From Lachnospiraceae bacterium (GTDB taxonomy: Bacteria > Bacillota > Clostridia > Lachnospirales > Lachnospiraceae), in contig JAFVHP010000033.1 of assembly GCA_017474455.1 (NCBI GenBank), forward strand, positions 84,970 through 148,969: 64,000 bases of DNA, in the 5' to 3' direction. A program made the translations under genes and the position numbers. Position 1 is the stretch's first letter. The number at the start of each line of letters is the position of its first letter. The notes under the pieces are model-generated. The model was not told the DNA's origin and made no database searches. It was given only the letters and a program-made list of their open reading frames with translations. Shown here in pieces: positions 1-64,000 of the stretch.

Positions 1-357
1 ATCCTGGCCAGAGGGTATGTCTACCGCGGCTGCAACGGCAGGGTCTATGCCATTGAGGATGACGGCGTCATCGTAGGCGCCGCCCTTGTCAGGGAGTTTA
101 CCGACGAACCTCTCGGCTATGATCTGCAGGAGTTCATGATAGACGGACGTTTCCAGGGCAGGGGATACGGTTCTGCCGCCCTTTCGCTGATCCTGGAGGA
201 GCTGCGCAGGGAAGGACACTATGACCATGTTGAAGTCTGCGTAAAAAAGACGGACGCCGAAGCGATCCGTCTTTATGAGAAACATGGCTTTGTTGATTCG
301 GGTTATATCGATGAAGACGTGCCGGACGCGCTGAACATGATCTGTTATCTGTCCTGA
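1..357 (+). CDS. GNAT-family N-acetyltransferase, 5' end cut by window
   Basis: The reading frame is open from base 1 and ends at the TGA at 355-357, giving 118 residues of a protein whose N-terminus lies outside the window. It belongs to the GCN5-related acetyltransferases, which move an acetyl group from acetyl-CoA to an amine. The acetyl-CoA pyrophosphate loop is visible as Q-G-R-G-Y-G-S (near 154-174), preceded by a beta strand with FMID. The usual C-terminal segment R-LYEKHGF-D-GY is also present (near 268-306). The substrate cannot be told from sequence. The gene runs convergent to the small cysteine-rich gene that follows. Confidence 0.85.
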   Translation: MLARGYVYRGCNGRVYAIEDDGVIVGAALVREFTDEPLGYDLQEFMIDGRFQGRGYGSAALSLILEELRREGHYDHVEVCVKKTDAEAIRLYEKHGFVDSGYIDEDVPDALNMICYLS

Positions 358-411
358 CGATCTTAGACTTTAGCCCTGTGGCTGATGTTACCCGCTGATC
401 CGTTTTGGGTC

Positions 412-630
412 TTAACCCCTCACCAGTGTAGAAGTGAATTCCGCGTTGATCTCCCGGATCTCCTTTTCGCCGTCGATATACGGCTGGTAGATGCTTTCCG
501 TCCTGCCGCCTCCGCGGTTGTCGCATCCGGAACAGAATTCGCAGTCGATGCCGCACGCGCCCCACAAGGCCTGGTTAACGATCCGGATCCTTTCTTCGCG
601 GGTAGTATCTTTGATGAGTATGGATCTCAT
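412..630 (-). CDS. Small cysteine-rich conserved protein (72 aa)
   Basis: A 72-residue protein starting MRSILIKDTTREER, preceded by an AAAGGAC ribosome-binding site about 8 nt upstream; a longer in-frame extension upstream has no such site. Four cysteines are clustered as C26-x3-C30-x2-C33-x2-C36, a spacing suited to a metal or Fe-S site. They are followed by a conserved-looking YQPYIDGE-EIREIN tail. I recall similar short proteins in other Clostridia, always without assigned function. Not a shadow: composition and ribosome site are good. Function unknown. Confidence 0.6.
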   Translation of the reverse strand: MRSILIKDTTREERIRIVNQALWGACGIDCEFCSGCDNRGGGRTESIYQPYIDGEKEIREINAEFTSTLVRG

Positions 631-729
631 GGCGGATGTCCTTTCTTTGGTCTTCTTTTTCAAAGTATCGCACGGCGGCGATGAGAGGACAAGATGTGCA
701 GGTCCTGGTCTGGATAAAATTACCACAAT

Positions 730-763
730 AAAAATGGCATGATCCTGGGATCATGCCATTTTT
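730..763 (-). terminator. Terminator of the first GH35 gene
   Basis: A perfect 16-bp inverted repeat (730-745 with 748-763) with A-run on one side and T-run on the other, so it can stop transcription in both directions. It lies 37 bp past the stop codon of the GH35 gene read on the minus strand. Confidence 0.75.
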
Positions 764-799
764 GCATTCCATTAACTGTTCCGCCCGGGCGGGACGTTT

Positions 800-2368
800 T
801 TATTTGCAGAGGTACAGCTTGATGTGGCGCTGCGTCGGGAAAGCGCTCAGGTTGATCCTGCAGTTGCCGTGTCCGCCTTCGTCGCCGTTGAGCACGCGGA
901 CGGTCATGAAGCCTTCGCCGTCTTTCCATAAGCCTTCTTCAATGCGCTCGCCGGCCAGGAAGCCGCCTTCGCCGCACTTGGGATAGAACTCAAGGAAAGC
1001 GTCCGTACCGATGATAAGGTACTCCATCTCGCCTAATTCGATAATGAAGCCGCCTGCCCTGGGATCAGTGTCGGGCAGCGGGCGGTTGCCCATATAGCCG
1101 GAATTCACATGATAGTTGACCCTGACGTCGCAGTCCTTCAGCGGGATCATGCAGCCCAGGTCGTTCTCTTCCAGGAAAGCATGGATGCGGCCTTCTTTGT
1201 GCGCTTCTTCGATCAGCTCCTCCATATCGCCTACCTGGCGGTAGACGGAGGAAAGCATCTGCCATGTCCTCGGATCGGACCGGAAAGCGGAGGCCTGGAT
1301 ATTCAGCTGGGCCAGCAGGCCTTCGTCAAGTTCTGTCTGTCCGGAATACAGATCGTCGATCCCGAAGGGCGAGAAGCAGATCGCATCGTGACGGCCGACA
1401 GAATAAAGGAAGAACGGTACGCAGTCCGGCGAATTCCGTACTTCGGGGATGAAGAGCGGATTGCCGTCAGTGGCATATTCGTCAACGGTCTGGCGGAATA
1501 CGCTCACATAGATGTCCGGACCGAAGAAGTCGACGCTCGGCGCGTAGGCGCGCCAGGGTGCGAGCTGTTTGGCAACAGGCCCGCCGCTGGGATACAGGCC
1601 GGGGCGGTCGGGGTGCTGTTCCAGCCAGGCATTGACATACATCGGAATAGGATACTGCGCCTTGCCGGCGGCGGTGATCTTCTCGATGGCTTTGGCATAA
1701 GCCCATACCATGAACTGTTCCGGTGCTTTTTCGCCCAGTACGGACCAGGGGCCGGTGACGCCGTGGAAGGCAGCCGCCTCGGGAGGCATCTCCGCATTGA
1801 AAACGGCCTGTGCCTGGGGACTGAAATCCCGCTCGGCACCGAGGACGCCGATCTCGTTTTCTATCTGCATGGTGATGATCACACGCTCGGTATCCACTTC
1901 CGCGATATGGGCCATGAGATGGGAGAAAGCGTTTGCGTCCGCTTCTACGGCTGCCTGGCACAGAGGCGAAACGGTCAGGATCGGCTTCTGGAAGCAGTCG
2001 CGGACCATGAAATAGGTTTCCTGGTCATGCTTGACCCAGCCGGGGATATAAGTGGATGTGCCGTTTTTCCACAGGCCGAACCACAGGATCACATAGCGCA
2101 TGCCTTCGCGCTTACCCTGTTCGATGAGTTCGTCGACCAGTGTAAAGTCAAATTTCCCCTGTTCGGGCTCGATGGTCTCCCAGGCAATGGGGAGCACCAC
2201 GCAGTTCAGGTTCAGGGGACGCAGTGCCGGCCAGACCTTCTGTTCCATATACAGTGAAGTGGAAGAACTGGAATTGTGCAGTTCTCCGGCGCGGGCGTGG
2301 AACACCTTGCCGTCAACAAAAAGCTGCATTTTGCCGTCGGTTACACGGATCTCGGGAATCGGTTTCAT
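800..2368 (-). CDS. GH35-type beta-galactosidase with C-terminal DUF5597-like region
   Basis: A 522-residue glycoside hydrolase that should remove terminal beta-galactosyl residues. The acid/base glutamate is E172 in the motif Q-I-E-N-E-I-G, the equivalent of QVENEYG in GH35 enzymes. The likely nucleophile is E309 in LFIPE. The first 400 residues make the TIM barrel; the C-terminal 120 residues resemble the DUF5597 domain common in bacterial GH35 proteins. There is no signal peptide, so it acts on imported substrate. It is a paralogue of the 35557 gene and shares its promoter motif. The start ATG at 2368 has a GGAGG site. It is monocistronic, bounded by the terminator at 730-763, and lies divergent to an acetyltransferase and the sugar-sensing operon. 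Confidence 0.88.
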   Translation of the reverse strand: MKPIPEIRVTDGKMQLFVDGKVFHARAGELHNSSSSTSLYMEQKVWPALRPLNLNCVVLPIAWETIEPEQGKFDFTLVDELIEQGKREGMRYVILWFGLWKNGTSTYIPGWVKHDQETYFMVRDCFQKPILTVSPLCQAAVEADANAFSHLMAHIAEVDTERVIITMQIENEIGVLGAERDFSPQAQAVFNAEMPPEAAAFHGVTGPWSVLGEKAPEQFMVWAYAKAIEKITAAGKAQYPIPMYVNAWLEQHPDRPGLYPSGGPVAKQLAPWRAYAPSVDFFGPDIYVSVFRQTVDEYATDGNPLFIPEVRNSPDCVPFFLYSVGRHDAICFSPFGIDDLYSGQTELDEGLLAQLNIQASAFRSDPRTWQMLSSVYRQVGDMEELIEEAHKEGRIHAFLEENDLGCMIPLKDCDVRVNYHVNSGYMGNRPLPDTDPRAGGFIIELGEMEYLIIGTDAFLEFYPKCGEGGFLAGERIEEGLWKDGEGFMTVRVLNGDEGGHGNCRINLSAFPTQRHIKLYLCK

Positions 2369-2393
2369 AAGGGATCCTCCTTTCTATAAGTTA

Positions 2394-2447
2394 ATGTTAA
2401 GATATATGATGTTTTGTCACAATATTAAAATGGTAATATCGATATGA
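2394..2447 (-). promoter_or_regulatory. GH35 promoter with conserved ATATCGATAT element
   Basis: Read on the minus strand: the palindrome ATATCGATAT, then a -35 TTGTGA (2417-2422), a 17-bp spacer and a -10 TAACAT (2394-2399). The 31 bp at 2417-2447 match 25 of 31 positions at 35437-35467, upstream of the paralogous GH35 gene. The -35/-10 spacing is the same there, as is a TTAACTT just past the -10. The palindrome is therefore a likely operator or activator site common to both genes. Confidence 0.6.
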
Positions 2448-2588
2448 ATATATTAATGCCGGTGAAATACAGGGTCAGTCCTCTTTTCATATCTTCGGAA
2501 TGATATTGTGCCTGATACAGTATATTATAGACGTAAACCGGCGGCGCCGGAGAAACGTATTTGGAGAAATAATACGCAGGAGTTGAAA

Positions 2589-3065
2589 ATGGGGCAGGGA
2601 ACAGTCCGTTTCGCGAAAGAAGACGACCTGGTAAGAGTAAATGAACTCAGGCAGCAGGTCAATGAACTGCATGTGCAGGGAGAACCCGATATATTTAAAC
2701 AGGGATTTGACAAAGAACTGCGGGACTATGTTTATACAATATTCCGGGACCCGCAAATGAAGATCGTTGTTTACGAGAACGACGGTCAGATCCGTGCTTA
2801 TGCCGTCCTGAACCATATCGTGAAGCCGGAGAATCCTTTTATGTATAAAAGGGATTATCTGGATATCGATGAATTCTGCGTGGACGAAGCCTGCCGCAGG
2901 CAGGGGATCGGTATGGAAATGATCCGGTTCATCCGCGGCTACGCCGGGGAGGAAGGTTTTGACAGGCTTGAACTGAATATGTGGGAGTTCAACCAAAGCG
3001 CGCTGGAGTTCTATGAAGCGGCCGGATTTGCGACTTACCGCAGATACATGGTGATGGAGCCGTAA
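2589..3065 (+). CDS. GNAT-family N-acetyltransferase
   Basis: A 158-residue acetyltransferase beginning MGQGTVRFAKEDDL. The ATG at 2589 has AGGAG just upstream; a longer frame opening at 2508 lacks a ribosome site. The acetyl-CoA loop reads CRRQGIG, the preceding strand is LDIDEFCVDE, and the C-terminal motif is N-SALEFYEAAGFATYRRYM, typical of the family. Substrate unknown. It is separated from the following sensor operon by about 100 bp that carry their own extended -10 promoter, so it is probably transcribed alone. Confidence 0.85.
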   Translation: MGQGTVRFAKEDDLVRVNELRQQVNELHVQGEPDIFKQGFDKELRDYVYTIFRDPQMKIVVYENDGQIRAYAVLNHIVKPENPFMYKRDYLDIDEFCVDEACRRQGIGMEMIRFIRGYAGEEGFDRLELNMWEFNQSALEFYEAAGFATYRRYMVMEP

Positions 3066-3093
3066 AGGGATCCATCCCGGTAAAAGTAATATT

Positions 3094-3102
3094 TGCTATA
3101 AT
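3094..3102 (+). promoter_or_regulatory. Extended -10 promoter of the sensor operon
   Basis: TGCTATAAT is a perfect extended -10 box with no recognisable -35. It lies 71 bp before the response regulator start. A short hairpin (CCGGCA pairing with TGCCGG, 3139-3159) sits immediately before the AGGAG ribosome site. Confidence 0.55.
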
Positions 3103-3172
3103 GAATGGCAGCTTATCTTTTTGCTGCAGCTGACGATCCCGGCAGGACAGACATGCCGGCAGGAGACGATCC

Positions 3173-4777
3173 ATGGAACCGTTAAAGGTCTTTATAACAG
3201 AAGATGAAAGCATAGTGCGGGAAGGCCTGCGGGATATGATCCCCTGGGAACAGTACGGCTTTGTCTTTGCGGGCGAAGCTTCCGACGGGGAGACTGCGCT
3301 GCCGATGGTCCGCAGGATCAGGCCGGATATCCTGATTACCGATATAAAAATGCCGTTCATGGACGGCCTCGAATTCAGCCGTCTGGTCAGCAGAGAGCTG
3401 CCGGCGACCAGGATCATCATCCTGTCCGGGTATGATGATTTCGAATATGCGAGACAGGCCATTGAGCTCCATGTGGACCAGTATCTTTTGAAGCCCATCA
3501 CGAAAGCGGCCATGGTGCAGGCTCTGGAACAGACCAGGAGCCGTATCGAGGAAGACCAGAAGCAGCAGGAATACCTGCAGCAGTTCATCAGGGAATCCAG
3601 GGAATATGAGCATTATGAGCGCCGGGACTTCTTCGAGAAGCTCGTGGGCGGGTCTCTCACCGTGCCGCAGATCTATGAACAGGCCGCCAGGCTGGAGATC
3701 GACCTGGACGCGGAGTGCTTCAATATCGTGCTGTTCAGCCTGCAGGGCCCGGATCAGGACAGGGGATATTCGGCAGAAGCTTCGGAACGGCTGGAGACCC
3801 TGATAGGGAACCTGTACAGGAATCCCGACCTTCTGGTGTTCCGTGAAGGCATATTGAGCTACGCGGTGCTGGTCAAGGCACAGAAGGATAAGATCGACGA
3901 GAGGACGGCGCGATGTCTGGATATCATCCGGACGCAGTGCGAGAATGCGGAAAAAGAGCTGGACTGGCATGCGGCTGTAGGAACGCCCGTAGAGCGGCTG
4001 AGCGGGATCCCCCGCTGTTACATGGATGCCGGGCACGCGATGGCATTCAGGCATATCATGCCGGGCGAGCATGTGCTGACGGCGGAGAGGATAAAAGCGG
4101 TCACGGCGGAACAGGAAAGCTATCAGACGATAGATTCCGGCACGGCGGATCCGATGCTGATCCGCGGTTTTATCCGTCAGGGCACGGCTGCGGAACTGGA
4201 TGACTTCGTTTCCGAATACTTTGATGCCATCGGGTCAGCGGCGGATTCTCTGATGTTCAGGAATTACCTGATCCTGAGCGCGAGGGTCAACGCCCTTGCC
4301 GCCATAGAGGAGCTGGGGATCAGCCGGAGCCTTCTGATGGAAAGGCTGCCCATGCCCGGCCAGGATGCCGGAAAGGACCTGAAAAACTACCTGACGGAGG
4401 TCCTGCATGCCGCGGTCTCGCTGCGGGACGAGGAGACCCAGCGGCAGGGAGGGAAACTCCTGGAGAATGCCCTGGAGTATATCGACAGGCATTATACGGA
4501 CGAAGATATGTCCCTGAATACGCTCGCCAGGGCGATCAATGTCAGCACGAACTATCTGAGCGCGATCTTCAGCCAGAAAATGGGTATATCCTTTGTGGAA
4601 TACCTGACCCAGAAGCGGATGACCCGGGCCAAACAGCTTCTTAAGCAGAGCAGGAAGCGCACGGGGGACATCGCCGCGGAGGTCGGCTACCGGGATCCGC
4701 ATTATTTCAGCTTTGTCTTTAAGAAAACACAGGGCTGTACGCCCAGGGAATACCGCGGGGGAGAGCAGGATAAATGA
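3173..4777 (+). CDS. YesN-type response regulator with AraC DNA-binding domain
   Basis: A 534-residue transcription factor. Residues 1-120 are a receiver domain with phospho-acceptor D57 in LITDIKMPFMDG and the conserved lysine K107 in YLLKPI. A long linker region follows, as usual in YesN proteins. The last 100 residues are two AraC-type helix-turn-helices, with the family signature GYRDPHYFSFVFKK--G-TPREYR. It overlaps the kinase gene by 4 nt (ATGA), so the two are translationally coupled and form one two-component system. Likely targets, by context, are the sugar importer at 8791 and perhaps the GH35 genes. The start has an AGGAG site. Confidence 0.92.
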   Translation: MEPLKVFITEDESIVREGLRDMIPWEQYGFVFAGEASDGETALPMVRRIRPDILITDIKMPFMDGLEFSRLVSRELPATRIIILSGYDDFEYARQAIELHVDQYLLKPITKAAMVQALEQTRSRIEEDQKQQEYLQQFIRESREYEHYERRDFFEKLVGGSLTVPQIYEQAARLEIDLDAECFNIVLFSLQGPDQDRGYSAEASERLETLIGNLYRNPDLLVFREGILSYAVLVKAQKDKIDERTARCLDIIRTQCENAEKELDWHAAVGTPVERLSGIPRCYMDAGHAMAFRHIMPGEHVLTAERIKAVTAEQESYQTIDSGTADPMLIRGFIRQGTAAELDDFVSEYFDAIGSAADSLMFRNYLILSARVNALAAIEELGISRSLLMERLPMPGQDAGKDLKNYLTEVLHAAVSLRDEETQRQGGKLLENALEYIDRHYTDEDMSLNTLARAINVSTNYLSAIFSQKMGISFVEYLTQKRMTRAKQLLKQSRKRTGDIAAEVGYRDPHYFSFVFKKTQGCTPREYRGGEQDK

Positions 4778-6198
4778 GCGGGACCGGTCCGGTCACAGAC
4801 CGCAACTCCATCAGTGAAAGGATCCGTCGGCTGATCATTACCCTGGCGGTGCCTTTCTGCGTCCTGGCGCTGTTCATCCTTTTCCTGTTCACTTTTTACA
4901 GTCTCCGTTTCGCGAAGATCAGCAGCAATATCTCCACAGCCTCCCAGTTCAACCAGAATTTCAAGGAAGAAGTCGACCTGAAGATGTACTATTTCGTGAC
5001 CGGCAGCAGCGACGAAGTCCCGCTGGAAGAGGTGGAGACCGCCGAGGAATTGGCCAGGGAGCTGCTTTCGGGCACCGGGAACAGGGAGAGCGTGCGGGCT
5101 GTCAGCAGCGTGCTCAATCTCTGCGGCAACCTGAAAGGCTGTATCGCGGATATCGAAAAGACGGACGGGTACAACAGCCGGATGCACCAGCTGGAGACGA
5201 ACGTATACGTCATCACGGAACTGATACAGGATTATATGTATACCTACCTGTATCATGAAGCCGGAGAACTGGCTGCCCTGCGCCGGCGCCAGACCTTTCT
5301 GTTGGCTACGGTCTTTACGGCGGCAGCCCTTGTCATACTGGCTGCTATCGTCATTTCCCTCCGCCAGAGTATCCGGATCGCGCGCAGTATAACGAGGCCC
5401 GTGGACGAACTGTACCGCCGGGTCGGCGAGATCGGTGAAGGCGACCTGACTGTCCGGGCGCCGGTGGATGCCGAGGACGGGAAACTGAGGGCCCTTGGCG
5501 AAGGGCTGGAGGAGATGGTCAACCGCCTCAATGAGCAGCGGGAACTGAACCGGCAGGAACAGTTAAGGCTACGCAGCATGGAGCTGGCGCTGATCCAGGC
5601 CCAGATCAATCCGCACTTTTTGTACAATACGCTGGACGCAATCATGTGGCTGACCGAGACGGGGAAGAACGACCAGGCGGTCGAGATGGTCTCGAGCCTT
5701 TCGACATATTTCCGCTCTTTTTTGTCGAACGGCAAGGATATCATCACGCTCAGGGAAGAAGCACTGCACGTGCGCAGCTATCTGGAGATCCAGCAGGTCC
5801 GCTACAGGGATATCCTGCAGTATGAGCTGGATATGGATCCCGAACTGGAAGAATGCCTGATCCCGAAGATGACGCTCCAGCCGCTGGTGGAAAATGCCAT
5901 CTATCACGGCATCAAGACCAAACGCGGCGGGGGGACGGTCCGGATCAGCAGCAGGAAAAACGGCAGCCGTGCCCTGCTGAAAGTCGAAGATACCGGATCG
6001 GGTATGGAAAAAGAGGAGTTCGAGAAGCTGCTCGCATCCCTGGAAGACAGTGAAGGCAGCGGTTTCGGAATGCGGGCTTCCTACCAGAGGCTCAAGCTGA
6101 TGTTCGATACGGAACTGGAATTTGATATGGAAAGTGTGCCTGGCGAGGGAACGACGATCCTGATCGGCATACCTTTCAGGACCGGAGGGGAAGGATGA
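4774..6198 (+). CDS. YesM-type sensor histidine kinase
   Basis: A 474-residue membrane kinase. The first membrane segment spans residues 20-44, an external sensing domain lies at about 45-170, and the second segment spans 174-196. A HAMP linker runs to about 255. The phosphorylated histidine is H281 in QINPHFLYNTLDAI, the hallmark of the LytS/YesM family. The ATP-binding domain follows, with LVENAIYHGI as N-box and DTGSGM as G1 box. It overlaps the regulator before it and the lipoprotein after it by 4 nt each. The small external domain and the coupled binding protein suggest that it senses a sugar through that lipoprotein. Confidence 0.92.
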   Translation: MSGTGPVTDRNSISERIRRLIITLAVPFCVLALFILFLFTFYSLRFAKISSNISTASQFNQNFKEEVDLKMYYFVTGSSDEVPLEEVETAEELARELLSGTGNRESVRAVSSVLNLCGNLKGCIADIEKTDGYNSRMHQLETNVYVITELIQDYMYTYLYHEAGELAALRRRQTFLLATVFTAAALVILAAIVISLRQSIRIARSITRPVDELYRRVGEIGEGDLTVRAPVDAEDGKLRALGEGLEEMVNRLNEQRELNRQEQLRLRSMELALIQAQINPHFLYNTLDAIMWLTETGKNDQAVEMVSSLSTYFRSFLSNGKDIITLREEALHVRSYLEIQQVRYRDILQYELDMDPELEECLIPKMTLQPLVENAIYHGIKTKRGGGTVRISSRKNGSRALLKVEDTGSGMEKEEFEKLLASLEDSEGSGFGMRASYQRLKLMFDTELEFDMESVPGEGTTILIGIPFRTGGEG

Positions 6199-7184
6199 AG
6201 AAGCTTCGGGTGTTTTTGGCGATTTGCTTGATCATGGCCTTATTCCCGGGATGCTCCCCGGAGCGGGAAGCGGCGCGGGAAGAAAAACTGATCCGGGTGG
6301 GCTTTTCCCAGGTGGGATCGGAGTCCGACTGGCGGGCTGCGAACACCCAGTCCATGATCAGCGCTCTCAGCGAAAAGAACGGGTTTGAGCTGATCTACGA
6401 TAATGCCAGGCAGCGCCAGGAGAACCAGTTCCTCGCGATCCGCAATTTCATCCAGCAGGACGTGGACTATATCGTCCTGGCTCCCATCGCGGAATCAGGG
6501 TGGGACGATGTGCTCTCAGAAGCCAGGTCGGCAGGCATCCCGGTCATCATCGTGGACCGGCAGATCGCGGTCAGCGACGAAGATCTCTATACCAGCTGGG
6601 TCGGGTCGGACTTTCTGGCGGAAGGCCAGCGGGCCATCCGGTGGCTGGAAGGCACGATCCAGCAGCAGGGCCGGCTGGGAAAACCGCTGAATATCCTGCA
6701 TATCCAGGGAACCGACGGCGCGACGGCACAGATCGGCCGTACAAAAGCCCTGAACGACGCGGTCAGGACCCATCCCGGCTGGAAGGTGGCGGCAGTCCTT
6801 CCGGGGGAATATACGGAAGCGAAAAGCTATGAACTGGTCCGCGATTTCCTGGCCGAAGATCAGCAGATCGACGTGATCTACAGTGAAAATGACAATATGA
6901 CCTTCGGCGCCATACGGGCCCTGGAAGAAGCGGGGATCAGTTACGGTGCCGACGGGGATGTGATCATCATTTCTTTTGACGCGGTGCACGACGCGCTGGA
7001 AATGTGCCTGAACGGGAAGATCAATATCTGTGTGGAATGCAACCCTCTGCACGGCCCCAGGGTGGCAGCCCTGATCCGGCAGCTGGAGAACGGTGAAACG
7101 CCGGCCAAACAGACCTATGTCGATGAGACGTTCTTCTCGCCGGGGCTTTTAAATGAAGACCTGATCGGCAGCAGGGAATACTGA
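6195..7184 (+). CDS. YtfQ-like sugar-binding lipoprotein of the sensor operon
   Basis: A 329-residue periplasmic-binding-protein-like lipoprotein. The signal peptide ends in a lipobox LFPGC (Cys20), so the mature protein is anchored to the outer face of the membrane. The start of the mature domain, IRVGFSQVGSESDWRAANT, and DYIVLAPIAESGWDDVL closely follow the E. coli galactofuranose-binding protein YtfQ as I remember it. It is translated from an ATG overlapping the kinase stop. No permease is in this operon, and the importer at 8791 has its own binding protein. I infer that this copy presents sugar to the YesM-like kinase, though it could also feed the importer. Confidence 0.85.
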   Translation: MKKLRVFLAICLIMALFPGCSPEREAAREEKLIRVGFSQVGSESDWRAANTQSMISALSEKNGFELIYDNARQRQENQFLAIRNFIQQDVDYIVLAPIAESGWDDVLSEARSAGIPVIIVDRQIAVSDEDLYTSWVGSDFLAEGQRAIRWLEGTIQQQGRLGKPLNILHIQGTDGATAQIGRTKALNDAVRTHPGWKVAAVLPGEYTEAKSYELVRDFLAEDQQIDVIYSENDNMTFGAIRALEEAGISYGADGDVIIISFDAVHDALEMCLNGKINICVECNPLHGPRVAALIRQLENGETPAKQTYVDETFFSPGLLNEDLIGSREY

Positions 7185-7395
7185 CGGGGAAGCCAGTGCG
7201 CCGGCACTGGCTTTTTGACGCTTATTCCGATGCTGTCGTGTAGATCATTTCAACCGGACCGCGTAAGCGGGACGGGGAAGCCAGTGCGCCGGCACTGGCT
7301 TTTTAGCCGCTCATCCAACGATGCTGTCGTGTTGATCATTTCAACCGGACCGCGAGAGCGGGACGGGGAAGCCAGTGCGCCGGCACTGGCTTTTT
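7185..7395. repeat. Three tandem copies of a two-hairpin repeat
   Basis: A unit of 88-91 bp is present two and a half times between convergent genes. Each full unit has GATCATTTCAACCG, then a short hairpin (CCGC-GTAA-GCGG or CCGC-GAGA-GCGG), then GGGACGGGGA. It ends with a second hairpin with 9-bp arms AGCCAGTGC/GCACTGGCT, loop GCCG and a T5 tail. The second hairpins lie at 7191-7212, 7279-7300 and 7370-7391. The loop of the first hairpin differs between copies while its stem is kept. A fourth, diverged copy lies at 58351-58404. The last T-run overlaps the stop codon of the repressor gene. Confidence 0.85.
7191..7216 (+). terminator. Terminator of the sensor operon (first repeat copy)
   Basis: Perfect 9-bp stem with loop GCCG followed by TTTTT, starting 7 nt after the stop codon of the binding-lipoprotein gene. 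Two further identical hairpins follow as backup. Confidence 0.8.
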
Positions 7396-8458
7396 AGCCA
7401 CTGTCCCGCTGTATGAGCGTCCAGGGGAGCCGTATAGAGCGGGCCTTTTCGCCGCGGATGAGCCTCAGCAGAGCGGATGCGGCGGCTGTCCCCATCTGGT
7501 GGCGCTCATGGGCGAGGGAAGTGATGGACACCGGGCCCAGCCGGCAGTAATGGCTGTTGTCGAAACTGACGACGGCGATATCTTCCGGAACGCGGAGGCC
7601 TTCCCTCGTGAGGCACCGGACCAGCTGGTAGGCGATCTCATCGTTATAGGCCATTATGGCGCTGCAGGGGGAAAGATCGTTTCGGATATAACGCATCAGC
7701 CAGTCCCTTCTGCCGCTCAGCAGATTCTCCCTGTTTTCCGAATCGTACCAGAGTATGCTTTTTTCGCTGACCGGGCAGCCGGCCCGGATCAGTGCGGACA
7801 AAAATCCGTGATAGCGTTCCGGACCCTGCAGATCGTCGCTTTTGAATGCGCCGGCGATCTGCCTGTGGCCTGTATCCATCAGGTACCGGACTAAAAGTTC
7901 CGCGCCGCCTTCGTTATCGTCGCGGATACAGGGTGCGTTTTCCGGCACAGGGAGCAGGGCGTGGAGGTAGACGAGAGGTATCCCCAGTTCCCCGATCCTT
8001 TTCAGAAGGTCCAGGTTCGGACTGGGCAGGGCGCTTTTGGCAGGCTCCATGATGATGCCCGCGGGCGGTGCGGACAGGAGCCCGGTAAGGATCTCCCTTT
8101 CCCGCATGACACTGCCGGAGAGCGCATACGGTTCGATGTCAAACCCTTCCTGGCTAAAGACCGTTTCCATATCCTTTAACAGCTGCGGATACAGGTATTC
8201 GTCCGTCCCGTACACAAGGACGGCGATCCGCCCGCCGTGCCGTCCGGCATAGCCGGACAGGTAGGTGCCGCTGCCGTGCACGCGCACGATAACGCCTTCT
8301 TCTTCCAGTATAAGGAGCGCGTGCCGGACAGTCTGCCGGCTGTATCCGTACTGCCGCGAGATCTCCATTTCACCCGGAAGTTTATTCCGGCCCTCTGTGC
8401 GCATCCTCGCGCAGAGTCTTCTCAATTCAGATGTCAGGATCAGATATTTCGATGCCAT
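7394..8458 (-). CDS. GntR/LacI-type transcriptional repressor (AraR-like layout)
   Basis: A 354-residue regulator that joins a GntR-type winged helix (residues 1-70, SRQYGYSRQTVRHALLILEEEG and wing HGSGTYL) to a LacI-type sugar-binding domain (about 75-350). This is the arrangement of the arabinose repressor AraR. The effector domain has RYHGFLSAL and VPEDIAVVSFDN, both typical of the LacI family. It is divergent from the importer operon at 8791 with a 332-bp shared regulatory region. An imperfect palindrome with a GTAC core at 8628-8641 there is a candidate operator. It probably represses the importer until the imported sugar binds. Confidence 0.88.
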   Translation of the reverse strand: MASKYLILTSELRRLCARMRTEGRNKLPGEMEISRQYGYSRQTVRHALLILEEEGVIVRVHGSGTYLSGYAGRHGGRIAVLVYGTDEYLYPQLLKDMETVFSQEGFDIEPYALSGSVMREREILTGLLSAPPAGIIMEPAKSALPSPNLDLLKRIGELGIPLVYLHALLPVPENAPCIRDDNEGGAELLVRYLMDTGHRQIAGAFKSDDLQGPERYHGFLSALIRAGCPVSEKSILWYDSENRENLLSGRRDWLMRYIRNDLSPCSAIMAYNDEIAYQLVRCLTREGLRVPEDIAVVSFDNSHYCRLGPVSITSLAHERHQMGTAAASALLRLIRGEKARSIRLPWTLIQRDSG

Positions 8459-8790
8459 ATAAGATAGATTTTTAAATCAGTTTTTCCGGCCGCGCAGGAA
8501 AAAAACACACCCTCCAGACAGATGTTGGCTATTTTTACGAAAACGTTAACGGACTTCTGTCACCGGTGAATCGTAAAATAACAAACCTTTCCCCGGCATC
8601 AGGCTTAAATTTTCCGCCATTTCCCGCAAGTTGTACTACTTTTATTATTATATCACAAAGTTGTATTTATCCGGTTTAACGGTTTTGCGGACAGGGGCCC
8701 GAGGCGTATTGACGTTGATTTTCCGGCATGTTTTGATAGATTCAGCAGGGCATATACGCCCAACCAGATGAATCTAAAGGAGGAAAAACG
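8459..8790. promoter_or_regulatory. Divergent regulatory region of repressor and sugar importer
   Basis: This 332-bp gap holds no gene. Features seen: a cre-like palindromic core CGAAAACGTTAACG at 8538-8551, a possible CcpA site; a GTAC-centred palindrome at 8628-8641; a second AAGTTGTA half-site at 8658-8665; and a weak promoter toward the importer with TTGACG at 8709-8714. The importer start follows an AAAGGAGG site. Confidence 0.45.
8628..8641. promoter_or_regulatory. Candidate operator for the GntR/LacI-type repressor
   Basis: AAGTTGTACTACTT reads the same on both strands at 12 of 14 positions, with GTAC at its centre. It resembles the AraR operator type (TTGTAC half-sites). It lies upstream of the importer genes and next to the repressor gene. 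Confidence 0.4.
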
Positions 8791-9849
8791 ATGAAAAAGA
8801 TTTTAGCTCTCGTTATGACTGCATGCATAGTCATGGGACTGGCCGGATGCGCAGTTCCGGCTGCATCTTCCGCTCCCGCAGCTCCTGCCGCCGAGGCACC
8901 TGCAGCAGCAGAGGAAGAACCCGCCGCTGAAGCTCCCGCTCCCGCAGCCGAAGGCCTGATCAAGGTCGGCGTTGTCAACAACCCGCCTTCAGAGTCCGGC
9001 TATCGTGAAGCCAATGTAAATGACTTCATCAGCGTATTCACACCCGAGAACGGCTATGACGCCAAGTTCTATTACAGCATCAAGAACGATGAGCAGCTGA
9101 GCGCTGCCAGACAGTTCATCACCGACGGTGTTGACTATCTCCTGATCTCCGCCGCTGAGACGACCGGCTGGGATGCAGTCCTTAAAGATGCGCAGGATGC
9201 CGGCATCGGCGTTTTCCTGTTCGACCGTATGATCGACTGCGATCCTTCCCTGTTTGAAGCCGCTGTTGTTTCCGATATGGCACAGGAAGGTGAAACAGCT
9301 GTCAGCTGGCTGCTTTCCCTTGACCTTCCCGAATACAATGTCATTCACATCCAGGGCGCTATGGGTTCCGATGCACAGCTTGGCCGTACAGGCGCTCTTG
9401 ACGAACAGTTTGAGTCCGGCAAGATGAACAAAGTCGTTCAGCAGACAGCTACATGGGATGAAGCGGAAGCAAAGAAGATCGTTGAATCCGTTATCAACTC
9501 CAAAGAGCCGTTCAACGTGATCTACGCAGAGAACGACGGTATGGCAAAGGGCGCTGTTGCAGCTCTTGACGAAGCCGGCATTACACACGGCGTAGACAAG
9601 GACGTCGTAGTCATGGGCTTTGACTGCAACAAGTGGGCACTCCGCGAACTGCTCGCAGGCAACTGGAACTATGACGGACAGTGCAGCCCGTTCCAGGCAC
9701 AGGTCATCAGCGACATGATCCAGACACTGCAGAGCGGCGGCGCGATCGAAGGCCTGAACGATGCGAAGCAGATCATCTCTGTTGAAAAGGGCTTCGACGC
9801 TCGTGAGATCACCGAGGAAGATATCGCTACATACGGCCTCGGCGAATAA
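8791..9849 (+). CDS. Sugar ABC importer, substrate-binding lipoprotein (YtfQ-like)
   Basis: A 352-residue lipoprotein with lipobox LAGC and a 35-residue Ala/Pro/Glu-rich linker before the binding domain. The domain begins IKVGVVNNPPSESGYREAN and contains DYLLISAAETTGWDAVL, VIHIQGAMGS and IYAENDGMAKGA, the usual layout of type-I sugar-binding proteins related to YtfQ. It is the first gene of a four-gene importer operon. A stable hairpin at 9905-9953 separates it from the ATPase gene, which would leave more binding protein than transporter mRNA. It is similar to, but distinct from, the 6195 product. Codon use is strongly biased to few codons, which suggests high expression. Confidence 0.92.
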   Translation: MKKILALVMTACIVMGLAGCAVPAASSAPAAPAAEAPAAAEEEPAAEAPAPAAEGLIKVGVVNNPPSESGYREANVNDFISVFTPENGYDAKFYYSIKNDEQLSAARQFITDGVDYLLISAAETTGWDAVLKDAQDAGIGVFLFDRMIDCDPSLFEAAVVSDMAQEGETAVSWLLSLDLPEYNVIHIQGAMGSDAQLGRTGALDEQFESGKMNKVVQQTATWDEAEAKKIVESVINSKEPFNVIYAENDGMAKGAVAALDEAGITHGVDKDVVVMGFDCNKWALRELLAGNWNYDGQCSPFQAQVISDMIQTLQSGGAIEGLNDAKQIISVEKGFDAREITEEDIATYGLGE

Positions 9850-9904
9850 TAAGGGAAGCAGGCCGGATAAGTCTGCAGTACCGGGTACCATAAGATAAAC
9901 AGGA

Positions 9905-9953
9905 AAGCGCGGTGTGGAACAGGGTGGATTAGCCCGCGGTCCGCACCGCGCTT
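9905..9953 (+). terminator. Intercistronic stem-loop after the binding-protein gene
   Basis: The arms AAGCGCGGTG and CACCGCGCTT are separated by 29 nt and followed by ATTTTTA. This is probably a partial terminator or 3'-end stabiliser that lets binding-protein mRNA exceed that of the ATPase and permeases. A similar hairpin occupies the same position in the BMP operon (53836-53867). Confidence 0.55.
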
Positions 9954-9985
9954 ATTTTTAAAGGAACAGGACAGGAGAATAGCGG

Positions 9986-11500
9986 ATGGAAAACGATGTT
10001 TTGTTAACTATGCGCGGAATCTGCAAATCCTTTCCAAACGTCAGAGCCTTGAATAACGTGGATTTCACGCTCAGAAAAGGGATGATCCACGCGCTGATGG
10101 GCGAGAACGGCGCCGGAAAATCAACACTGATCAAAGTGCTGACCGGCGTTTACACCATGGACGAAGGGGAGATCCGCATAGACGGGGAGGAGGGTGCCAT
10201 CAGCATCCGGTCCCCGCAGGAAGCCCGCAGCCACGGGATCAGCACGGTGTACCAGGAAGTAACACTGTGCCCGAACCTGACCGTGGCCGAGAACATGTTC
10301 ATAGGCCGTTCGGAAAGAAAGACCGTGGACTGGAAAGGTACGGAAAAAAGAGCCGGTGAACTTCTGGAGAGCCTCGGGATCCCCGCAAGGCCCAGGCAGC
10401 AGCTGGGCAGCTGTTCGCTTGCGGTCCAGCAGATGGTCGCGATCGCCAGGGCAGTGGACACAGACTGCAAGGTCCTGATCCTGGACGAGCCGACTTCTTC
10501 GCTGGACGATAATGAGGTCGCCATGCTTTTCAGGCTGATGAGGGACCTTAAGTCGCGAGGCGTCGGGATCATCTTTGTCACGCACTTACTTGAACAGGTC
10601 TATGAAGTCAGCGACCAGATCACAGTCCTCCGGAACGGTGAACTGGTGGGCGAATACGAAGTAAAGGATCTTCCTCAGGTCGAACTGGTCGAAAAGATGA
10701 TCGGCAAGGACCTGGACGACCTGTCCAAATTAAAGGGCAGCGTACCTGCCGGCGGCACCGGGAAAGAGATCCTCTATGAAGCGGAAGGGCTTTCCAGCAG
10801 TGAGAGCAGGCCTTTCGACTTCCATATCGCGAAGGGCGAAGTGAACGGTTTTACCGGCCTTCTGGGCTCGGGGCGCAGTGAAAGCGTCAGGGCCATCTTC
10901 GGTGCGGATACGGTGACGGGCGGCAAAGTGAAGGTGGAAGGAAAAGAAGTAAAGATCACGAAACCGCTGGACGCCATGAAGAACGGCATCGGATATCTTG
11001 CGGAAGACCGCAAGCGCGACGGTATCATCGCGGACCTTTCCGTCAGAGAGAACATCATTCTTGCCCTGCAGGTGATCAGGGGCATCATGCACCCGATCTC
11101 CCGTTCGCAGGCAGAGGCCTTCGCTGATGAATATATAAAGGCGTTGGATATCAAGACCTCTTCACCGGAAACACCGGTGGGCCTGCTTTCCGGCGGCAAC
11201 CAGCAGAAGGTCATCCTGGCCAGGTGGCTTCTGACACATCCCAAGTACCTGATCCTGGACGAACCCACCCGCGGTATCGACGTAGGGACAAAAACGGAGA
11301 TCCAGCGGCTGGTCTTAAAACTTGCGGAGGAAGGCATGAGCATCACGTTCATTTCCTCCGAGATCGAAGAAATGCTGAGAACCTGTTCCAGGCTCATCGT
11401 CATGCGCGACAGGAATATCGTCGGTGAGCTGACGGGCGACGACCTGACACAGGAACGGGTAATGCGCACCATAGCGAAAGGAGGCGGCAAGGATGAATAA
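9986..11500 (+). CDS. Sugar ABC importer, double ATPase subunit (YtfR/RbsA type)
   Basis: A 504-residue protein with two ATP-binding cassettes in tandem, as in RbsA, MglA and YtfR. The first has Walker A GENGAGKST (residues 39-47), a degenerate signature in LGSCSLAVQQ and Walker B VLILDEPTSSLDD. The second has the altered P-loop GLLGSGRSE, a good signature LLSGGNQQK and Walker B YLILDEPTRGID. It powers uptake through the two permeases encoded next. Its stop codon overlaps the first permease start by 8 nt (GATGAATAA). The ATG at 9986 has an AGGAGAA site. Confidence 0.94.
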   Translation: MENDVLLTMRGICKSFPNVRALNNVDFTLRKGMIHALMGENGAGKSTLIKVLTGVYTMDEGEIRIDGEEGAISIRSPQEARSHGISTVYQEVTLCPNLTVAENMFIGRSERKTVDWKGTEKRAGELLESLGIPARPRQQLGSCSLAVQQMVAIARAVDTDCKVLILDEPTSSLDDNEVAMLFRLMRDLKSRGVGIIFVTHLLEQVYEVSDQITVLRNGELVGEYEVKDLPQVELVEKMIGKDLDDLSKLKGSVPAGGTGKEILYEAEGLSSSESRPFDFHIAKGEVNGFTGLLGSGRSESVRAIFGADTVTGGKVKVEGKEVKITKPLDAMKNGIGYLAEDRKRDGIIADLSVRENIILALQVIRGIMHPISRSQAEAFADEYIKALDIKTSSPETPVGLLSGGNQQKVILARWLLTHPKYLILDEPTRGIDVGTKTEIQRLVLKLAEEGMSITFISSEIEEMLRTCSRLIVMRDRNIVGELTGDDLTQERVMRTIAKGGGKDE

Positions 11501-12563
11501 GAAAAAACTGTTTGCCTTTAATTCGCAGCTGCTGATCCCGGTCATTGCCATCGTGATCCTCGTGATCTTCAACCTGTTCAGGGATCCGTCGTTCTTCTCC
11601 GTCAGCATAGCGTCCAACAACAACGGCGATCCGGTCCTGCAGGGCAACCTGATCTCGATCCTGAACGGTGCGTCCGAACTGGTCATTCTTGCCATGGGCA
11701 TGACCCTTGTGACGGCGGCCTGCGGAGGACAGGATATTTCCGTAGGCGCCCTTTCCGCGATCGCGGGCAGCGTATTTGTAAAAGTCTTAAAGAGCGGCGG
11801 CAGCATCAGCCCCGGCCTGGTGATCGGAGGCTTTCTGTGCTGCTGTATCGTGGCGATGATCTTCGGCGCTTTCAACGGTACGTTGGTCTCCGTTTTCGGC
11901 ATCCAGCCCATGATCGCGACGCTGATCCTCTTTACCTGCGGACGCAGCATCGCCTACTGGATCAACGGAGGCGCGACACCGACCGTAACGAGCCCCGTCA
12001 TTACGGCGATAGGCGGTTTCATACCGGGGATCCCGGTACCGACGCCCATCCTGATCGTCATCCTGGCGGCGTGCCTGTTCGCACTGCTTTTCCGTTTTAC
12101 CACACTGGGCCTGTATATCCAGTCTGTCGGCATCAACCAGGCCGCGTCCCGGCTGAACGGTATCCATAACGTAGGCATAAAGCTCCTGTCCTTCATCATC
12201 CTGGGCGCGTGCTGCGCGGTCTCCGGCGTGATCGGCGTCAGCCGCCTGGGCCTCATCAACCATGAGACGCTGCTCCTGAATATCGAGATGGACGCCATCC
12301 TCGCGGTCGCCATCGGCGGCAACAGCCTGGGCGGCGGCAGGTTCAACATGATCGGATCGGTCATCGGAGCCTATGCCATCCAGATGCTGACGATCACTCT
12401 CTATGCGATGAAGGTGCCTTCCACGGACGTGAAGGCTTACAAGGCAGTCGTCATTATCCTCCTGGTCGTGATCGGGTCTCCGGTCGTCAAGGAAGCGGCA
12501 GGCCGCTTCTGGAAGAAGATCAGTGAAAAGGGCACTGCAGGGACCGGAAAGGAGGCGGCATGA
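11493..12563 (+). CDS. Sugar ABC importer, first permease (YtfT-like)
   Basis: A 356-residue integral membrane protein of the RbsC/AraH permease family. It has about eight to ten membrane segments and the family motifs LVTAACGGQDISVGAL (around residues 70-86) and AVAIGGNSLGGGRFNMIGSVIGA in the last third. The order of binding protein, ATPase and two different permeases is that of E. coli ytfQ-ytfR-ytfT-yjfF, which imports galactofuranose; the substrate here is inferred only from that similarity. The gene overlaps the ATPase by 8 nt and the next permease by 4 nt. Confidence 0.9.
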   Translation: MNKKKLFAFNSQLLIPVIAIVILVIFNLFRDPSFFSVSIASNNNGDPVLQGNLISILNGASELVILAMGMTLVTAACGGQDISVGALSAIAGSVFVKVLKSGGSISPGLVIGGFLCCCIVAMIFGAFNGTLVSVFGIQPMIATLILFTCGRSIAYWINGGATPTVTSPVITAIGGFIPGIPVPTPILIVILAACLFALLFRFTTLGLYIQSVGINQAASRLNGIHNVGIKLLSFIILGACCAVSGVIGVSRLGLINHETLLLNIEMDAILAVAIGGNSLGGGRFNMIGSVIGAYAIQMLTITLYAMKVPSTDVKAYKAVVIILLVVIGSPVVKEAAGRFWKKISEKGTAGTGKEAA

Positions 12564-13633
12564 TCATGAATAAGAACGAAAACAGCCGCCCCGTGCGCGT
12601 ACGTGAACCGATCACCGACACACAGCTCCTCATAACGATCACGGTCTGCATCTTTTTCTTCATGTACATCCTGGCGATGCTGATCTGGGGAGGCGGCTTC
12701 CGCAAGCCGCAGATGATCTTCGACATCCTGAACGATAACGCCTACCTGATCATTATCTCCTGCGGCCTGACGGTCGTCATGATCACGGGCAGCATCGATA
12801 TTTCCGTAGGCGGCGTGACGGCGCTGGTCGCCATGGCCGACGTCATGATACTGAGCGGCCATGCCGGGCCTTTTTCCGGCATCCCGGAAAAGTCACGCAT
12901 CGTCCTCGCCTTCTGCATGGCGTTGTTCATCGGCCTTTTGTACGGGCTGATACAGGGATATCTGATCGCCTATCTGGAGATACAGCCGTTCATCATTACC
13001 CTGGCCGGAATGTTCTTCGCCAGGGGCATGATCACCATCATCAGCGTGGATCCCCAGAAAGCGCCCCAGAACCTGATGGACATCCTCCAGAAGAGGATCG
13101 AGATCCCCTGGCTCGGCTCGCCCAACAAAAAAGGCGTGATCATACCGGCAAGGATGGAGATCGGCGTAGTCATCGCCCTGGTGATCGTCGCCCTCATATT
13201 CATCCTCCTGACCAGGTTCCGGCTCGGCCGTCATTTCTACGCGGTCGGCGGCAACCGGCAGAGCGCGCTGATGCTCGGTGTCAATGTCAAAAAGACCCGT
13301 TTTATGGCGCACCTGATCAGCGGCCTCCTGGCGGGCATCGCCGGATTCGTGTTCATGATGCATACAGGGGCCGGCAACGCCACCAACGCGACGGCGGCTG
13401 AGATGAACGCCATCGCTTCCTCCATTATCGGCGGTACGCTCCTGACCGGCGGCGTCGGCAACGTCATCGGTACACTGTTCGGCGTACTGACCCTTTCCAC
13501 AATCAAATCGATCGTGACGACCTCCGGCTTAAGAGACCCCTGGTGGCAGAGCATCACCACCGGCGCCATGCTTTGCTTCTTCATCCTGCTGCAGAGCGTC
13601 GTCCTGATGCAGAAACATAAGAGAAGCAAATAA
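12560..13633 (+). CDS. Sugar ABC importer, second permease (YjfF-like)
   Basis: A 357-residue membrane protein of the same permease family as the preceding gene, with SCGLTVVMITGSIDISVGGV and SSIIGGTLLTGGVGNVIGTL motifs. The ATG at 12560 overlaps the previous stop codon (ATGA). The second ATG at 12566 is 10 nt from the GGAGG site and may be used instead. With the preceding gene it should form a heterodimeric channel. The last gene of the operon, it is followed by a strong terminator at 13712-13758. Confidence 0.9.
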   Translation: MIMNKNENSRPVRVREPITDTQLLITITVCIFFFMYILAMLIWGGGFRKPQMIFDILNDNAYLIIISCGLTVVMITGSIDISVGGVTALVAMADVMILSGHAGPFSGIPEKSRIVLAFCMALFIGLLYGLIQGYLIAYLEIQPFIITLAGMFFARGMITIISVDPQKAPQNLMDILQKRIEIPWLGSPNKKGVIIPARMEIGVVIALVIVALIFILLTRFRLGRHFYAVGGNRQSALMLGVNVKKTRFMAHLISGLLAGIAGFVFMMHTGAGNATNATAAEMNAIASSIIGGTLLTGGVGNVIGTLFGVLTLSTIKSIVTTSGLRDPWWQSITTGAMLCFFILLQSVVLMQKHKRSK

Positions 13634-13711
13634 TCTGCTAATAATTTGCAAATAACCTGTTAGTAACCTGCAAACCGATACCTTTTTTTCAATGTTCCCT
13701 CTTTAATAGCA

Positions 13712-13758
13712 AGCAGAAAAGAGAAACGGCATACTCCCTCCCGTTTCTCTTTTCTGCT
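13712..13758 (+). terminator. Terminator of the sugar-importer operon
   Basis: A perfect 18-bp stem (13712-13729 with 13741-13758) and an 11-nt loop, followed by GTTTA. An earlier C-TTTTTTT run lies at 13682-13688. Confidence 0.8.
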
Positions 13759-13855
13759 GTTTAGGGTGAAAACAAATCAGAAGACCAATAGAAGCAGGTT
13801 AATTTGAAGCAAATTTGTTTGAAGAAGATTTAATCGAAGCATAGTGATTCGGACT

Positions 13856-14623
13856 TTCGGCCTGCCAGTAGATATTTGAATTCCAGGCCGTCTCAGAGGA
13901 CCATAGAAGCGTTTTTATTCGGCCTGCCAGCTGAAACGTGAATCCTAGGCCGTCGTCGGTTCGGCCTGTTGAGCTGGATTTGTTGATCAGGCCGTCTGTT
14001 GACGGTGGTCAGACTTGGTTTCGACGGCCTGGGAATCAAAAATAGCAACCTAGGCCGAATCAGAAGACCATAAAAGCAGATTAATTCGGCCTGCCAGTTG
14101 AAATTTGAATTCCAGGCCGTCGTTGGTTCGGCCTGATGTGCTGGATTTGTTGATCAGGCCGTCTTTTGACAGAGGTCAGGCATGTTTTCGACGGCCTGGG
14201 AGTCAAAAATGGCATCCTAGGCCGTCTCAGACGACCAAACAAGCCACTAAATTCGGCCTGCCAGCTGATATCTGAATTCCAGGCCGTCCTCGGTTCGGCC
14301 TGTTGAGCTGGATTTGTTGATCAGGCCGTCTGTTGACGGTGGTCAGACTTGGTTTCGACGGCCTGGGAATCAAAAATGGCAACCTAGGCCGAATCAGAAG
14401 ACCATATAAGCAGATTAATTCGGCCTGCCAGCTGATATTTGAATTGCAGGCCGTCGTCGGTTCGGCCTGTTGTGCTAGATTTGCTGATCAGGCCGTCGGT
14501 TGACAGAGATCAGACATGATTTCGACGGCCTGGGAATCAAAAATGGCATCTTAAGCCGTCTCAGAAGACCGTAGAAGCAAGTTTATTCGGCCTGCCAGTT
14601 AAAATTTGAATTCTAGGCCGATC
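13856..14623. repeat. Array of 37-nt TTCGGCCT/AGGCCGTC elements with 167-bp higher-order period
   Basis: Fourteen copies of a 37-nt element that begins TTCGGCCT and ends AGGCCGTC or AGGCCGAA, with a 7-bp terminal inverted repeat CGGCCTG/CAGGCCG. Three types recur in fixed order. Type A starts at 13856, 13918, 14085, 14252, 14419 and 14586. Type B starts at 13960, 14127, 14294 and 14461. Type C, in inverted orientation, starts at 14023, 14190, 14357 and 14524. All type B and C copies, and the type A copies from 13918 on, are spaced exactly 167 bp apart. Linkers are 5, 26 and 25 nt. Copies 1 and 3, and copies 2 and 4, are most alike, which suggests a 334-bp dimer was duplicated. No gene is visible inside. 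Confidence 0.92.
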
Positions 14624-14661
14624 GAATAGAGCATTGCTGGTATAGAAATATAAAATACAGA

Positions 14662-14695
14662 AATACCGCCCGGACGTAATAGACCGGGCGGTATT
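14662..14695 (-). terminator. Terminator of the DUF4353 gene
   Basis: A perfect 12-bp stem AATACCGCCCGG/CCGGGCGGTATT with a 10-nt loop. On the minus strand it is followed by the T-rich TTCTGTATTTT. It lies 34 bp past the stop codon of the DUF4353 gene. Confidence 0.75.
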
Positions 14696-14729
14696 ACCAT
14701 GTATCGATTTAATGTGCTCCGGAAGCGGA

Positions 14730-16250
14730 TCACCTTCCCGGTCCGCCAGTTCTGTCGTTTGGCATACCGTTCCCCCGGGCAGGCATACCATTTCCCTGGC
14801 CCGGCATACCGTTACCCTGGAAAGGCATGTCTTCCCCCCGGGCAGGCATACCTTCCGGCGGAGCGGGCATATCCTCCTGAGCAGGCATATCTTCCGGCAG
14901 GGCTGGCATATCCTCAGACGGAGCCATTTCCCCGCTGTTCTCCGGTATGTTTCCGTTTCCCTGCATCATGCCGGGCCTGCTGCCCATTCCTCTCATTCCG
15001 CCCAGGCCTCCCATCATCTGGTTTGAAAGGGCTGTCACCTGCGTGCCGTTGACATAGACGGTTCCCCCGTTCAATGAAGCTTTTCCGTCATAGTCAAAAG
15101 CGGAATTGCCGCTGACACGGATCGTGCCGCCGTTGATCGTCAGATTCCCGTTGGAGTCAAAGCCGTCGGTGTCGCCCTGGCCCATGGTGATCTCGATCTC
15201 ACCGCCGTTGATCTCGATGTTTACACTGTAAGCGGTGGATTTGGCAGCAGCGTTGATGCCGTCGTCGCTGGCCGAGATCGTGAAGCTGCCGTCATTGATC
15301 TGGATATTGGTGGATTCAATGCCTTCAACAGCCGTGATATCAAAGGTACCGCCGTCGATCTGCAGGAAAGCGTTGGCCTGGATGCCGTCGTCATCGGCTT
15401 CGATGACAAATGTACCGCCGCCGATCCACATATAGCCGAAGGAATCATCGTCGTCGTTCTCCGCGTGGAAAGCGTCTTTACCGGCTGTGATGTCGAAAGT
15501 ACCGTCCGCGATCACGATGGAATCATTGGCTTCGAATGCCTTTGAAGCGGCTGTGACTTCATATGTGCCGCCGGTCACCTTCAGGTCGTCCTTGGAAGTG
15601 ATGCCGTTGTCGGAGGATTCGATCGTCAGCGTGCCTGTGCCGTTCAGGACGAGGTCGTCTTTGGAAAAGATGACCGCATCCGTGTTGGTATCCCCGTCTG
15701 CGGCAAAATCATCTGTAACAGTCAGGTGGTTTTCGGAATCCGTCGTGGTAACGAAGACCTTGTCGGCATTCACTACATAAATGCAGGGAAAATCTTTGTT
15801 TGTAATGCTCAGACCGTCCAGTACCAGCTGTACCTTCGCTTCGTCCGCGGCTTCGATATAGACTGTCACTTCTTCCGCGCTGCCGGTAAGGACATATACG
15901 CCTTCTTCCGTAATATGGATATCGGTACCGTCTTCAACGGTGTAGTGAACGGTACCGGACAGATCCGCTTCCTGCTGCAGGTCCCTGTCCGAAAACAGGC
16001 CGTCTGTATCGATGAGCGCGGATGTATCCTCAGCGCCCACGGCAGCAGAAGCTGCGCTGGAGGAGTCTGTATTAGAGGGCGCTTCGTTTGAGGCAGCTGC
16101 TGCAGAAGAGGCAGCAACTCCGGAAAGCTCCGTTCCTGTTCCCGCTGCCTGGACCTGCCGGTCGGCGGCTGCCGTGCATCCCAGGACAGAGAAGATTATG
16201 ATACCCGCGGCAATTGCCGCTGCCAGTTTATTTGACTTTTCTTTTCTCAT
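14730..16250 (-). CDS. DUF4353 (Cthe_2159-like) beta-helix surface lipoprotein
   Basis: A 506-residue exported protein with lipobox SVLGC, a Ser/Ala-rich linker to about residue 85, then repeated short beta strands such as GTFDITAGKDAFHAEN and GGTFVIEADDDGIQAN. This pattern is that of DUF4353 proteins; the founding member Cthe_2159 is a right-handed beta helix that binds plant polysaccharide. Many paired acidic residues (DDDD, ADDDG) suggest calcium sites. The last 110 residues form a low-complexity tail of Met, Pro and Gly with repeats like GNGMPGQ and EDMPA. It probably binds carbohydrate at the cell surface. It stands alone between its own terminator and a gap. Confidence 0.85.
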   Translation of the reverse strand: MRKEKSNKLAAAIAAGIIIFSVLGCTAAADRQVQAAGTGTELSGVAASSAAAASNEAPSNTDSSSAASAAVGAEDTSALIDTDGLFSDRDLQQEADLSGTVHYTVEDGTDIHITEEGVYVLTGSAEEVTVYIEAADEAKVQLVLDGLSITNKDFPCIYVVNADKVFVTTTDSENHLTVTDDFAADGDTNTDAVIFSKDDLVLNGTGTLTIESSDNGITSKDDLKVTGGTYEVTAASKAFEANDSIVIADGTFDITAGKDAFHAENDDDDSFGYMWIGGGTFVIEADDDGIQANAFLQIDGGTFDITAVEGIESTNIQINDGSFTISASDDGINAAAKSTAYSVNIEINGGEIEITMGQGDTDGFDSNGNLTINGGTIRVSGNSAFDYDGKASLNGGTVYVNGTQVTALSNQMMGGLGGMRGMGSRPGMMQGNGNIPENSGEMAPSEDMPALPEDMPAQEDMPAPPEGMPARGEDMPFQGNGMPGQGNGMPARGNGMPNDRTGGPGR

Positions 16251-16411
16251 TATGGTTACCTTCCTTTTCTGTAAATGCCGGAAAATATATGATCTTTTCC
16301 ATGTCAGCAGAGCCTTCAGCCGGTAGCTGCGCTTTGCTGATGGAACTGATCATAACGGACGAACCTAAATCGAGCCTAAAGATTTCAGCATGATATACAA
16401 AAAAAGAAAAA

Positions 16412-16435
16412 CCCGGCACAGGGATCTGTGCCGGG
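16412..16435 (-). terminator. Terminator of the nitroreductase/hydrolase operon
   Basis: Stem CCCGGCACAG/CTGTGCCGGG with loop GGAT. On the minus strand it is followed by TTTTTCTTTTTTT. Confidence 0.85.
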
Positions 16436-16463
16436 AAATTGCAAGCTGTTTTATTTTTGCGGG

Positions 16464-17267
16464 TCAGTCCAGCACGACCGTTTCCAGGTCCTCGGGGACC
16501 AGGAGATTACCGCTGTAATATCGGAGGCCTTCTTCTGTGTAAAGCTTTTTCCGGTTTCCCGGATCGCCGTCTTCCGTATGATACAGGATAAGGTTCTGCA
16601 CTTTCAGTTCTTCAGCCAGCCGGCAGGCATCCTTCACGGCCGAATGGCCGATCTTTTTCAGGTCCGGCATACCCGGCGGGCTTACGATGCAGAAAGCTTC
16701 GTGCAGGAGCCATCTGCTGTCCCTGCCGTAACCGAAGCAGCATTCCTTCAGCGGTTCGTCGCCGCAGAAGGTGAACTTTTCCCCGCCTCCCATGTCCATA
16801 CAGTATCCGAACTGCAGATCTTTGTCCGCATGGATATCGAAGAAAGTAAAGCGGTGCCCGTTTATGATGCGTTCCTCCCCGTCACGGACGGTGATGAGGT
16901 TAAGGCCGTTTTCCGTACAGGCCGCAAATTTATCGCCGAACAGCAAAAGCGCAGTCTGCCTGATGATGGAGATCACTTCTTCATGTGCATAGATGTTCAC
17001 GGCTTCTTTCAGGCTGCCCCTGCCGAAGCCGGACAGATACATCCGGATCAGCCAGAACACACCCAGCAGATGGTCCGTATGTTTGTGGGAGATAAAGATC
17101 TCATGAATGTCCCGCCAGCTGTAACCGGCTTTTTCCAGCCGGGAGAGCAGCATGTTCCCTCCGCCGGTATCCGTCAGGAATAGTTTTCCGTCGTCGTCCA
17201 GGATAAAGCAGGTATTGTAATAATTTGTCACGACCGCATGGCCGGTACCCAGCATCGTAAGCTTCAT
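16464..17267 (-). CDS. Metallo-beta-lactamase-fold hydrolase, RNase Z-like
   Basis: A 267-residue enzyme of the metallo-beta-lactamase fold. It begins MKLTMLGTGHAV, as in RNase Z and related hydrolases, and has the zinc motif SHKHTDH (H-x-H-x-D-H) near residue 60. The later ligands are plausibly the Asp in FTFCGDEP and the His in LILYHTEDG. The long exosite of true RNase Z is not apparent, so the substrate is open. The gene starts 13 bp after the nitroreductase gene and shares its transcript; the ribosome site (GAGGCAG) is weak and overlaps the upstream stop. A strong terminator follows. Confidence 0.82.
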   Translation of the reverse strand: MKLTMLGTGHAVVTNYYNTCFILDDDGKLFLTDTGGGNMLLSRLEKAGYSWRDIHEIFISHKHTDHLLGVFWLIRMYLSGFGRGSLKEAVNIYAHEEVISIIRQTALLLFGDKFAACTENGLNLITVRDGEERIINGHRFTFFDIHADKDLQFGYCMDMGGGEKFTFCGDEPLKECCFGYGRDSRWLLHEAFCIVSPPGMPDLKKIGHSAVKDACRLAEELKVQNLILYHTEDGDPGNRKKLYTEEGLRYYSGNLLVPEDLETVVLD

Positions 17268-17280
17268 GTCAGCCGCTGCC

Positions 17281-17829
17281 TCAGATCCTGGTTATTTTGG
17301 AATAATCCAGTGCGTGCGGTGTGTTTTCCTGGTCCGGATGGCCGATGGCAAGTCCGCAGTGGACTTCATATCCTTCCGGGATGGAGAACAGCGCTTTCCA
17401 CTTGTCCTGGTCGGGACCGTGGAAGGCGGAGCTTGCGCCTCCGATGAAGCAGCTGCGAAGCCCCATGGACTGCGCGGCCAGGACCATGCTTTCGCCGGCG
17501 ATGCCTGCGTCGATGGCTGATTTGCCTTCTTTCGTAGTGATCCAGATGACCAGCGGTGCGTTGAAGAGGATCTTCCAGTTACGGGCTACCTGCAGGGCGA
17601 TGATCTTTTCGTTGCCGGAGGCTTTGATCGCGGCGATCTGTGAATCCTCAAGTTCCTTCAGTTTCGCCTTGTCCGTGCAGAAAACAAAATGCCAGGGCTG
17701 GGCATTGCCCCCGTTGGGCGCTGCCAGAGCGCAGTCAATAAGCTCGCTGATCATATCTTCCGCCACGGGTTCATCGGTAAAGAGGCGGATAGACGCGCGG
17801 TCTTTTATCATTTTGATCAAATCGTTCAT
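17281..17829 (-). CDS. Nitroreductase-family FMN oxidoreductase
   Basis: A 182-residue flavoprotein of the small nitroreductase type. The N-terminus, IKMIKDRASIRLFTDEPVAEDMI, contains the R-S-I-R motif that contacts FMN. APNGGNAQPWHFVF is the family's second conserved block. MVLAAQSMGLRSCFIGG and GYEVHCGLAIGHP complete the fold. The substrate is unknown (quinones, nitro compounds or a pathway intermediate). It is first in a two-gene operon with the hydrolase at 16464; a TATAAT at 17873-17878, read on the minus strand, is a likely -10 box. Confidence 0.9.
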   Translation of the reverse strand: MNDLIKMIKDRASIRLFTDEPVAEDMISELIDCALAAPNGGNAQPWHFVFCTDKAKLKELEDSQIAAIKASGNEKIIALQVARNWKILFNAPLVIWITTKEGKSAIDAGIAGESMVLAAQSMGLRSCFIGGASSAFHGPDQDKWKALFSIPEGYEVHCGLAIGHPDQENTPHALDYSKITRI

Positions 17830-17966
17830 GTCGGGTTCCTTTCTTCTGTTCAGTACAAAATGCCGTTTTACCTGTCCATTATACTATACCGGGCTTTTCA
17901 TATGAGGGGATATTTATATGTCAGGCATCTGTACGGAACGATAAATAAATGTACATAAGAATACAA

Positions 17967-18033
17967 AACGGGTAATAAACGGGTAAAAAACGGACAAAAT
18001 ACGGTTGTGTTTGGGCGATAACGGGTATATTAT
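17967..18033 (+). promoter_or_regulatory. Promoter with AACGGGTA direct repeats before the XRE-Uma2 gene
   Basis: TTGTGT (18005-18010), a 17-bp spacer and TATTAT (18028-18033) form a standard promoter. AACGGGTA occurs at 17967, 17978 (11 bp apart, same helical face) and 18020 (inside the spacer). These are candidate sites for the XRE domain of the encoded protein, giving autoregulation. The transcript would start near a small hairpin CCGCCA/TGGCGG at 18041-18058. Confidence 0.5.
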
Positions 18034-18074
18034 GGAACTGCCGCCAGACAGATGGCGGCCTGGAGGGGGATATT

Positions 18075-18875
18075 ATGACGATAGAAGAAATGCGGAACAG
18101 AAAGATCGAACTGGGCTTTACGAACAAAGTACTGGCTGAAAGGGCGGGGGTGCCGCTGGGGACAGTACAGAAGATATTTTCGGGTGAAACAAAAGCGCCA
18201 AGACAGGCAACGCTGAAAGCACTGCAGAACGTACTGGCACCGACGCATTTATACACGGTATCGGAACAGCTGCCTGCCGGCCTTATCCGGGAACCGGCAC
18301 CGGCATACAGTGCGGAACATAGCGGATATACCCTGGCGGATTACCTGGCCCTGCCGGAGGACCGGAGGGTCGAACTGATCGACGGGGAGTTCCATGAGAT
18401 GTATGCCCCGACGACCGGCCATCAGGCGACAGGCGGATTTATTTATAAACAGCTCCTGGACCATGTCCTTAGCAGGGAGGGTTCCTGCATGCCGCTGATG
18501 TCGCCTGTGGATGTACAGCTGGACTGTGATGACAGGACGGTAGTGCAGCCGGATGTGATGATCATCTGTGAAACGGAAAAGTTCCGTGGCGGAAGAGTCT
18601 TCGGGGCCCCGGATTTTATTGCGGAAGTCCTTTCACCTTCCACGCGAAAAAAGGATATGACGCTGAAACTGTATATATACAGCAATGCCGGCGTGAGGGA
18701 ATACTGGATGGTCGACCCGGACAGGCAGACGGTCATCGTATATGATCTTGAGCACGAAGATATACCGAAGATATTCAGTTTCGACGACAAAGTACCGGTC
18801 ATGGTCTGGGATGGCGGATGTGAAATAGACTTTCCCCTGATCAGGGATCATACGAGGGTGCTGTTTGAGCAGTAA
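18075..18875 (+). CDS. XRE helix-turn-helix fused to Uma2-family nuclease-like domain
   Basis: A 266-residue two-domain protein. Residues 1-55 are an XRE-type helix-turn-helix (TNKVLAERAGVPLGTVQKIFSGETKAP). Residues 85-265 are a Uma2 (formerly DUF820) domain of the PD-(D/E)XK nuclease superfamily. Its probable active-site residues are the aspartate of QPDVMII, the glutamate of PDFIAEVLSPST and the lysine of KKDMTLKL. Uma2 domains are common in cyanobacteria and Firmicutes; their role is not established. The DNA-binding domain with promoter direct repeats suggests self-regulation. Start ATG has GGAGGGG upstream. Confidence 0.85.
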   Translation: MTIEEMRNRKIELGFTNKVLAERAGVPLGTVQKIFSGETKAPRQATLKALQNVLAPTHLYTVSEQLPAGLIREPAPAYSAEHSGYTLADYLALPEDRRVELIDGEFHEMYAPTTGHQATGGFIYKQLLDHVLSREGSCMPLMSPVDVQLDCDDRTVVQPDVMIICETEKFRGGRVFGAPDFIAEVLSPSTRKKDMTLKLYIYSNAGVREYWMVDPDRQTVIVYDLEHEDIPKIFSFDDKVPVMVWDGGCEIDFPLIRDHTRVLFEQ

Positions 18876-19020
18876 TGGCAGCTGCCTTGAAAAACACATA
18901 TAGGGACATTATTATAAAATAGAATTAGTATTTTTTTGAAATAATACCAGTTTATGAAAAAGCCAGAGCAGCAATAGAAGCTCAGGAGCCTTTACATCAA
19001 AAGGATCGGAGGACGTTATT

Positions 19021-20352
19021 ATGAAATCTAGATTGATCAGCCTGATGGCAACGGCCGCCATGGTATTAGTGCTTTTTGCCGGCCTTAAACTGGACGTATA
19101 TGCAATGACATATACGGTGACTTATGATCCGAACGGCGGTACCAAAGGCCCGGACTGGGTGGACAGCGTCCAGGTCACGCTGAGCGATACCGCCCAGGAG
19201 GCATGGTTTACGCCCAATTATTATGAGGACGTCGTGGCCCCGCCTGCTGGAATGGTCTTCGACGGCTTCGACGTCAACGGAACGAGGGTGTGGTCGGTAA
19301 CAGCGGTCCAGTCCCTGCTTACCGAGAACACCCTCATCAAATATCTCTGGAAGAGTGAGCTGTACTACACGGTCAATTACGACGTAAACGGCGGCACCAA
19401 GGGTCCGGACTGGGTGGACAGCGTCCAGGTCAAGCTGAACGATTCCGGCTCTGTCGATCCGTGGTTTACACCGAATTATTCGGATCAGGTCGCGATCCCG
19501 CCCGAAGGGATGGAATTCGACGGATTCGATGTCAACGGAACAAAGGTAGCGGCGGTCACGGCGGTCCAGTCCCTGCTTACCGAAAACACCATCATCAAGT
19601 ATCTCTGGAAGGAAAGCAGCAGTAAGAAATACATCTATGAGGGGGATTTTGACGTCATCTACAAGAAAAAATCCCAGCGTCCCATCATCTTCAGATTCCA
19701 CCGCAGAGCAGACGATGAACAGACCTTCAAACTTTTCAAAGAACTCATTGTAGACGGTTCGATACTTGACAGGTCGAAATTCATGATAAGCAGCGGAAGT
19801 CTCATTGTCGAGCTGAATGCAGATTATCTTGAAACGCTGCCCGAAGGGGAGCATACGCTGCAGCCGGTATTCGAGGACGGGGAAGGCCCGGCAGTCACCT
19901 TCCTGGTCGAAAAGGAAGGCGGTTCCGAACCAGTCTATGTTGATCATCACGAGCATAATTATGTATGGCAGGTGGTGAGGGAAGCTACTCCGACCGCAGA
20001 CGGCGAGATGGTATACGCCTGCAGTGTATGCGGTGCGGTAGCCCAGCGTCTTCCGATCACCGGCTACGTGGCGTTCAACCGTGACCTGGCGGAGAAGATC
20101 AGGACAGCACTGCCCGGTGCGGAGGTCAGGGTGAAGACCAATATGTGGATCAGCCTGTACTCGCTCTCCCTCGATGAGCTGGCAAAGCGTCCGGACGTGA
20201 GCGTGACCGTTGATTTCATGTACAATGGAATGAATTACCGGGTCACGATCCCTGCCGGAGCGGATATCGCGGCGCTGAAGGATGAGAAAGGCTATGCCGG
20301 ATTCCTTTTCCTCGGTATGAAGTTCGGCCTGACGCAGCCGGATAAGAACTGA
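19021..20352 (+). CDS. Secreted protein with two InlB-B-type repeats
   Basis: A 443-residue exported protein. The signal peptide ends at about residue 28 (DVYA). Two 85-residue repeats follow (about 30-110 and 115-196), each starting YTVTYDPNGGT or YTVNYDVNGGT and ending ENT-IKYLWK, in the manner of Listeria-Bacteroides (InlB B) repeats. A middle region to about residue 300 is followed by a segment HEHNYVW...YACSVCG, which may bind metal, and a C-terminal domain seen in many clostridial secreted proteins. There is no membrane anchor or sorting signal at the C-terminus, so it is probably released or loosely wall-bound. Function unknown. Start ATG has GGAGGACG upstream. Confidence 0.75.
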   Translation: MKSRLISLMATAAMVLVLFAGLKLDVYAMTYTVTYDPNGGTKGPDWVDSVQVTLSDTAQEAWFTPNYYEDVVAPPAGMVFDGFDVNGTRVWSVTAVQSLLTENTLIKYLWKSELYYTVNYDVNGGTKGPDWVDSVQVKLNDSGSVDPWFTPNYSDQVAIPPEGMEFDGFDVNGTKVAAVTAVQSLLTENTIIKYLWKESSSKKYIYEGDFDVIYKKKSQRPIIFRFHRRADDEQTFKLFKELIVDGSILDRSKFMISSGSLIVELNADYLETLPEGEHTLQPVFEDGEGPAVTFLVEKEGGSEPVYVDHHEHNYVWQVVREATPTADGEMVYACSVCGAVAQRLPITGYVAFNRDLAEKIRTALPGAEVRVKTNMWISLYSLSLDELAKRPDVSVTVDFMYNGMNYRVTIPAGADIAALKDEKGYAGFLFLGMKFGLTQPDKN

Positions 20353-20545
20353 GAACGGACGTCGGCCCAGCCGACGGGAACTGAGCGATAAAGCCCGATA
20401 GAATCATCATTTGAGATCATGCGGACGGTTCATTTTGCATTCGGCAATGTGATGACCGTCCGCCTTTCTTTGGCTCTTTTTCTGATGCATCAGCCAGCAC
20501 TGCAGCATCCCATCCTGGCCAAAGGTGCTGCGCCCGCTCAGCCCG

Positions 20546-21754
20546 TTATTTCCTGCGAAGGAATATCAAACCCAGCACGATAGAGCAGGCGATCACGAAG
20601 ATGGAGACGAGGTAGGAAGCCCTGAAGTCCACCAGGTCGATCAGGCCGCCCCAGACCGTCGAACCCACGATCATGGCCAGGTCCATCGGCAGAAAGAACG
20701 TGGAAGAGGCGACACTTGCCCGCTCGACAGGAGCCCTGCGTACCGCTTCCGCGTTCAGGCTGGGCAGCGTCAGGCCGCTTCCGATACCGTAGAACACGCC
20801 GGCGATAAAGACGAGCATATGCGCGGAGGGGGCCAGTATCAGGAGGACGAAGCACAGCGCCAGCGCGAGTGCGCCGGGAATAAATACAAAGAGCGCGGCA
20901 TACCGGTCTGCAAGACGGCCGGAAACAATCTTGGAAATAACGATGAAGATAACGGAGATCGTGAAGAACAGGCTGATATTCTCAATTCCGTTCCTTTTGG
21001 CGTAAAGGGTGATGAACATGCTGACGAGGCATTCGACGAATACGATCATGCCATTGATCAGGGAAGCAGGCAGGGCGGAGCGTTCGATATAGTGCCAGAA
21101 GCCCTTTGCGCGCCGGGCGGCTGCGTCAGAGCCTTTGCCGCTGCCGTCTGCACCGGAGGATGATGATATCGATGATACCGGTTCGCGGTAGCGGATCAGG
21201 AATACGGCAATGAACAGCGCCAGGACGGATATCGCCGCCGCTTCAGCCGTGACCGTCCTGAATGCTCCTTTCATGGCGAAGGCTGTGAGCGCCAGGGAAG
21301 GCCCGATGGCGCCGGCCAGTGAGGAAGCCAGGCCGAAATACCCCATGCCCTTGCCCAGGCTCTCCCTGGGCACGACGTCGACGATCATGACGGAGATCGC
21401 CGTGGACGCCATGGAATAGCCGCCCATCTGGATGATCGTCAACAGGTACATCATGAACAGAGACGTGGCCCTGCCGACGAAAAAGAGCATGGAAGCGAAG
21501 ATGATGATGCCTGCGATCAGGAGCCTTTTCCTGCCGGCCTTTTCGCACAGCGTACCTCCGAAGAAACGCAGCACGGAAGCGGAGACGGCGCCTGCGCCGA
21601 TCACGCTGCCGGCGACGAATGCCGGCAGGTGCAGGGAATCGATATGCAGTGAAAAAGTGCTTTCGAACATCTGCAGGGATACGGCAACGCATACCTCGGC
21701 AAGGGAGATGGCAAAGAAAGCAAGCGTAAAGATCTTTTTGGCTTCAGAAGACAT
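20546..21754 (-). CDS. MFS transporter (12 membrane segments)
   Basis: A 402-residue major-facilitator protein with about 12 hydrophobic segments in two halves. After the second segment, RFFGGTLCEKAGRKRLLIAG is the typical cytoplasmic loop 2-3 motif, and its partner is SKIVSGRLADRYAALFVFIP in the second half. A charged central loop carries a Ser/Gly stretch. Closest in character to drug or metabolite exporters, but the substrate cannot be told. It is preceded by the LspA-like gene on the same strand with a 30-bp gap, so the two probably form an operon. Start has a GGAG site. Confidence 0.88.
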   Translation of the reverse strand: MSSEAKKIFTLAFFAISLAEVCVAVSLQMFESTFSLHIDSLHLPAFVAGSVIGAGAVSASVLRFFGGTLCEKAGRKRLLIAGIIIFASMLFFVGRATSLFMMYLLTIIQMGGYSMASTAISVMIVDVVPRESLGKGMGYFGLASSLAGAIGPSLALTAFAMKGAFRTVTAEAAAISVLALFIAVFLIRYREPVSSISSSSGADGSGKGSDAAARRAKGFWHYIERSALPASLINGMIVFVECLVSMFITLYAKRNGIENISLFFTISVIFIVISKIVSGRLADRYAALFVFIPGALALALCFVLLILAPSAHMLVFIAGVFYGIGSGLTLPSLNAEAVRRAPVERASVASSTFFLPMDLAMIVGSTVWGGLIDLVDFRASYLVSIFVIACSIVLGLIFLRRK

Positions 21755-21784
21755 TTCGTATAACTCCGTTTCTATGGAAATCTT

Positions 21785-22243
21785 TCAGCCGGAAGCGGAC
21801 GGATGACCGGCTTCACCCGCCAGACAGAGCATTAAGCCGGCAAAGACAGCAAAGTCCGCGAGGTTATATACCACTTTGCCTATACCGATATAGTCGGTCA
21901 CCCTGCCCCGGATGATCCGGTCCGCGGTGTTGGAGAGGCCGCCGCCGAGAAGGAGCGAGACTCCGGCCGTCTGGGCGGGACTCCCGCCCTGTACGACAGG
22001 GATGAAAGCGGCGGCGCAGGCCGCGGCAGCCGCCAGGGAGGCGGATCTGACCAGTACCGGGTGCTCTTCCCCCAGATTCAGGGCAAAGCCCCGGTTTTCA
22101 GCATATGTGAGCCGGACCGCGGGTTTATTGTCTTTACGCAGAGTATCCGCGTGTTTCCTGACCTGTGCCTTGCACAGCTGGTCCGCGCAGAATACGGCGG
22201 CCGCTATCCCGGCGCCGAAAAGATGATCCTGTATTCTCATCAT
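21785..22243 (-). CDS. LspA-like (signal peptidase II family) protein
   Basis: A 152-residue membrane protein with four hydrophobic segments, related to the lipoprotein signal peptidase LspA. Visible family motifs are ADQLCK near the start, AENRGFALN, GGGLSNTADRIIRGRVTDYI and VYNLADFAVF. The two catalytic aspartates would be those of NTADR and NLADF. The usual GGAxGN has become GGGLSN. The enzyme cuts lipoprotein signal peptides at the cysteine. Several lipoproteins are encoded in this window, but nothing shows whether this is the only copy in the genome. It is first in a probable two-gene operon with the MFS gene; the site AAAGGCGG precedes the ATG. Confidence 0.75.
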   Translation of the reverse strand: MMRIQDHLFGAGIAAAVFCADQLCKAQVRKHADTLRKDNKPAVRLTYAENRGFALNLGEEHPVLVRSASLAAAAACAAAFIPVVQGGSPAQTAGVSLLLGGGLSNTADRIIRGRVTDYIGIGKVVYNLADFAVFAGLMLCLAGEAGHPSASG

Positions 22244-22446
22244 GTTTTACCGCCTTTCCCGAAAAGTACGGCAGACTACGGGCAGACAACAGTTTGTATT
22301 TATTCACTTCTTATTGTGTTCCGTCTTTTTCGAATGTCAAGAAAGACCGGCACTATATCTCAGGCGGATATACTGTTTGGCTTTTGCCATACGTTGTAAA
22401 ATAATGGAACAGCGACGGTATATCCTGCCTGAAAGAGGTTAAGAGC

Positions 22447-22524
22447 ATGGACGAAGAAAAAACGGCAGGCCCTTCGGAGCAGCGGGCAGGATTAAATAAG
22501 AAACGGCCGTTTGTGAATTTCTGA
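22447..22524 (+). CDS. Possible 25-codon leader ORF before MATE gene
   Basis: In the 341-bp gap between the LspA-like gene and the MATE gene, an ATG with GAAAGAGGTTAAG upstream opens a 25-residue frame MDEEKTAGPSEQ...RPFVNF. It ends 61 bp before the MATE start. It could be a translated leader affecting the transporter, or chance. I see nothing else in this gap. Confidence 0.25.
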   Translation: MDEEKTAGPSEQRAGLNKKRPFVNF

Positions 22525-22585
22525 TGTTGATGGCCCGGAGCCGCTGCAGCTCCGGTGCTGTGTGCGTTTTTGGGGATAAGGGATT

Positions 22586-23974
22586 ATGGTTACAGATTTG
22601 TTCCAGAGATTGATCGAGCCGCGGCAGCGGCTGCCGGAACAGAGACAGATATTTACTGACAGTATGCTGAAGGCCATGATCATTCCGCTGCTGATCGAAC
22701 AGCTCCTGCAGATGGTCGTCGGGCTTGCGGATACGATGATGGTCAGCTATGCCGGCGAAGCGGTCGTGGCAGGCGTCGGCCTCGATACCATGGTCTGCAC
22801 CGTCTTTATCTATCTGTTCACCGCTGTTTCAGCGGGCGGTTCGGTCGTGGTGGCGCAGTATATCGGCAGCAGGAACCGCGAAAACGGGAATCTGGCGGCT
22901 TCGCAGGTCTTCCACCTTGCGGGGGTGCTGTCCCTTGTCTGCATGGTGTTCATGCTGGCCTTCGGATCCTCCCTGCTGGAATTTATGTATCCTTCTACCG
23001 AAGAACTGACCATGGAAGCCTGCAGGACGTATATGTGGATCGTGGCACTGTCTTTCCCGGCCAACGCCGTTTATAACGCGGGAGCAGCGATCTGCCGCAC
23101 AATGGGGAAGACGGCGGTCACCATGAAAGTGTCCCTGGCGGCGAACCTGCTGAACGTCGCCGGGAACGCGATCGGTATTTTCGTTTTGCATGCCGGCGCC
23201 GCGGGTGTCGCCTGGCCTACCACTCTTTCCTGGTACTTTGCCGCTGTCGTGATGACCGCGCTGTGCTTCCGTGAGGATCAGGAGGTGAAGGTCAGCCTGC
23301 AGCAGATGCTGCGTCCGGATGCACCGATGGTGAAACGGATCCTTGGCGTAGCGATCCCGAACTCTGTGGAAAATACGCTCTTCCAGGCCGCCAAAGTCGT
23401 CCTTGGCATGCTGATCGCTACCTTTGGCACGTCCCAGATCGCGGCCAATACTACCGGCCAGACTTTCTGGTCGCTGGCAGCCTGCATGGGTGTCGCCATG
23501 AGTACAGTATTCATTACGGTCATCGGGCGGTGCACCGGGGCAAAAGACGATGAAGCTGCCGAATGGTATATGCGCAAGCTGACACGGCTCTCCATCGTGC
23601 TTGCCGTAGTGTGGAACGTGCTGGTCATGGTGATCACGCCGCTGCTTTTGCCGCTCTACGATCTTGGCAGCGACACCAAGCGCCTGATCCTGATCATCGT
23701 GGCGATCCACAACCTGTTCTCGGCGACAGTGCAGCCCTTTTCCATGCCGCTTTCCTCGGGATTAAGGGCCGCGGGAGACGTGAAGTTCACCATGTGGGCT
23801 TCGATCTTCTGTACCGTGATCTGCAGGACACTGTTCTCGTTTGCGCTGGCCAAGTGGCTTAATATGGGCGTTATCGGCATTACGCTGGCCATGGTGATGG
23901 ACTGGTGTATAAAAGCAGGCCTGGACATATGGCGGTTCAGGAGCGGGAAATGGAAGAACCGTCAGGTGATATGA
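22586..23974 (+). CDS. MATE-family efflux transporter
   Basis: A 462-residue multidrug and toxin extrusion protein with about 12 membrane segments. The first half has QMVVGLADTMMVSYAGEAVVAGVGL and a cytoplasmic loop VAQYIGSRN. The second half begins at RILGVAIPNSVENTLFQAAKVVLG and has TTGQTFWSLAACMGVAMSTVFITVIGRCTGA. Such proteins export cationic compounds in exchange for sodium or protons. It is one of two MATE genes in the window, the other at 32858. The ATG at 22586 follows GGGATAAGGGA. Downstream, a hydrolase gene starts about 90 bp later and may share the transcript. Confidence 0.9.
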   Translation: MVTDLFQRLIEPRQRLPEQRQIFTDSMLKAMIIPLLIEQLLQMVVGLADTMMVSYAGEAVVAGVGLDTMVCTVFIYLFTAVSAGGSVVVAQYIGSRNRENGNLAASQVFHLAGVLSLVCMVFMLAFGSSLLEFMYPSTEELTMEACRTYMWIVALSFPANAVYNAGAAICRTMGKTAVTMKVSLAANLLNVAGNAIGIFVLHAGAAGVAWPTTLSWYFAAVVMTALCFREDQEVKVSLQQMLRPDAPMVKRILGVAIPNSVENTLFQAAKVVLGMLIATFGTSQIAANTTGQTFWSLAACMGVAMSTVFITVIGRCTGAKDDEAAEWYMRKLTRLSIVLAVVWNVLVMVITPLLLPLYDLGSDTKRLILIIVAIHNLFSATVQPFSMPLSSGLRAAGDVKFTMWASIFCTVICRTLFSFALAKWLNMGVIGITLAMVMDWCIKAGLDIWRFRSGKWKNRQVI

Positions 23975-24062
23975 GTGTTCTGTGACGGGAACCGGGATCA
24001 GCCGGGGCATGATGCGCGTGAGACCGACCCGGAAGGATCCGGCAGAGCAATGGGAGACAAAG

Positions 24063-24749
24063 ATGATGGAATTGAAACGCCTTACGGAACATGTATGGTA
24101 TATGCCGTTTGAAACAGAAAGGGACCGCCCGAATCTTGGTTATGTGAAGGGAGATAACTGGTGCCTGGCAGTTGATGCGGGTCACTCTGCGGCCCATACC
24201 AAAGAGTTTTATGCGCTGCTGACACAAGAAGACCTGCCGCTCCCAGGCCTGACGGTCCTTACCCACTGGCACTGGGATCATACTTTTGGAATGCATGCCG
24301 TAAACGGACTCTGCCTGGCAAATGAAAAAACAGACAGATACCTTGCGGAATGGAAAGCAAAAACAGAAAAGAACGGGCCGGATGAATTCTTCGCGCTGGG
24401 TGAGAGTATCAGGAAAGAATATGACACGGACAAGGAAGTGATCGTAAAACAGGCAGATATCGTGTTTTCCGGAGAAGTGACACTTGACCTGGGCGGCTGT
24501 ACGGTCAGAGTCTCTCAGGCAGAGGCGCCGCATACGGATGATTCCACACTTATTTATGTTGAACAGGACAGAGTTTTATTTCTCGGCGATTCTGCCTGTG
24601 ATGACTTCTATACCGGGATAAAAAGGGCGGACCTTTGCAGAAAACTGGCTGATACGGTCAGAGAGATCGACCCGGAAATATGTCTGGAGGGTCACTGGAC
24701 GCCGGAAGATAAGGAAGATTTCCTGGCGGATCTGTTGAACGGAATCTGA
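24063..24749 (+). CDS. Metallo-beta-lactamase-fold hydrolase
   Basis: A 228-residue enzyme starting MMELKRLTEHVW; the ATG at 24063 (or 24066) follows GGGAG, while a longer upstream frame lacks a ribosome site. The zinc-binding motif is THWHWDH (H-x-H-x-D-H) near residue 76. A later His lies in EAPHTDDS, an Asp in LFLGDSACDD and a final His in LEGHWTPED. These complete a two-zinc site. Proteins of this type hydrolyse lactones, thioesters or phosphodiesters; this one cannot be placed more closely. Confidence 0.82.
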   Translation: MMELKRLTEHVWYMPFETERDRPNLGYVKGDNWCLAVDAGHSAAHTKEFYALLTQEDLPLPGLTVLTHWHWDHTFGMHAVNGLCLANEKTDRYLAEWKAKTEKNGPDEFFALGESIRKEYDTDKEVIVKQADIVFSGEVTLDLGGCTVRVSQAEAPHTDDSTLIYVEQDRVLFLGDSACDDFYTGIKRADLCRKLADTVREIDPEICLEGHWTPEDKEDFLADLLNGI

Positions 24750-24944
24750 TCTTGAATTGAAGACCGTTACCGAGTCGATGTGATCTTGATCCGGTGCTGC
24801 AGACAATTATAACCTGATTTTAGGTGCCCGGGGGCCAGAAAAGCTCTGCACAGGCCGGGCAATGATAAAATCTGCAGAAAATGGCATAATAATTGGAAAC
24901 TGAGACATTCATCCATGGCATACCTTGGATAAGAGGCTGGGAAT

Positions 24945-26159
24945 TTGCAGACTATTTCAAAACGGCAGGCCGCGCAGTTTATTTTGGCAAAGCAGGGATT
25001 GATCGGTTCATACCGTTTTATCGGGAAGGCAGGGGCCTTTGACTATGTGCGTCAGGCAGGCTGTATTCAGTTTGATCCGATCGATATCTGCGGCAGGAAT
25101 GCCGAACTGACACTGCAGTCCAGAGTCAGAGGTTTTAAGAAATCAATGCTGCAGGAACTCCTGTATGAGGATCGTAAACTTGTAGACTATGCAGACAAGG
25201 AATTATCCATATGGCCCGTAGACGACTGGCCGTATTTTGCCCCTTTCAGGGAACGCAGCAGGAAGATGGGCGATACTTTTGAGGGATTGCAGGAATTAAA
25301 AGAAAAGGCTGTGGCTTATATCAGGGAGAATGGAGCGGTCTGCAGCAGTACATTGCCGATCGAAGGTGAGATCTATTGGCATTCCACGATGCATTGGAGC
25401 GGTAACTGGCATAAAAAGTCAATGTCGGCAAGATCGGTCCTGGAACAGTTATATACTGAGGGTGAGCTGATCATTCATCATAAAAATGGCAGTCGTAAGT
25501 ATTATGATCTTGCGGAGAAATACATTCCTGCAGCGATACTGAAAGCGGATAATCCGTGCAGTGATGAACTTAGTCTGATCACATGGCGGGTCCTGCGCAG
25601 AATCGGAGCAGTCGGGCTTTTATGGGATAAGAGCAGTCCGGCTTTTCTGGGGATCGATCTGAAAGCGGACTTAAGGAAAAAAGTGCTGTCGCAGCTGTCA
25701 GCGGATAATAAGATCAGATCTGTTATGGTAGAGGGGATAAAGTTACCTTTCTACTATCGCACCGAAGATGGATCGCTCATGCAGGATATCCTTACCGGCA
25801 ATGCGGATCTGAAACCGAGGATGTCATTTATGGCGCCGCTTGATCCTCTTTTATGGGATAAGGCGTTGATACTGGCTTTGTGGGACTTCAAGTATTCCTG
25901 GGAGATCTATACACCTGCGGACAGCAGAAAATATGGTTATTACACATTACCGATCGTATATGGGGATCGGTTTGCCGGCCGCATTGAGGCTGTTCCGGAC
26001 CGTAATGGTATCCTTCATGTAAAAGGCTTATGGTGGGAGCCGGGGATCCGGCAGACAAAAGCATTGAATTCCGCACTGGAGCGGACACTGGGACGTTTTG
26101 CGAAATTCAATGACTGCAAGACTGTGGAAAGAGGGCTCCGCAGACAGAGGAGATCATAG
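24945..26159 (+). CDS. YcaQ/AlkX-type DNA glycosylase (winged-helix family)
   Basis: A 404-residue protein of the HTH_42 family, whose characterised members excise alkylated bases and unhook interstrand crosslinks. The catalytic Q-phi-D motif of the YcaQ/AlkX subgroup is visible as Q42-F43-D44 in CIQFDPIDIC; streptomycete AlkZ enzymes have QxQ here instead. Further family blocks are SIWPVDDWPYF (His replaced in part), SMSARSVLEQLYTEGEL and FMAPLDPLLWDKALI, followed by IYTPADSRKYGYYTLPIVYGDRFAGRIE. Translation begins at a TTG with AGAGG just upstream. It stands alone. A 195-bp gap before it shows only a weak CATAAT box near 24883. Confidence 0.88.
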   Translation: MQTISKRQAAQFILAKQGLIGSYRFIGKAGAFDYVRQAGCIQFDPIDICGRNAELTLQSRVRGFKKSMLQELLYEDRKLVDYADKELSIWPVDDWPYFAPFRERSRKMGDTFEGLQELKEKAVAYIRENGAVCSSTLPIEGEIYWHSTMHWSGNWHKKSMSARSVLEQLYTEGELIIHHKNGSRKYYDLAEKYIPAAILKADNPCSDELSLITWRVLRRIGAVGLLWDKSSPAFLGIDLKADLRKKVLSQLSADNKIRSVMVEGIKLPFYYRTEDGSLMQDILTGNADLKPRMSFMAPLDPLLWDKALILALWDFKYSWEIYTPADSRKYGYYTLPIVYGDRFAGRIEAVPDRNGILHVKGLWWEPGIRQTKALNSALERTLGRFAKFNDCKTVERGLRRQRRS

Positions 26160-26308
26160 AAAACGGTAAAGTAAACGGCATGACCGCTTCGGATGTCCAG
26201 AAGATCCTGAACCAGACCCGATAGCCGGCTTATTCATGACACCCGCGTTTCCCTGCCTTCGAGGCGGAGACATGGTATACATTGCTTGTATTTTTAGGAG
26301 GGACCGCT

Positions 26309-27670
26309 TTGAAAAGACTTGTTTGTGTCATCGCGATCGGTTGCTTGATGCTGTGCCTGACTGGATGCGGAACGCCCGCGTCTGCGAAATCGGAAAAAGA
26401 TTATTCCATGGAAACCATACGAGGGGAAGTCTATGGGGTGGATTCCCATGTGAAGCTCGCCGACGGAACGGAAGTCACCGCCATCTGCTTTGACAACGCA
26501 GCCACAACGCCTGCCTTTAAGGATGTCAATGAAGAGGTGGTTGAAAAACTCGGCACATATGCGTACGTCGGTCAGGGAAAAGGACAGAAGTCGTCTGCTG
26601 TCACCGAGTTTTATGAAGAAGCCCGGCAAACGGTTTTGGATTTCGTCCACGCCGATCCCGAACTGTACACGGCGTTTTTCTGCTCGAACACGACGGACGG
26701 GCTGAACAAGCTCTCTTCCGCCCTGGTCACCGATGAGAACGATATGGTCCTTTCCTCGCGCATGGAGCATTATGCGAATGATCTGCCCTGGCGAAACAGG
26801 GGCAATACCATTTATGCCGAGGTTGATGAAAACGGACGGCTGCGGCTCGATGAAATGGAACGGCTGCTGGACGAATACCCGGTCAAATATGTTTCCATTA
26901 CTGCCGCATCCAATGTGACGGGATACATCAATGACGTCCATACCCTTGCCCGTATGGCTCATGAACACGATGCCCTGATCATCGTAGACGGCGCGCAGAT
27001 CGTACCTCACCGCGCTTTTTCCATGATGGGAGATACCCCGGAGGAAAACATCGACTTTTTCGTTTTTTCCGCTCATAAGATGTATGCCCCTTACGGCGGC
27101 GGCGCGGTAGTAGGGTTAAAATCGGAACTTGACTCCCGCATTCCCGAGTTCTACGGAGCCGGTATTGTACAGGAAGTTTATGACGAAGAGGAGACGTATC
27201 TGTCCGCCCCCAGTCTTTACGAGGCCGGGTCGCTCAATTATACAGGCATCGTTGCGATGGTAAAGGCGATCGAGATCCTGGAAAAAACAGGGTACGACAG
27301 TATTCAGGAACACGAGCAGATTCTGCTCAGAAATGCGATCGACGGACTCCTCGCGATCGATGGCGTCACGGTATACGGCGACACAGAGAATATCAGCGAC
27401 AAAATCGGGATCGTCACTTTTAATATCGACGGTGTGAACTACACCGACGTCGCCTCCGGTCTGGCAGACACAGCGGGAATCGACGTGGGAAAGGGGACCT
27501 TCGGCGCGCAGCCGTATGTATTCCGGCTTCTCGGGCTTCCGAATACGGTTGAAGAGGAAGAAGAAAGCGCTTCCACGCCCGGCATGGTCCGCGTCAGCCT
27601 GGGTGTGTACAATACAGAAGAGGAAATCGATGTTTTGCTGGACACAGTACGAGGCATCGCGGAACGATAG
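26309..27670 (+). CDS. Exported class-V aminotransferase-like (SufS-like) lipoprotein
   Basis: A 453-residue protein that combines a lipoprotein signal (lipobox LTGC, Cys20) with a full class-V PLP-enzyme fold. TTG at 26309 is chosen because AGGAGG lies 7 nt upstream. PLP-site residues are all present: His154 in MEHYANDLPW, Asp227 in VDGAQ and Lys257 in FSAHKMYAP. The C-terminal Arg is in GMVRVSLGVYNTEEEID. In SufS-type desulfurases the catalytic cysteine lies in a HCAQP-like loop; here that loop reads FGAQP, so the cysteine is missing. A PLP enzyme outside the membrane is unusual. It is followed at 32 bp by a phosphatase gene. Reaction unknown. Confidence 0.82.
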   Translation: MKRLVCVIAIGCLMLCLTGCGTPASAKSEKDYSMETIRGEVYGVDSHVKLADGTEVTAICFDNAATTPAFKDVNEEVVEKLGTYAYVGQGKGQKSSAVTEFYEEARQTVLDFVHADPELYTAFFCSNTTDGLNKLSSALVTDENDMVLSSRMEHYANDLPWRNRGNTIYAEVDENGRLRLDEMERLLDEYPVKYVSITAASNVTGYINDVHTLARMAHEHDALIIVDGAQIVPHRAFSMMGDTPEENIDFFVFSAHKMYAPYGGGAVVGLKSELDSRIPEFYGAGIVQEVYDEEETYLSAPSLYEAGSLNYTGIVAMVKAIEILEKTGYDSIQEHEQILLRNAIDGLLAIDGVTVYGDTENISDKIGIVTFNIDGVNYTDVASGLADTAGIDVGKGTFGAQPYVFRLLGLPNTVEEEEESASTPGMVRVSLGVYNTEEEIDVLLDTVRGIAER

Positions 27671-27702
27671 GGAAAACTACGAAAACGAGGATAAACCACG
27701 AT

Positions 27703-28239
27703 ATGATAAAACTGCTGTTCGTCTGCCACGGCAATATCTGCCGGAGTCCGATGGCGGAGTTCTATATGAAAGACCTCGTCAGGAAGAATGGATTGGAAAG
27801 CCGCTTCCTCATCGAATCCGCGGCCACCAGCGATGAAGAATGCTGGAACGGTCATGGCAATCCGGTCTACCCGCCGGCCAGAGAAGAACTCAAAAAGCAC
27901 GGGATCGGTACGCCGGATAACGAACTGGGCGTAACCGGTAAGCGCGCGAGGCAGATGACCCGGGCGGATTACGAAAGGTATGACCTCCTCATCGGGATGG
28001 ACGGCGAGAACCGGCGGAATATGCTGCGGATCTGCGGCGGTGACCCCGACGGGAAGATATCGCTTCTCCTGGACTATACGGAACGGCCCGGGAGTGTGGC
28101 GGACCCATGGTACACCGGAGATTTCATTTCCACCTGGCAGGACGTCAGGGACGGATGCGACGCGCTGCTGGAATATCTGACTGTTAACAAATGGCATCAG
28201 GCGGACCGCCGACGGGTCACGCCGCAGGAAGGAGACTGA
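27703..28239 (+). CDS. Low-molecular-weight protein tyrosine phosphatase
   Basis: A 178-residue phosphatase with the P-loop CHGNICRS near the N-terminus, where Cys8 is the nucleophile and Arg14 binds phosphate (C-x5-R). The general-acid loop is VADPWYTGDF, with the DP pair of the family. The C-terminus is about 20 residues longer than usual and polar. It could dephosphorylate bacterial tyrosine kinases or arginine phosphates; no kinase lies nearby. It forms an apparent operon with the lipoprotein before and the HD hydrolase after (2 bp gap). Confidence 0.9.
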   Translation: MIKLLFVCHGNICRSPMAEFYMKDLVRKNGLESRFLIESAATSDEECWNGHGNPVYPPAREELKKHGIGTPDNELGVTGKRARQMTRADYERYDLLIGMDGENRRNMLRICGGDPDGKISLLLDYTERPGSVADPWYTGDFISTWQDVRDGCDALLEYLTVNKWHQADRRRVTPQEGD

Positions 28240-28241
28240 AT

Positions 28242-28892
28242 ATGGACAGGAACAGGATCAGCAGGACGGAAGAATTTCTGAAACAGGCTTTCGATGGCGG
28301 CATATATTTGAACGCGCACCCGGAGGATAAGGCCTACCGCCTGGAACATACATACCGGGTGGCAAATATAGGCCGGCAGATCGCGCAGGCTGAAGGCTTT
28401 GATGAGACGGAGATGGTGATCGCCTGTCTTCTTCATGACGTTTCCTACTGTGAGGAATTCGGGGAAGGCGGCTGGAAGGAGCACGGAAGACATGCCGCCC
28501 GTATGGCCCGTCCGTTCCTCAAAGAGCTCGGCCTTCCGGATGAAAGGATAAACGATATCTGCTACGGGATCGCGATCCATGTGGATGATGAAGCGGACTT
28601 TGAAGGGGAAAGGACGCCGTTTGCGCTGACGGTCGGCGACGCGGACAATATCGACCGCTTCGATGCCTACCGCATCCATGAGACGCTCTGCGGCGACGGA
28701 TTCCTGGATATGAACTATGATGCAAAATCTGAATATGTCCGCAGGAAGCTGGCCAGGCTGAATGAACTGATGGATATGGAGATGGGGACGCGGACTGCGG
28801 AAAAGATATGGAAAGAGCGCATTGCATTTTACATGGCGTTTTATGAGAAGCTATCATCGCAGTTGGCGTGCAGCAAAAGGGTAATGGACTGA
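28242..28892 (+). CDS. HD-domain phosphohydrolase
   Basis: A 216-residue protein with the HD metal site: H in LEHTYRVANIGRQIA, then HD in CLLHDVSYCEEFG and the later ligands in KEHGRHAARMA and GIAIHVDDEADF. The layout is that of small HD hydrolases that act on nucleotides or phosphate esters. The start is placed at ATG 28242 because AGGAAGGAG lies just upstream; a longer frame from 28191 runs into the phosphatase gene. Third gene of the 26309-28892 operon. It ends convergent to the SGNH-like gene with a gap of only 11 bp. Confidence 0.82.
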   Translation: MDRNRISRTEEFLKQAFDGGIYLNAHPEDKAYRLEHTYRVANIGRQIAQAEGFDETEMVIACLLHDVSYCEEFGEGGWKEHGRHAARMARPFLKELGLPDERINDICYGIAIHVDDEADFEGERTPFALTVGDADNIDRFDAYRIHETLCGDGFLDMNYDAKSEYVRRKLARLNELMDMEMGTRTAEKIWKERIAFYMAFYEKLSSQLACSKRVMD

Positions 28893-28903
28893 CGCGGAGA
28901 CGG

Positions 28904-30151
28904 TCAGTAATGACGGATCAATGTCTGGCCCTGAAGTGTCACAAAATCCATGACCCTTTGCATGTTCAGGTCGTAGACCACGATATTGACGCCGCTGTCT
29001 TCTGAGCGGAATTCCTCGCCGTCGATATTTATTGTATCGTCAGTGGTCTCAAACACCCGGAAGTATGGCCTTTCCAAAGCTCTGCGGTATTCTCCGGCAT
29101 CTGTGATCCTCGTTAAGTTAAAGCTGTCCAGTATCTGCCGGAAATACTCTTTTGAGCTTTCATACTGAGGGTCTGTTAAAGGCTCGATCTCATAGTTTTC
29201 GGCCAGCAGTGCCCCGATGTAGCGGCTGGTTTTTACAGCGCCCCAGATGTTCTCGTGATAATAAATGTTTTCTTCGGGAAAGAAAGCTCCGATCCTGTTG
29301 ATCTGTTCGGGAGTACACAGGTTTAGATAAAGAATTCCGTTCCCGTCTGCGTAGGATTCATGAGTGAAATTGATGGAATCATTCATGGTATCACCGGGGA
29401 GGCTGACCAGCATCAATGATATCCCTTTCTCCCGGCAGAGCTTTACGATCCTGTCCAGATATTCCTGCATCACTTCCTGGAATGCATACTTTTCATCCGT
29501 TCTGCCGGGAATATAAGGCCCGGCTTCTTCGGGAGCGTTTTCATTGACAGGGGCAAAACCTTTCAGGGGAGCGTTTTCTGTCATCTCGATATCCAGATCG
29601 CGGAGGCTTACTTCCGGCCACCTGGAATGATACCGGATATTCGTAAGATAATAACTCAGCTCGGACTGGGATCTGTCCAGGGTACATATATGGTGTACGG
29701 CTTTGACCTTGTTCAATGACCACCGCATGGGATCGATACTCTTGCGGGAAATTGACTCCTTTGTGTTCAGTCTGTTTTCCGGATAGTAGTCGTTCATGAA
29801 TTCAAGATCCAGGACGACTGCCCTGGGCGACTGATAGTGGAGCGCCTCTTCCAGCCAGTAATAACTGAAAAAGATATTCTGCAGCTCGCATGCGAGGTTG
29901 TAGCTGGTCATGCCGTATTCGTCGTACAGGACCTGGGGCACAAAAGCGCTGGCTGCAATGCTGGAGCCAAAGAATAAAACTTCTATGGAGTCCCGGTCCA
30001 TCCGGTAGAACTGGTTAAAAGTGGAAGTGGTGGGCCAGTCGCTGGTCGAAAGGGTATACTTCGGTTCCAGCGTTCTATTGATTATTGTCAGAGATGCGGC
30101 CAGAATAACCGGAAATACGATACAGCTGATCAGCTTTGCAGGTGTTTTCAA
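28904..30151 (-). CDS. Membrane-anchored SGNH/AlgJ-like protein
   Basis: A 415-residue protein with one N-terminal membrane segment (residues 7-25) and an external domain. FFGSSIAASAFVP near residue 60 resembles block I of SGNH hydrolases (the G-x-S serine). VVLDLEFMNDYYPENR and the middle section LVSLPGDTMNDSINF are compatible with the DUF1574/AlgJ/DltD group, which usually moves acyl groups onto cell-surface polymers together with an MBOAT protein. No MBOAT gene is near. Translation seems to begin at a TTG at 30151 with GGAGG 10 nt upstream. Function is an inference from fold. Confidence 0.65.
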   Translation of the reverse strand: MKTPAKLISCIVFPVILAASLTIINRTLEPKYTLSTSDWPTTSTFNQFYRMDRDSIEVLFFGSSIAASAFVPQVLYDEYGMTSYNLACELQNIFFSYYWLEEALHYQSPRAVVLDLEFMNDYYPENRLNTKESISRKSIDPMRWSLNKVKAVHHICTLDRSQSELSYYLTNIRYHSRWPEVSLRDLDIEMTENAPLKGFAPVNENAPEEAGPYIPGRTDEKYAFQEVMQEYLDRIVKLCREKGISLMLVSLPGDTMNDSINFTHESYADGNGILYLNLCTPEQINRIGAFFPEENIYYHENIWGAVKTSRYIGALLAENYEIEPLTDPQYESSKEYFRQILDSFNLTRITDAGEYRRALERPYFRVFETTDDTINIDGEEFRSEDSGVNIVVYDLNMQRVMDFVTLQGQTLIRHY

Positions 30152-30281
30152 CCCCGGGATGCCTCCATATCATGTTGCTTTCCGAAAACCCCGCAGGAAT
30201 TGCCTTATTTATCTTTCCGGTACGGGTGTGTATATCTTATGCAATATGTGTATCAGAAACAGCATGAAAATTCAATAAAAA

Positions 30282-30317
30282 ATATGCCGCCTGCCGGCTG
30301 ACCGGCTGGCGGCATAT
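30282..30317 (-). terminator. Terminator of the glgC-glgD operon
   Basis: Arms of 16 bp with one mismatch (30282-30297 with 30302-30317) and a 4-nt loop. On the minus strand the stem is followed by TTTTTTATTG. It is 33 bp past the glgD stop codon. Confidence 0.82.
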
Positions 30318-30349
30318 GACCATTTCTAATGATCGATCCGGCGTAAAGC

Positions 30350-31465
30350 TCAGATCACGTCATCCCTGCGGATATAGCCGGGACGGTCGGGATCGGCGAT
30401 AAGCTGGTCGACGTTCTGGATCTTTGCCCATTTGTCGATGACCTGGTTCTCAAGGCGGATACCGTCGCCGATCTTGCAGTGGCCGAGGATGATGCAGTTC
30501 TTGACGACTGCGCCCTTGCAGATGATAACGCCGCGGCCGATCACGGAGTTTTCCACGCAGCCCTTAATCAGGCTGCCGTTGGCGACTACGGAGTTTTTGA
30601 TGGAAGCGCCTTCAAAGTACTGCACGGGCGAGGAGTCCGTGGTATGCGTATAGATGGGCCAGCTGGGCTCGAACAGCTGCTTGGCCACGTCTATGTTCAG
30701 CAGGTTCATATTCGCGTCAAAATAGCTCTTGAAGTCAGTGATCGCCGCGAAATAGCCTTTATGCTGGATGGCACGGATATCCAGGTCCTCGCTTTCCAGG
30801 TTGATGATACGGACAAGGGAGAAGACGGAAGAAACGCTGCGGGCTTTGCGGATCAGCTTTACAAACAGATCCTTGCTCATGACAAATGTATCCATGAAAA
30901 TATTGCGGTCGTCCTTTTCCGCATCGTTGACTTCTATGGATTTGACGCCTTTCTGGCGGTTCATGTCCAGGAAATTGCAGTTGCGGTAGTTGGTCTTCGC
31001 GTCGTTTACCTTGTGATAGAGCAGGGAAATGTCCGCTCCGGACTCGATGTGCTGCTTTAAAAGCGCGTCAAAGTCCTGGACATAGACCATATAGCCGGGA
31101 GCTATGATCACGTAATTCTGGTGCATGCGTTCAATGATCTCGATATTCTGGTAATAGGCAGCGATATCCGTGTTGTAGACATCGTTGACGCTGTTCTCTT
31201 CACCGAACAGTACCTGGAGTTTGCCTCTCTTGGAGTTGATGTTGTAATAGCTGCCGTTGCCGACATGTTCTACGAGGGAACGGGAATTTGAACGCGCGTA
31301 GACCTGGATGCGGTCTATATTGCTGTTGCTCATATTGCTGATCGGGAAATCGATCAGACGGTAACGCCCAAGGAAAGATATTGAACCGATCGGGCGGTAA
31401 TCCTCCAGTCCCTCCACATGGAAACGGGTTCTGCCGGCTGTGATGATTCCAAATGCAGTTGCCAT
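30350..31465 (-). CDS. glgD: Glucose-1-phosphate adenylyltransferase, GlgD subunit
   Basis: A 371-residue nucleotidyltransferase-like protein that forms the ADP-glucose pyrophosphorylase with GlgC. It has the fold, with AGRTRFHVEGLEDYRPIGSI at the N-terminus and GRYRLIDFPISN, but lacks the GGxGxRL nucleotide loop and catalytic lysines of GlgC. It is therefore taken as the regulatory partner, as known in other Firmicutes. The last 100 residues form the left-handed beta helix (IKNSVVANGSLIKGCVENSVIGRG). Its ATG overlaps the glgC stop (TAATG), which couples their translation. Confidence 0.93.
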   Translation of the reverse strand: MATAFGIITAGRTRFHVEGLEDYRPIGSISFLGRYRLIDFPISNMSNSNIDRIQVYARSNSRSLVEHVGNGSYYNINSKRGKLQVLFGEENSVNDVYNTDIAAYYQNIEIIERMHQNYVIIAPGYMVYVQDFDALLKQHIESGADISLLYHKVNDAKTNYRNCNFLDMNRQKGVKSIEVNDAEKDDRNIFMDTFVMSKDLFVKLIRKARSVSSVFSLVRIINLESEDLDIRAIQHKGYFAAITDFKSYFDANMNLLNIDVAKQLFEPSWPIYTHTTDSSPVQYFEGASIKNSVVANGSLIKGCVENSVIGRGVIICKGAVVKNCIILGHCKIGDGIRLENQVIDKWAKIQNVDQLIADPDRPGYIRRDDVI

Positions 31466-32604
31466 TATGCTTCTCCCTTCACATTCTTTGCCACCAGCAG
31501 GATATTCTCGCTGTCAGCGCTGCCGACAACAGCATTTCTGCCGATGTGTACACCATCCGCTACGATACATCTGGTAACGGTCGCGCCTTCTTCGACCTCA
31601 GCGCCGGGCATAAGGACGGAATCAATGACTTTGGCGCCATGGCCGACATTTGTGCCCGTGAACAGGACCGAGCGGGTGACTTCCCCTTCGATATCGCAGC
31701 CCTGGGTGATATAGGCGACGTCCACCTTCGCGTCAGGACCGATGTACTGCGGCTGTTCCGTAGCGTCTTCGGTGTAAATGATCCAGCTGTCGTCGTGCAG
31801 GTCGAGTTCGTTGGCTTCGGAAAGAAGATCCATATTGGCTTCCCAGAGGGAATCAATAGTACCTACATCCTTCCAGTAACCCTTGAACTCATAAGCGAAC
31901 AGGCGCTTGCCGCCGTTCAGCATGACCGGGATGACATCCTTGCCGAAATCATGATGGGAATCGGGATCTTTCATATCTGCGACCAGTATCTTGCGCAGCG
32001 CTTTCCAGTTGAAGATGTAGATACCCATGGAAGCAAGATTGCTCTTCGGATGCTCGGGCTTTTCTTCGAACTCGACGATCCTGTTCTCCTCATCGGTATT
32101 CATGATACCGAAACGGCTGGCTTCCTTCATCGGGACGCCGATAACGGCGATCGTGGCGTCGGCCTTGTTTGCCTTGTGGAAGTCGAGCATTTTGTCGTAA
32201 TTCATCTTGTAGATGTGGTCGCCCGAAAGGATCAGCAGATACTCGGGATCGTAAGTGTCGATAAAGTCGATATTCTGGGAAATGGCATCGGCTGTGCCAC
32301 GGTACACGCTTAAGTTGGCGTCAGCCCTTTCCCTGGGCGGCAGCACGTAAACGCCGCTGTCCTTGGTGTCCAGGCCCCAGATACGGCCGGAAGATGCGTA
32401 GCTGTTCAGAAGAACGGATTCGTACTGTGTCAGTACGCCGATCACGTCGATGCCGCTGTTCGCGCAGTTGCTGAGCGGGAAATCGATGATGCGGTATTTG
32501 CCGCCGAAGGATACCGCAGGCTTTGCGACCTTGTTGGTGAGGTCTTTTAAACGGCTCCCTCTGCCGCCGGCCAGGATCATGGCCAGCATCTCATGTTGTT
32601 TCAT
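31465..32604 (-). CDS. glgC: Glucose-1-phosphate adenylyltransferase, catalytic subunit
   Basis: A 379-residue enzyme that makes ADP-glucose from ATP and glucose-1-phosphate, the committed step of glycogen synthesis. Visible are the nucleotide loop [33 protein letters not shown], the metal-binding [11 protein letters not shown] and the glucose-1-phosphate motif [14 protein letters not shown]-terminal beta-helix domain follows. The start is placed at ATG 32604, which has AAAGGGG upstream; the frame extends further without a ribosome site. It is first in the glgC-glgD operon. No glycogen synthase or branching enzyme is in this window. Confidence 0.95.
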
Positions 32605-32668
32605 AGCTCTGAAACCCCTTTCCATACAGGTTAATGCTGTATTATGTGACAGATACGATGTCAACTAT

Positions 32669-32697
32669 AGATTAGTATATATTCAACAATGTTTCAA
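32669..32697 (-). promoter_or_regulatory. Promoter of glgC-glgD
   Basis: On the minus strand: TTGAAA, 17-bp spacer, TAATCT, 65 bp before the glgC start codon. A second possible -35, TTGACA, lies downstream without a good -10. Confidence 0.45.
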
Positions 32698-32752
32698 CCT
32701 GAACAGGGAGTGATTTGAGCAGTTTGCTTAATAAAGTGAGAGGCGTGCCGTA

Positions 32753-32781
32753 TTGATATTTGTGTCTGAAAAAGGTAAGAT
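32753..32781 (+). promoter_or_regulatory. Promoter of the second MATE gene
   Basis: TTGATA (32753-32758), a 17-bp spacer and TAAGAT (32776-32781), 76 bp before the start codon. Confidence 0.5.
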
Positions 32782-32857
32782 GTATTACTAATGTATTCGA
32801 TCGCAGGAAAGGACCCGGACATAACAGCAAAGTCCAGAACAGGCAGGCGCAGCAGAA

Positions 32858-34219
32858 ATGGCATTATTAAAGACAAGAGACATCGACATGACTAAGGGGA
32901 GCCCGGTCAGGCTTATGTTCCGGTTCGCTACCCCGACACTGATCGGTTCGATATTCCAGACACTGTATTCCATGGCAGATTCGGCGATCCTCGGCCGGTA
33001 CGCCGGTTCCAGGGCGCTGGCGGCTGTCGGCGCAACGGCGCAGGCGACCGGTTTTATCCTGCTCTTCGCGATGGCGGTGACCAGCGCGTTTTCGATCTTC
33101 ATCAGCCAGAAAGTCGGGGCAAAGGACAGTGAAGGCGTCAGGAGGTGCTTTGCCAGCGCGATGTCGCTGACAGCAGTGCTGGGTGTGGTGCTGGGGTGCG
33201 TCGGTATCGTGACTGCCCGCCCGCTGATGAGGCTTCTGGGCGCGCCGGCGGACATCATCGACGATTCGGTGCTGTATATCCGCATCATCTGCGGAGGATG
33301 CATGGCGCAGTTTTTCTATAACGCGGCGACCAACACCCTGCGTTCCATCGGCAACAGCATGACACCTCTGGTGATCCTGATCTTCAGCAGCATCCTGAAT
33401 GTGATCCTGGATGTGATCGCCGTCGTTGTGCTGCATATGGGCGTTGCCGGCGTGGCTTCGGCTACGGTCATCTCACAGGCCCTGTCCGCCGTGCTCTGTA
33501 TGGTCTATATTTTCCGAAGATATAAGGATATCATTCCGAAAGAGGGGGAATGGGTCCCGCAAAGGGAATTGACAGCCGATATCCTGAAGATGGGGCTCCT
33601 GTTCGGCCTGCAGAACTCTTTTCTGACGATAGGTATGATGTATATCGCCCGGATCGTCAATTCTTACGGCAGCACGATCGTTGCCGCGTTCACGATCGGC
33701 CAGAACGTACAGCATCTGACGACGACGGCACTGTACGGATACATCAGCCCGTTCTCGGTATATGCCGGCCAGAATCTGGGGGCGAAGCGGTATGACCGCA
33801 TCAGGAAAGGCGTCCGCCAGATGTACGGACTCGCCGCTATTTTCTGCCTTGCCGCGACACTGGTCTCGGAACTGTTTCCCCGAGCGCTGGTCGGCCTTTA
33901 CTTAAAGAGCCATGAAACGCTGGTCATTGAAGCGGCCGTCAGCTTTGTCAGGATCCAGGGATGGTTCATCATTTTCCTTGGCATCATCGAAGTGTTCAAA
34001 GCCACCCTGCGCGGCATGGGCAAGATCCCGGTCACCATGGCATCGAGCTTTGTGGAACTTGGCTGCAAGATCCTCGGCGCGCTTCTTTTCCCGCTTGCCA
34101 TGGGATATACAGGCATCTGGTATGCAGCGCCTGTGGGCTGGATCCTCGGCATCATCCCTGCCGCGGTCTATTATTATTCCGGCAGGTGGGAACCGAAGGA
34201 AGGAGCGGCGCCGGCATGA
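32858..34219 (+). CDS. MATE-family efflux transporter
   Basis: A 453-residue exporter with about 12 membrane segments. The N-terminus MTKGSPVRLMFRFATPTLIGSIFQTLYSMADSAILGRYAG is typical of the DinF/NorM-like clostridial group, and the second half starts at ILKMGLLFGLQNSFLTIGMMYIARIVN. Such proteins use ion gradients to export drugs or metabolites. The ATG at 32858 has only a weak ribosome site; ATG 32888 (MTKGSP) is an alternative. It is divergent from glgC and followed by a strong terminator. Confidence 0.88.
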   Translation: MALLKTRDIDMTKGSPVRLMFRFATPTLIGSIFQTLYSMADSAILGRYAGSRALAAVGATAQATGFILLFAMAVTSAFSIFISQKVGAKDSEGVRRCFASAMSLTAVLGVVLGCVGIVTARPLMRLLGAPADIIDDSVLYIRIICGGCMAQFFYNAATNTLRSIGNSMTPLVILIFSSILNVILDVIAVVVLHMGVAGVASATVISQALSAVLCMVYIFRRYKDIIPKEGEWVPQRELTADILKMGLLFGLQNSFLTIGMMYIARIVNSYGSTIVAAFTIGQNVQHLTTTALYGYISPFSVYAGQNLGAKRYDRIRKGVRQMYGLAAIFCLAATLVSELFPRALVGLYLKSHETLVIEAAVSFVRIQGWFIIFLGIIEVFKATLRGMGKIPVTMASSFVELGCKILGALLFPLAMGYTGIWYAAPVGWILGIIPAAVYYYSGRWEPKEGAAPA

Positions 34220-34262
34220 ATTAGTCTGCAGGGGCACGATCCACAGCTGCTGCTTATTTTAC

Positions 34263-34292
34263 AAAAGATCAGGCAGGAGTGCCTGATCTTTT
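34263..34292 (+). terminator. Terminator of the second MATE gene
   Basis: A perfect 13-bp stem AAAAGATCAGGCA/TGCCTGATCTTTT with loop GGAG, ending in its own T-run. Confidence 0.85.
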
Positions 34293-34363
34293 CTGAATTT
34301 GGAGTGCAATGCGGCAGGCCGGAGCATGGGGCATGGGTACGCATAAGTGCAGCAGGAAAAGGT

Positions 34364-34450
34364 GCGAAAACAGATGTAAAAACAGATGTGAAAACAGATG
34401 CGAAAACAGGAGACGCGAAAACAGACGTAAAAATAGATGTGAAAACAGAC
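34364..34450. repeat. 12-bp minisatellite, about seven copies
   Basis: Unit G-N-GAAAACAGAT in about seven copies, with one 3-bp insertion. The repeat keeps a frame open on both strands, for example KTDVKTDVKTD, but no convincing ribosome site or homology is present, so I do not call a gene. Confidence 0.8.
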
Positions 34451-34593
34451 GGTAGTCCGGATTTTACATATTTACATCCAATAAAGGCAGAATCAGTCCG
34501 TACACTTTTAAAACAATTTGCCTGAAAACACATATTGAATTACTGTTTCTTATAGATTGAGGGGTATATCATCTATACTTGAGCACATATTAA

Positions 34594-34725
34594 TTGGCTA
34601 GATAACAGAAACCATCTAGCCTTCGACCGGAAACAAGTTCGTTCCGGCACCACCCTGATACCCGGTAAAGTCGCACCGGTATGTATTCAATACAAAGAGT
34701 CTCTTTTCAGGTACAGATGGTTTGT
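34594..34725 (+). ncRNA. Possible structured RNA in the gap before the DUF1294 gene
   Basis: Five consecutive potential hairpins: GGCTAGAT/ATCTAGCC (34596-34620); a CCGGAA...TTCCGG stem (about 34628-34647); CCGGT/ACCGG around AAAGTCGC (about 34661-34679); TGTATT/AATACA; and AAAGAG/TCTTT. In addition AAACCATCT (34609-34617), part of the first hairpin, can pair over a distance with AGATGGTTT (34715-34723), giving two exclusive folds as in a switch. A TATACT box lies at 34574-34579. I recognise no known RNA family. The gap of nearly 800 bp otherwise holds only repeats. Confidence 0.35.
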
Positions 34726-34814
34726 TTACATATTTCCTGCTCATATGTATCATGAGGTGCTGCCTGCCTCTGCAGGTCATACGGAATCGATGATCCGCAG
34801 CTGTTAATATGTGT

Positions 34815-35005
34815 GGCAGCCACCAAAAACAGGGAGCCGGTTACAGAATATGTCCGGCAGCCACCAAAAAACAGGAAGCCGGAGACAGACTTTGTATGTG
34901 TGGCCGCCAAAAAACAGAAGGCCTGATACAGAATATGTAAGTTAGCTGTTAAAAACAGAAGGCCTGATACAGAATATGTAAGTTAGCTGTTAAAAACAGG
35001 AGGTC
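34815..35005. repeat. 42-bp degenerate tandem repeat, five copies
   Basis: AAAAACAG recurs about every 42 bp (34825, 34866, 34909, 34951, 34992), each followed by a GCC-G-ACAGA-TATGT segment. The two central copies are nearly identical. The last copy provides the AGGAGG-like ribosome site of the following small gene. Confidence 0.75.
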
Positions 35006-35016
35006 AGATACAGAAG

Positions 35017-35310
35017 TTGAATGACATACTGAAAACACCGGCGGCCACATGCCTTGCAGCATATCTTGCGGCTGTCAGCATTATCACATTTGCCTTGTTT
35101 GGCCTGGATAAGCTAAAGGCGCTGCGGGGCTCCTGGCGGATCCGGGAAAAGACCCTGCTCCTGTTTTCACTCTTCGGCGGGGCGGCCGGCGGCCTGCTGG
35201 CCATGTTTCTGTTCCGGCATAAGATCCGCAAACCCGCATTTTTCCCGGGACTGCTGATGATGCTGTTCCTGCATATCATCCTGCTGACACTGTATTTCAA
35301 GTGGTTTTGA
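35017..35310 (+). CDS. DUF1294 small membrane protein
   Basis: A 97-residue protein with three membrane segments. The conserved DUF1294 pattern is plain: FALFGLDKLKA, WRIREKTLLLFSLFGGAAGGLLAM, then FRHKIRKPAF. Function of the family is unknown. Translation appears to begin at a TTG; the ribosome site AGGAGG (about 34998-35003) sits in the last copy of the 42-bp repeat and is spaced rather far (13 nt). An elaborate terminator follows. Confidence 0.8.
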   Translation: MNDILKTPAATCLAAYLAAVSIITFALFGLDKLKALRGSWRIREKTLLLFSLFGGAAGGLLAMFLFRHKIRKPAFFPGLLMMLFLHIILLTLYFKWF

Positions 35311-35348
35311 ATCTCTTATCATTCTGATCGGATCATCCTGACTTTTGG

Positions 35349-35417
35349 GACCGTTTCCGGACAGATCCTGTACTCCGTTTTTACGGAACAGGACTATTGT
35401 CCGGAAACAGTCTTTTT
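35349..35417 (+). terminator. Long-stem terminator after the DUF1294 gene
   Basis: An extended hairpin of about 30 bp per arm with a TTTT loop at its tip (the outer arms GTTTCCGGACA/TGTCCGGAAAC and inner arms TCCGT/ACGGA are perfect), followed by TTTTT at 35413-35417. Confidence 0.8.
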
Positions 35418-35436
35418 CTGTACCGCATTAAAAAAA

Positions 35437-35490
35437 TCATATCGATATAAAAATATTTAGATTGTGATGGGCTGCCGTATTGCTTATCCT
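35437..35490 (+). promoter_or_regulatory. Promoter of second GH35 gene, shared ATATCGATAT element
   Basis: TCATATCGATAT (35437-35448), then -35 TTGTGA (35462-35467), 17 bp and -10 TATCCT (35485-35490). The same block, with the same spacings and a following TTAACTT, lies upstream of the first GH35 gene at 2394-2447 on the other strand. Confidence 0.6.
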
Positions 35491-35556
35491 TAACTTGTAA
35501 GATGAATAGTCTGTCAATTCTCGTGGGATTCGAACAATTAAGGGGGAATACAATTT

Positions 35557-37101
35557 ATGAAGAAAGAATTGCCTGAAATCAGGGAACTGAACGGCATCCC
35601 GACTTTATACGTGGATGGTAAACCGTTCTTCGCCCTGGGCGGCGAGCTGCATAATTCCAGTGTCAGCAGCAACGACTACATGGATAAGAACGTCTGGCCT
35701 AATCTGCTGGGTCTGAACATGAACACAGTCGTCGCCCCGGTCTACTGGGAGATGCTGGAAAAGGAAGAGGGTGTATTCGATTTTTCGATCGTCGAACACC
35801 TTCTGAAAAGAGCCAGGGAATATGACATGCATGTGGTGATCCTCTGGTTCGGTCTGTGGAAGAACAGCGAGTCCAACTATATTCCCGGCTGGATGAAAAG
35901 AGACCGCGAAAGATACTATGTCGTCCGCAAAGATACGGGCGAACCGCTGAACATCATTTCCGCGCTGTGTGAAGAGGCAGTCGAAAAAGACGCCTATGCC
36001 TTCTCGCAGCTGATGAAGTACTTAAGGGAAGAAGACGGCGATGAGTCGACCGTCATCGCGATGCAGATCGAAAATGAGATCGGTATCCTCGGCAGCGCCC
36101 GTGACTACGGAAAGAGGGCGAACGAGCTCTTTGAAGCGGCTGTACCGGCGGACATGGCGCAGCGCTTCAACGTAAGCGGAACGTGGAAGGAAGCCTTCGG
36201 CGCCGACGCGGAAGAATACTTTATGGCATACCATTATGCGTCCGCCATTGAAAAGATCACCGCAGCAGGCCGTGAGGAATACCCGATCCCCTGCTACGCC
36301 AACGTCTGGCTGAGGCAGTTCCCCTGGTACGCGGGTTCCTATCCTTCGGGCGGACCGGTCCGTGAAGTGCACGACATCTGGAAACTGAAGGCACCGTCCC
36401 TGTTTACCATCGGTCCCGATATCTATGTCGCGTATGCGCCGTTCGTCATGGACGAATACCATTACGAAGGCAATCCGCTGTTCATACCCGAGATCAGGAA
36501 AGACGCTTCCAGCGCTTCATACTGCCTGTACGCGTTCGGCCAGCACAACGCGCTCTGCTTCTCGCCCTTCGGGATCGAAGACCTGAAAGCGGACAAGGAG
36601 AGCATGCCGGGACCGGATCCTTCGGTACTGGCGGAACTGAATATCGACCCCGCGGCGTTTGATACGACCGGTACGGATATATACCTGTCCCAGGCCTACG
36701 GGTTCATGAACGACATCATGCCCCTCTATCTTCAGTACAGAGGGACGGATCATTTCAAATGTTATCTCAAGAAAGCGGAAACGGAGAGAGGCGAGTACTT
36801 CAGATTTGAGAAATTCGATCTGTTGGTCTCATATTTCAGGCCGCAGCCGCACAAACCGGCTCCGGCAGGTTTCATCTTCGAACTCGCGCCGGACAGATTC
36901 CTGATCTGCGGGATGATGAGCCGGATCAAATTCTTTGCAAAAGAGGGAGGTGGTAAGAAAGCAGGTTTCATCAACATCGAGGAAGGAAGCTTCGTAAACG
37001 GCCAGTGGACACCCGGCAGGATCATGAACGGTGACGAACGCATGGATGTCAGTTTTGGCGGGGATATACGGTGCTTCATGGCAGAACTTGGTGAGTATTA
37101 A
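35557..37101 (+). CDS. GH35-type beta-galactosidase with C-terminal DUF5597-like region
   Basis: A 514-residue paralogue of the 800-2368 product, aligning along its whole length (shared WFGLWKN, YIPGW, QIENEIG, YPSGGPV and FCFSPFGI-type blocks). The acid/base is E174 in QIENEIG and the likely nucleophile E312 in LFIPEIRKD. It has no signal peptide and should act on galactosides inside the cell. The ATG at 35557 has AAGGGGG upstream. A lipoprotein gene starts 26 bp later, so the two form an operon, and the promoter carries the element shared with the other GH35 gene. Confidence 0.88.
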   Translation: MKKELPEIRELNGIPTLYVDGKPFFALGGELHNSSVSSNDYMDKNVWPNLLGLNMNTVVAPVYWEMLEKEEGVFDFSIVEHLLKRAREYDMHVVILWFGLWKNSESNYIPGWMKRDRERYYVVRKDTGEPLNIISALCEEAVEKDAYAFSQLMKYLREEDGDESTVIAMQIENEIGILGSARDYGKRANELFEAAVPADMAQRFNVSGTWKEAFGADAEEYFMAYHYASAIEKITAAGREEYPIPCYANVWLRQFPWYAGSYPSGGPVREVHDIWKLKAPSLFTIGPDIYVAYAPFVMDEYHYEGNPLFIPEIRKDASSASYCLYAFGQHNALCFSPFGIEDLKADKESMPGPDPSVLAELNIDPAAFDTTGTDIYLSQAYGFMNDIMPLYLQYRGTDHFKCYLKKAETERGEYFRFEKFDLLVSYFRPQPHKPAPAGFIFELAPDRFLICGMMSRIKFFAKEGGGKKAGFINIEEGSFVNGQWTPGRIMNGDERMDVSFGGDIRCFMAELGEY

Positions 37102-37127
37102 TCTATTAAAACTATTAAGGGGGCAAA

Positions 37128-38732
37128 ATGAAAAAGAAAATCGCAGCATTATTATCAGCAGCTATGTTAGCATCTGTAATCTTTACAGCATGCGCAGGCG
37201 CGGCACCGGCAGCAGCTCCGGCACCTGAAGCGGCAGCGGAAGAAGCAGCGCCTGCGGCGGAAGCAGAAGCTCCCGCGGCAGAGGAAGCAGCTCCTGCAGA
37301 AGAAGCAGCAGCACCTGAATTCGACGAGATCACGACCATTAAGGTCACTCTGTTTGACACCCGCGGCGTCGGCGAAGTCGCCGGTCCCGTTTTTGACGCC
37401 ATGAACGCGATCACGGAACAGAAGATCGGCGTACATGCGGACATCACCATGAAGTCCCTCGCTGAATACAGCACACAGCTCGGCCTGCAGCTGGCCAGCG
37501 GCGAACAGCTCGACGTTATCTCCCTGGGCTTCGGGGCTACATCCTTCTCTTCCCTCGTCGCGAACGGACAGCTGATGGATATCACAGACCTTATTCAGGA
37601 AGAAGCACCCGAGACCTACGCGGAAGTCGGCGAATACCTGAAGGTCGACTCCATGGGCGGAAGGATCTACGGCATACCGCCTTACAGGAACTATGTAAGT
37701 TCTTCCTACATGACGATGCGCAAAGATATCCTTGAAGAGCTCGGCATGCTCGACCAGGCTCTGTCCATGACTAGCTGGGACCAGGTCGAAGAACTTTTCG
37801 CCACGGTCGCGGAAAAGACCGATCTGATCCCTACCGGCAGCGGCAAGAACATCCTCTGGTCCGGCGGCTATATCTTCCCCGGCGGCGATTTCGCGGATAC
37901 GATCACATTCGATACGCTCAGCGATCCGGTCGGCGTTATCTTTGCTGACGAAGAGACCAACCAGCTTTCACTTCTGCTTGAGAACCCCAATTACAGGGCT
38001 GAGCAGGAAATGATCCGTGACTGGTACAACAAGGGATGGGTCTATAAGGATTCTCCTTACGAAGACAACACTTCCGAGATCATGATCAAGACAAATGTTT
38101 CCTTCGCTATGTTCGGCACATCCGAATTCGGTATCGAAACAGCCAAGACAGAAGCGATCGGCAAAGAGATGGTCAGCCTTGAACTTGCCAGCAAACCGCT
38201 TGCTACCGCCAACGTAGCCAACTTCGGTCTCGGTATCCCGGTCAACGCAGAGGAACCCGAAGCAGGCATGAGATGGATCAATGAACTCTATACCAATCCT
38301 GATATGATCAACCTTATGTTCTGGGGTATCGAAGGCGAGAACTATGTCGTGGAAGACGGCCAGGCGAAGTATCCTGACGGCGTTGAGCCCGACAAGGTCG
38401 GTTATCACTCTGTTGACTTCCTGTACGGCAACTATTTCCTTGGCCTTCCCTGGATCGGCAGCGGCGCTGACTTCCGTCAGCAGGCAAAGGCTATCCTGGA
38501 TGCCGGAGAGCTTTCTCCTTACTTCGGCTTCAGGGCCAATGCGGATAATGTTGTCAACATCATCAGCGCTCTGAGCGCCATCACAGAGCAGTACAACGGT
38601 TCCATCCGCTGCGGCGCTTTCACGGATGAACTCTATGATGAATACATTGCCAGCCTGAAGGCCAACGGCGTAGATGACTACATTGCCGACTATCAGAAAC
38701 AGCTGGATGAGTGGCTTGCCGCAAACAACTGA
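37128..38732 (+). CDS. Orphan ABC solute-binding lipoprotein (LplA/DUF3502-like)
   Basis: A 534-residue binding lipoprotein with lipobox FTAC and a 50-residue Ala/Glu/Pro linker. The binding domain starts ITTIKVTLFDTRGVGEVAGPV. It has the features of the large family-1 oligosaccharide-binding proteins with a C-terminal DUF3502-like part (GVEPDKVGYHSVDFLYGNYF, SIRCGAFTDELYDEYIASLKANGVDDY). Such proteins usually pair with two LplB/YtcP-type permeases; none is here, so it must use permeases and an ATPase encoded elsewhere. The operon with a GH35 gene suggests a galactose-containing oligosaccharide. Codon bias suggests high expression. Confidence 0.87.
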   Translation: MKKKIAALLSAAMLASVIFTACAGAAPAAAPAPEAAAEEAAPAAEAEAPAAEEAAPAEEAAAPEFDEITTIKVTLFDTRGVGEVAGPVFDAMNAITEQKIGVHADITMKSLAEYSTQLGLQLASGEQLDVISLGFGATSFSSLVANGQLMDITDLIQEEAPETYAEVGEYLKVDSMGGRIYGIPPYRNYVSSSYMTMRKDILEELGMLDQALSMTSWDQVEELFATVAEKTDLIPTGSGKNILWSGGYIFPGGDFADTITFDTLSDPVGVIFADEETNQLSLLLENPNYRAEQEMIRDWYNKGWVYKDSPYEDNTSEIMIKTNVSFAMFGTSEFGIETAKTEAIGKEMVSLELASKPLATANVANFGLGIPVNAEEPEAGMRWINELYTNPDMINLMFWGIEGENYVVEDGQAKYPDGVEPDKVGYHSVDFLYGNYFLGLPWIGSGADFRQQAKAILDAGELSPYFGFRANADNVVNIISALSAITEQYNGSIRCGAFTDELYDEYIASLKANGVDDYIADYQKQLDEWLAANN

Positions 38733-38790
38733 TAAGTCACTGATATGATACTGCGGCTGCCATCCCGGCAGCAGACAAAATACATAAATA

Positions 38791-38829
38791 AAAAAGCCGC
38801 CTGCGGATGTGTTCCGCGGGCGGCTTTTT
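38791..38829. terminator. Bidirectional terminator between binding protein and AraC genes
   Basis: 17-bp arms with one G-T pair (38791-38807 with 38813-38829), a 5-nt loop, AAAAA on one side and TTTTT on the other; serves both convergent genes. Confidence 0.85.
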
Positions 38830-38856
38830 GCTGCCTGGATATTTATTGCGCGTCCG

Positions 38857-39684
38857 TCAGCGGATGCTCCGGCGGTATTCGTTCGGCGTCATGCCGGTAT
38901 ACTTGCGGAAGATCTTGCCGAAGTAGCTGGCATCCCTGAACCCGCAGCGCTCGCCCACTTCCCGGCCGGTCAGGTCGGGATGTTCTACCAGAAGGAGTCT
39001 TGCCCTGACTATCCTGATCTTTGTCAGATGCTGCATGATCGTTTCACCGGCGGCTTCCTTAAATGCGGTACACAGGTACTCCCTTGTCCGCCCGAAGGTT
39101 TTGGCCAGGTCGTCCAGGGAAATGTCGTCCATATAATTATTCTCCAGATACATGGAGATCTCCTGTGCGTATCCGGTGTTATCGATGAACTCTGACATCA
39201 TGATCCTTGTCGAAGAGTTTCCAAGGTCCACAAGGAGGCTGAACAGTTCTTTTGTGCACAACAGCTGCTTGCTCCGGTTGTCTTTATCACCGGTAATGAT
39301 CTTTTGCAGTGCATGGATATGTTCTTCAAAGAATCCGGGATCCGGTACCTGGTAGATGCCCTGGGACTTCAGTTTTACGGAGTCCAGGACAGACTGGCAG
39401 ATCTTTCCCCCAAACCCGATGAAATGTACTTTCCAGTCGCCCTCTATTGCCCGGTAGCTGTGCCCTGAATCCGGAAACAGAAGGGCGGCCTGTCCTTTGC
39501 GCAGCGTACACCTGGTGTTTTCGATCATCAGCTCGCCTGCCCCGGAAATACACCAGAACAGCTGCCAGATCGGGATACCGGTCATCCTCATGACCGGCTC
39601 CTGGTCATGGTCAACGCCGATGTACCCGGTGACCAGGGGGAGGGAATCATATATCTGCCGCGTCGTTTTCAGATGATAGATCAT
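38857..39684 (-). CDS. AraC-family transcriptional regulator
   Basis: A 275-residue regulator with an N-terminal cupin-like effector domain (about 1-140) and two C-terminal AraC helix-turn-helices (about 170-275): DDISLDDLAKTFGRTREYLCTAFKEAAGE and the signature GREVGERCGFRDASYFGKIFRKYTGMTPNEYRR. Its ATG overlaps the stop codon of the membrane protein upstream (ATGA), so the two are made together, which suggests that they act in one signalling path. It ends convergent to the 37128 binding-protein gene, which, with the GH35 gene, is a possible target. Confidence 0.9.
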   Translation of the reverse strand: MIYHLKTTRQIYDSLPLVTGYIGVDHDQEPVMRMTGIPIWQLFWCISGAGELMIENTRCTLRKGQAALLFPDSGHSYRAIEGDWKVHFIGFGGKICQSVLDSVKLKSQGIYQVPDPGFFEEHIHALQKIITGDKDNRSKQLLCTKELFSLLVDLGNSSTRIMMSEFIDNTGYAQEISMYLENNYMDDISLDDLAKTFGRTREYLCTAFKEAAGETIMQHLTKIRIVRARLLLVEHPDLTGREVGERCGFRDASYFGKIFRKYTGMTPNEYRRSIR

Positions 39685-41279
39685 TGCGTGACCCTCTTAA
39701 ACAGCCACGTGATCAGCCGGATTAGCAGGAAATAGGCGACGGTTACTGTGAACAGCGGCAGCAGGACTTCATAGCTTTCGGAACGGATGATGTCATAGAC
39801 CTTGGTCAGATCCTGGACGGCAATATAGCCGACGACAGAGGTCATCTTCAGCATGGAAACGATCCTGTCCCTGTAATCCGTCCAAATATCGGCGCCATTC
39901 TCAGACTGCAGGAGGCGGAAGAATTCTTTTGTATCGATAAATTCCAGCCTGTAGGCATACTCCGCGCTTTCGACGGCCTCTTCAGCCTCGATGCCGGCCG
40001 CGGCGAGAGTGTCCGCATCGCTGTCGAACATGACTCTGCACCGGACGGATTTCCCGTTCCTGACGATGATCCTGAATACATCCTCGGCAAAGACGAGGGA
40101 AAAGCCGATGATCGCGGCGATCACGCCTCCGTGTGCAAGATCCCGGTAATACCTGTAATAGATCGGGATGATCAGCATGATGGCCGGGATGCTGCCCAGG
40201 AGCCATATAACTGCACGCAACAGCCCGCGCAGGAAGAAGTTCGTCCGGCGGGTGATGATATAGGAGATAAGGGCCAGGGGCGTACCGATAAGGACTGCGG
40301 ACACGACGATCAGGACGGTGGTCAATAGCCCCCCGAAGAACAGTTTATATCGGCCTTCTTCCAGGAACGTATTGCGGAAGCTCCTCCTGATATGCGCAAA
40401 AGGCCCGGGAGCCCTGCCGCTTTCTGTCGGAACAGCGGTGCACAGGCTGATGCCGCCGGAATAATCCGCGGCGCCGAAATTGAGAAATTCCTCACGGTCT
40501 CTTGTGATCGTGATCGCGCCGCATCCCGCGTCGTAGTGGCCGGCTGCCGTACCCCGCAGCATCTCGTCGAAATCTGTCTGCGCGAAGGAAAGACCATAGC
40601 CGTATTCCCTGCAGAAACCGATTGCCAGGTCGATGTCATAGCCGACGGGGCGGCCGGCGGACAGATAGGCAAAGGGGATATTGCTCGTATCGAACGCGAA
40701 GACGAGCATGCCGTTTTCGGCAGGCAGTAAAGAAGCATCCTCGCTGGTCCTGCCCTCCGGATCGTTCCCGAACCATTTCTCATCCAGAGCCCCCAGCGCC
40801 CCCGAAGCAGCCAGTTTTTCAATATAGGCGCTGTACTGCCGGCTGTGCAGTTCTCCCTGTTCATCCTTCGGAAAGACCAGTGAATAGTCCGATGGCTCCA
40901 GGTAATCGTCGATCAGGGTGAAAACGTCGCTGGAACGGAGAATCGCCCTGATGATGGGCTCGTCGTCCGCGGCGGCGTCGATCATGCCGCCGGCAAGGGC
41001 CCGGTAGACTTCGTCCCTGTCAGGGAAGTAAACGGCTTCCGCATTCGGCAGCGCCCGTTTTACCGCGTCGCCGAAGATGTACCCTTCCGGGACGCCGATG
41101 CGGATACCTTTCCGGTTGAAGTCCGAAAGTTCCGTAGGAACGCTGTCTTTTCCGGAAAAGGCGAGGATCAGGAAGGTAAAGACACATATAAGGACAAGCA
41201 GTCCGGCTGCAATGCAGACGGACAGAAGACGGCGGCTGCCGGTGATCTTTCTGAAAAGGTCTGTTAATCTGTCTCTCAT
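39681..41279 (-). CDS. Fused solute-binding and permease-like membrane protein without ATPase
   Basis: A 532-residue protein. After a membrane anchor (about 20-42) come two amino-acid-binding-type (SBP_bac_3) domains, about 55-187 and 190-300 (NGMLVFAFDTSNIPFAY...GYDIDLAIGFCREYGY). A permease-like region follows (LFFGGLLTTVLIVVSAVLIGTPLALISYI...). This is the build of GlnP-type transporters. The cytoplasmic coupling loop (EAA motif) is not recognisable: after SLVFAEDVFRIIV an inserted segment of about 60 charged residues (DSDADTLAAAGIEAEEAVES) stands in its place. No ATPase gene is near. With its 4-nt overlap to an AraC gene, a sensor role is likely. It starts 6 bp after the lysozyme-type gene. 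Confidence 0.75.
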   Translation of the reverse strand: MRDRLTDLFRKITGSRRLLSVCIAAGLLVLICVFTFLILAFSGKDSVPTELSDFNRKGIRIGVPEGYIFGDAVKRALPNAEAVYFPDRDEVYRALAGGMIDAAADDEPIIRAILRSSDVFTLIDDYLEPSDYSLVFPKDEQGELHSRQYSAYIEKLAASGALGALDEKWFGNDPEGRTSEDASLLPAENGMLVFAFDTSNIPFAYLSAGRPVGYDIDLAIGFCREYGYGLSFAQTDFDEMLRGTAAGHYDAGCGAITITRDREEFLNFGAADYSGGISLCTAVPTESGRAPGPFAHIRRSFRNTFLEEGRYKLFFGGLLTTVLIVVSAVLIGTPLALISYIITRRTNFFLRGLLRAVIWLLGSIPAIMLIIPIYYRYYRDLAHGGVIAAIIGFSLVFAEDVFRIIVRNGKSVRCRVMFDSDADTLAAAGIEAEEAVESAEYAYRLEFIDTKEFFRLLQSENGADIWTDYRDRIVSMLKMTSVVGYIAVQDLTKVYDIIRSESYEVLLPLFTVTVAYFLLIRLITWLFKRVTQ

Positions 41280-41285
41280 ATATCT

Positions 41286-42758
41286 TTACTCCTCTGCGGC
41301 TGTGCCGCTGCTGTCTGTATTGCTTTCGTCTGAACTGTTTTCAGTGCCGCCGTCCGGTGTGCCTTCTGTGTCTGTACCGCTGTCCGTGCCTGCATTGCTG
41401 ACTTTGTCTGCATTGCTGACTTTGTCTGCATTGCTGACTTCGTCGGCAATGCTGCTTTCGTCTGTATTCCTGCCTTCTGTACACCCGCGCTCGATCTCGT
41501 CCGCGGCGGCTGCCCTGTCGAAGGACAGGGTGTAATAATTATCCGCATAGGGATCGTACGGGATCTCATAGAACTTCAGCCAGTAATAACAGGCATCCAC
41601 GACATTCTGCGCGTGGCGTATCATATAATCCATATAGCTGTACTGTTCGGACTGCAGGATGTTGATCAGGAACATGGCCTGCATTTTGGGATCAGCAATG
41701 TTGAACAGGTAATCTTCCCCGTTGCCTCCGGGGCTGAACCAGTAATCGGCAAATTTGTAGAGGTCGTCCTTTTTGTCATAGGCGGTGACCTGCGCGTAAC
41801 CGTAGCCGCCGTCCCGGTTGACCCATTCCTGATAGGCGTTGAAATACCCGGTGCTTATCCCGTCCCAGCGGGACTGCGCAAAATCCTCGCGCTCGATCGT
41901 CCTTTTGTTGACGCGCATCGTGTAATACTCGTCATCGATGCCCCACATCCGGTTGTTGTAGTCTTCCAGGCAGGCAGCCTTGAATTTGGATTCGGCGTTT
42001 AGGTTGCACATGACGCCGAGAACAGCGGTCTTGTTGCCGCCGAAATGATCCATCAGGACGTCCCACAGGTTCTGTTCTTCCGTGATGCCGTCCAGGGTAT
42101 CGTATTGCTTTGAGATCACCGGAGCTGCCGGTGTCTTTGCAGGCTGTTCGTCAGGTATGGAATCGATCGCGGAATAGACTTCTGCGCTTTCTTTGGCCGG
42201 TCTGGAAAAGTGTCTTTTTACAAAGCTGTCCGGCAGGACGAGCTGGGTAATAATAATGATGGCCGCTACGACGATAAGGCCGATCAGGGCGTATTTCAGT
42301 CTCGGGGTGATCCTGCCCTGTTCCAGATAGGATCTGTCCCTTTTCTCACGGTTGGCATCGCGGATCCTGGCCTCGGCATAAGCCTTCTGCACCCTGGCTT
42401 CGTTGGCGGCGCGCTTTTTCCTGAATGCCTCACGGCGCTTTTCGATCTGCCGGTCCTGCCGCGCGCGCCATTCTTTTGTGGATCTGTCCCTGCGGGCCGT
42501 TATCCGGTCGAAACGCGCCTGTTTCTTCCTGTCGCCGCCGATGTATTTTTCTTCGATCTTTCTGCGGCGTTCTTCTGTCCGGTTATCGTTTTTTGTCCGG
42601 ATGACATGCAGGGTATTATCATTCCGCTCCTGAATCTTATTCAGACGCGCGGCGTTTTTCTCAAGAAATTCTTCCCGGCGGTCCATCATCTTCTGATACC
42701 CGCCCAGCCTTTTCTCGTAGAATTCCTCCAGTTTTTTCTGCTGTTGTGTTTTCTCCAT
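41286..42758 (-). CDS. Membrane-anchored phage-tail-lysozyme-domain protein
   Basis: A 490-residue protein starting MEKTQQQKKLEEFY. The ATG at 42758 follows AGGAC; the frame runs 25 codons further without a good site. Residues 1-150 are very rich in Lys, Arg and Glu and should form a long cytoplasmic coiled coil. One membrane segment follows (LKYALIGLIVVAAIIIITQLVLP). Outside lies a phage-tail lysozyme-like domain (NLWDVLMDHFGGNKTAVLGVMCNLNAESKF, where the glutamate of NAES would be catalytic). The tail has tandem SNADKV repeats and Ser/Thr/Asp-rich sequence. It probably cuts peptidoglycan. First gene of the operon with the permease-like and AraC genes. Confidence 0.78.
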   Translation of the reverse strand: MEKTQQQKKLEEFYEKRLGGYQKMMDRREEFLEKNAARLNKIQERNDNTLHVIRTKNDNRTEERRRKIEEKYIGGDRKKQARFDRITARRDRSTKEWRARQDRQIEKRREAFRKKRAANEARVQKAYAEARIRDANREKRDRSYLEQGRITPRLKYALIGLIVVAAIIIITQLVLPDSFVKRHFSRPAKESAEVYSAIDSIPDEQPAKTPAAPVISKQYDTLDGITEEQNLWDVLMDHFGGNKTAVLGVMCNLNAESKFKAACLEDYNNRMWGIDDEYYTMRVNKRTIEREDFAQSRWDGISTGYFNAYQEWVNRDGGYGYAQVTAYDKKDDLYKFADYWFSPGGNGEDYLFNIADPKMQAMFLINILQSEQYSYMDYMIRHAQNVVDACYYWLKFYEIPYDPYADNYYTLSFDRAAAADEIERGCTEGRNTDESSIADEVSNADKVSNADKVSNAGTDSGTDTEGTPDGGTENSSDESNTDSSGTAAEE

Positions 42759-42836
42759 GCGGTCCTGTGTATCCTGTGTTTTGCAGCAAGAGCTGCAGCC
42801 CGGTGATTTTCTGCTGCCATAAGTATATAACAAAAA

Positions 42837-42860
42837 AGGAGCGGCTGCGCAGCCGCTCCT
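42837..42860 (-). terminator. Terminator of the aldo/keto reductase gene
   Basis: AGGAGCGGCTGC/GCAGCCGCTCCT, a perfect 24-nt palindrome. On the minus strand it is followed by TTTTTTG. Confidence 0.8.
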
Positions 42861-42896
42861 GCAGTGCCTGATCCTGATGAATTTCAGCCTTTGATC

Positions 42897-43856
42897 TCAA
42901 ACTTTGTAAAGCGCGTCGGCTTCCTCAGCTGTCATAGCAAGAGAAACGGATTCAAGGCTTTCTTTGAGCATTCGAGTATTGTCCGCGCCGATAATGGGAA
43001 TACAGGTCAGCCTGTTGTTGATCAGATAGGCCAGTCCCGGTGCGGAAATGCTGCAATTATGACTCTTGGCGTAATCCTTAACACGGGCCAGGCGGAGCAG
43101 GTTATCATTGCTTAAATACTGGGCTTTCATATCTTCGCTCAGATTCTGGGCGCCCTGCTTCATTGCTCTTGCGAAAAAACCCTGGGCTTGGGAACTGAAA
43201 GCGAAGACGAACATTTCGTTTTTCAGATAGAAATCATACCGGTCCGGTGTCATGCTGCGCGAGCCATAGGTCTCGTACATGTATTCATCATCTCCGGCGG
43301 CAAGGCTCCACTGGATCTGGCTTCCCAGAAAAGGGGGCAGGTCGTGAGCCAGTGCATATTCCCTGGCGGCGGCCATTCTTTCCGTCGTATAGTTGGAAGC
43401 GCCGATTATGCGTGCTTTTCCGGATCTGATAATATCCGCGCAGGTTTCAACGATATCTTCAATAGGGACATCGGGGTCGTCCTTGTGTATCCAGTAAATA
43501 TCGACGTAATCCGTGCCGAGAGTAAGAAGGCTCGTTTCCAGGTCGCTGAGGATCTCAGCCCTTGTCAGGCGGCTCTTTTGAGGGTTGGCGTCTGTCGGAT
43601 GGCCGCCTTTTGTGGAGAGGATGATCTCATGGCGGCACTTTCTGGAGTTCAGATATTCCGCGACCATGGATTCGGATCTCCCGCCGCTGTAGGCTCTCGC
43701 CGTATCGATACAGTTGCCGCCGTTTTCACGGTAACAGTCATACAGAGCATGTTTTTCTGATGTTGAAAGTGCTTCCATGGCCATGGTAGATCCCATGGCA
43801 ATGGCAGAAACCCGCATAATCGAACCGTCGTTTGTTTTCAGGTTTTTATAGATCAT
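42897..43856 (-). CDS. Aldo/keto reductase
   Basis: A 319-residue NADPH-dependent oxidoreductase of the AKR barrel family. Family blocks seen: GGNCIDTARAYSGGRSE near residue 45 with the catalytic Asp and Tyr, then ILSTKGGHP with the catalytic Lys. The substrate-pocket block is DYVDIYWIHKDDPDVPIEDIVE and the cofactor segment is LAYLINNRLTCIPIIGADNTRMLKES. ATG at 43856 has AAAGGAG 8 nt upstream; the frame continues 10 codons without a site. It stands alone; the substrate is unknown. Confidence 0.9.
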   Translation of the reverse strand: MIYKNLKTNDGSIMRVSAIAMGSTMAMEALSTSEKHALYDCYRENGGNCIDTARAYSGGRSESMVAEYLNSRKCRHEIILSTKGGHPTDANPQKSRLTRAEILSDLETSLLTLGTDYVDIYWIHKDDPDVPIEDIVETCADIIRSGKARIIGASNYTTERMAAAREYALAHDLPPFLGSQIQWSLAAGDDEYMYETYGSRSMTPDRYDFYLKNEMFVFAFSSQAQGFFARAMKQGAQNLSEDMKAQYLSNDNLLRLARVKDYAKSHNCSISAPGLAYLINNRLTCIPIIGADNTRMLKESLESVSLAMTAEEADALYKV

Positions 43857-44003
43857 ATGAAAGACTCCTTTCGTGAACCGGCGCATAAGAATCGCGATAT
43901 AAATACTTTAGCATTCGGGAAGAAATGGAAAAATGCAGTAAAAATTCGAAAATGTGGAAGTATTTTTCAGTCGGACGTATGCGCTGCGATCGCGTCGGAA
44001 GTA

Positions 44004-44939
44004 TCAGAACAGCCGCAGCTGTCCTGTGGAATACCGGACCTGTTTCGCTTCACGGATCTCGTCGCCCGGCATTTCGTGTCCGATAAGGAAAGGAGAAGAG
44101 GGATCGTGCATGGCACTGTTTTTCAACACGGTCCCCCGGTCATAGTTGGCGTAGCAGTAACGGCAGAAATGCCGGCAGGTATTGTAGGCGCCGATATCGC
44201 TCCCGAGAAGGCACCGGCAGCCGCTCCTGGCAGGCGCCGTGCCGGCAGGAACGACAAGTTCCTCGCCCAGCGCTTCCTCCAGGACTTCCTTCGTCATGCA
44301 GCCACCGGTATCGATGCCGAACTGCGCAAGATCCGTTCCTTCCAGGCAGGTATGGACCTTCATGCCGTTTTTGGCGGCGATCCTTGCGATCTCGCGGCCG
44401 AGGAGCAGCCTGTTTTCGGAGGATACTTCAGCTGCTTCCGGAAAATTCTTTTTCGTCTTTTCGTACAGGTCGATGAAGCTGATCACGACCCTGTCCGTAT
44501 AGCCGGAAAGGCGGGAAGCCATCTTTTCGAACGCCCTGATATGGAAATCGGCGTCATACCTGTCTGAAAGGAAGATTGGATCATACCGCCACCCGGTGCG
44601 CCGGGCGCCGGTATATTCCGACAGGCGGCAGAAAGAGTCCAGTACTTCATCCTTATCCGGTACGCCGGGCTCGATATCTTTGCCGTACGGCGTGATCGTA
44701 ACGAACCAGAACTGCCCGAAGCGGGAGAGTTCCTCCATATAGTCATCCCGGAGCATAGGCGCGGGATTCTTGGTACAAAAGGCAATGACGTCCACCACAT
44801 CGGGATCGATACGGTAGCGCAGTACCTGGCCGGGATAATAGGGATTCCGAACGAGCACGAAGCCCGCGCGGACCCGGTTCATGAACCATTCGCTGTAAAA
44901 GGCCGGGATATCGGTCCTGTTTCCTGTGTTGAGGATCAT
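44004..44939 (-). CDS. DUF1848 protein with radical-SAM-like cysteine cluster
   Basis: A 311-residue member of DUF1848. It starts MILNTGNRTDIPAFYSEWFMNR, and the middle block DVVDVIAFCTKNPAPM is also typical. Near the C-terminus, CRHFCRYCYANYD is a CxxxCxxC cluster that resembles the Fe-S site of radical-SAM proteins, though at the opposite end of the chain. Two more cysteines in SGCRCLLGSDIG may take part. I know of no established function for the family. It begins 13 bp after the nucleotidase gene's stop codon on the same strand and may be co-transcribed with it. Confidence 0.82.
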   Translation of the reverse strand: MILNTGNRTDIPAFYSEWFMNRVRAGFVLVRNPYYPGQVLRYRIDPDVVDVIAFCTKNPAPMLRDDYMEELSRFGQFWFVTITPYGKDIEPGVPDKDEVLDSFCRLSEYTGARRTGWRYDPIFLSDRYDADFHIRAFEKMASRLSGYTDRVVISFIDLYEKTKKNFPEAAEVSSENRLLLGREIARIAAKNGMKVHTCLEGTDLAQFGIDTGGCMTKEVLEEALGEELVVPAGTAPARSGCRCLLGSDIGAYNTCRHFCRYCYANYDRGTVLKNSAMHDPSSPFLIGHEMPGDEIREAKQVRYSTGQLRLF

Positions 44940-44951
44940 GGCAGCAGGTGC

Positions 44952-46649
44952 TTACTCCAGGATCACGATCCTGCCGTCCCCGGTGGGGTCGGCGTAACTG
45001 TCGATGACGATGCCGCCTGGCATATCGGAGATAAAGTCGATATATACCTGATTGTCGATGACAGAGCCCTCCTGCAGGATACGGCAGCCTTCGAACATGG
45101 TGAACCCGTCGCCTTGCTGGAGGAGCAGGTAATCGGTACCGGCGACTGTATATGTCTTTTCCGGATCGATCGGCTCTCCGTCGATAAGGACGTTCCGGAC
45201 ACGGCGTTCTCCGTTAATGCCGGCAAATCCCAGGTCTTCATCCGCGATGCAGGAAGAATCCACCAGAGAGTCTACCTCGTACGTCAGGCCGGAGACCTGG
45301 AGGAAAGCACCGGTCTCGTCCGGCACTGCCCTGGCGCCCCACTCGAGCGCGTCCAGGATCTGCTGGCCTCTCACTTCGATCACGCTCAGGGAATTGCTGA
45401 ACGGAGCGACGGTAAGTATGCTCCTGTATGTGATATCCCCGGCCGGGATACCGCTCCTGATCGCACCTCCGTTCAGAAGGGCAATGTCCGCGCCGGTCCG
45501 GCTGCGCAGGGCATCGGTGCAGAGATCGCCGAGGTTGGTCTCGGCACGCCGTACCATCCGGATCGGCAGGCCTTCCGCGTCGACGGCTTCAGGATCGTTG
45601 ACTGTCAGTTCGAAGGGGGATGCGCCGATCCCGACAAGGAGCTGTTCTTCGATGGACGCATTGGCTTTGGCAATGTTGTTTTCCATCTCGTTGCTGATCA
45701 TCATCAGTTTGTCGGCGGGCGTATCATTGCTCCATGTATAGAGTCCGGTCGAGATCACGCCGTCTGCGGAGATGCGGCACCAGCCGACGGCTTCGAGCGC
45801 GGTCCCGCAGGCGCTGCGGGGGACCTGGCTGCCGTCCTTGTTTTTCATGATGATCTGTTCGGTATCATGGCTGTGGCCGTCCAGGAAAGCATCGATCCCG
45901 TTCGTGTTGGCGATCACGTCGGCGTACGTCCAGGGACTGCAGGCTTCCTCCAGCCCCAGGTGCGCCAGCACGACCACATAGTCCGCGCCGTCTTTCCTGG
46001 CATCGTCCGCAGCGGCCTGGACAGCATCGTAAAGAGCCTGTCCGGTCTGGTCGTGCTGCATGAAATCGTAAATGACATTTCCGCTCTCATCCGAAAATCT
46101 GTACGGTGCCGAGCTGAGGATCGATGTCGGTGTCGTAATGCCGATGAAGGCGATCTTCCTGCCGCCCAGTTCGCGGATCGTGTACGGGTTAAAGACAAGC
46201 TCGCCGCTGCGGGTGATATTGCAGCTGATATATTCAAATTCCGCTTCGCCGGCCAGTTCCAGGAATCTGTCCGCACCGTAGTCAAATTCGTGATTGCCGG
46301 GGATCGCGACGGAATACCCCATTTTATTCATCAGGTCGAACGGGATTTGTCCTTTACTGATCGTGCCGGAAGGGCCGCCCTGGATGCTGTCGCCGTTGTC
46401 GGCCAGGATCACGGCGTCGCCCTGAGACGTAAAATAGTCCCGGACCTGCTGCAGGCCGGCCAGCGTGAACCCCTTGTCAAAACCGCAGTGGACGTCGCTG
46501 GTATAGAGTATGACGATGTCGGAGATGTCTGTACCGTCCTCCGCTTCTTTGGCAGGCACGGCACCATCCGCATAGGCGGGCAGCACGGGAATGAAGATGA
46601 ACAGAAGGATGAACACCGAAAGCAGCAGGGACAGAGATCTCTTAAACAT
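44952..46649 (-). CDS. Secreted 5'-nucleotidase / metallophosphatase
   Basis: A 565-residue exported enzyme that removes phosphate from nucleotides outside the cell. A signal peptide ends near PAYADG. The metallophosphatase half carries the metal ligands in YTSDVHCG, NGDSIQG, GNHEFDYG, VVLAHLG and DGHSHDTE. The C-terminal 5'-nucleotidase half has NLGDLCTDALR, LLNGGAIRSG and APFSNSL, the usual substrate block. No wall anchor is evident. ATG 46649 follows AAAGGAGG. It would supply nucleosides to the BMP-type importer encoded at 50075-55123. Confidence 0.92.
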   Translation of the reverse strand: MFKRSLSLLLSVFILLFIFIPVLPAYADGAVPAKEAEDGTDISDIVILYTSDVHCGFDKGFTLAGLQQVRDYFTSQGDAVILADNGDSIQGGPSGTISKGQIPFDLMNKMGYSVAIPGNHEFDYGADRFLELAGEAEFEYISCNITRSGELVFNPYTIRELGGRKIAFIGITTPTSILSSAPYRFSDESGNVIYDFMQHDQTGQALYDAVQAAADDARKDGADYVVVLAHLGLEEACSPWTYADVIANTNGIDAFLDGHSHDTEQIIMKNKDGSQVPRSACGTALEAVGWCRISADGVISTGLYTWSNDTPADKLMMISNEMENNIAKANASIEEQLLVGIGASPFELTVNDPEAVDAEGLPIRMVRRAETNLGDLCTDALRSRTGADIALLNGGAIRSGIPAGDITYRSILTVAPFSNSLSVIEVRGQQILDALEWGARAVPDETGAFLQVSGLTYEVDSLVDSSCIADEDLGFAGINGERRVRNVLIDGEPIDPEKTYTVAGTDYLLLQQGDGFTMFEGCRILQEGSVIDNQVYIDFISDMPGGIVIDSYADPTGDGRIVILE

Positions 46650-46741
46650 ACGTATGCCTCCTTTATCAGATAAGATCACATTTCATTTATAATAACAATT
46701 TCATATACATTATTGTAGTTGGATCAGGGAAAAGAATTGCA

Positions 46742-46771
46742 TTGGATGCGGAGTCTGTCTTTGCGTATAAT
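46742..46771 (+). promoter_or_regulatory. Promoter of the malic enzyme gene
   Basis: TTGGAT (46742-46747), an 18-bp spacer and a perfect TATAAT (46766-46771), 71 bp before the start codon. Confidence 0.5.
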
Positions 46772-46842
46772 AGACTGGACAGTTCAGAGAATGATGCTCA
46801 TCGGCAGCAGAGAAAAAAGCTTTTGCTACAGGAGGAAAAATA

Positions 46843-48032
46843 ATGGATTTCGATCAGGCCAGTCTGGATCTGTGCCGGGAGAACCGCGGCAAGCTGGAAG
46901 TCGTTTCAAAAGTGCCCGTTACCGACAGGAACGAGCTTTCCACCGCATATACGCCGGGCGTTGCGGAGCCTGCCGCAGGATCCACGCGGACAGACATGAT
47001 GTCTATAAATACACGATCAAGAGCCATACCGTCGCGGTCGTCAGTGACGGTACAGCCGTCCTGGGGCTCGGCGACATAGGCCCGGAAGCGGCGATGCCGG
47101 TCATGGAAGGCAAGGCCGTCCTGTTCAAGGAATTCGGCGGCGTGGATGCCTTTCCGATCTGCCTGGATACGAAGGATACCGAAGAGATCATCAGGACCGT
47201 AAAGTACCTGGCGCCCACCTTCGGCGGCATAAACCTTGAAGATATCTCTGCGCCGCGCTGCTTCGAGATAGAGACGCGGCTGAAGCAGGAACTGGATATA
47301 CCGGTCTTTCACGATGACCAGCACGGGACAGCCATCGTTGTGACAGCTGGCCTTATCAATGCGCTGAAACTGGTCGGGAAGAAGGTCGAAGAAGTCAGCG
47401 TCGTCATCAACGGCGCCGGTTCCGCCGGTATTTCCATCTGTAAACTGCTGATGCAGCTGGGCGTGAGGGATATCGTCCTGGTCGACCGCAATGGCGCCGT
47501 CTGTGAAGGAGAAGAGTGGATGAATCCTGCCCAGGCACAGATGGCAGAGATCACTAACCGGGGTCATCAAAGAGGCCCGCTCGCCGACGTGATAAAAGGC
47601 AAGGATGTGTTTGTCGGCGTGTCTGCGCCGAAGATCGTCACACCGGAAATGATCGCCTCGATGGCGGATAACGCCATCGTCTTCGCCATGGCCAATCCTA
47701 CGCCCGAGATCATGCCGGAAGACGCAAAAGCAGGCGGCGCCCGCGTCGTCGCGACAGGCCGCAGCGATTATCCGAACCAGATCAACAACGTGCTCGTTTT
47801 CCCCGGTCTTTTCCGCGGCGCACTGATGGTGGAAGCACGCCAGATCGTAGATGAAATGAAACTGGCGGCTGCCCGCGCGATCGCATCCCTCGTTACCGAC
47901 GAAGAACTGAACGAGGAATATATCATCCCCGGCGCCTTCGATAAGCGCGTCGCGGCCGTGGTGGCTGAACAGGTCGCCCGGGTAGCGGAAGAACTGGGCA
48001 TTGCCGGCAATCCCGGAAACCGCGTATTCTGA
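46843..48032 (+). pseudogene. NAD-type malic enzyme gene broken by a -1 frameshift
   Basis: Malic enzyme converts malate to pyruvate and CO2. The true start is ATG 46843 with AGGAGGAAAAAT upstream. The frame reads MDFDQASLDLCRENRGK...ELSTAYTPGVAEP and then leaves frame after GAGCC at about 46970. The rest continues in another frame as [19 protein letters not shown]...[22 protein letters not shown] to 48032. One missing base (expected CCG TGC CGC) explains the break exactly. Everything after is intact, including [12 protein letters not shown], the NAD loop VINGAGSAGI and ANPTPEIMPEDA. Without the shift the enzyme would be about 397 residues. This is either a recent mutation or a sequence error. 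Confidence 0.88.
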
Positions 48033-48077
48033 TGATCTTTCATAATTGATCAATTGATCTGTAAATGTAAACAAACA

Positions 48078-48117
48078 AAAGCCGGGGCCTCTGCTGTGCA
48101 GCAGAAGCTCCGGCTTT
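48078..48117 (+). terminator. Terminator of the malic enzyme gene
   Basis: Outer arms AAAGCCGG/CCGGCTTT and an inner stem CTGCTG/CAGCAG. The 3' arm also forms the first unit of the following 38-bp repeat. Confidence 0.65.
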
Positions 48118-48211
48118 GTTCAGGTGTTCCGGTTGAGCCCAGCTGTGCAGGCTTTGTTCAGGTGTTTCGGTTGAGCCCAGTTGTTCTGGCTTTGTTCAGC
48201 TGTTCCGGCGG
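48112..48211. repeat. 38-bp tandem repeat, two and a half copies
   Basis: GGCTTTGTTCAGGTGTT...GAGCCCAG begins at 48112, 48150 and 48188, exactly 38 bp apart. It grows out of the terminator of the malic enzyme gene. The rest of this 759-bp gap (48212-48690) contains no gene that I can support. A possible weak hairpin, AAACAGGC with GCCTGTTTTT, lies at about 48557-48600. Confidence 0.75.
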
Positions 48212-48690
48212 AGGATTGTACGAGAATACATATGTAGGCAGCAGTTACATAAGTTTGATCGGTACAATAAAACAAAGAGTTTGCAGAAAATACATATTGA
48301 AGTCGCTTATCGTATATTGCAATAGGTATCCGTGGGCATCCTAGACGCAGAAAGTACAGATAGCAGATTTCCATTTTGATTATCAATCGGTAATGCATTG
48401 AATCTGAAGTACCTATTTAATTGAAGCAGCGCCAGGTTTAGGGGGTACCCACAGAGAACAGGAATAAATGATACACATATTGATACGTAAGGTATGAAGA
48501 TACAATATGTACTCCGGCAGGAAAACTGAATGAAATGTACAGACTAAACAGGCAAAGGAAACATGATGGTATGTAAATTATGTCGACCCGGCCTGTTTTT
48601 CTTTACCAAAGTTCCGCTTACAGCCATATAATCACAGAATCACAGCGATCAAACCTAAAAGGAGAGATAAGGGAGCGATATAAGAAAAAA

Positions 48691-48721
48691 GACCGCCGCA
48701 CTTTGAAACTGTGCGGCGGTC
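48691..48721 (-). terminator. Terminator of the alcohol dehydrogenase gene
   Basis: A perfect 11-bp stem GACCGCCGCAC/GTGCGGCGGTC with a 9-nt loop. On the minus strand it is followed by TTTTTTC. Confidence 0.85.
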
Positions 48722-48759
48722 ACTGATTTATATTGCATCCAGCCGGCCATTTACCGGTC

Positions 48760-48803
48760 TATAACTCGTTTATAACTTGCTTATAACTCGTTTATAACTC
48801 GCT
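48760..48803. repeat. 11-bp repeat across the 3' end of the dehydrogenase gene
   Basis: TATAACTCGTT in four tandem copies (48760, 48771, 48782, 48793). On the coding strand the copies give a series of TAA/TAG triplets; the third holds the stop codon of the dehydrogenase gene. Confidence 0.8.
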
Positions 48804-49763
48804 TATGATGAACCCGGCCTTGAAAGCCGTTGAAGAAAATGCCGCCTCAAAGTCCTCCAGTGAATGCCATTCCGGTTCCGGCAGGTCTATCCTGTCTTCT
48901 TTCAACAGAGTCAGCGCCGGTTCGAACGGGCCGCAGCGGCTCCCTTCGATCTTCAGCTCGTTCACCGCGATCAGGGACATGTCAAACGGATGCGCGCCGG
49001 CGTATGTGCTTTTCAGGATGATCGTCCCCTGGCGGCGCACGATCTGCATAGCCATCTCCATCGACGAAGGATGCCCCGCCGCGTCCACCACCGTCTCGAA
49101 CATATCGTCAGCGGTAAAACCGCCAGACCTCAGCTTTTCATTCACCTCATCCGTAAGGACAGTGTCCGCATAGGGGGCAAACGCGGAGAGCTTCTCCGGG
49201 TGTTTTCCGATCACGGTCACAGGGGTGCCGGTCAGATGCAGCACCTGCGCGATCATAAAGGCAAGCCTGCCGTCACCGATGACGGCCACCGGCGTCCCGG
49301 GTGCGATATGGATCCTTTCCGGGATCTCCAGCGCAGCGGCCAGCGGCTCCGTAAGGACCGCCTTTTCGGGAGAAAGCCCCTCCGGCACGACATGGATCAG
49401 ATGGTCGGCCAGCGTCATATACTGCGCAAAACACCCGTCTTTCGACATCCCGATGACCTTCCGGGACAGACAGTGCTTTTCACGGCCGCTCCGGCAAAGG
49501 ATACATTTGCCGCAGCCTTCGTTCAGCTCGCCGACGACCGTTTTGCCGATGAGCTCATCCTGTGACGATTCAGTCACCACTCCCACGAACTCGTGACCCA
49601 TCACGCCGCGAAAATCCGGCCGGTACCCTTTCAGGATCTCCCGGTCCGTCGAACAGACCCCCGCCCGGAGTATCCGGATCAGGCTGTGCCCTTCATCCGC
49701 CTGCGGCATGGGTATATCGTTCCTGAGAACAGCCTTATTACCGTCAAACCAAATACCGCGCAT
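48792..49763 (-). CDS. Zinc-dependent medium-chain alcohol dehydrogenase
   Basis: A 323-residue NAD(P)-dependent dehydrogenase. The catalytic zinc ligands are the Cys of AGVCSTDREIL and the His-Glu pair of VMGHEFVG; the structural zinc is held by GCGKCILCRSGREKHC. The cofactor fold has PVAVIGDGRLAFMIAQVL, with GDGRLA in place of the usual GxGxxG. It is most like threonine- or polyol-type dehydrogenases; the substrate is unknown. ATG 49763 has GAGGAG 10 nt upstream. Its last codons lie in an 11-bp repeat. Confidence 0.9.
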   Translation of the reverse strand: MRGIWFDGNKAVLRNDIPMPQADEGHSLIRILRAGVCSTDREILKGYRPDFRGVMGHEFVGVVTESSQDELIGKTVVGELNEGCGKCILCRSGREKHCLSRKVIGMSKDGCFAQYMTLADHLIHVVPEGLSPEKAVLTEPLAAALEIPERIHIAPGTPVAVIGDGRLAFMIAQVLHLTGTPVTVIGKHPEKLSAFAPYADTVLTDEVNEKLRSGGFTADDMFETVVDAAGHPSSMEMAMQIVRRQGTIILKSTYAGAHPFDMSLIAVNELKIEGSRCGPFEPALTLLKEDRIDLPEPEWHSLEDFEAAFSSTAFKAGFIISEL

Positions 49764-49910
49764 TTCTGCATCACTCCTCAATCTGTAACGCTGAGACTCC
49801 CTGAAAAACTCCGATCAGGCATACTGGCAGTCTGCATTCTCGACTTGTTATCTGCTGATCCGGCGGAAATTATATACCCTGCCCGGCGCATTATCCCGCG
49901 GCCGGTACTT

Positions 49911-49988
49911 AGGCACCGTAAAAAAACAACACAGGCCGGTAACCCGGCTCGTGATCAAACAATGATTTCCTGTGTTGTTTTTGGTGCC
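49911..49988. terminator. Long bidirectional terminator after the BMP importer operon
   Basis: Arms GGCACC...AAAAACAACACAGG (from 49911) and CCTGTGTTGTTTTTGGTGCC (to 49988) enclose an inner stem. A run of A or T in each arm lets it act in either direction. It ends the 50075-55123 operon. Confidence 0.7.
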
Positions 49989-50074
49989 TTATGTACCGCT
50001 GCCAGCGGGATCATAGCGCGAGCGTGCCCGGGCGGGTATATATTCCGCCGGATCAGTCCGGATCAATCCGGATC

Positions 50075-51046
50075 TTATCTTTTTGATTTGTCGTAGATCT
50101 CGCCTAACGCCTTCGGCGCCTGGTTCTTCTTGGACAGGAAGATCAGGAGGAAGAGTGTCAGCACGTAAGGCAGGATCATGACCAGGTCCGAATACGCGCT
50201 GGGCATGCCCAGTGCTTTGACCAGTTCGTAGCCGCCGCTTCTGGCGAAGCCGAAGATCAGGCAGGCGGCCAGCGTGGGCAGAAGCGACCAGTTGCCGAAG
50301 ATATAGCCGGCGATGGAAAGGTAGCCGTAGCCCATATAGATATCGCCCGAGAATTTCGCGAGTATGGAATAGGCGAAGCACATGCCGGCGATACCGGAGA
50401 GCGCGCCGGAAACGACGACGCCGGCGAACCTGAGTTTCGCCACATCGCCGCCGGCCGCGTCGACAGCGCCCGGATTGTCGCCGCAGGCTCTGAGCCTTAA
50501 GCCGAAGGTCGTCTTATACAGGACGAACCAGGCAAGGAAAGCGACAACGATGATCAGGAACTCGAAAGGATAGACGTTCGTGAAGAACGCGCCGAGCACC
50601 GGGATCCGGGAAATGCCCGGGATGGTGATCCTTTTGGAAACGGCCAGGATGAATTTGTCCGAGGCTGCGCCGAAGACTGTCCGGTTGATGGCTTTTGTCA
50701 GGAACGAGGTCAGCGCCATGGCGAGGATATTGATGACGACGCCGCTGATGACCTGGTTGGCCTTGAACTTGATGCAGAGCACCGCGTGCAGGCAGGCGTA
50801 GATGCCGCCGCCCAGCGCCGCGAAGAGGAATGCGAGGATCCTTGTGGAATCGTCGGGTACGCCCGCGGCCGCAGCCAGAGTCGCGGCCAGCGCGCCGATG
50901 AAAGCGCCCATGCCCTGCAGGCCTTCCAGCGCCAGGTTCGTAATGCCGCTCTTTTCGGAAAAGATACCGCCGATGGCCATAATGAACAGGGGAAGGGCAA
51001 AGGTCATGCCGTCGATGATGATGTTGTTGATCATTGTGCTGTTCAT
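50075..51046 (-). CDS. BMP-type nucleoside ABC importer, second permease
   Basis: A 323-residue membrane permease of the branched-type family found in nucleoside importers (NupQ, YufQ). The N-terminus ALPLFIMAIGGIFSEKSGITNLALEGLQGMGAF and the block RACGDNPGAVDAAGGDVAKLRFAGVVVSGALSGIAG are diagnostic. It pairs with the permease encoded just upstream, whose stop overlaps its ATG by 4 nt. It is the last gene of the operon, in the order binding protein, ATPase, permease, permease. Confidence 0.92.
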   Translation of the reverse strand: MNSTMINNIIIDGMTFALPLFIMAIGGIFSEKSGITNLALEGLQGMGAFIGALAATLAAAAGVPDDSTRILAFLFAALGGGIYACLHAVLCIKFKANQVISGVVINILAMALTSFLTKAINRTVFGAASDKFILAVSKRITIPGISRIPVLGAFFTNVYPFEFLIIVVAFLAWFVLYKTTFGLRLRACGDNPGAVDAAGGDVAKLRFAGVVVSGALSGIAGMCFAYSILAKFSGDIYMGYGYLSIAGYIFGNWSLLPTLAACLIFGFARSGGYELVKALGMPSAYSDLVMILPYVLTLFLLIFLSKKNQAPKALGEIYDKSKR

Positions 51047-52221
51047 GCCTCTTCACCTCCTTTATCTTCCGCGGGGCGGTTAACGGCTGCAGTAACGGCC
51101 GCGGGGGCTGTTTCGGCTTCATCCCCGAAGCGCAGGTCCTTCGTATTGTTTTTTGCGTTCTTCCTGGAAACGACGAGTCCCATAAAGAAAGCGCTGCAGG
51201 CCGAGAAGAGCAGGATCAGGCCGGTGATGACCGATACGATCTCGGATTCCAGGCCCTGCTGGGAGCTCATATAAGTACTGCCCTTCGCGATGACCTGGAT
51301 CAGGAAGGATGAGAAAAGTATGCCGACCGGGTCGGATGAGCCGAGCAGGCAGACGGCGATGGAGTCGAAACCGGTGGAGACCAGGACCTTCGGCTGGATC
51401 GAAGCGAAATAGCCGAGGTAGTAGGAGACACCGGCCAGACCGGCCAGCGCGCCGGAGATCGCCATGGAGACGATCATGCTGCGGCCGACGCGGATGCCCG
51501 CGTAGCCGGCGGCGGTTCGGTTGGCGCCCACCGCCTTGAGTTCATAACCCAGGACCGTCCTGTCCAGCATGATCTTGACCAGGACGCAGGCAATGACGGC
51601 CAGCACGAAGGCCAGCGGGATGCTGAATTTATAGCCGCCGATCGCCACATCCTGCAGGGTGAGCCTTGCGGCGGCGCCGATATTTTTCGACTGCCTGGAG
51701 ACGGGGTCGACGAAGCGCGTCTGGATGAAAAAGCTGATGATATATTCCGCGATGTAGTTGAGCATGATCGAGCTGACGACTTCATTGATATTGAAGCGGT
51801 ATTTGAGGAAGCCGATCAGCGCGCCCACCGCCATGCCGGCAGCCATGCCGATCAGGATGACCAGCGGTTTGGCCAGGTAAGCGGACAGGCCGGAATAACC
51901 GATCGTGATCGTGGCCAGAAAGCCGGCGACCAGCATCTGCCCTGAAATACCGATGTTGAACAGGCCGGTCTTCATCGCGACCGCGCAGGCGAGGGCGGCG
52001 AAGATCATGGGCGTCCAGAAATCGATAAAGCTGGACAGGTCCGTCCACATGGACCTGGCGGCCGCGTATTTGGCTTTCGGAGCAAGGCCGCTTCCCTGCA
52101 GCAGGTTGTAATAAGCCAGGAATGGATTCTTTCCGAGGATCAGCATCAGCACTGTTCCCGCGAGAAGGCTTAAGAGCACCGCGGCGACCGCGATGCGCCG
52201 GTAGAGCCGTCCGTTATTCAT
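51043..52221 (-). CDS. BMP-type nucleoside ABC importer, first permease
   Basis: A 392-residue permease of the NupP/YufP type with about ten membrane segments. FAALACAVAMKTGLFNIGISGQMLVAGFLAT and ELKAVGANRTAAGYAGIRVGRSM are the family blocks. ATG 52221 follows GGAGGCGGCA; an extension of 12 codons lies upstream but has no ribosome site. It overlaps the ATPase stop by 8 nt, exactly as in the sugar importer at 11493. A C-terminal tail of about 60 polar residues is longer than usual. Confidence 0.9.
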   Translation of the reverse strand: MNNGRLYRRIAVAAVLLSLLAGTVLMLILGKNPFLAYYNLLQGSGLAPKAKYAAARSMWTDLSSFIDFWTPMIFAALACAVAMKTGLFNIGISGQMLVAGFLATITIGYSGLSAYLAKPLVILIGMAAGMAVGALIGFLKYRFNINEVVSSIMLNYIAEYIISFFIQTRFVDPVSRQSKNIGAAARLTLQDVAIGGYKFSIPLAFVLAVIACVLVKIMLDRTVLGYELKAVGANRTAAGYAGIRVGRSMIVSMAISGALAGLAGVSYYLGYFASIQPKVLVSTGFDSIAVCLLGSSDPVGILFSSFLIQVIAKGSTYMSSQQGLESEIVSVITGLILLFSACSAFFMGLVVSRKNAKNNTKDLRFGDEAETAPAAVTAAVNRPAEDKGGEEA

Positions 52222-53791
52222 TGCCGCCTCCATTCTTTGCATTGTCTTTCGCAACACCCATCATGTATTCGCCCAGCATGGAAGTGGTGTAGTCTTCCGC
52301 CGGCGCGATCCTGCCGAAAGCGCCGCTGTAGATAACGGCGATGGTATCGGAGAGTTCCGTGACTTCGTCCAGTTCCAGAGAGATCAGAAGGACAGCCTTG
52401 CCTTTGTCGCGCTCCGCGATGATCTGGCGGTGGATGTTCTCTATCGCGCCGATATCCAGGCCTCGCGTGGGCTGCACGAAGATGCAGAGCGACGCGTCCT
52501 GCTCGATCTCGCGGCCGATGATCGCTTTCTGCTGGTTGCCGCCCGACATGGAGCGGACCATCGTGCTGCCCCTGTTCGCGGAGCGGATGTCATAGCCGTC
52601 GATGAGCTTTTCGGAATTCTCCTCAAAGACCGGCTGGTTGAGCATGCCGCTCTTCTGGAAAGGTTCTTTATGATAATCCTTCAGGCCGAGATTGTCGCGG
52701 AGCGTAAAGTCCAGGATCAGGCCGACCTGCTGCCTGTCCTCGGGGATGTAGGAGATCCCGGCCAGCGTACGCTGGCGGATGCTCATATTCGTGATATCCT
52801 GCCCGTGGAGCCGGATCGTGCCGCTCTTTGCCTTGAGGCGGCCGGCCACCGCGTCGGCGATCTCGGTCTGCCCGTTGCCGGAAACGCCCGCAATCGAGAA
52901 GATCTCGCCGGCGTGCACCGTGAAGGAAACGTCCCTGACGGTCTGGAAATGTTCCTCGTTCTCCACGACCAGGTGGCTGACTTCCAGGACGGGATCCCCG
53001 AACTTTGCAGCACTTTTTTCGGCTGTCAGCTGGACTTCGTGCCCGACCATCAGCGCGGCCATTTCTCTGGCGTCCATGCCGGGAACGTCCCGGACGTCGA
53101 TCAGCTTGCCGCGGCGCAGGATCGCGCACCGGTCGGCGACCTGCCGGATCTCTTCCAGCTTGTGCGTGATCAGGATGATGGTCTTGCCGCCGTCCCGCAG
53201 GGCCCGTATGATGCCAAGGAGCGAATCAATCTCCTGGGGCGTCAGGACGGCCGTCGGTTCGTCGAAGATCAGTATCTCGGCGTTGCGGTACAGCATTTTC
53301 AGGATCTCGACACGCTGCCTTGTGGACACGTTCACGTCCTCGATGACGGCGGTCGGGTCGACTTCCAGGCCGTACTGCCTGGAGATCTCCGCGATCTCGC
53401 GGTTCGCCTTAGCTTCGTCCACGATGGGTATAAAGCCGAGGAGCTTCTTTGTCGGCTCGGCGCCCAGGATGATGTTTTGCGCGATCGTGTAGTTGGAGAC
53501 CAGTTTGAAATGCTGATGGACCATGCCTATATTCAGGCTGGCCGCGTAGGACGGGGAAGTGATCTTTTCCTTCTTGCCGCGGATAAAGATCTCGCCTTCG
53601 TCGGGTTCGTACATGCCGAACAGCATGCTCATGAGCGTGGATTTGCCGGCGCCGTTCTCGCCGAGCAGGGCGTAGATCTCGCCCTTGCGGATGCGGATGG
53701 TCACATCCTCATTGGCGATGATGCCGGGAAACCGTTTGGTAATGCCGACCATTTCCACGATATAATCGCCGGTTGTCGTCTGCGTCTGCAT
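52214..53791 (-). CDS. BMP-type nucleoside ABC importer, double ATPase
   Basis: A 525-residue ATPase with two cassettes, as in NupO/YufO. The first has Walker A GENGAGKST (residues 44-52), STRQRVEILKMLYRN in place of the usual signature and Walker B ILIFDEPTAVLTP. The second has the signature SMSGGNQQKAI and a Walker B in which the usual Glu is Gln (IFVQPTRGLD), common in this family. It is separated from the binding-protein gene by 144 bp with a stable hairpin and overlaps the first permease. Confidence 0.94.
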   Translation of the reverse strand: MQTQTTTGDYIVEMVGITKRFPGIIANEDVTIRIRKGEIYALLGENGAGKSTLMSMLFGMYEPDEGEIFIRGKKEKITSPSYAASLNIGMVHQHFKLVSNYTIAQNIILGAEPTKKLLGFIPIVDEAKANREIAEISRQYGLEVDPTAVIEDVNVSTRQRVEILKMLYRNAEILIFDEPTAVLTPQEIDSLLGIIRALRDGGKTIILITHKLEEIRQVADRCAILRRGKLIDVRDVPGMDAREMAALMVGHEVQLTAEKSAAKFGDPVLEVSHLVVENEEHFQTVRDVSFTVHAGEIFSIAGVSGNGQTEIADAVAGRLKAKSGTIRLHGQDITNMSIRQRTLAGISYIPEDRQQVGLILDFTLRDNLGLKDYHKEPFQKSGMLNQPVFEENSEKLIDGYDIRSANRGSTMVRSMSGGNQQKAIIGREIEQDASLCIFVQPTRGLDIGAIENIHRQIIAERDKGKAVLLISLELDEVTELSDTIAVIYSGAFGRIAPAEDYTTSMLGEYMMGVAKDNAKNGGGNE

Positions 53792-53835
53792 TTGGTTTTC
53801 TCCTTGACGAAAATCCCTGACAAAGATCCATAACG

Positions 53836-53867
53836 AAAGGGCACGGATCAGATGCTCCGTGCCCTTT
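53836..53867 (-). terminator. Intercistronic hairpin between binding protein and ATPase genes
   Basis: A perfect 12-bp stem AAAGGGCACGGA/TCCGTGCCCTTT with an 8-nt loop and no T-run. It probably protects the 3' end of the binding-protein message or causes partial termination. Confidence 0.55.
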
Positions 53868-53935
53868 CATTATATCCTGTAATAAACCGTTTGTAATACA
53901 AGTTTGTAATTCAAACTTGTATCGAAGAATTCGTA

Positions 53936-55123
53936 TCAGTTAAGGCCTACGAAATCCTCGGGGGTCGTGCCGCCGAAGTTGGAAGCGGGAACGATCTCGC
54001 CGGCTTTGACCTTCGCAAATGCTTCGGAGACCTTCTCGATGGTGTCAGCGGAAAGCTGGCATCTGCCTTCTGCGGAAACAAATCCTGTGGAATCGGTGTC
54101 GGCGCCGAGCAGGGCGTTCTCACCCTTGAAAGTGCCGTCCTTGATCTTGTTCAGCTGAAGGGTGTCGTTCATGTCCATGACCTTAAGGCCGGAAGTAAGG
54201 ATGATGTTGGAATCGCCGTTTGCGCCGTCGTCATACTGGTCGACGTCGCAGCCGATAACGAAAACGCCTTCGGCTTCCTTGGCAGCTGTGAAGACGCCGT
54301 TGCCGGAACCGCCTGCAGCTACGAAGATGATGTCGCAGCCTTCGTCGATCAGAGCCTTGCCGACGATCTTGCCGGTCGCTTCGTCAGCGAAGGAACCGAC
54401 ATAGTTGCCGCCTACGTTCGCGCCGGTAACGTCTGTGCCTGCATAGGAAGCAAGCTCAACGATCTCGGCGGAAGAGCCGTAATACTTGTTGGCATAGTTG
54501 ACACCGCTCATGAAGCCCCACTGATAGTTGACGTTGGATGGATAAGCGATACCGTTGACGACAGCGACCTTGCCGGTCTTTGTCTCAAGGGCGGCAGCAA
54601 CGCCGGCAGCGAAACCGGATTCCTGCTCCTTGAACTGCATTGCGTAGACGTTGTCATAAGTCTGCTCATTGCCGTCGGCATCCGTAGGATAGGTGTCGAC
54701 CAGGATGAACTTCACGTCGGGGTTCTCACCGGCGATCGCGCCGATGCCCGCGAACTGGAAGCCGTCGCATACGATGACGTCATAGTCGGCAACGATGTCC
54801 TGTACGGTCTGGATGCAGGCGGAAACGTCGCCTGTTTCCTCACGGACAGGTGTGACCTTGGATTCAGGGTTCTCGGCGATGAAAGCAAGGATGCCTTCAT
54901 AGTTGTTCTGGTTGAAAGAACCGTCGTCAACGCCGGAAGGAGAAGATACGATCGCGATGTTGAGGGCTGCACCGCCTGCGGCTGCTTCAGCCGGAGCAGC
55001 TTCTTCGGCAGCGGGGGCTGCTTCAGCGGCGGGTGCGGATGAGGCTGCGGGAGCCGCACATCCTGCCAGAGTCATGGCAAGAACGCCTGCTGCAGCCAGT
55101 AAACTGATCAGTTTCTTTTTCAT
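53936..55123 (-). CDS. BMP-family nucleoside-binding lipoprotein
   Basis: A 395-residue lipoprotein of the BmpA/PnrA/NupN family. The signal peptide ends in LAGC and a 30-residue Ala/Pro/Glu linker follows. The binding domain starts LNIAIVSSPSGVDDGSFNQNNYEGI, the usual first strand. The conserved Asp-Asp-x-Ser-Phe-Asn and CDGFQFAGIGAIA also match. Later blocks are IIFVAAGGSGNGVF and VIGCDVDQY. It should capture purine or pyrimidine nucleosides for the importer encoded downstream. ATG 55123 follows AGGAGGTCATT; the frame runs 13 codons further upstream. First gene of the operon. Confidence 0.93.
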   Translation of the reverse strand: MKKKLISLLAAAGVLAMTLAGCAAPAASSAPAAEAAPAAEEAAPAEAAAGGAALNIAIVSSPSGVDDGSFNQNNYEGILAFIAENPESKVTPVREETGDVSACIQTVQDIVADYDVIVCDGFQFAGIGAIAGENPDVKFILVDTYPTDADGNEQTYDNVYAMQFKEQESGFAAGVAAALETKTGKVAVVNGIAYPSNVNYQWGFMSGVNYANKYYGSSAEIVELASYAGTDVTGANVGGNYVGSFADEATGKIVGKALIDEGCDIIFVAAGGSGNGVFTAAKEAEGVFVIGCDVDQYDDGANGDSNIILTSGLKVMDMNDTLQLNKIKDGTFKGENALLGADTDSTGFVSAEGRCQLSADTIEKVSEAFAKVKAGEIVPASNFGGTTPEDFVGLN

Positions 55124-55203
55124 AATGACCTCCTGTGAATTAGCGTGAATAAAAAAACACAAAAGAAATTATAGCACGTTTTATATGTCAAAAATACAGT
55201 TTG

Positions 55204-55881
55204 TTACTCCCCGGGCCTTCTCCAGAAATTGTCCTTTTCAAGGTCGGCTTCAGTCTCGTAAGGATACGGCGGGCGGAAGAAGAAATCCGTCTTCTTTTCT
55301 CCGCCGTAGAAAGTGGGATCGTAAGTGGAAGGACGGTCTGCTTCGGGACGCCCTTCGTTGCCGATGCCCGAACCCATCTTCACGCCGTCGAGATCCACCC
55401 ATGAATGGTGGTAGTCGCACAGCAGAAGGTGCGGGATGCGGAAATGCCAGAATTTCCACTCACCGTTGCTGTCCTTGATAAAGTCGACGGCATACAGGCC
55501 CCAGATCCAGAAAGCTTCGTTCCCTTCGCCGTTGGCATTGTGGCGCGTCTCCGTGCCGGGACTGATCCAGAGACCGTGCGCGGTCTGGCCGTCGCCCGCC
55601 ACTTCGATGATGTCCGTGGTCAGCGTATGCAGGGTCAGCATGCCCTTCGCGTCCCCTTCCATCGAATGGTGCCAGTCCACGAAGAAGGTCTCCACACCCT
55701 TGCGCCCGTCGAATACGCCGAAACCTTCGCAGTCGATCCAGATATCGTCCCTGTCCGCGAACATATCCGGCACCAGTTCCCAGACGCGGGAATAGGCGTA
55801 ATATTCATAGCGTGTCATCAGCTTGCGGCATTCGTTCTCATCGATCAGCTGACGGTATTTCTTTTCCAGTAATTCGTCCAT
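55204..55881 (-). CDS. NTF2/SnoaL-like protein
   Basis: A 225-residue protein with an N-terminal NTF2-like cone fold (residues 5-150): KLMTRYEYYAYSRVWELVPDMFADRDDIWIDCEGFGVFDGRKGVETFF and TLHTLTTDIIEVAGDGQTAHGLW are typical of the SnoaL-like group. The last 60 residues form an extra region rich in Phe, Tyr and Pro (DPTFYGGEKKTDFFFRPPYPY). Members act as isomerases, dehydratases or hydroxylases on small cyclic compounds. It is divergent from the 56142 gene, with which it shares a regulatory gap. ATG 55881 has GGGGAGG upstream. Confidence 0.78.
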   Translation of the reverse strand: MDELLEKKYRQLIDENECRKLMTRYEYYAYSRVWELVPDMFADRDDIWIDCEGFGVFDGRKGVETFFVDWHHSMEGDAKGMLTLHTLTTDIIEVAGDGQTAHGLWISPGTETRHNANGEGNEAFWIWGLYAVDFIKDSNGEWKFWHFRIPHLLLCDYHHSWVDLDGVKMGSGIGNEGRPEADRPSTYDPTFYGGEKKTDFFFRPPYPYETEADLEKDNFWRRPGE

Positions 55882-55974
55882 AGAAGACCTCCCCTTTAGG
55901 AATCAGCATAATAATCGTCCCGGTTTCCGATATCTGCCTGCGGCCCCATGCACCGCAAAACAGCGTCCAGAATG

Positions 55975-56060
55975 ATTATAGCAAGTATGCATTGGCGGGA
56001 AAACACACCTGTTATGAAAACCTTTCCCAGGAGGCAGTCCCCGGGGCATCATGCTATAAT
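55975..56060. promoter_or_regulatory. Divergent extended -10 promoters
   Basis: TGCTATAAT occurs twice. On the minus strand the TATAAT is at 55975-55980, toward the NTF2-like gene. On the plus strand it is at 56055-56060, toward the alpha/beta-barrel gene. Neither has a clear -35 box. Confidence 0.5.
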
Positions 56061-56141
56061 ATATCTATAGTTTTTTTCTAAACCCTGAAACGAAGGGGAG
56101 ATAACAATGCCGCCTGCAAAGGGCGAGGAATGGAGAGTATT

Positions 56142-56936
56142 ATGAGTGAACTGTTTCCCACAAAGCTGATCTATCTGGAAGCCTTAAGAGGCGCAAAAGA
56201 TACAGAAGTTTCCCACATGAACCGCTGGTATGACAAAGTCTGGATCCCGGCTGTAAGGGAACTTCCCGGCGTAGTCAGCGTTCACCGCTATATCTTCGAA
56301 GCCGGCGAAGTTCCGGATTTCTTCAAGCCTCTTGAAGCGGACGGACGCCGCTACCTGACATTCTACCGCCTCAGTACGGACGATCCGGAAGGCACAGCCG
56401 CCTCGATCCGTGATCTCTGGGAAAAGAGAGATGAACTTTCCTCCCGCCCCGGCGTGAAATGCCTGCCGGAACAGATGTATGTGGCACCCGGCATCGAAGT
56501 GCTGGACCATGTCCTTCTGCAGTTTGAAGCCTTAAGACAGAGCATCCGCCCGCTGGACCGCGCGGTCCCCACACATCTGCCGGACGGTATGCCTGAAGCA
56601 TTTGTCATGATCTCCAATTCCTGCTATAAGAAGAATCTGCCGATCCAGGACGACTGGTGGGTCTATACACATGCCCACGACCTTATGGAGACGCCCGGAT
56701 ATACCCAGTGCTCACGTTTCCACAGCCTGGACAAGGACATCGATGCCGGTGAAGTCGCTGCGGTCAACATCTATGAGATCGACGCCGAAGACCCGCACGC
56801 GACAAACAGCCAGAATGTCCGGGACGACGTGGAACGCTTTGCCCAGGGCAGAGTACTCGCTATCGACGGACCTGCGCTGAAAGGCATGCAGTTCATGGGC
56901 ATTTTCCATCACTGGGATATCGCGTCCGCGTTCTGA
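56142..56936 (+). CDS. Tandem dimeric alpha/beta-barrel-like protein, function unknown
   Basis: A 264-residue soluble protein that looks like two ferredoxin-like halves. The first has HMNRWYDKVWIPAVRELPGVVSVHRY and the second DDWWVYTHAHDLMETPGYTQCSRFH. These share a W-Y/W, x-x-P-G-V/Y and R-Y/F-H pattern as in EthD or dimeric alpha/beta-barrel proteins. A role in degrading an aromatic or cyclic compound is possible because its divergent neighbour is SnoaL-like. ATG 56142 has GGAGAG upstream; ATG 56130 is an alternative. A strong terminator follows. Confidence 0.65.
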   Translation: MSELFPTKLIYLEALRGAKDTEVSHMNRWYDKVWIPAVRELPGVVSVHRYIFEAGEVPDFFKPLEADGRRYLTFYRLSTDDPEGTAASIRDLWEKRDELSSRPGVKCLPEQMYVAPGIEVLDHVLLQFEALRQSIRPLDRAVPTHLPDGMPEAFVMISNSCYKKNLPIQDDWWVYTHAHDLMETPGYTQCSRFHSLDKDIDAGEVAAVNIYEIDAEDPHATNSQNVRDDVERFAQGRVLAIDGPALKGMQFMGIFHHWDIASAF

Positions 56937-56978
56937 TATTCCACAATAAGATCTATAACCCAATAACATGATGCTTCA

Positions 56979-57015
56979 AAAAACAGAGTTTACGGTGCCG
57001 TAAACTCTGTTTTTA
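56979..57015 (+). terminator. Terminator of the alpha/beta-barrel gene
   Basis: An almost perfect palindrome AAAAACAGAGTTTACGG/CCGTAAACTCTGTTTTT with a short central loop. Confidence 0.85.
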
Positions 57016-57154
57016 TGTGCTGGCTTCATATGTTGCCTTTATGTGCTGGCTTCATATGTTGCCTTTATGTGCTGCGTTTATATGCTGCGTTTATGAGCTG
57101 CCTTTGTGTGTTGCGTTTTGTGCTTGCCTTTACGTGCTGCATTTATGCATTGCG
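57012..57154. repeat. 13-bp minisatellite, eleven copies
   Basis: Units like TTTATGTGCTGGC and TTCATATGTTGCC follow one another every 13 bp from 57012 to 57154. The first unit begins in the T-run of the preceding terminator. The length is not a multiple of three, and the frames it opens (Cys/Leu-rich) are not credible genes. The rest of the gap to 57540 shows only short GGCTTCTGACC repeats near 57220-57255. Confidence 0.85.
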
Positions 57155-57557
57155 TTGCTTCATTGTGCGTTGTTGCATTGCGGGCGCCGTAACGGCTTCG
57201 GATCGGATTCGGACCGGTTTCTGATCGGCTTCTGACCGGCTTCTGACCGGCTTCTGTGCGGCCGCGATCAGGAATTCATACTATTGTGGCCGCTCACCAG
57301 GAAGGCTGGTCGCCTTCTTTTGCCATGTATATTGTGGCGTTGGCGGATACATCCGCTCAATTTGTCAGATGTGTCCGCTGCCGGATCGCGTTTTCACCGG
57401 ATTATCCGGTGACTTTGATCTGTGAGATCCGTCAGGAAGCCAGATCAGGCGGACGAAGAGAGAGATTTCTGCTTATGTAACCGCTGCAGCCGGGATCCTG
57501 CCGGAGCTGATGGGCCTGAAATGCGGTCTTTCAGCGGTCACATTTGTCCATATCAAT

Positions 57558-57624
57558 GGTTGTAACCTCTGTAACGCAGGTCTGACTGACAAAAATCAGC
57601 GGTTGTAACTGCTGTAACGCAGGT
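57558..57624. repeat. 43-bp direct repeat, two copies
   Basis: GGTTGTAAC followed by CTGTAACGCAGGT begins at 57558 and 57601. The copies differ at two positions in 24. They lie 46 bp upstream of the CIRCE element. Confidence 0.6.
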
Positions 57625-57669
57625 TCGCCCATCAAAACAAAATAGCAAAAATAAAAAATCCATAAATTG

Positions 57670-57711
57670 TTAGCACTCACTCTTGACGAGTGCTAACAAG
57701 AGTGGTATAAC
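57670..57711 (+). promoter_or_regulatory. CIRCE operator overlapping the hsp20 promoter
   Basis: TTAGCACTC, nine bases, GAGTGCTAA (57670-57696) is a perfect CIRCE element, the binding site of the heat-shock repressor HrcA. The -35 TTGACG (57683-57688) lies inside it, and the -10 TATAAC (57706-57711) follows at 17 bp. HrcA binding would block RNA polymerase until heat or misfolding relieves it. Confidence 0.93.
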
Positions 57712-57827
57712 ACAATCAGAACAAGGGAACAGAGAAGACCCGGATCGATCTAAACCCTCCTTCCCATTGCTCGGAACAGTATCTATCGTTTCAGAGTAAA
57801 AAGAGTAAAGATAAGGAGGTAAGCATT

Positions 57828-58277
57828 ATGTTGATGCCCAGTATTTTTGGAGAGAATTTATTTGACGATTGGTTTGATTTCCCGGATTTCAGAGATTTCG
57901 ACCGCACGGAGAGGAAGCTTTACGGCAGGCATTCGGACAGACTCATGAAGACGGATGTCCATGAGCAGGAAGACCATTATGAAGTCGATATAGACCTGCC
58001 CGGCTTTAAGAAAGAAGATATCAATCTTGAACTGAACAACGGTTACCTGACGGTCAGCGCGGCCAAGTCGCTGGATAAGGACGAAAAGAACCTGAAAGGC
58101 AAAGTGATCAGGCAGGAACGTTACTCAGGCGCGATGCAGAGAAGCTTCTATGTAGGCGAAGGCATACAGGAAGAAGATATCAAGGCGAAGTTCGAACACG
58201 GAGTCCTGAACCTGATCGTTCCGAAGAAGGATGTACACAAGATCCCTGAAAAGAAGACCATAATGATCGAGGGCTGA
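57828..58277 (+). CDS. hsp20: Hsp20/alpha-crystallin small heat-shock protein
   Basis: A 149-residue ATP-independent chaperone that holds unfolding proteins. A short N-terminal arm (MLMPSIFGENLFDDWFDFPDF) leads to the alpha-crystallin domain, about residues 40-130: DVHEQEDHYEVDIDLPGFKKEDINLELNNGYLTVSAAK. The family signature is in KFEHGVLNLIVPKK (the G-x-L and I-x-I/V pattern), with oligomer-forming IMIEG at the C-terminus. Its start has a perfect AAGGAGG site, and the promoter is controlled by CIRCE. It is monocistronic with its own terminator. Confidence 0.95.
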   Translation: MLMPSIFGENLFDDWFDFPDFRDFDRTERKLYGRHSDRLMKTDVHEQEDHYEVDIDLPGFKKEDINLELNNGYLTVSAAKSLDKDEKNLKGKVIRQERYSGAMQRSFYVGEGIQEEDIKAKFEHGVLNLIVPKKDVHKIPEKKTIMIEG

Positions 58278-58305
58278 CCACGGTCATGACCGAAAGATAA
58301 ATTAG

Positions 58306-58344
58306 AAATACCCCGCTGCACACCGATGCAGCGGGGTATTTTGT
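58306..58344 (+). terminator. Terminator of hsp20
   Basis: A perfect 15-bp stem (58306-58320 with 58327-58341), 6-nt loop CACCGA, T-run TTTTG. Confidence 0.85.
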
Positions 58345-58350
58345 AATTTG

Positions 58351-58404
58351 GATCATTTCAACCGTCCCGCTTTTGCGGGAAGGGGAATCTAGTGCGCCGG
58401 CACT
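58351..58404. repeat. Diverged fourth copy of the two-hairpin repeat
   Basis: GATCATTTCAACCG, then hairpin TCCCGC-TTTT-GCGGGA, AGGGGAATCT and the conserved palindromic core AGTGCGCCGGCACT. It matches the three copies at 7185-7395, but the outer arms of the second hairpin are lost. Like those, it lies between convergent genes. Confidence 0.75.
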
Positions 58405-58411
58405 GCTGGGT

Positions 58412-58882
58412 TTATTTGTGTGTCGCCTTATCTACGGCTTCCATTTCCTCAAACATTGCTTTCAGTCTTTCAGCAAATTCCGGCGGGAATCCCTCGCCGA
58501 ATTCCGTCTCGACGAATGCTTCGGTCATTTTGTTGGCCAGGTCATAGGCTACGATATTGCCGCCCATGGCAAGTACGTTGCAGTTGGTGATGGTCCTGGC
58601 CATTTTCGCCGTGTTGACGTTCTCCACAAGGCCGCAGTATACGCCGGGATAGCGGTTGGCCACGAGGTTGACGCCCATGCCGGATCCGCAGATGACGATG
58701 CCGAGGTCATATTCTTTCCTGGAGATCGCGCTGCCGACTGCGCTGCCGGCATCGATATAGCTCATAGGCTCCTCGGTGGTGACATCCGTGAAGTCATAGC
58801 CTTTGCTTTCCATGAATTTTACGACGCTGTTCTTTAAGTGTTCGCCTGATTTTTCGCCTGCGATGATGATCTTCTTGCCCAT
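58412..58882 (-). CDS. Divergent RpiB/LacA/LacB-family sugar-phosphate isomerase
   Basis: A 156-residue protein of the RpiB/LacAB fold. The phosphate/catalytic loop LGIVICGSGMGVNLVANRYPG keeps the catalytic cysteine (Cys65, equal to Cys66 of E. coli RpiB). The Asp-His pair of the first loop is Glu-Lys here (AGEKSG instead of CDHVG), and the region of the ring-opening His reads RTITNCNVLAMGG instead of RQHNDTNVLAFG. The substrate may therefore differ from ribose-5-phosphate. Start ATG follows AGGAAGAAT. It stands alone. Confidence 0.8.
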   Translation of the reverse strand: MGKKIIIAGEKSGEHLKNSVVKFMESKGYDFTDVTTEEPMSYIDAGSAVGSAISRKEYDLGIVICGSGMGVNLVANRYPGVYCGLVENVNTAKMARTITNCNVLAMGGNIVAYDLANKMTEAFVETEFGEGFPPEFAERLKAMFEEMEAVDKATHK

Positions 58883-58971
58883 ATTCTTCCTCCGGATGAA
58901 AGTGTTGTCTGGTTTATCTCCTTTATTCTATCGAAAAGCGGGTCAAAAGAATACCTGAAATTGCGCCGCGC

Positions 58972-59697
58972 TCAGAAACGGACCGGCAGGTAAGCCGCGA
59001 TCACGGCAAAGATGAGCGCCGGCAGAAGGTTGGCTACGCGGATCTTTTTTCCCCATACCAGGTTCAGTCCGACGCAGAAGATCAGGATCGAGCCGATCAG
59101 GGAGAGATAATCCATGGAAAGGTCGGTAAGCAGCGGCTTCAGGACAGTTGCTAAGAGCGTTACGCCCATCTCCAGCACGAAGACAGGGATGGCGGAGAAA
59201 ACGCAGCCCTTTCCGAGGGAGCAGGTCATGACCATGATGATGATCAGGTCCAGGATGCCCTTGGCCGCCAGCGTGGAATAATCTCCCGTTACGCCGTCCT
59301 GTATGGCGCCTACGATCGCCATGGCGCCGATGCAGACAGTCAGGGAAGCAGTAACGAAACCGTTTACGAAACCCTTGACGCCGGCGTTTCCGGTCTTTAT
59401 CTTCAGCCATTCGCCGAAGCGTTCGAAACCGCTTTCGATGCCGATGATCTCGCCGGTGAGACCGCCGAGGTACAGACAGGCGATGATGAGCATCGTGCCG
59501 CCGCCCGGCAGCGAGTCATCATAAATATCCAGCATATAGTGCAGGGCGCCGGAGATACCAAGGAACAGGACGCTGATCCCGCAGGCCATGGTCAGGGTCT
59601 CCTGATGGTGCGGCTTGAAAAGCCGGCCGAACAGATGCCCGAAAAGACCGCCGGCAAGAATGCAGCCGGTATTGATTATGGTTCCAAGACCGATCAT
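58972..59697 (-). CDS. DUF554 (YdfK-like) membrane protein
   Basis: A 241-residue protein with about seven membrane segments. The start MIGLGTIINTGCILAGGLFGHLFGRLFKP, the block ACLYLGGLTGEIIGIESGFERFGEWLK and the stretch CIGAMAIVGAIQDGVTGD are characteristic of DUF554. Its function is not established; transport has been suggested. ATG 59697 follows AAAGGAACTTTAGCTT. It lies alone, divergent from the large secreted protein. Confidence 0.88.
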   Translation of the reverse strand: MIGLGTIINTGCILAGGLFGHLFGRLFKPHHQETLTMACGISVLFLGISGALHYMLDIYDDSLPGGGTMLIIACLYLGGLTGEIIGIESGFERFGEWLKIKTGNAGVKGFVNGFVTASLTVCIGAMAIVGAIQDGVTGDYSTLAAKGILDLIIIMVMTCSLGKGCVFSAIPVFVLEMGVTLLATVLKPLLTDLSMDYLSLIGSILIFCVGLNLVWGKKIRVANLLPALIFAVIAAYLPVRF

Positions 59698-59719
59698 AAG
59701 CTAAAGTTCCTTTCATGCA

Positions 59720-59728
59720 TGGTATAAT
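59720..59728 (+). promoter_or_regulatory. Extended -10 promoter of the large secreted protein gene
   Basis: TGGTATAAT, an extended -10 box 81 bp before the start codon, with no clear -35. Confidence 0.45.
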
Positions 59729-59809
59729 TTAACCGGTACAGATAACCGAGTTTTCTTAAGGTCACCAGTGTTCCATTATAGCATTCACACCGAATGGGGG
59801 ATATATCGG

Positions 59810-62665
59810 ATGAAAAGGAACTTTACCTTTAGAAGGATCATGAAAAGCGCGGCGGCGGTATGCCTTGCCCTCAGCCTCATTATTCCGTGGGCAGCGGATG
59901 CCCTGGCAGTGCAGGCACAGAATGCCGGAACGGTTCAGTACGCGGCAAGGGTAGAGAATGCCGGGGCAGAGCAGTATGCGGCAAGGATAGAGGATGCCGG
60001 GACGGTGCAGTACGCGGCAAAGGTAGAGAAGGCCGGGGCAGAGCAGTATGCGGCAAGGATAGAGAATGCCGGAACGGTGCAGTACGCGACAAGGATAAGG
60101 AAAGCAGGTCAGGGCGGGGACGATACGGATGCCGGAAACAGCGGGCAAGCCGGGTTTGACGCGTCCAAAGCAGTCAGACTGACAGACGGCGAACTGGAAG
60201 AACTGAATGAGTCGCTCGCTTTCGAGGACAACGGGTTTTTCCTGAGCACATATACGCGGCCTGAGGAGATCGCCTGGTCCGAAGTCCTGTACAACGGCGC
60301 GGGTATCGACATCGACAGCGAAGATCCGGATTACCGGTATGTGCAGGATTACCTGGAGGATATGCACGGCGAGCTGGTGACGGGCCTTTTCGTCCTGAAA
60401 CTGTCGGATGTACGGGATCTTGTTCATGAAAAGACCGGTTCGGATTATACGGATTCCACAAGGCCCGTGGAACTGGACGACAACTGGGACTGGTTCGATG
60501 GAAAAGGCCTTGTGGCTTCGCTCCACGGAGATACGAATTACCAGCCCATTACCTTTACAAAGGGATACAGGGACGGGGATCTTTATCAGCTGTACTATAC
60601 GGCCAGTGACCCGGATTATTTCTTTGACATGCGGGACTTTGTCATGACCGCGGAGATAAAGGGCGGAAAATGGCGGTTCATCAGCAATCTGCCGGACGCG
60701 CCTGATGCGCCGGCGCAACTGGCACGGATAGACTTCTATCAGACGAAGGCGGAAGCAGCCGAAGCGGCAGGCAGCTCGCTCCTGGATGAGCTGGAGATCA
60801 CATATAAGGACAGCAACAGTTCGGATGTGTATGAAACGCCCAAAGCCTATGCCGTGGTGACGTCGCTCACCGACGGGCTGTCCTTCCAGGTGGACAGGAA
60901 TATCGATGGCGCTGACGATCCGGTGCATCTGTCTTCTTTAGCGGGGATCGGCGTGCCTGACGAACTCATCGCCTCTTATGTAATGAATGCTGGCACGACC
61001 CTGATCTTCAACGCCGTCTTTACTTTTGACCCGGAGATCCGGATCAGCGCCTTCGACGGTGTCCGCTACGGGGAATACTGGGTCGGCGATGACCTCTGGA
61101 AATACATCGACGCAGAAAAGGGAAGCCGGACCCGCAGCCGGGTGATCACCGGATATGCCCGGGATCTTTATCCGAGGAGCGACAGCGGCCTGTCCGCCGC
61201 CCTTGCCGGCAGCTGGATCTATTATGATCCTTCATCCGGCGTGCCGAAAGCCTTCGCGATCATCGACCAGTACCGCGATATGGAGATCTTTTACATAGAG
61301 CACTCCGGTTTCGCGGATATGTGGATGGGCTACCAGAGGACCTTTGCCCAGCCCTCGCAGGCATGCGATACGGTCACCCTGAGAGTCAATGAAGACATCA
61401 CCGGCTTTGTGCCGGAAGGCCTGCTCTCATCCATAAACGGAGCGGGCGATTACCTTGTCACGATGAGACAGGCAGGCAATGCCCAGATCCTGAACCTGCG
61501 CCAGATAAACAACGGCGACGGCGTGCTCAGCTATCTTCTTGCCGATGAAGACGAGTTTGTCTATGATTTCGATTTTTACCGCTATTCGGGCAGGCAGACC
61601 TGGAAGACGGAATACAAGCGCATCCTGGAAGAGACCAGGATCGACGCAGCGCTCCGGGCTGAATTTGACGAGGAAAAGATGTATACCGCTGCCTTCGACA
61701 GCTGGCATCTCTACGACATCAACAAGGACGGCATACCGGAACTGTTTATCAAGCGCGGATCCTATGAAGCGGACTACCGCCTTGAAGTCTATACCATAGA
61801 TGAAGCAGGAAACGCCGTGCTCTGCACGTCAGGCGGTACGGACGAGCCGGTATGGTTCGGCCATTCCAGCCTGTACTCCTGTCCGGAAGGAAACGGCGTG
61901 CTCATCTGGGAAGGGCACATGGGCATCGCGAATATCCGCAGGATGACCCTGGACGGCATCGACCTGCGGCAGGAGCTCCTGCTGGAAGAAGATATTACCG
62001 GCGATGAAGAAGTCGGCGATGACATCTGGTACACGGAACCCGGGGAACTTGTGGACGGGTCGGTAATGGTGCAGTATTTTTACCCCGCCATCACGCTGCC
62101 TCTGGACAAATATGAGAGCTGGGCCGCGGATGCGGGCCTTAGCCCTGCTGGCCGCGGGGAAAGCGGGAGGGGCGGTTCGGCTTACTCTGGTACCGGGTCC
62201 GTTTCCGGTTCTGGTGCTGCCGGCGTGTTCGGCTATGACGAGCCTGACTGGTTCCATGATATCCAGAATAAACCGGGAAGCAGCTTCACTGTCTGTCCGA
62301 CGGATGTCTGGCTGAACGACCCGGGCACCATGACGGTCGGCGATTTTCTTGAGCAGGGCGTCATCTACGAATACTCCCCCGACAATCTTATCGTCCAGCA
62401 CATCGACTATGCGGACCTTGACGGTGACGAAAACGCCGAAGCCGTCATGTATATCGGCGCATCGGATTCGCAGGCCTCCCAGTACAGGGCTATCTTCCAC
62501 CAGCAGGACGGGAAGGTCTTCGCCTACACCGATTTCATCTTCGAGGAAGAAACACTGCAGGACGACGGCACCTTTGTAACAGAAGACACCTACTACGGCA
62601 GCGGCTACAGAAAGAAAGCTGTGTTTGACGGGAACCAGTGCTTCTTCTATGAACCGGTACAATAA
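59810..62665 (+). CDS. Large secreted protein with 12-residue repeats and VCBS-like motifs
   Basis: A 951-residue exported protein. The signal peptide ends near ADALA. Right after it come five 12-residue repeats such as NAGTVQYAARVE and KAGAEQYAARIE (DNA 59931-60110, exact 36-bp period). Most of the chain has no family that I recognise. Two calcium-loop-like segments, DINKDGIPELFI and DLDGDENAEAVMY, resemble VCBS/FG-GAP repeats. A Gly/Ser-rich linker lies near 62140-62225. There is no C-terminal anchor. ATG 59810 follows GGGGGAT; 14 further codons upstream lack a site. Function unknown. Confidence 0.75.
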   Translation: MKRNFTFRRIMKSAAAVCLALSLIIPWAADALAVQAQNAGTVQYAARVENAGAEQYAARIEDAGTVQYAAKVEKAGAEQYAARIENAGTVQYATRIRKAGQGGDDTDAGNSGQAGFDASKAVRLTDGELEELNESLAFEDNGFFLSTYTRPEEIAWSEVLYNGAGIDIDSEDPDYRYVQDYLEDMHGELVTGLFVLKLSDVRDLVHEKTGSDYTDSTRPVELDDNWDWFDGKGLVASLHGDTNYQPITFTKGYRDGDLYQLYYTASDPDYFFDMRDFVMTAEIKGGKWRFISNLPDAPDAPAQLARIDFYQTKAEAAEAAGSSLLDELEITYKDSNSSDVYETPKAYAVVTSLTDGLSFQVDRNIDGADDPVHLSSLAGIGVPDELIASYVMNAGTTLIFNAVFTFDPEIRISAFDGVRYGEYWVGDDLWKYIDAEKGSRTRSRVITGYARDLYPRSDSGLSAALAGSWIYYDPSSGVPKAFAIIDQYRDMEIFYIEHSGFADMWMGYQRTFAQPSQACDTVTLRVNEDITGFVPEGLLSSINGAGDYLVTMRQAGNAQILNLRQINNGDGVLSYLLADEDEFVYDFDFYRYSGRQTWKTEYKRILEETRIDAALRAEFDEEKMYTAAFDSWHLYDINKDGIPELFIKRGSYEADYRLEVYTIDEAGNAVLCTSGGTDEPVWFGHSSLYSCPEGNGVLIWEGHMGIANIRRMTLDGIDLRQELLLEEDITGDEEVGDDIWYTEPGELVDGSVMVQYFYPAITLPLDKYESWAADAGLSPAGRGESGRGGSAYSGTGSVSGSGAAGVFGYDEPDWFHDIQNKPGSSFTVCPTDVWLNDPGTMTVGDFLEQGVIYEYSPDNLIVQHIDYADLDGDENAEAVMYIGASDSQASQYRAIFHQQDGKVFAYTDFIFEEETLQDDGTFVTEDTYYGSGYRKKAVFDGNQCFFYEPVQ

Positions 62666-62714
62666 GCCGATCGTATGAGCCGGCCTGTTAAGCAGAACCG
62701 GTTTATATGTGAAA

Positions 62715-62786
62715 GGCGCTATTACCATGGTAGGCGCCGTCACCGTTGCAGGCATCGTTAGCGTGACAGGCACCATTACCTCGGCA
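62715..62786. repeat. 18-bp imperfect repeat, four copies, before ylmH
   Basis: GGCGCTATTACCATGGTA, then three related 18-bp units at 62733, 62751 and 62769, each starting GGC and centred on TTA/GTC-ACC. It keeps the ylmH frame open upstream of the chosen start, giving a G-A-[IV]-T-[MV]-[VA] hexapeptide repeat if a GTG at 62709 were used. Confidence 0.65.
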
Positions 62787-62879
62787 GGCGCTGAAGTGGA
62801 GGCTATCCACGGCAGGCAGCAGCTTCACAGCGGGCGCCGTCACAACTGCACAAATGAAAGCAGATTTTCACAGGATTAT

Positions 62880-63683
62880 ATGGACCAGATAGAAAAAAGA
62901 GCAGCGGATCACCTTTCGGGGCGGATCCGCGATCTTTCGGCAAGAACACTTGAGAGGGACTACCTCACCCATACGGAATTCCTGACTTCGGCGGAACAGG
63001 CATATTGTCGCTCGCTCCTTGTGGGCGGTGCAGCGGGCCCCGTTCCCTGGACCATGTACGGTGGCTGGGAAGAGGCGGAAAGGCAGACCGTCTGTTTCCT
63101 TCCTTCCTACATGTCCGCGGACGACTTCGTCCTGTCCGACGCCGCAAGCGGGGAAGTGATAAGCTGCGTCCGCATCAGCCCGCTGAATGCCCGCTTTTCC
63201 GACCATCCCGGACACAGAGATTATCTCGGCGCCCTCATGAATATCGGTATAGAACGGGACCGTGTCGGCGACATCCTCATCGACAGCAGCACAGACACCG
63301 CGTACGTCTTCTGCCTGTCTTCCGTCAGCGGCCTTATCATAAATGAACTTTCCTCCGTCAGGCACACCAGCGTCGAATGCTGCAAAGTGCCGGCTTCAGA
63401 GTGTTCTGTCAGGCCTGAATTCAAGGAAGTTACCGGATCCGTCGCCTCGCTCCGCCTCGACGCCGTCCTGTCGCTCGTTTACCACATTTCCCGTACCAGG
63501 GCCAAAGAACTCATCGACGCCGACCAGGTCAGTATCGGCGGCACTCCCGCCAAAGGCCCCGGGCAGGAACTGAAGGAGAATGACCGCATATCTGTCCGGG
63601 GCCACGGCAAATTCGTCTTTGATCAGGTCCTGAAGGAAACGAAGAAAGACCGCCTGTTCATAGCCGTAAGAGTGTACAAGTAG
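62880..63683 (+). CDS. ylmH: YlmH-type S4-domain RNA-binding protein
   Basis: A 267-residue protein of the YlmH family, which binds RNA and ribosomal subunits and is usually found near cell-division genes. The central part has LGALMNIGIERDRVGDILI, and the C-terminal S4 domain reads LRLDAVLSLVYHISRTRAKELIDADQVSIGG with NDRISVRGHGKF. ATG 62880, after AGGATTAT, gives the family's normal length. A GTG at 62709 would add 57 residues of repeat sequence. Here it follows a secreted-protein gene rather than a cell-division cluster. No terminator is seen before the repeat array. Confidence 0.88.
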   Translation: MDQIEKRAADHLSGRIRDLSARTLERDYLTHTEFLTSAEQAYCRSLLVGGAAGPVPWTMYGGWEEAERQTVCFLPSYMSADDFVLSDAASGEVISCVRISPLNARFSDHPGHRDYLGALMNIGIERDRVGDILIDSSTDTAYVFCLSSVSGLIINELSSVRHTSVECCKVPASECSVRPEFKEVTGSVASLRLDAVLSLVYHISRTRAKELIDADQVSIGGTPAKGPGQELKENDRISVRGHGKFVFDQVLKETKKDRLFIAVRVYK

Positions 63684-63777
63684 CATACATGTAACCGCCG
63701 GATGCCTGGATGGCTCGAAACAGTGGACATTGATACTGGTAGTGTCCGATGCAAGTAGTGGTCGATGTAAATACATT

Positions 63778-64000
63778 CAGGCCGAATCTGGATATTGCAG
63801 ATTCGGCCTGAATTGCAATTTTGCTGATATAGGCCGTCTGGACAAGGCAAAAGTTCGGCCTGAATTGCTGTTTTGCAAGGACAGGCCGTCCAAAAGAGAG
63901 AAGATTTCGGCTTGAATTGTCATTTTGTTGATTCAGGCCGTCGAAATAAGGCAAGTATTCGGCCTAAATCGTTGTTTTGCACGGTTAGGCCGTCCAAAAG
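63778..64000. repeat. Second array of the 37-nt TTCGGCCT/AGGCCGTC element, exact 52-bp period
   Basis: Four 37-nt elements start at 63802, 63854, 63906 and 63958, exactly 52 bp apart with 15-nt linkers. The array runs to or beyond the window end. Each begins TTCGGCCT (one has TTCGGCTT) and ends AGGCCGTC, with A/T-rich centres around TTTTG. The first element is preceded by a mirrored half, making a perfect 13-bp hairpin CAGGCCGAATCTG/CAGATTCGGCCTG (63778-63810). The element length and ends are those of the array at 13856-14623, 50 kb away. Confidence 0.9.

What the first reader, a model, noticed from the sequence alone, without database searches (positions are those of the whole stretch)
13856..14623. 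A 37-nt palindromic element in a 167-bp higher-order array without indels
Seen: elements of exactly 37 nt, with 7-bp terminal inverted repeats (CGGCCTG/CAGGCCG), occur in a fixed A-B-inverted C order. B and C copies and all but the first A copy are spaced exactly 167 bp. Copies 1/3 and 2/4 resemble each other most, so a 334-bp dimer seems to have been duplicated. Sequence has drifted at many positions but no length change is tolerated. Inference: element length and spacing are under selection, as for protein-bound DNA arrays, RNA hairpins or a recombination substrate. It does not match CRISPR, integron attC or REP elements that I know. This is my best candidate for an undescribed element.
Basis: partly seen in the sequence, partly recalled or inferred. 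Interest (0 to 1): 0.72.

Follow-up and report, generated by a model that had tools for sequence, protein, structure and literature searches.

The report
Evenly pitched palindromic DNA repeat arrays
Several gaps between genes of this bacterium hold strings of a short mirror-image DNA element repeated at a nearly fixed step of about five turns of the double helix, and two other bacteria have similar strings with different letters, which suggests an undescribed kind of repeat built as a row of binding sites on DNA.

Summary
The geometry reported holds: 14 elements of 37 nt in A-B-inverted C order, steps 62/42/63 (sum 167), no indel. It is not local. The same genome has about 59 such elements in seven places on six contigs; outside the reported array 37 of 41 steps are exactly 52 bp. 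CGGC/GCCG ends are nearly invariant while the interior drifts. A three-element pattern found arrays in none of 61 congeners (one single match, G470). Two further genomes have arrays with other letters: a Lachnospiraceae MAG (60 elements counted, 33-nt core, step 51/52) and a same-family genome (34-nt core, steps 22/49/50/71/101). Odd steps of the reported array differ from 52 by -10, +10, +11, near whole helical turns. Six of the MAG's arrays tested have A/T tracts phased at 10.3 bp. RNA covariation is weak; no RAYT gene or Rfam match was found. Best reading: rows of half-sites on duplex DNA for an unidentified protein, BIME-like in looks but outside both tagged REP superfamilies. A neutral satellite-like origin stays a serious rival. 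No binding protein was identified.

The parts
13856..14622 (.). Whole reported array: 14 palindromic 37-nt elements, steps 62/42/63, intergenic between two convergent genes
13856..13892 (+). element A (first, extra copy)
13918..13954 (+). element A
13960..13996 (+). element B
14023..14059 (-). element C (inverted)
14085..14121 (+). element A
14127..14163 (+). element B
14190..14226 (-). element C (inverted)
14252..14288 (+). element A
14294..14330 (+). element B
14357..14393 (-). element C (inverted)
14419..14455 (+). element A
14461..14497 (+). element B
14524..14560 (-). element C (inverted), one end changed to CGGCTT
14586..14622 (+). element A (last)
63802..64000 (+). Second array of the same family, step 52 (37-nt element + 15-nt linker): four elements at 63802, 63854, 63906, 63958, cut off by the contig end
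   Evidence: contig end
63779..63784 (+). lone half-site AGGCCG in register (25 bp before the next CGGCCT) at the start of the second array
12560..13633 (+). upstream neighbour: ABC-transporter permease (BPD_transp_2); 222 bases lie between it and the array
14730..16250 (-). downstream neighbour: Cthe_2159-type carbohydrate-binding protein, convergent; 107 bases lie between

Best explanation
The arrays are rows of paired half-sites (CGGCYT ... ARGCCG, 33-34 bp from end to end) on double-stranded DNA, set at close to whole helical turns so that an unidentified dimeric or oligomeric DNA-binding protein can stack side by side and form an ordered nucleoprotein patch in intergenic DNA, comparable in role to the BIME-2 arrays that bind DNA gyrase. 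Shown: the arrays, their near-fixed element length and step, near-invariant ends, drifting interior, intergenic placement, and occurrence in three genomes. Inferred: that length and phase are under selection, that a protein binds, and that the patch structures or insulates DNA locally.
For: Element length: of 50 G000 matches listed (66 in all), the 40 in arrays are all 33 nt although 32-34 were allowed; of 25 listed for G259 (36 in all), 23 are 34 nt. In 12 loci of G481 a search free in length (15-60 nt) gives 46 at 33 nt and 1 at 45; linkers are 18 (27), 19 (12), 31 (1). Step: 37 of 41 steps outside the main array are 52 in G000; G481 has 26 of 51 and 22 of 52. Changes of the main array relative to 52 are -10, +10, +11 (p 0.001-0.002 against uniform changes, an arbitrary null). 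Ends: CGGC 59 of 59 at each position, GCCG 58-59 of 59. Drift: minimum spanning trees sum to 290 substitutions in five G000 unit sets cut in register, with no indel inside them. In G481 the 10.3-bp harmonic of A/T content ranks first in 6 of 6 arrays tested (6 of 12 loci), p 0.0002-0.017 with a run-preserving null. On C39 two sequence subfamilies adjoin and keep the 52-bp register. Mismatches persist in G481 (G.G 10 and C.C 4 of 60 at pair 2), which fits independent half-sites better than a required hairpin.
Against: No binding protein was identified, and no neighbour is shared by all the arrays whose flanks were scanned (20 proteins without any family; G259 flanks and half of the G481 loci not scanned). 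In G259 the steps 22/49/50/71/101 are not whole turns at 10.4-10.5 bp (p 0.24 and 0.55), only at 10.2 (p 0.011). In G000 the A/T periodicity is nominally significant with column permutation (p 0.011) but not with the run-preserving null (p 0.11-0.70, six arrays). Predicted curvature in G000 is not above null with the full wedge model (p 0.31-0.92), and only in 2 of 6 arrays with an A-tract-only model. The half-sites of one element lie 27 bp apart, about 2.6 turns, on roughly opposite faces, odd for one simple dimer. Equal steps arise anyway when units are copied, and independent step values are few. CGGC ends were part of the search pattern for the other genomes, so their sharing is not independent evidence.
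Confidence: 0.45

Rival explanations
1. Satellite-like neutral arrays. A palindrome-bearing unit of about 52 bp was duplicated in tandem by slippage or unequal exchange, copied to a few places, and homogenised by gene conversion; the constant step is inherited and the ends persist through hairpin-assisted duplication, with no function.
For: Elements occur almost only in arrays: 10 non-array matches among the 50 listed in G000, 7 of them 32 nt, against 15 for the reversed control over the whole genome. Distribution is patchy: G000 alone in the genus sample (one single match elsewhere) and alone in 397 family genomes with the fixed-core pattern. Units 1 and 3 of the main array agree at 159 of 167, a recent duplication; the 103-bp A-B dimer period in G481 also shows duplication. 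Neighbours and orientations are mixed. The same window has other, unrelated tandem arrays.
Against: Units of 50% identity (C17) and 38% (C39, between subfamilies) keep their length. Of the other tandem arrays of the window some show 2-9% indels (34806-35015, 57012-57147, 34366-34449) but others 0% (coding status not checked), so this contrast is only suggestive. Core 33 and step 51-52 recur in G481 with different letters. Step changes in the reported array are near whole helical turns.
Confidence: 0.32
2. RNA elements: the arrays are transcribed and each unit acts as a hairpin for termination, mRNA stability or protein binding.
For: Seven of eight elements folded have z below -2 (the eighth -1.72). 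At the fifth outer pair U-G (11) and U-A (4) occur beside C-G (44), C-A never. With a two-helix structure the covariation score (0.183) is reached by 10 of 500 shuffles, and cells with both-side changes (40) by 17 of 500; that control ignores relatedness.
Against: RNAalifold keeps only six outer pairs, 1 of them with both-side changes; the inner helix pairs in 48% of cells. Pair 8/30 has 3 C-A against 2 U-G and pair 9/29 has 22 A-C against 9 G-U. G481 keeps a G.G or C.C mismatch in 14 of 60 elements. No Rfam match in 14 sources apart from two tRNAs, at gathering threshold. Flanking genes are convergent, tandem and divergent.
Confidence: 0.13
3. Mobile REP/MITE-type elements, or remains of them, spread by a transposase acting in trans.
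For: Palindromic, intergenic, multi-copy, clustered units of 33-41 nt.
Against: No Y1_Tnp (PF01797) in G000 or G481, while the same search rings in 5 of 14 control genomes (G259 not searched, other transposase families not searched). No GTAG flank. Few or no dispersed single copies among the listed matches. Target-site duplication was not examined.
Confidence: 0.08

Closest known systems
[quoted passage not shown] BIME-2 strongly bind DNA gyrase)
   Same: Intergenic clusters of palindromic units of 30-40 nt with short linkers; protein binding is documented for BIMEs.
   Different: Here the 52-bp arrays are mostly head-to-tail by flank letters, the step is fixed, single dispersed units are lacking among listed matches, there is no GTAG head and no Y1_Tnp gene in two genomes searched. 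For Stenotrophomonas clusters those passages say inter-REP segments vary substantially in length.
GTAG- and CGTC-tagged REP superfamilies (PMC3733652; abstract and passages seen)
   Same: Small palindromic repeats in intergenic DNA; most G000 elements end in CGTC (T36 55 of 59, C37 46 of 59).
   Different: CGTC class as described there: unpaired tag, stem 8-9 bp, loop 4-5, HH dimers predominant, clusters rare. Here CG of CGTC is inside the stem, the stem is 6-7 bp in G000 and about 9 in G481, the loop 15-21, the order mostly head-to-tail, and units are clustered. 'Firmicutes' and 'Clostridi' occur 0 times in that main text.
CRISPR arrays (recalled)
   Same: Regular repeats of about 37 nt with partial dyad symmetry.
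   Different: Linkers of 15 nt that resemble each other within an array; elements diverge far more than CRISPR repeats do.
Operator or iteron arrays of DNA-binding proteins (recalled)
   Same: Half-sites at helical-turn steps.
   Different: No cognate gene seen next to the arrays scanned; several arrays per chromosome at unrelated genes.

Membership tests
GTAG-tagged REP | unpaired GTAG (GTRG) head next to the stem | tested here: not met
   the two bases outside the stem are mostly TT on one side and TC on the other in 59 elements; bases further out not counted
GTAG-tagged REP | associated RAYT (Y1_Tnp) gene | tested here: not met
   0 of 2 genomes (G000, G481); control rings in 5 of 14; G259 not searched; both are drafts
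GTAG-tagged REP | many dispersed single or paired copies | tested here: not met
   40 of 50 listed G000 matches lie in arrays; the other 10 are at control level (16 of 66 not listed)
CGTC-tagged REP | unpaired CGTC tag, 8-9 bp stem, 4-5 nt loop, HH dimers | tested here: not met
   six conserved outer pairs and a 19-21 nt loop in G000; head-to-tail arrays; definition
BIME | regularly spaced palindromic units in clusters | tested here: met
BIME | built of REPs in alternating orientation | tested here: not met
   by flank letters the 52-bp arrays of C15 end, C21, C23 and C47 are uniformly oriented, C17 all but its ambiguous last unit; C39 is mixed because its flanks are ambiguous; only the main array has clearly inverted copies
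BIME | binding of gyrase, IHF or Pol I | not testable with these tools
   needs a binding assay
CRISPR | near-identical repeats with unique spacers of 25 nt or more (recalled) | tested here: not met
   15-nt linkers; mean unit identity 66-89% in five G000 sets
Rfam RNA family | match to a curated covariance model | tested here: not met
   0 in the window, 2 tRNAs only in 13 array loci, gathering threshold
Helically phased protein-binding array | steps at whole helical turns | tested here: inconclusive
   met in G000 (p 0.0004 at 10.4 bp, values not independent), near in G481 (p 0.03), not in G259 at 10.4-10.5 bp
Helically phased protein-binding array | a protein that binds the unit | not testable with these tools
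   no candidate seen among scanned neighbours

The most novel reading that the evidence does not exclude
A patchily distributed bacterial chromosome-organising system: a dedicated protein forms filaments or condensates on phased CGGC half-site arrays at several chromosomal places, a bacterial counterpart of satellite DNA in which pitch and unit length, not sequence, are conserved between species.
Probability: 0.18. Interest if true: 0.85.

Novelty: new variant of a known kind. Interest (0 to 1): 0.6.

Why it matters
Small bacterial palindromic repeats have been sorted by sequence tags and linked transposases (PMC3733652). Here geometry (33-34 bp core, about 52-bp step) recurs in different genomes while letters change, and no Y1 transposase is found in the two genomes searched. 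If a protein reads that geometry, it would be a new way of marking bacterial chromosomes; if not, these arrays are a clean bacterial model of satellite birth and turnover. Three of the seven places lie at contig ends, so such arrays may be broken in draft assemblies and under-reported.

Tried and rejected
Rejected: CRISPR; RAYT-driven REP; known RNA family; coding repeat (52 and 167 are not multiples of 3, and no ORF of 80 aa or more lies within 13856-14622; overlapping open frames do run through the C23 array); phage or plasmid origin (no blastn match in either collection). Viral contigs gave 1 and 28 scattered pattern matches, judged chance; of these only L081 was read. Tried without result: the open-geometry pattern on 391 class genomes, where by eye nothing matches the excess of G000; the largest other excesses, G556 (15/4 against control 4/4), G485 (4/11 against 5/4) and G671 (11/7 against 5/5), were not followed up. 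In the family sample G155 (10/4 against 3/4) was inspected and shows scattered matches, no array. DNA curvature as a shared property (only G481); inner helix; shared neighbour gene. At the orthologous permease of the three nearest congeners no tandem repeat was found in L169-L171, but L170 ends soon after the gene, and the gene after it in L169 is not the one seen here (by eye), so this is not a clean empty site. My crude ORF caller mis-assigned the gene right of the C23 array (compare). Of the 40 stretches, 12 belong to the MAG; of the other 28 only four were read (L045, L068, L070, L071): L045 looks coding, L071 is a different repeat, L068 and L070 show no array by eye. In one search, 8 of 68 element matches without a neighbour were dropped. 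My notebook says at least 14 array contigs for G481; the count is 13. Literature: six searches listed no paper whose title or shown abstract describes such arrays; many subscription papers are not held.

Full report
WHAT IS THERE. The reported geometry is real: 14 elements of 37 nt, steps 62, 42, 63 repeated, 167 bp per trimer, no indel. One detail fails: units 1 and 3 agree at 159 of 167, but 2 and 4 (144) are no closer than the other pairs (141-145). The array lies between the ends of two convergent genes, a BPD_transp_2 permease (12560-13633) and a Cthe_2159 protein (14730-16250). A second array at window 63802-64000 has a 52-bp step, is preceded by a lone half-site in register at 63779, and runs into the contig end.

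GENOME-WIDE. The window lies in a 2.62-Mb draft of 51 contigs. Pattern searches and a scan of the window and six fetched stretches give arrays at seven places: C15 (two), C17, C21 start, C23, C39 and C47 end. C15 end, C21 and C47 share one subfamily and may be pieces of fewer arrays. I took 59 elements (54 distinct) for counting; two degenerate units and one shortened unit on C39, and incomplete or degenerate copies at the ends of the C23 and C21 arrays, were left out. CGGC is present in 59 of 59 at each position; the other end reads G 58, C 59, C 58, G 59 of 59. The elements were picked with a score that counts these positions but allowed mismatches. The interior varies at almost every column (52 elements).

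PITCH. Outside the main array 37 of 41 steps are 52; the exceptions are 53, 51, 71 and 91. The 91 is a normal step plus a 39-bp unit whose element lost 13 bp; the 71 and 51 involve degenerate units. In five unit sets of G000, cut in register, the minimum spanning trees sum to 290 substitutions with no indel within the sets; mean identities are 66-89%, the lowest pair 38%, on C39, where two subfamilies meet. As a rough control, other tandem arrays of the window have 0 to 9% indels, so the contrast is suggestive only. The main array's linkers (25, 5, 26) differ from 15 by +10, -10, +11 nt. Against uniform changes this has p 0.001-0.002, with an arbitrary null and few values.

OTHER GENOMES. Exact single-element pattern in 60 relatives (36 congeners): 4 have one matching site each, none an array. 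Two-element pattern with fixed core: G000 only, of 397 family genomes. Three-element CGGC pattern in 61 other genus members: one single match, in G470. A scan of genome contigs for CGGCYT-N21-ARGCCG pairs with linker 5-34 gave 40 stretches; 12 belong to one MAG, 'uncultured Lachnospiraceae bacterium isolate E0_DP__bin71', whose genome G481 has matches on 13 contigs (27 a strand against a control of 3). Its arrays use CGGCTTTTT/AAAAAGCCG; 60 elements from 12 loci were counted, with steps 51 (26) and 52 (22). The 33-nt core was imposed in finding the MAG and in collecting those 60, but in a search free in length 46 of 47 half-site pairs are 33 nt. Of three genomes of its genus only G481 has arrays; G482 has one match. 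An open-geometry pattern (core 20-50, linker 5-35) on 397 family genomes matched in 191, mostly at control level. By eye G000 (45/52 against control 10/9) and G259 (10/10 against 1/0) stand out; G155 was inspected too and has no array. G259 (70% complete) has 34-nt elements with steps 22, 49, 50, 71 and 101, some overlapping. The same pattern on 391 class genomes showed no clear further case; three moderate excesses were not followed up. The family of G000 is not named by any search; Lachnospiraceae is my inference.

DNA OR RNA. In G481 A/T tracts recur at 10.3 bp: top harmonic in 6 of 6 arrays tested (of 12 loci), p 0.0002-0.017 with a null that keeps run lengths. Predicted bend there is 59-73 degrees per 50 bp against about 30 in column-shuffled nulls, which break A-tracts and so favour this result; the wedge parameters are recalled. 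In G000 the mean profile has p 0.011 by column permutation, but single arrays are not significant with the stricter null (p 0.11-0.70; first-ranked in 2 of 6), nor are two G259 arrays (p 0.17-0.20). RNA: single elements mostly fold better than shuffles; outer-pair covariation is limited to one pair of six; with an added inner helix the covariation score beats 490 of 500 shuffles, a control that ignores relatedness, while that helix pairs in only 48% of cells. On the whole the data lean to duplex DNA, not strongly.

CONTEXT. Neighbours scanned are ordinary and mostly differ: MatE transporters (C21 and C39), ABC transporters (C47, and L050 of G481), nitroreductase and tRNA-editing protein (C23), calcineurin-like phosphoesterase (C39), YlmH-like protein (C15 end), amidase, GGDEF protein, SpoVT, peptidase M3 and others in G481. 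Four of the 20 proteins match no family. Flanks of G259 and of half the G481 loci were not scanned. Orientations are mixed (crude ORF calls). No Y1 transposase in G000 or G481.

READING. The best explanation is a row of half-site pairs on duplex DNA for an unidentified protein. What is shown is anatomy; binding and function are inferred. The strongest rival is a neutral satellite-like repeat. Against known classes the arrays are BIME-like in looks but fail the tests for GTAG and CGTC REPs (PMC3733652 abstract and passages; PMC2817692 and PMC6006769 passages). I therefore call it a new variant of a known kind, intergenic palindromic repeat arrays.

Noticed in passing
window 34806-35015: Another tandem array, period 41-43, with CCGGC...GCCGG-type inverted repeats in some units and 2-3% indels in most TRF rows.
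   Followed up: partly
window 48109-48209 and 57012-57147: Further short-period tandem arrays (38/19 bp and 13/26 bp), unrelated in sequence by eye.
   Followed up: no
window 13712-13758: Perfect 18-bp inverted repeat with 11 nt between the arms just after the permease gene, likely its terminator.
   Followed up: no
L029 9499-10094 (C39): Two sequence subfamilies adjoin in one array without losing the 52-bp register; one element is shortened by 13 bp.
   Followed up: partly
L138, L146, L158, L166 (G259): Mosaic arrays in which 34-nt elements overlap by a 12-nt palindrome CGGCTTAAGCCG; a second repeat with CTTGC...GCAAG arms lies nearby.
   Followed up: no
L071 1187-1393: A different palindromic tandem repeat (116-bp step) in a Bacteroidales MAG.
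   Followed up: no
C15 end, C21 start, C47 end: Three of seven array places are at contig ends, so array number and length are uncertain.
   Followed up: no
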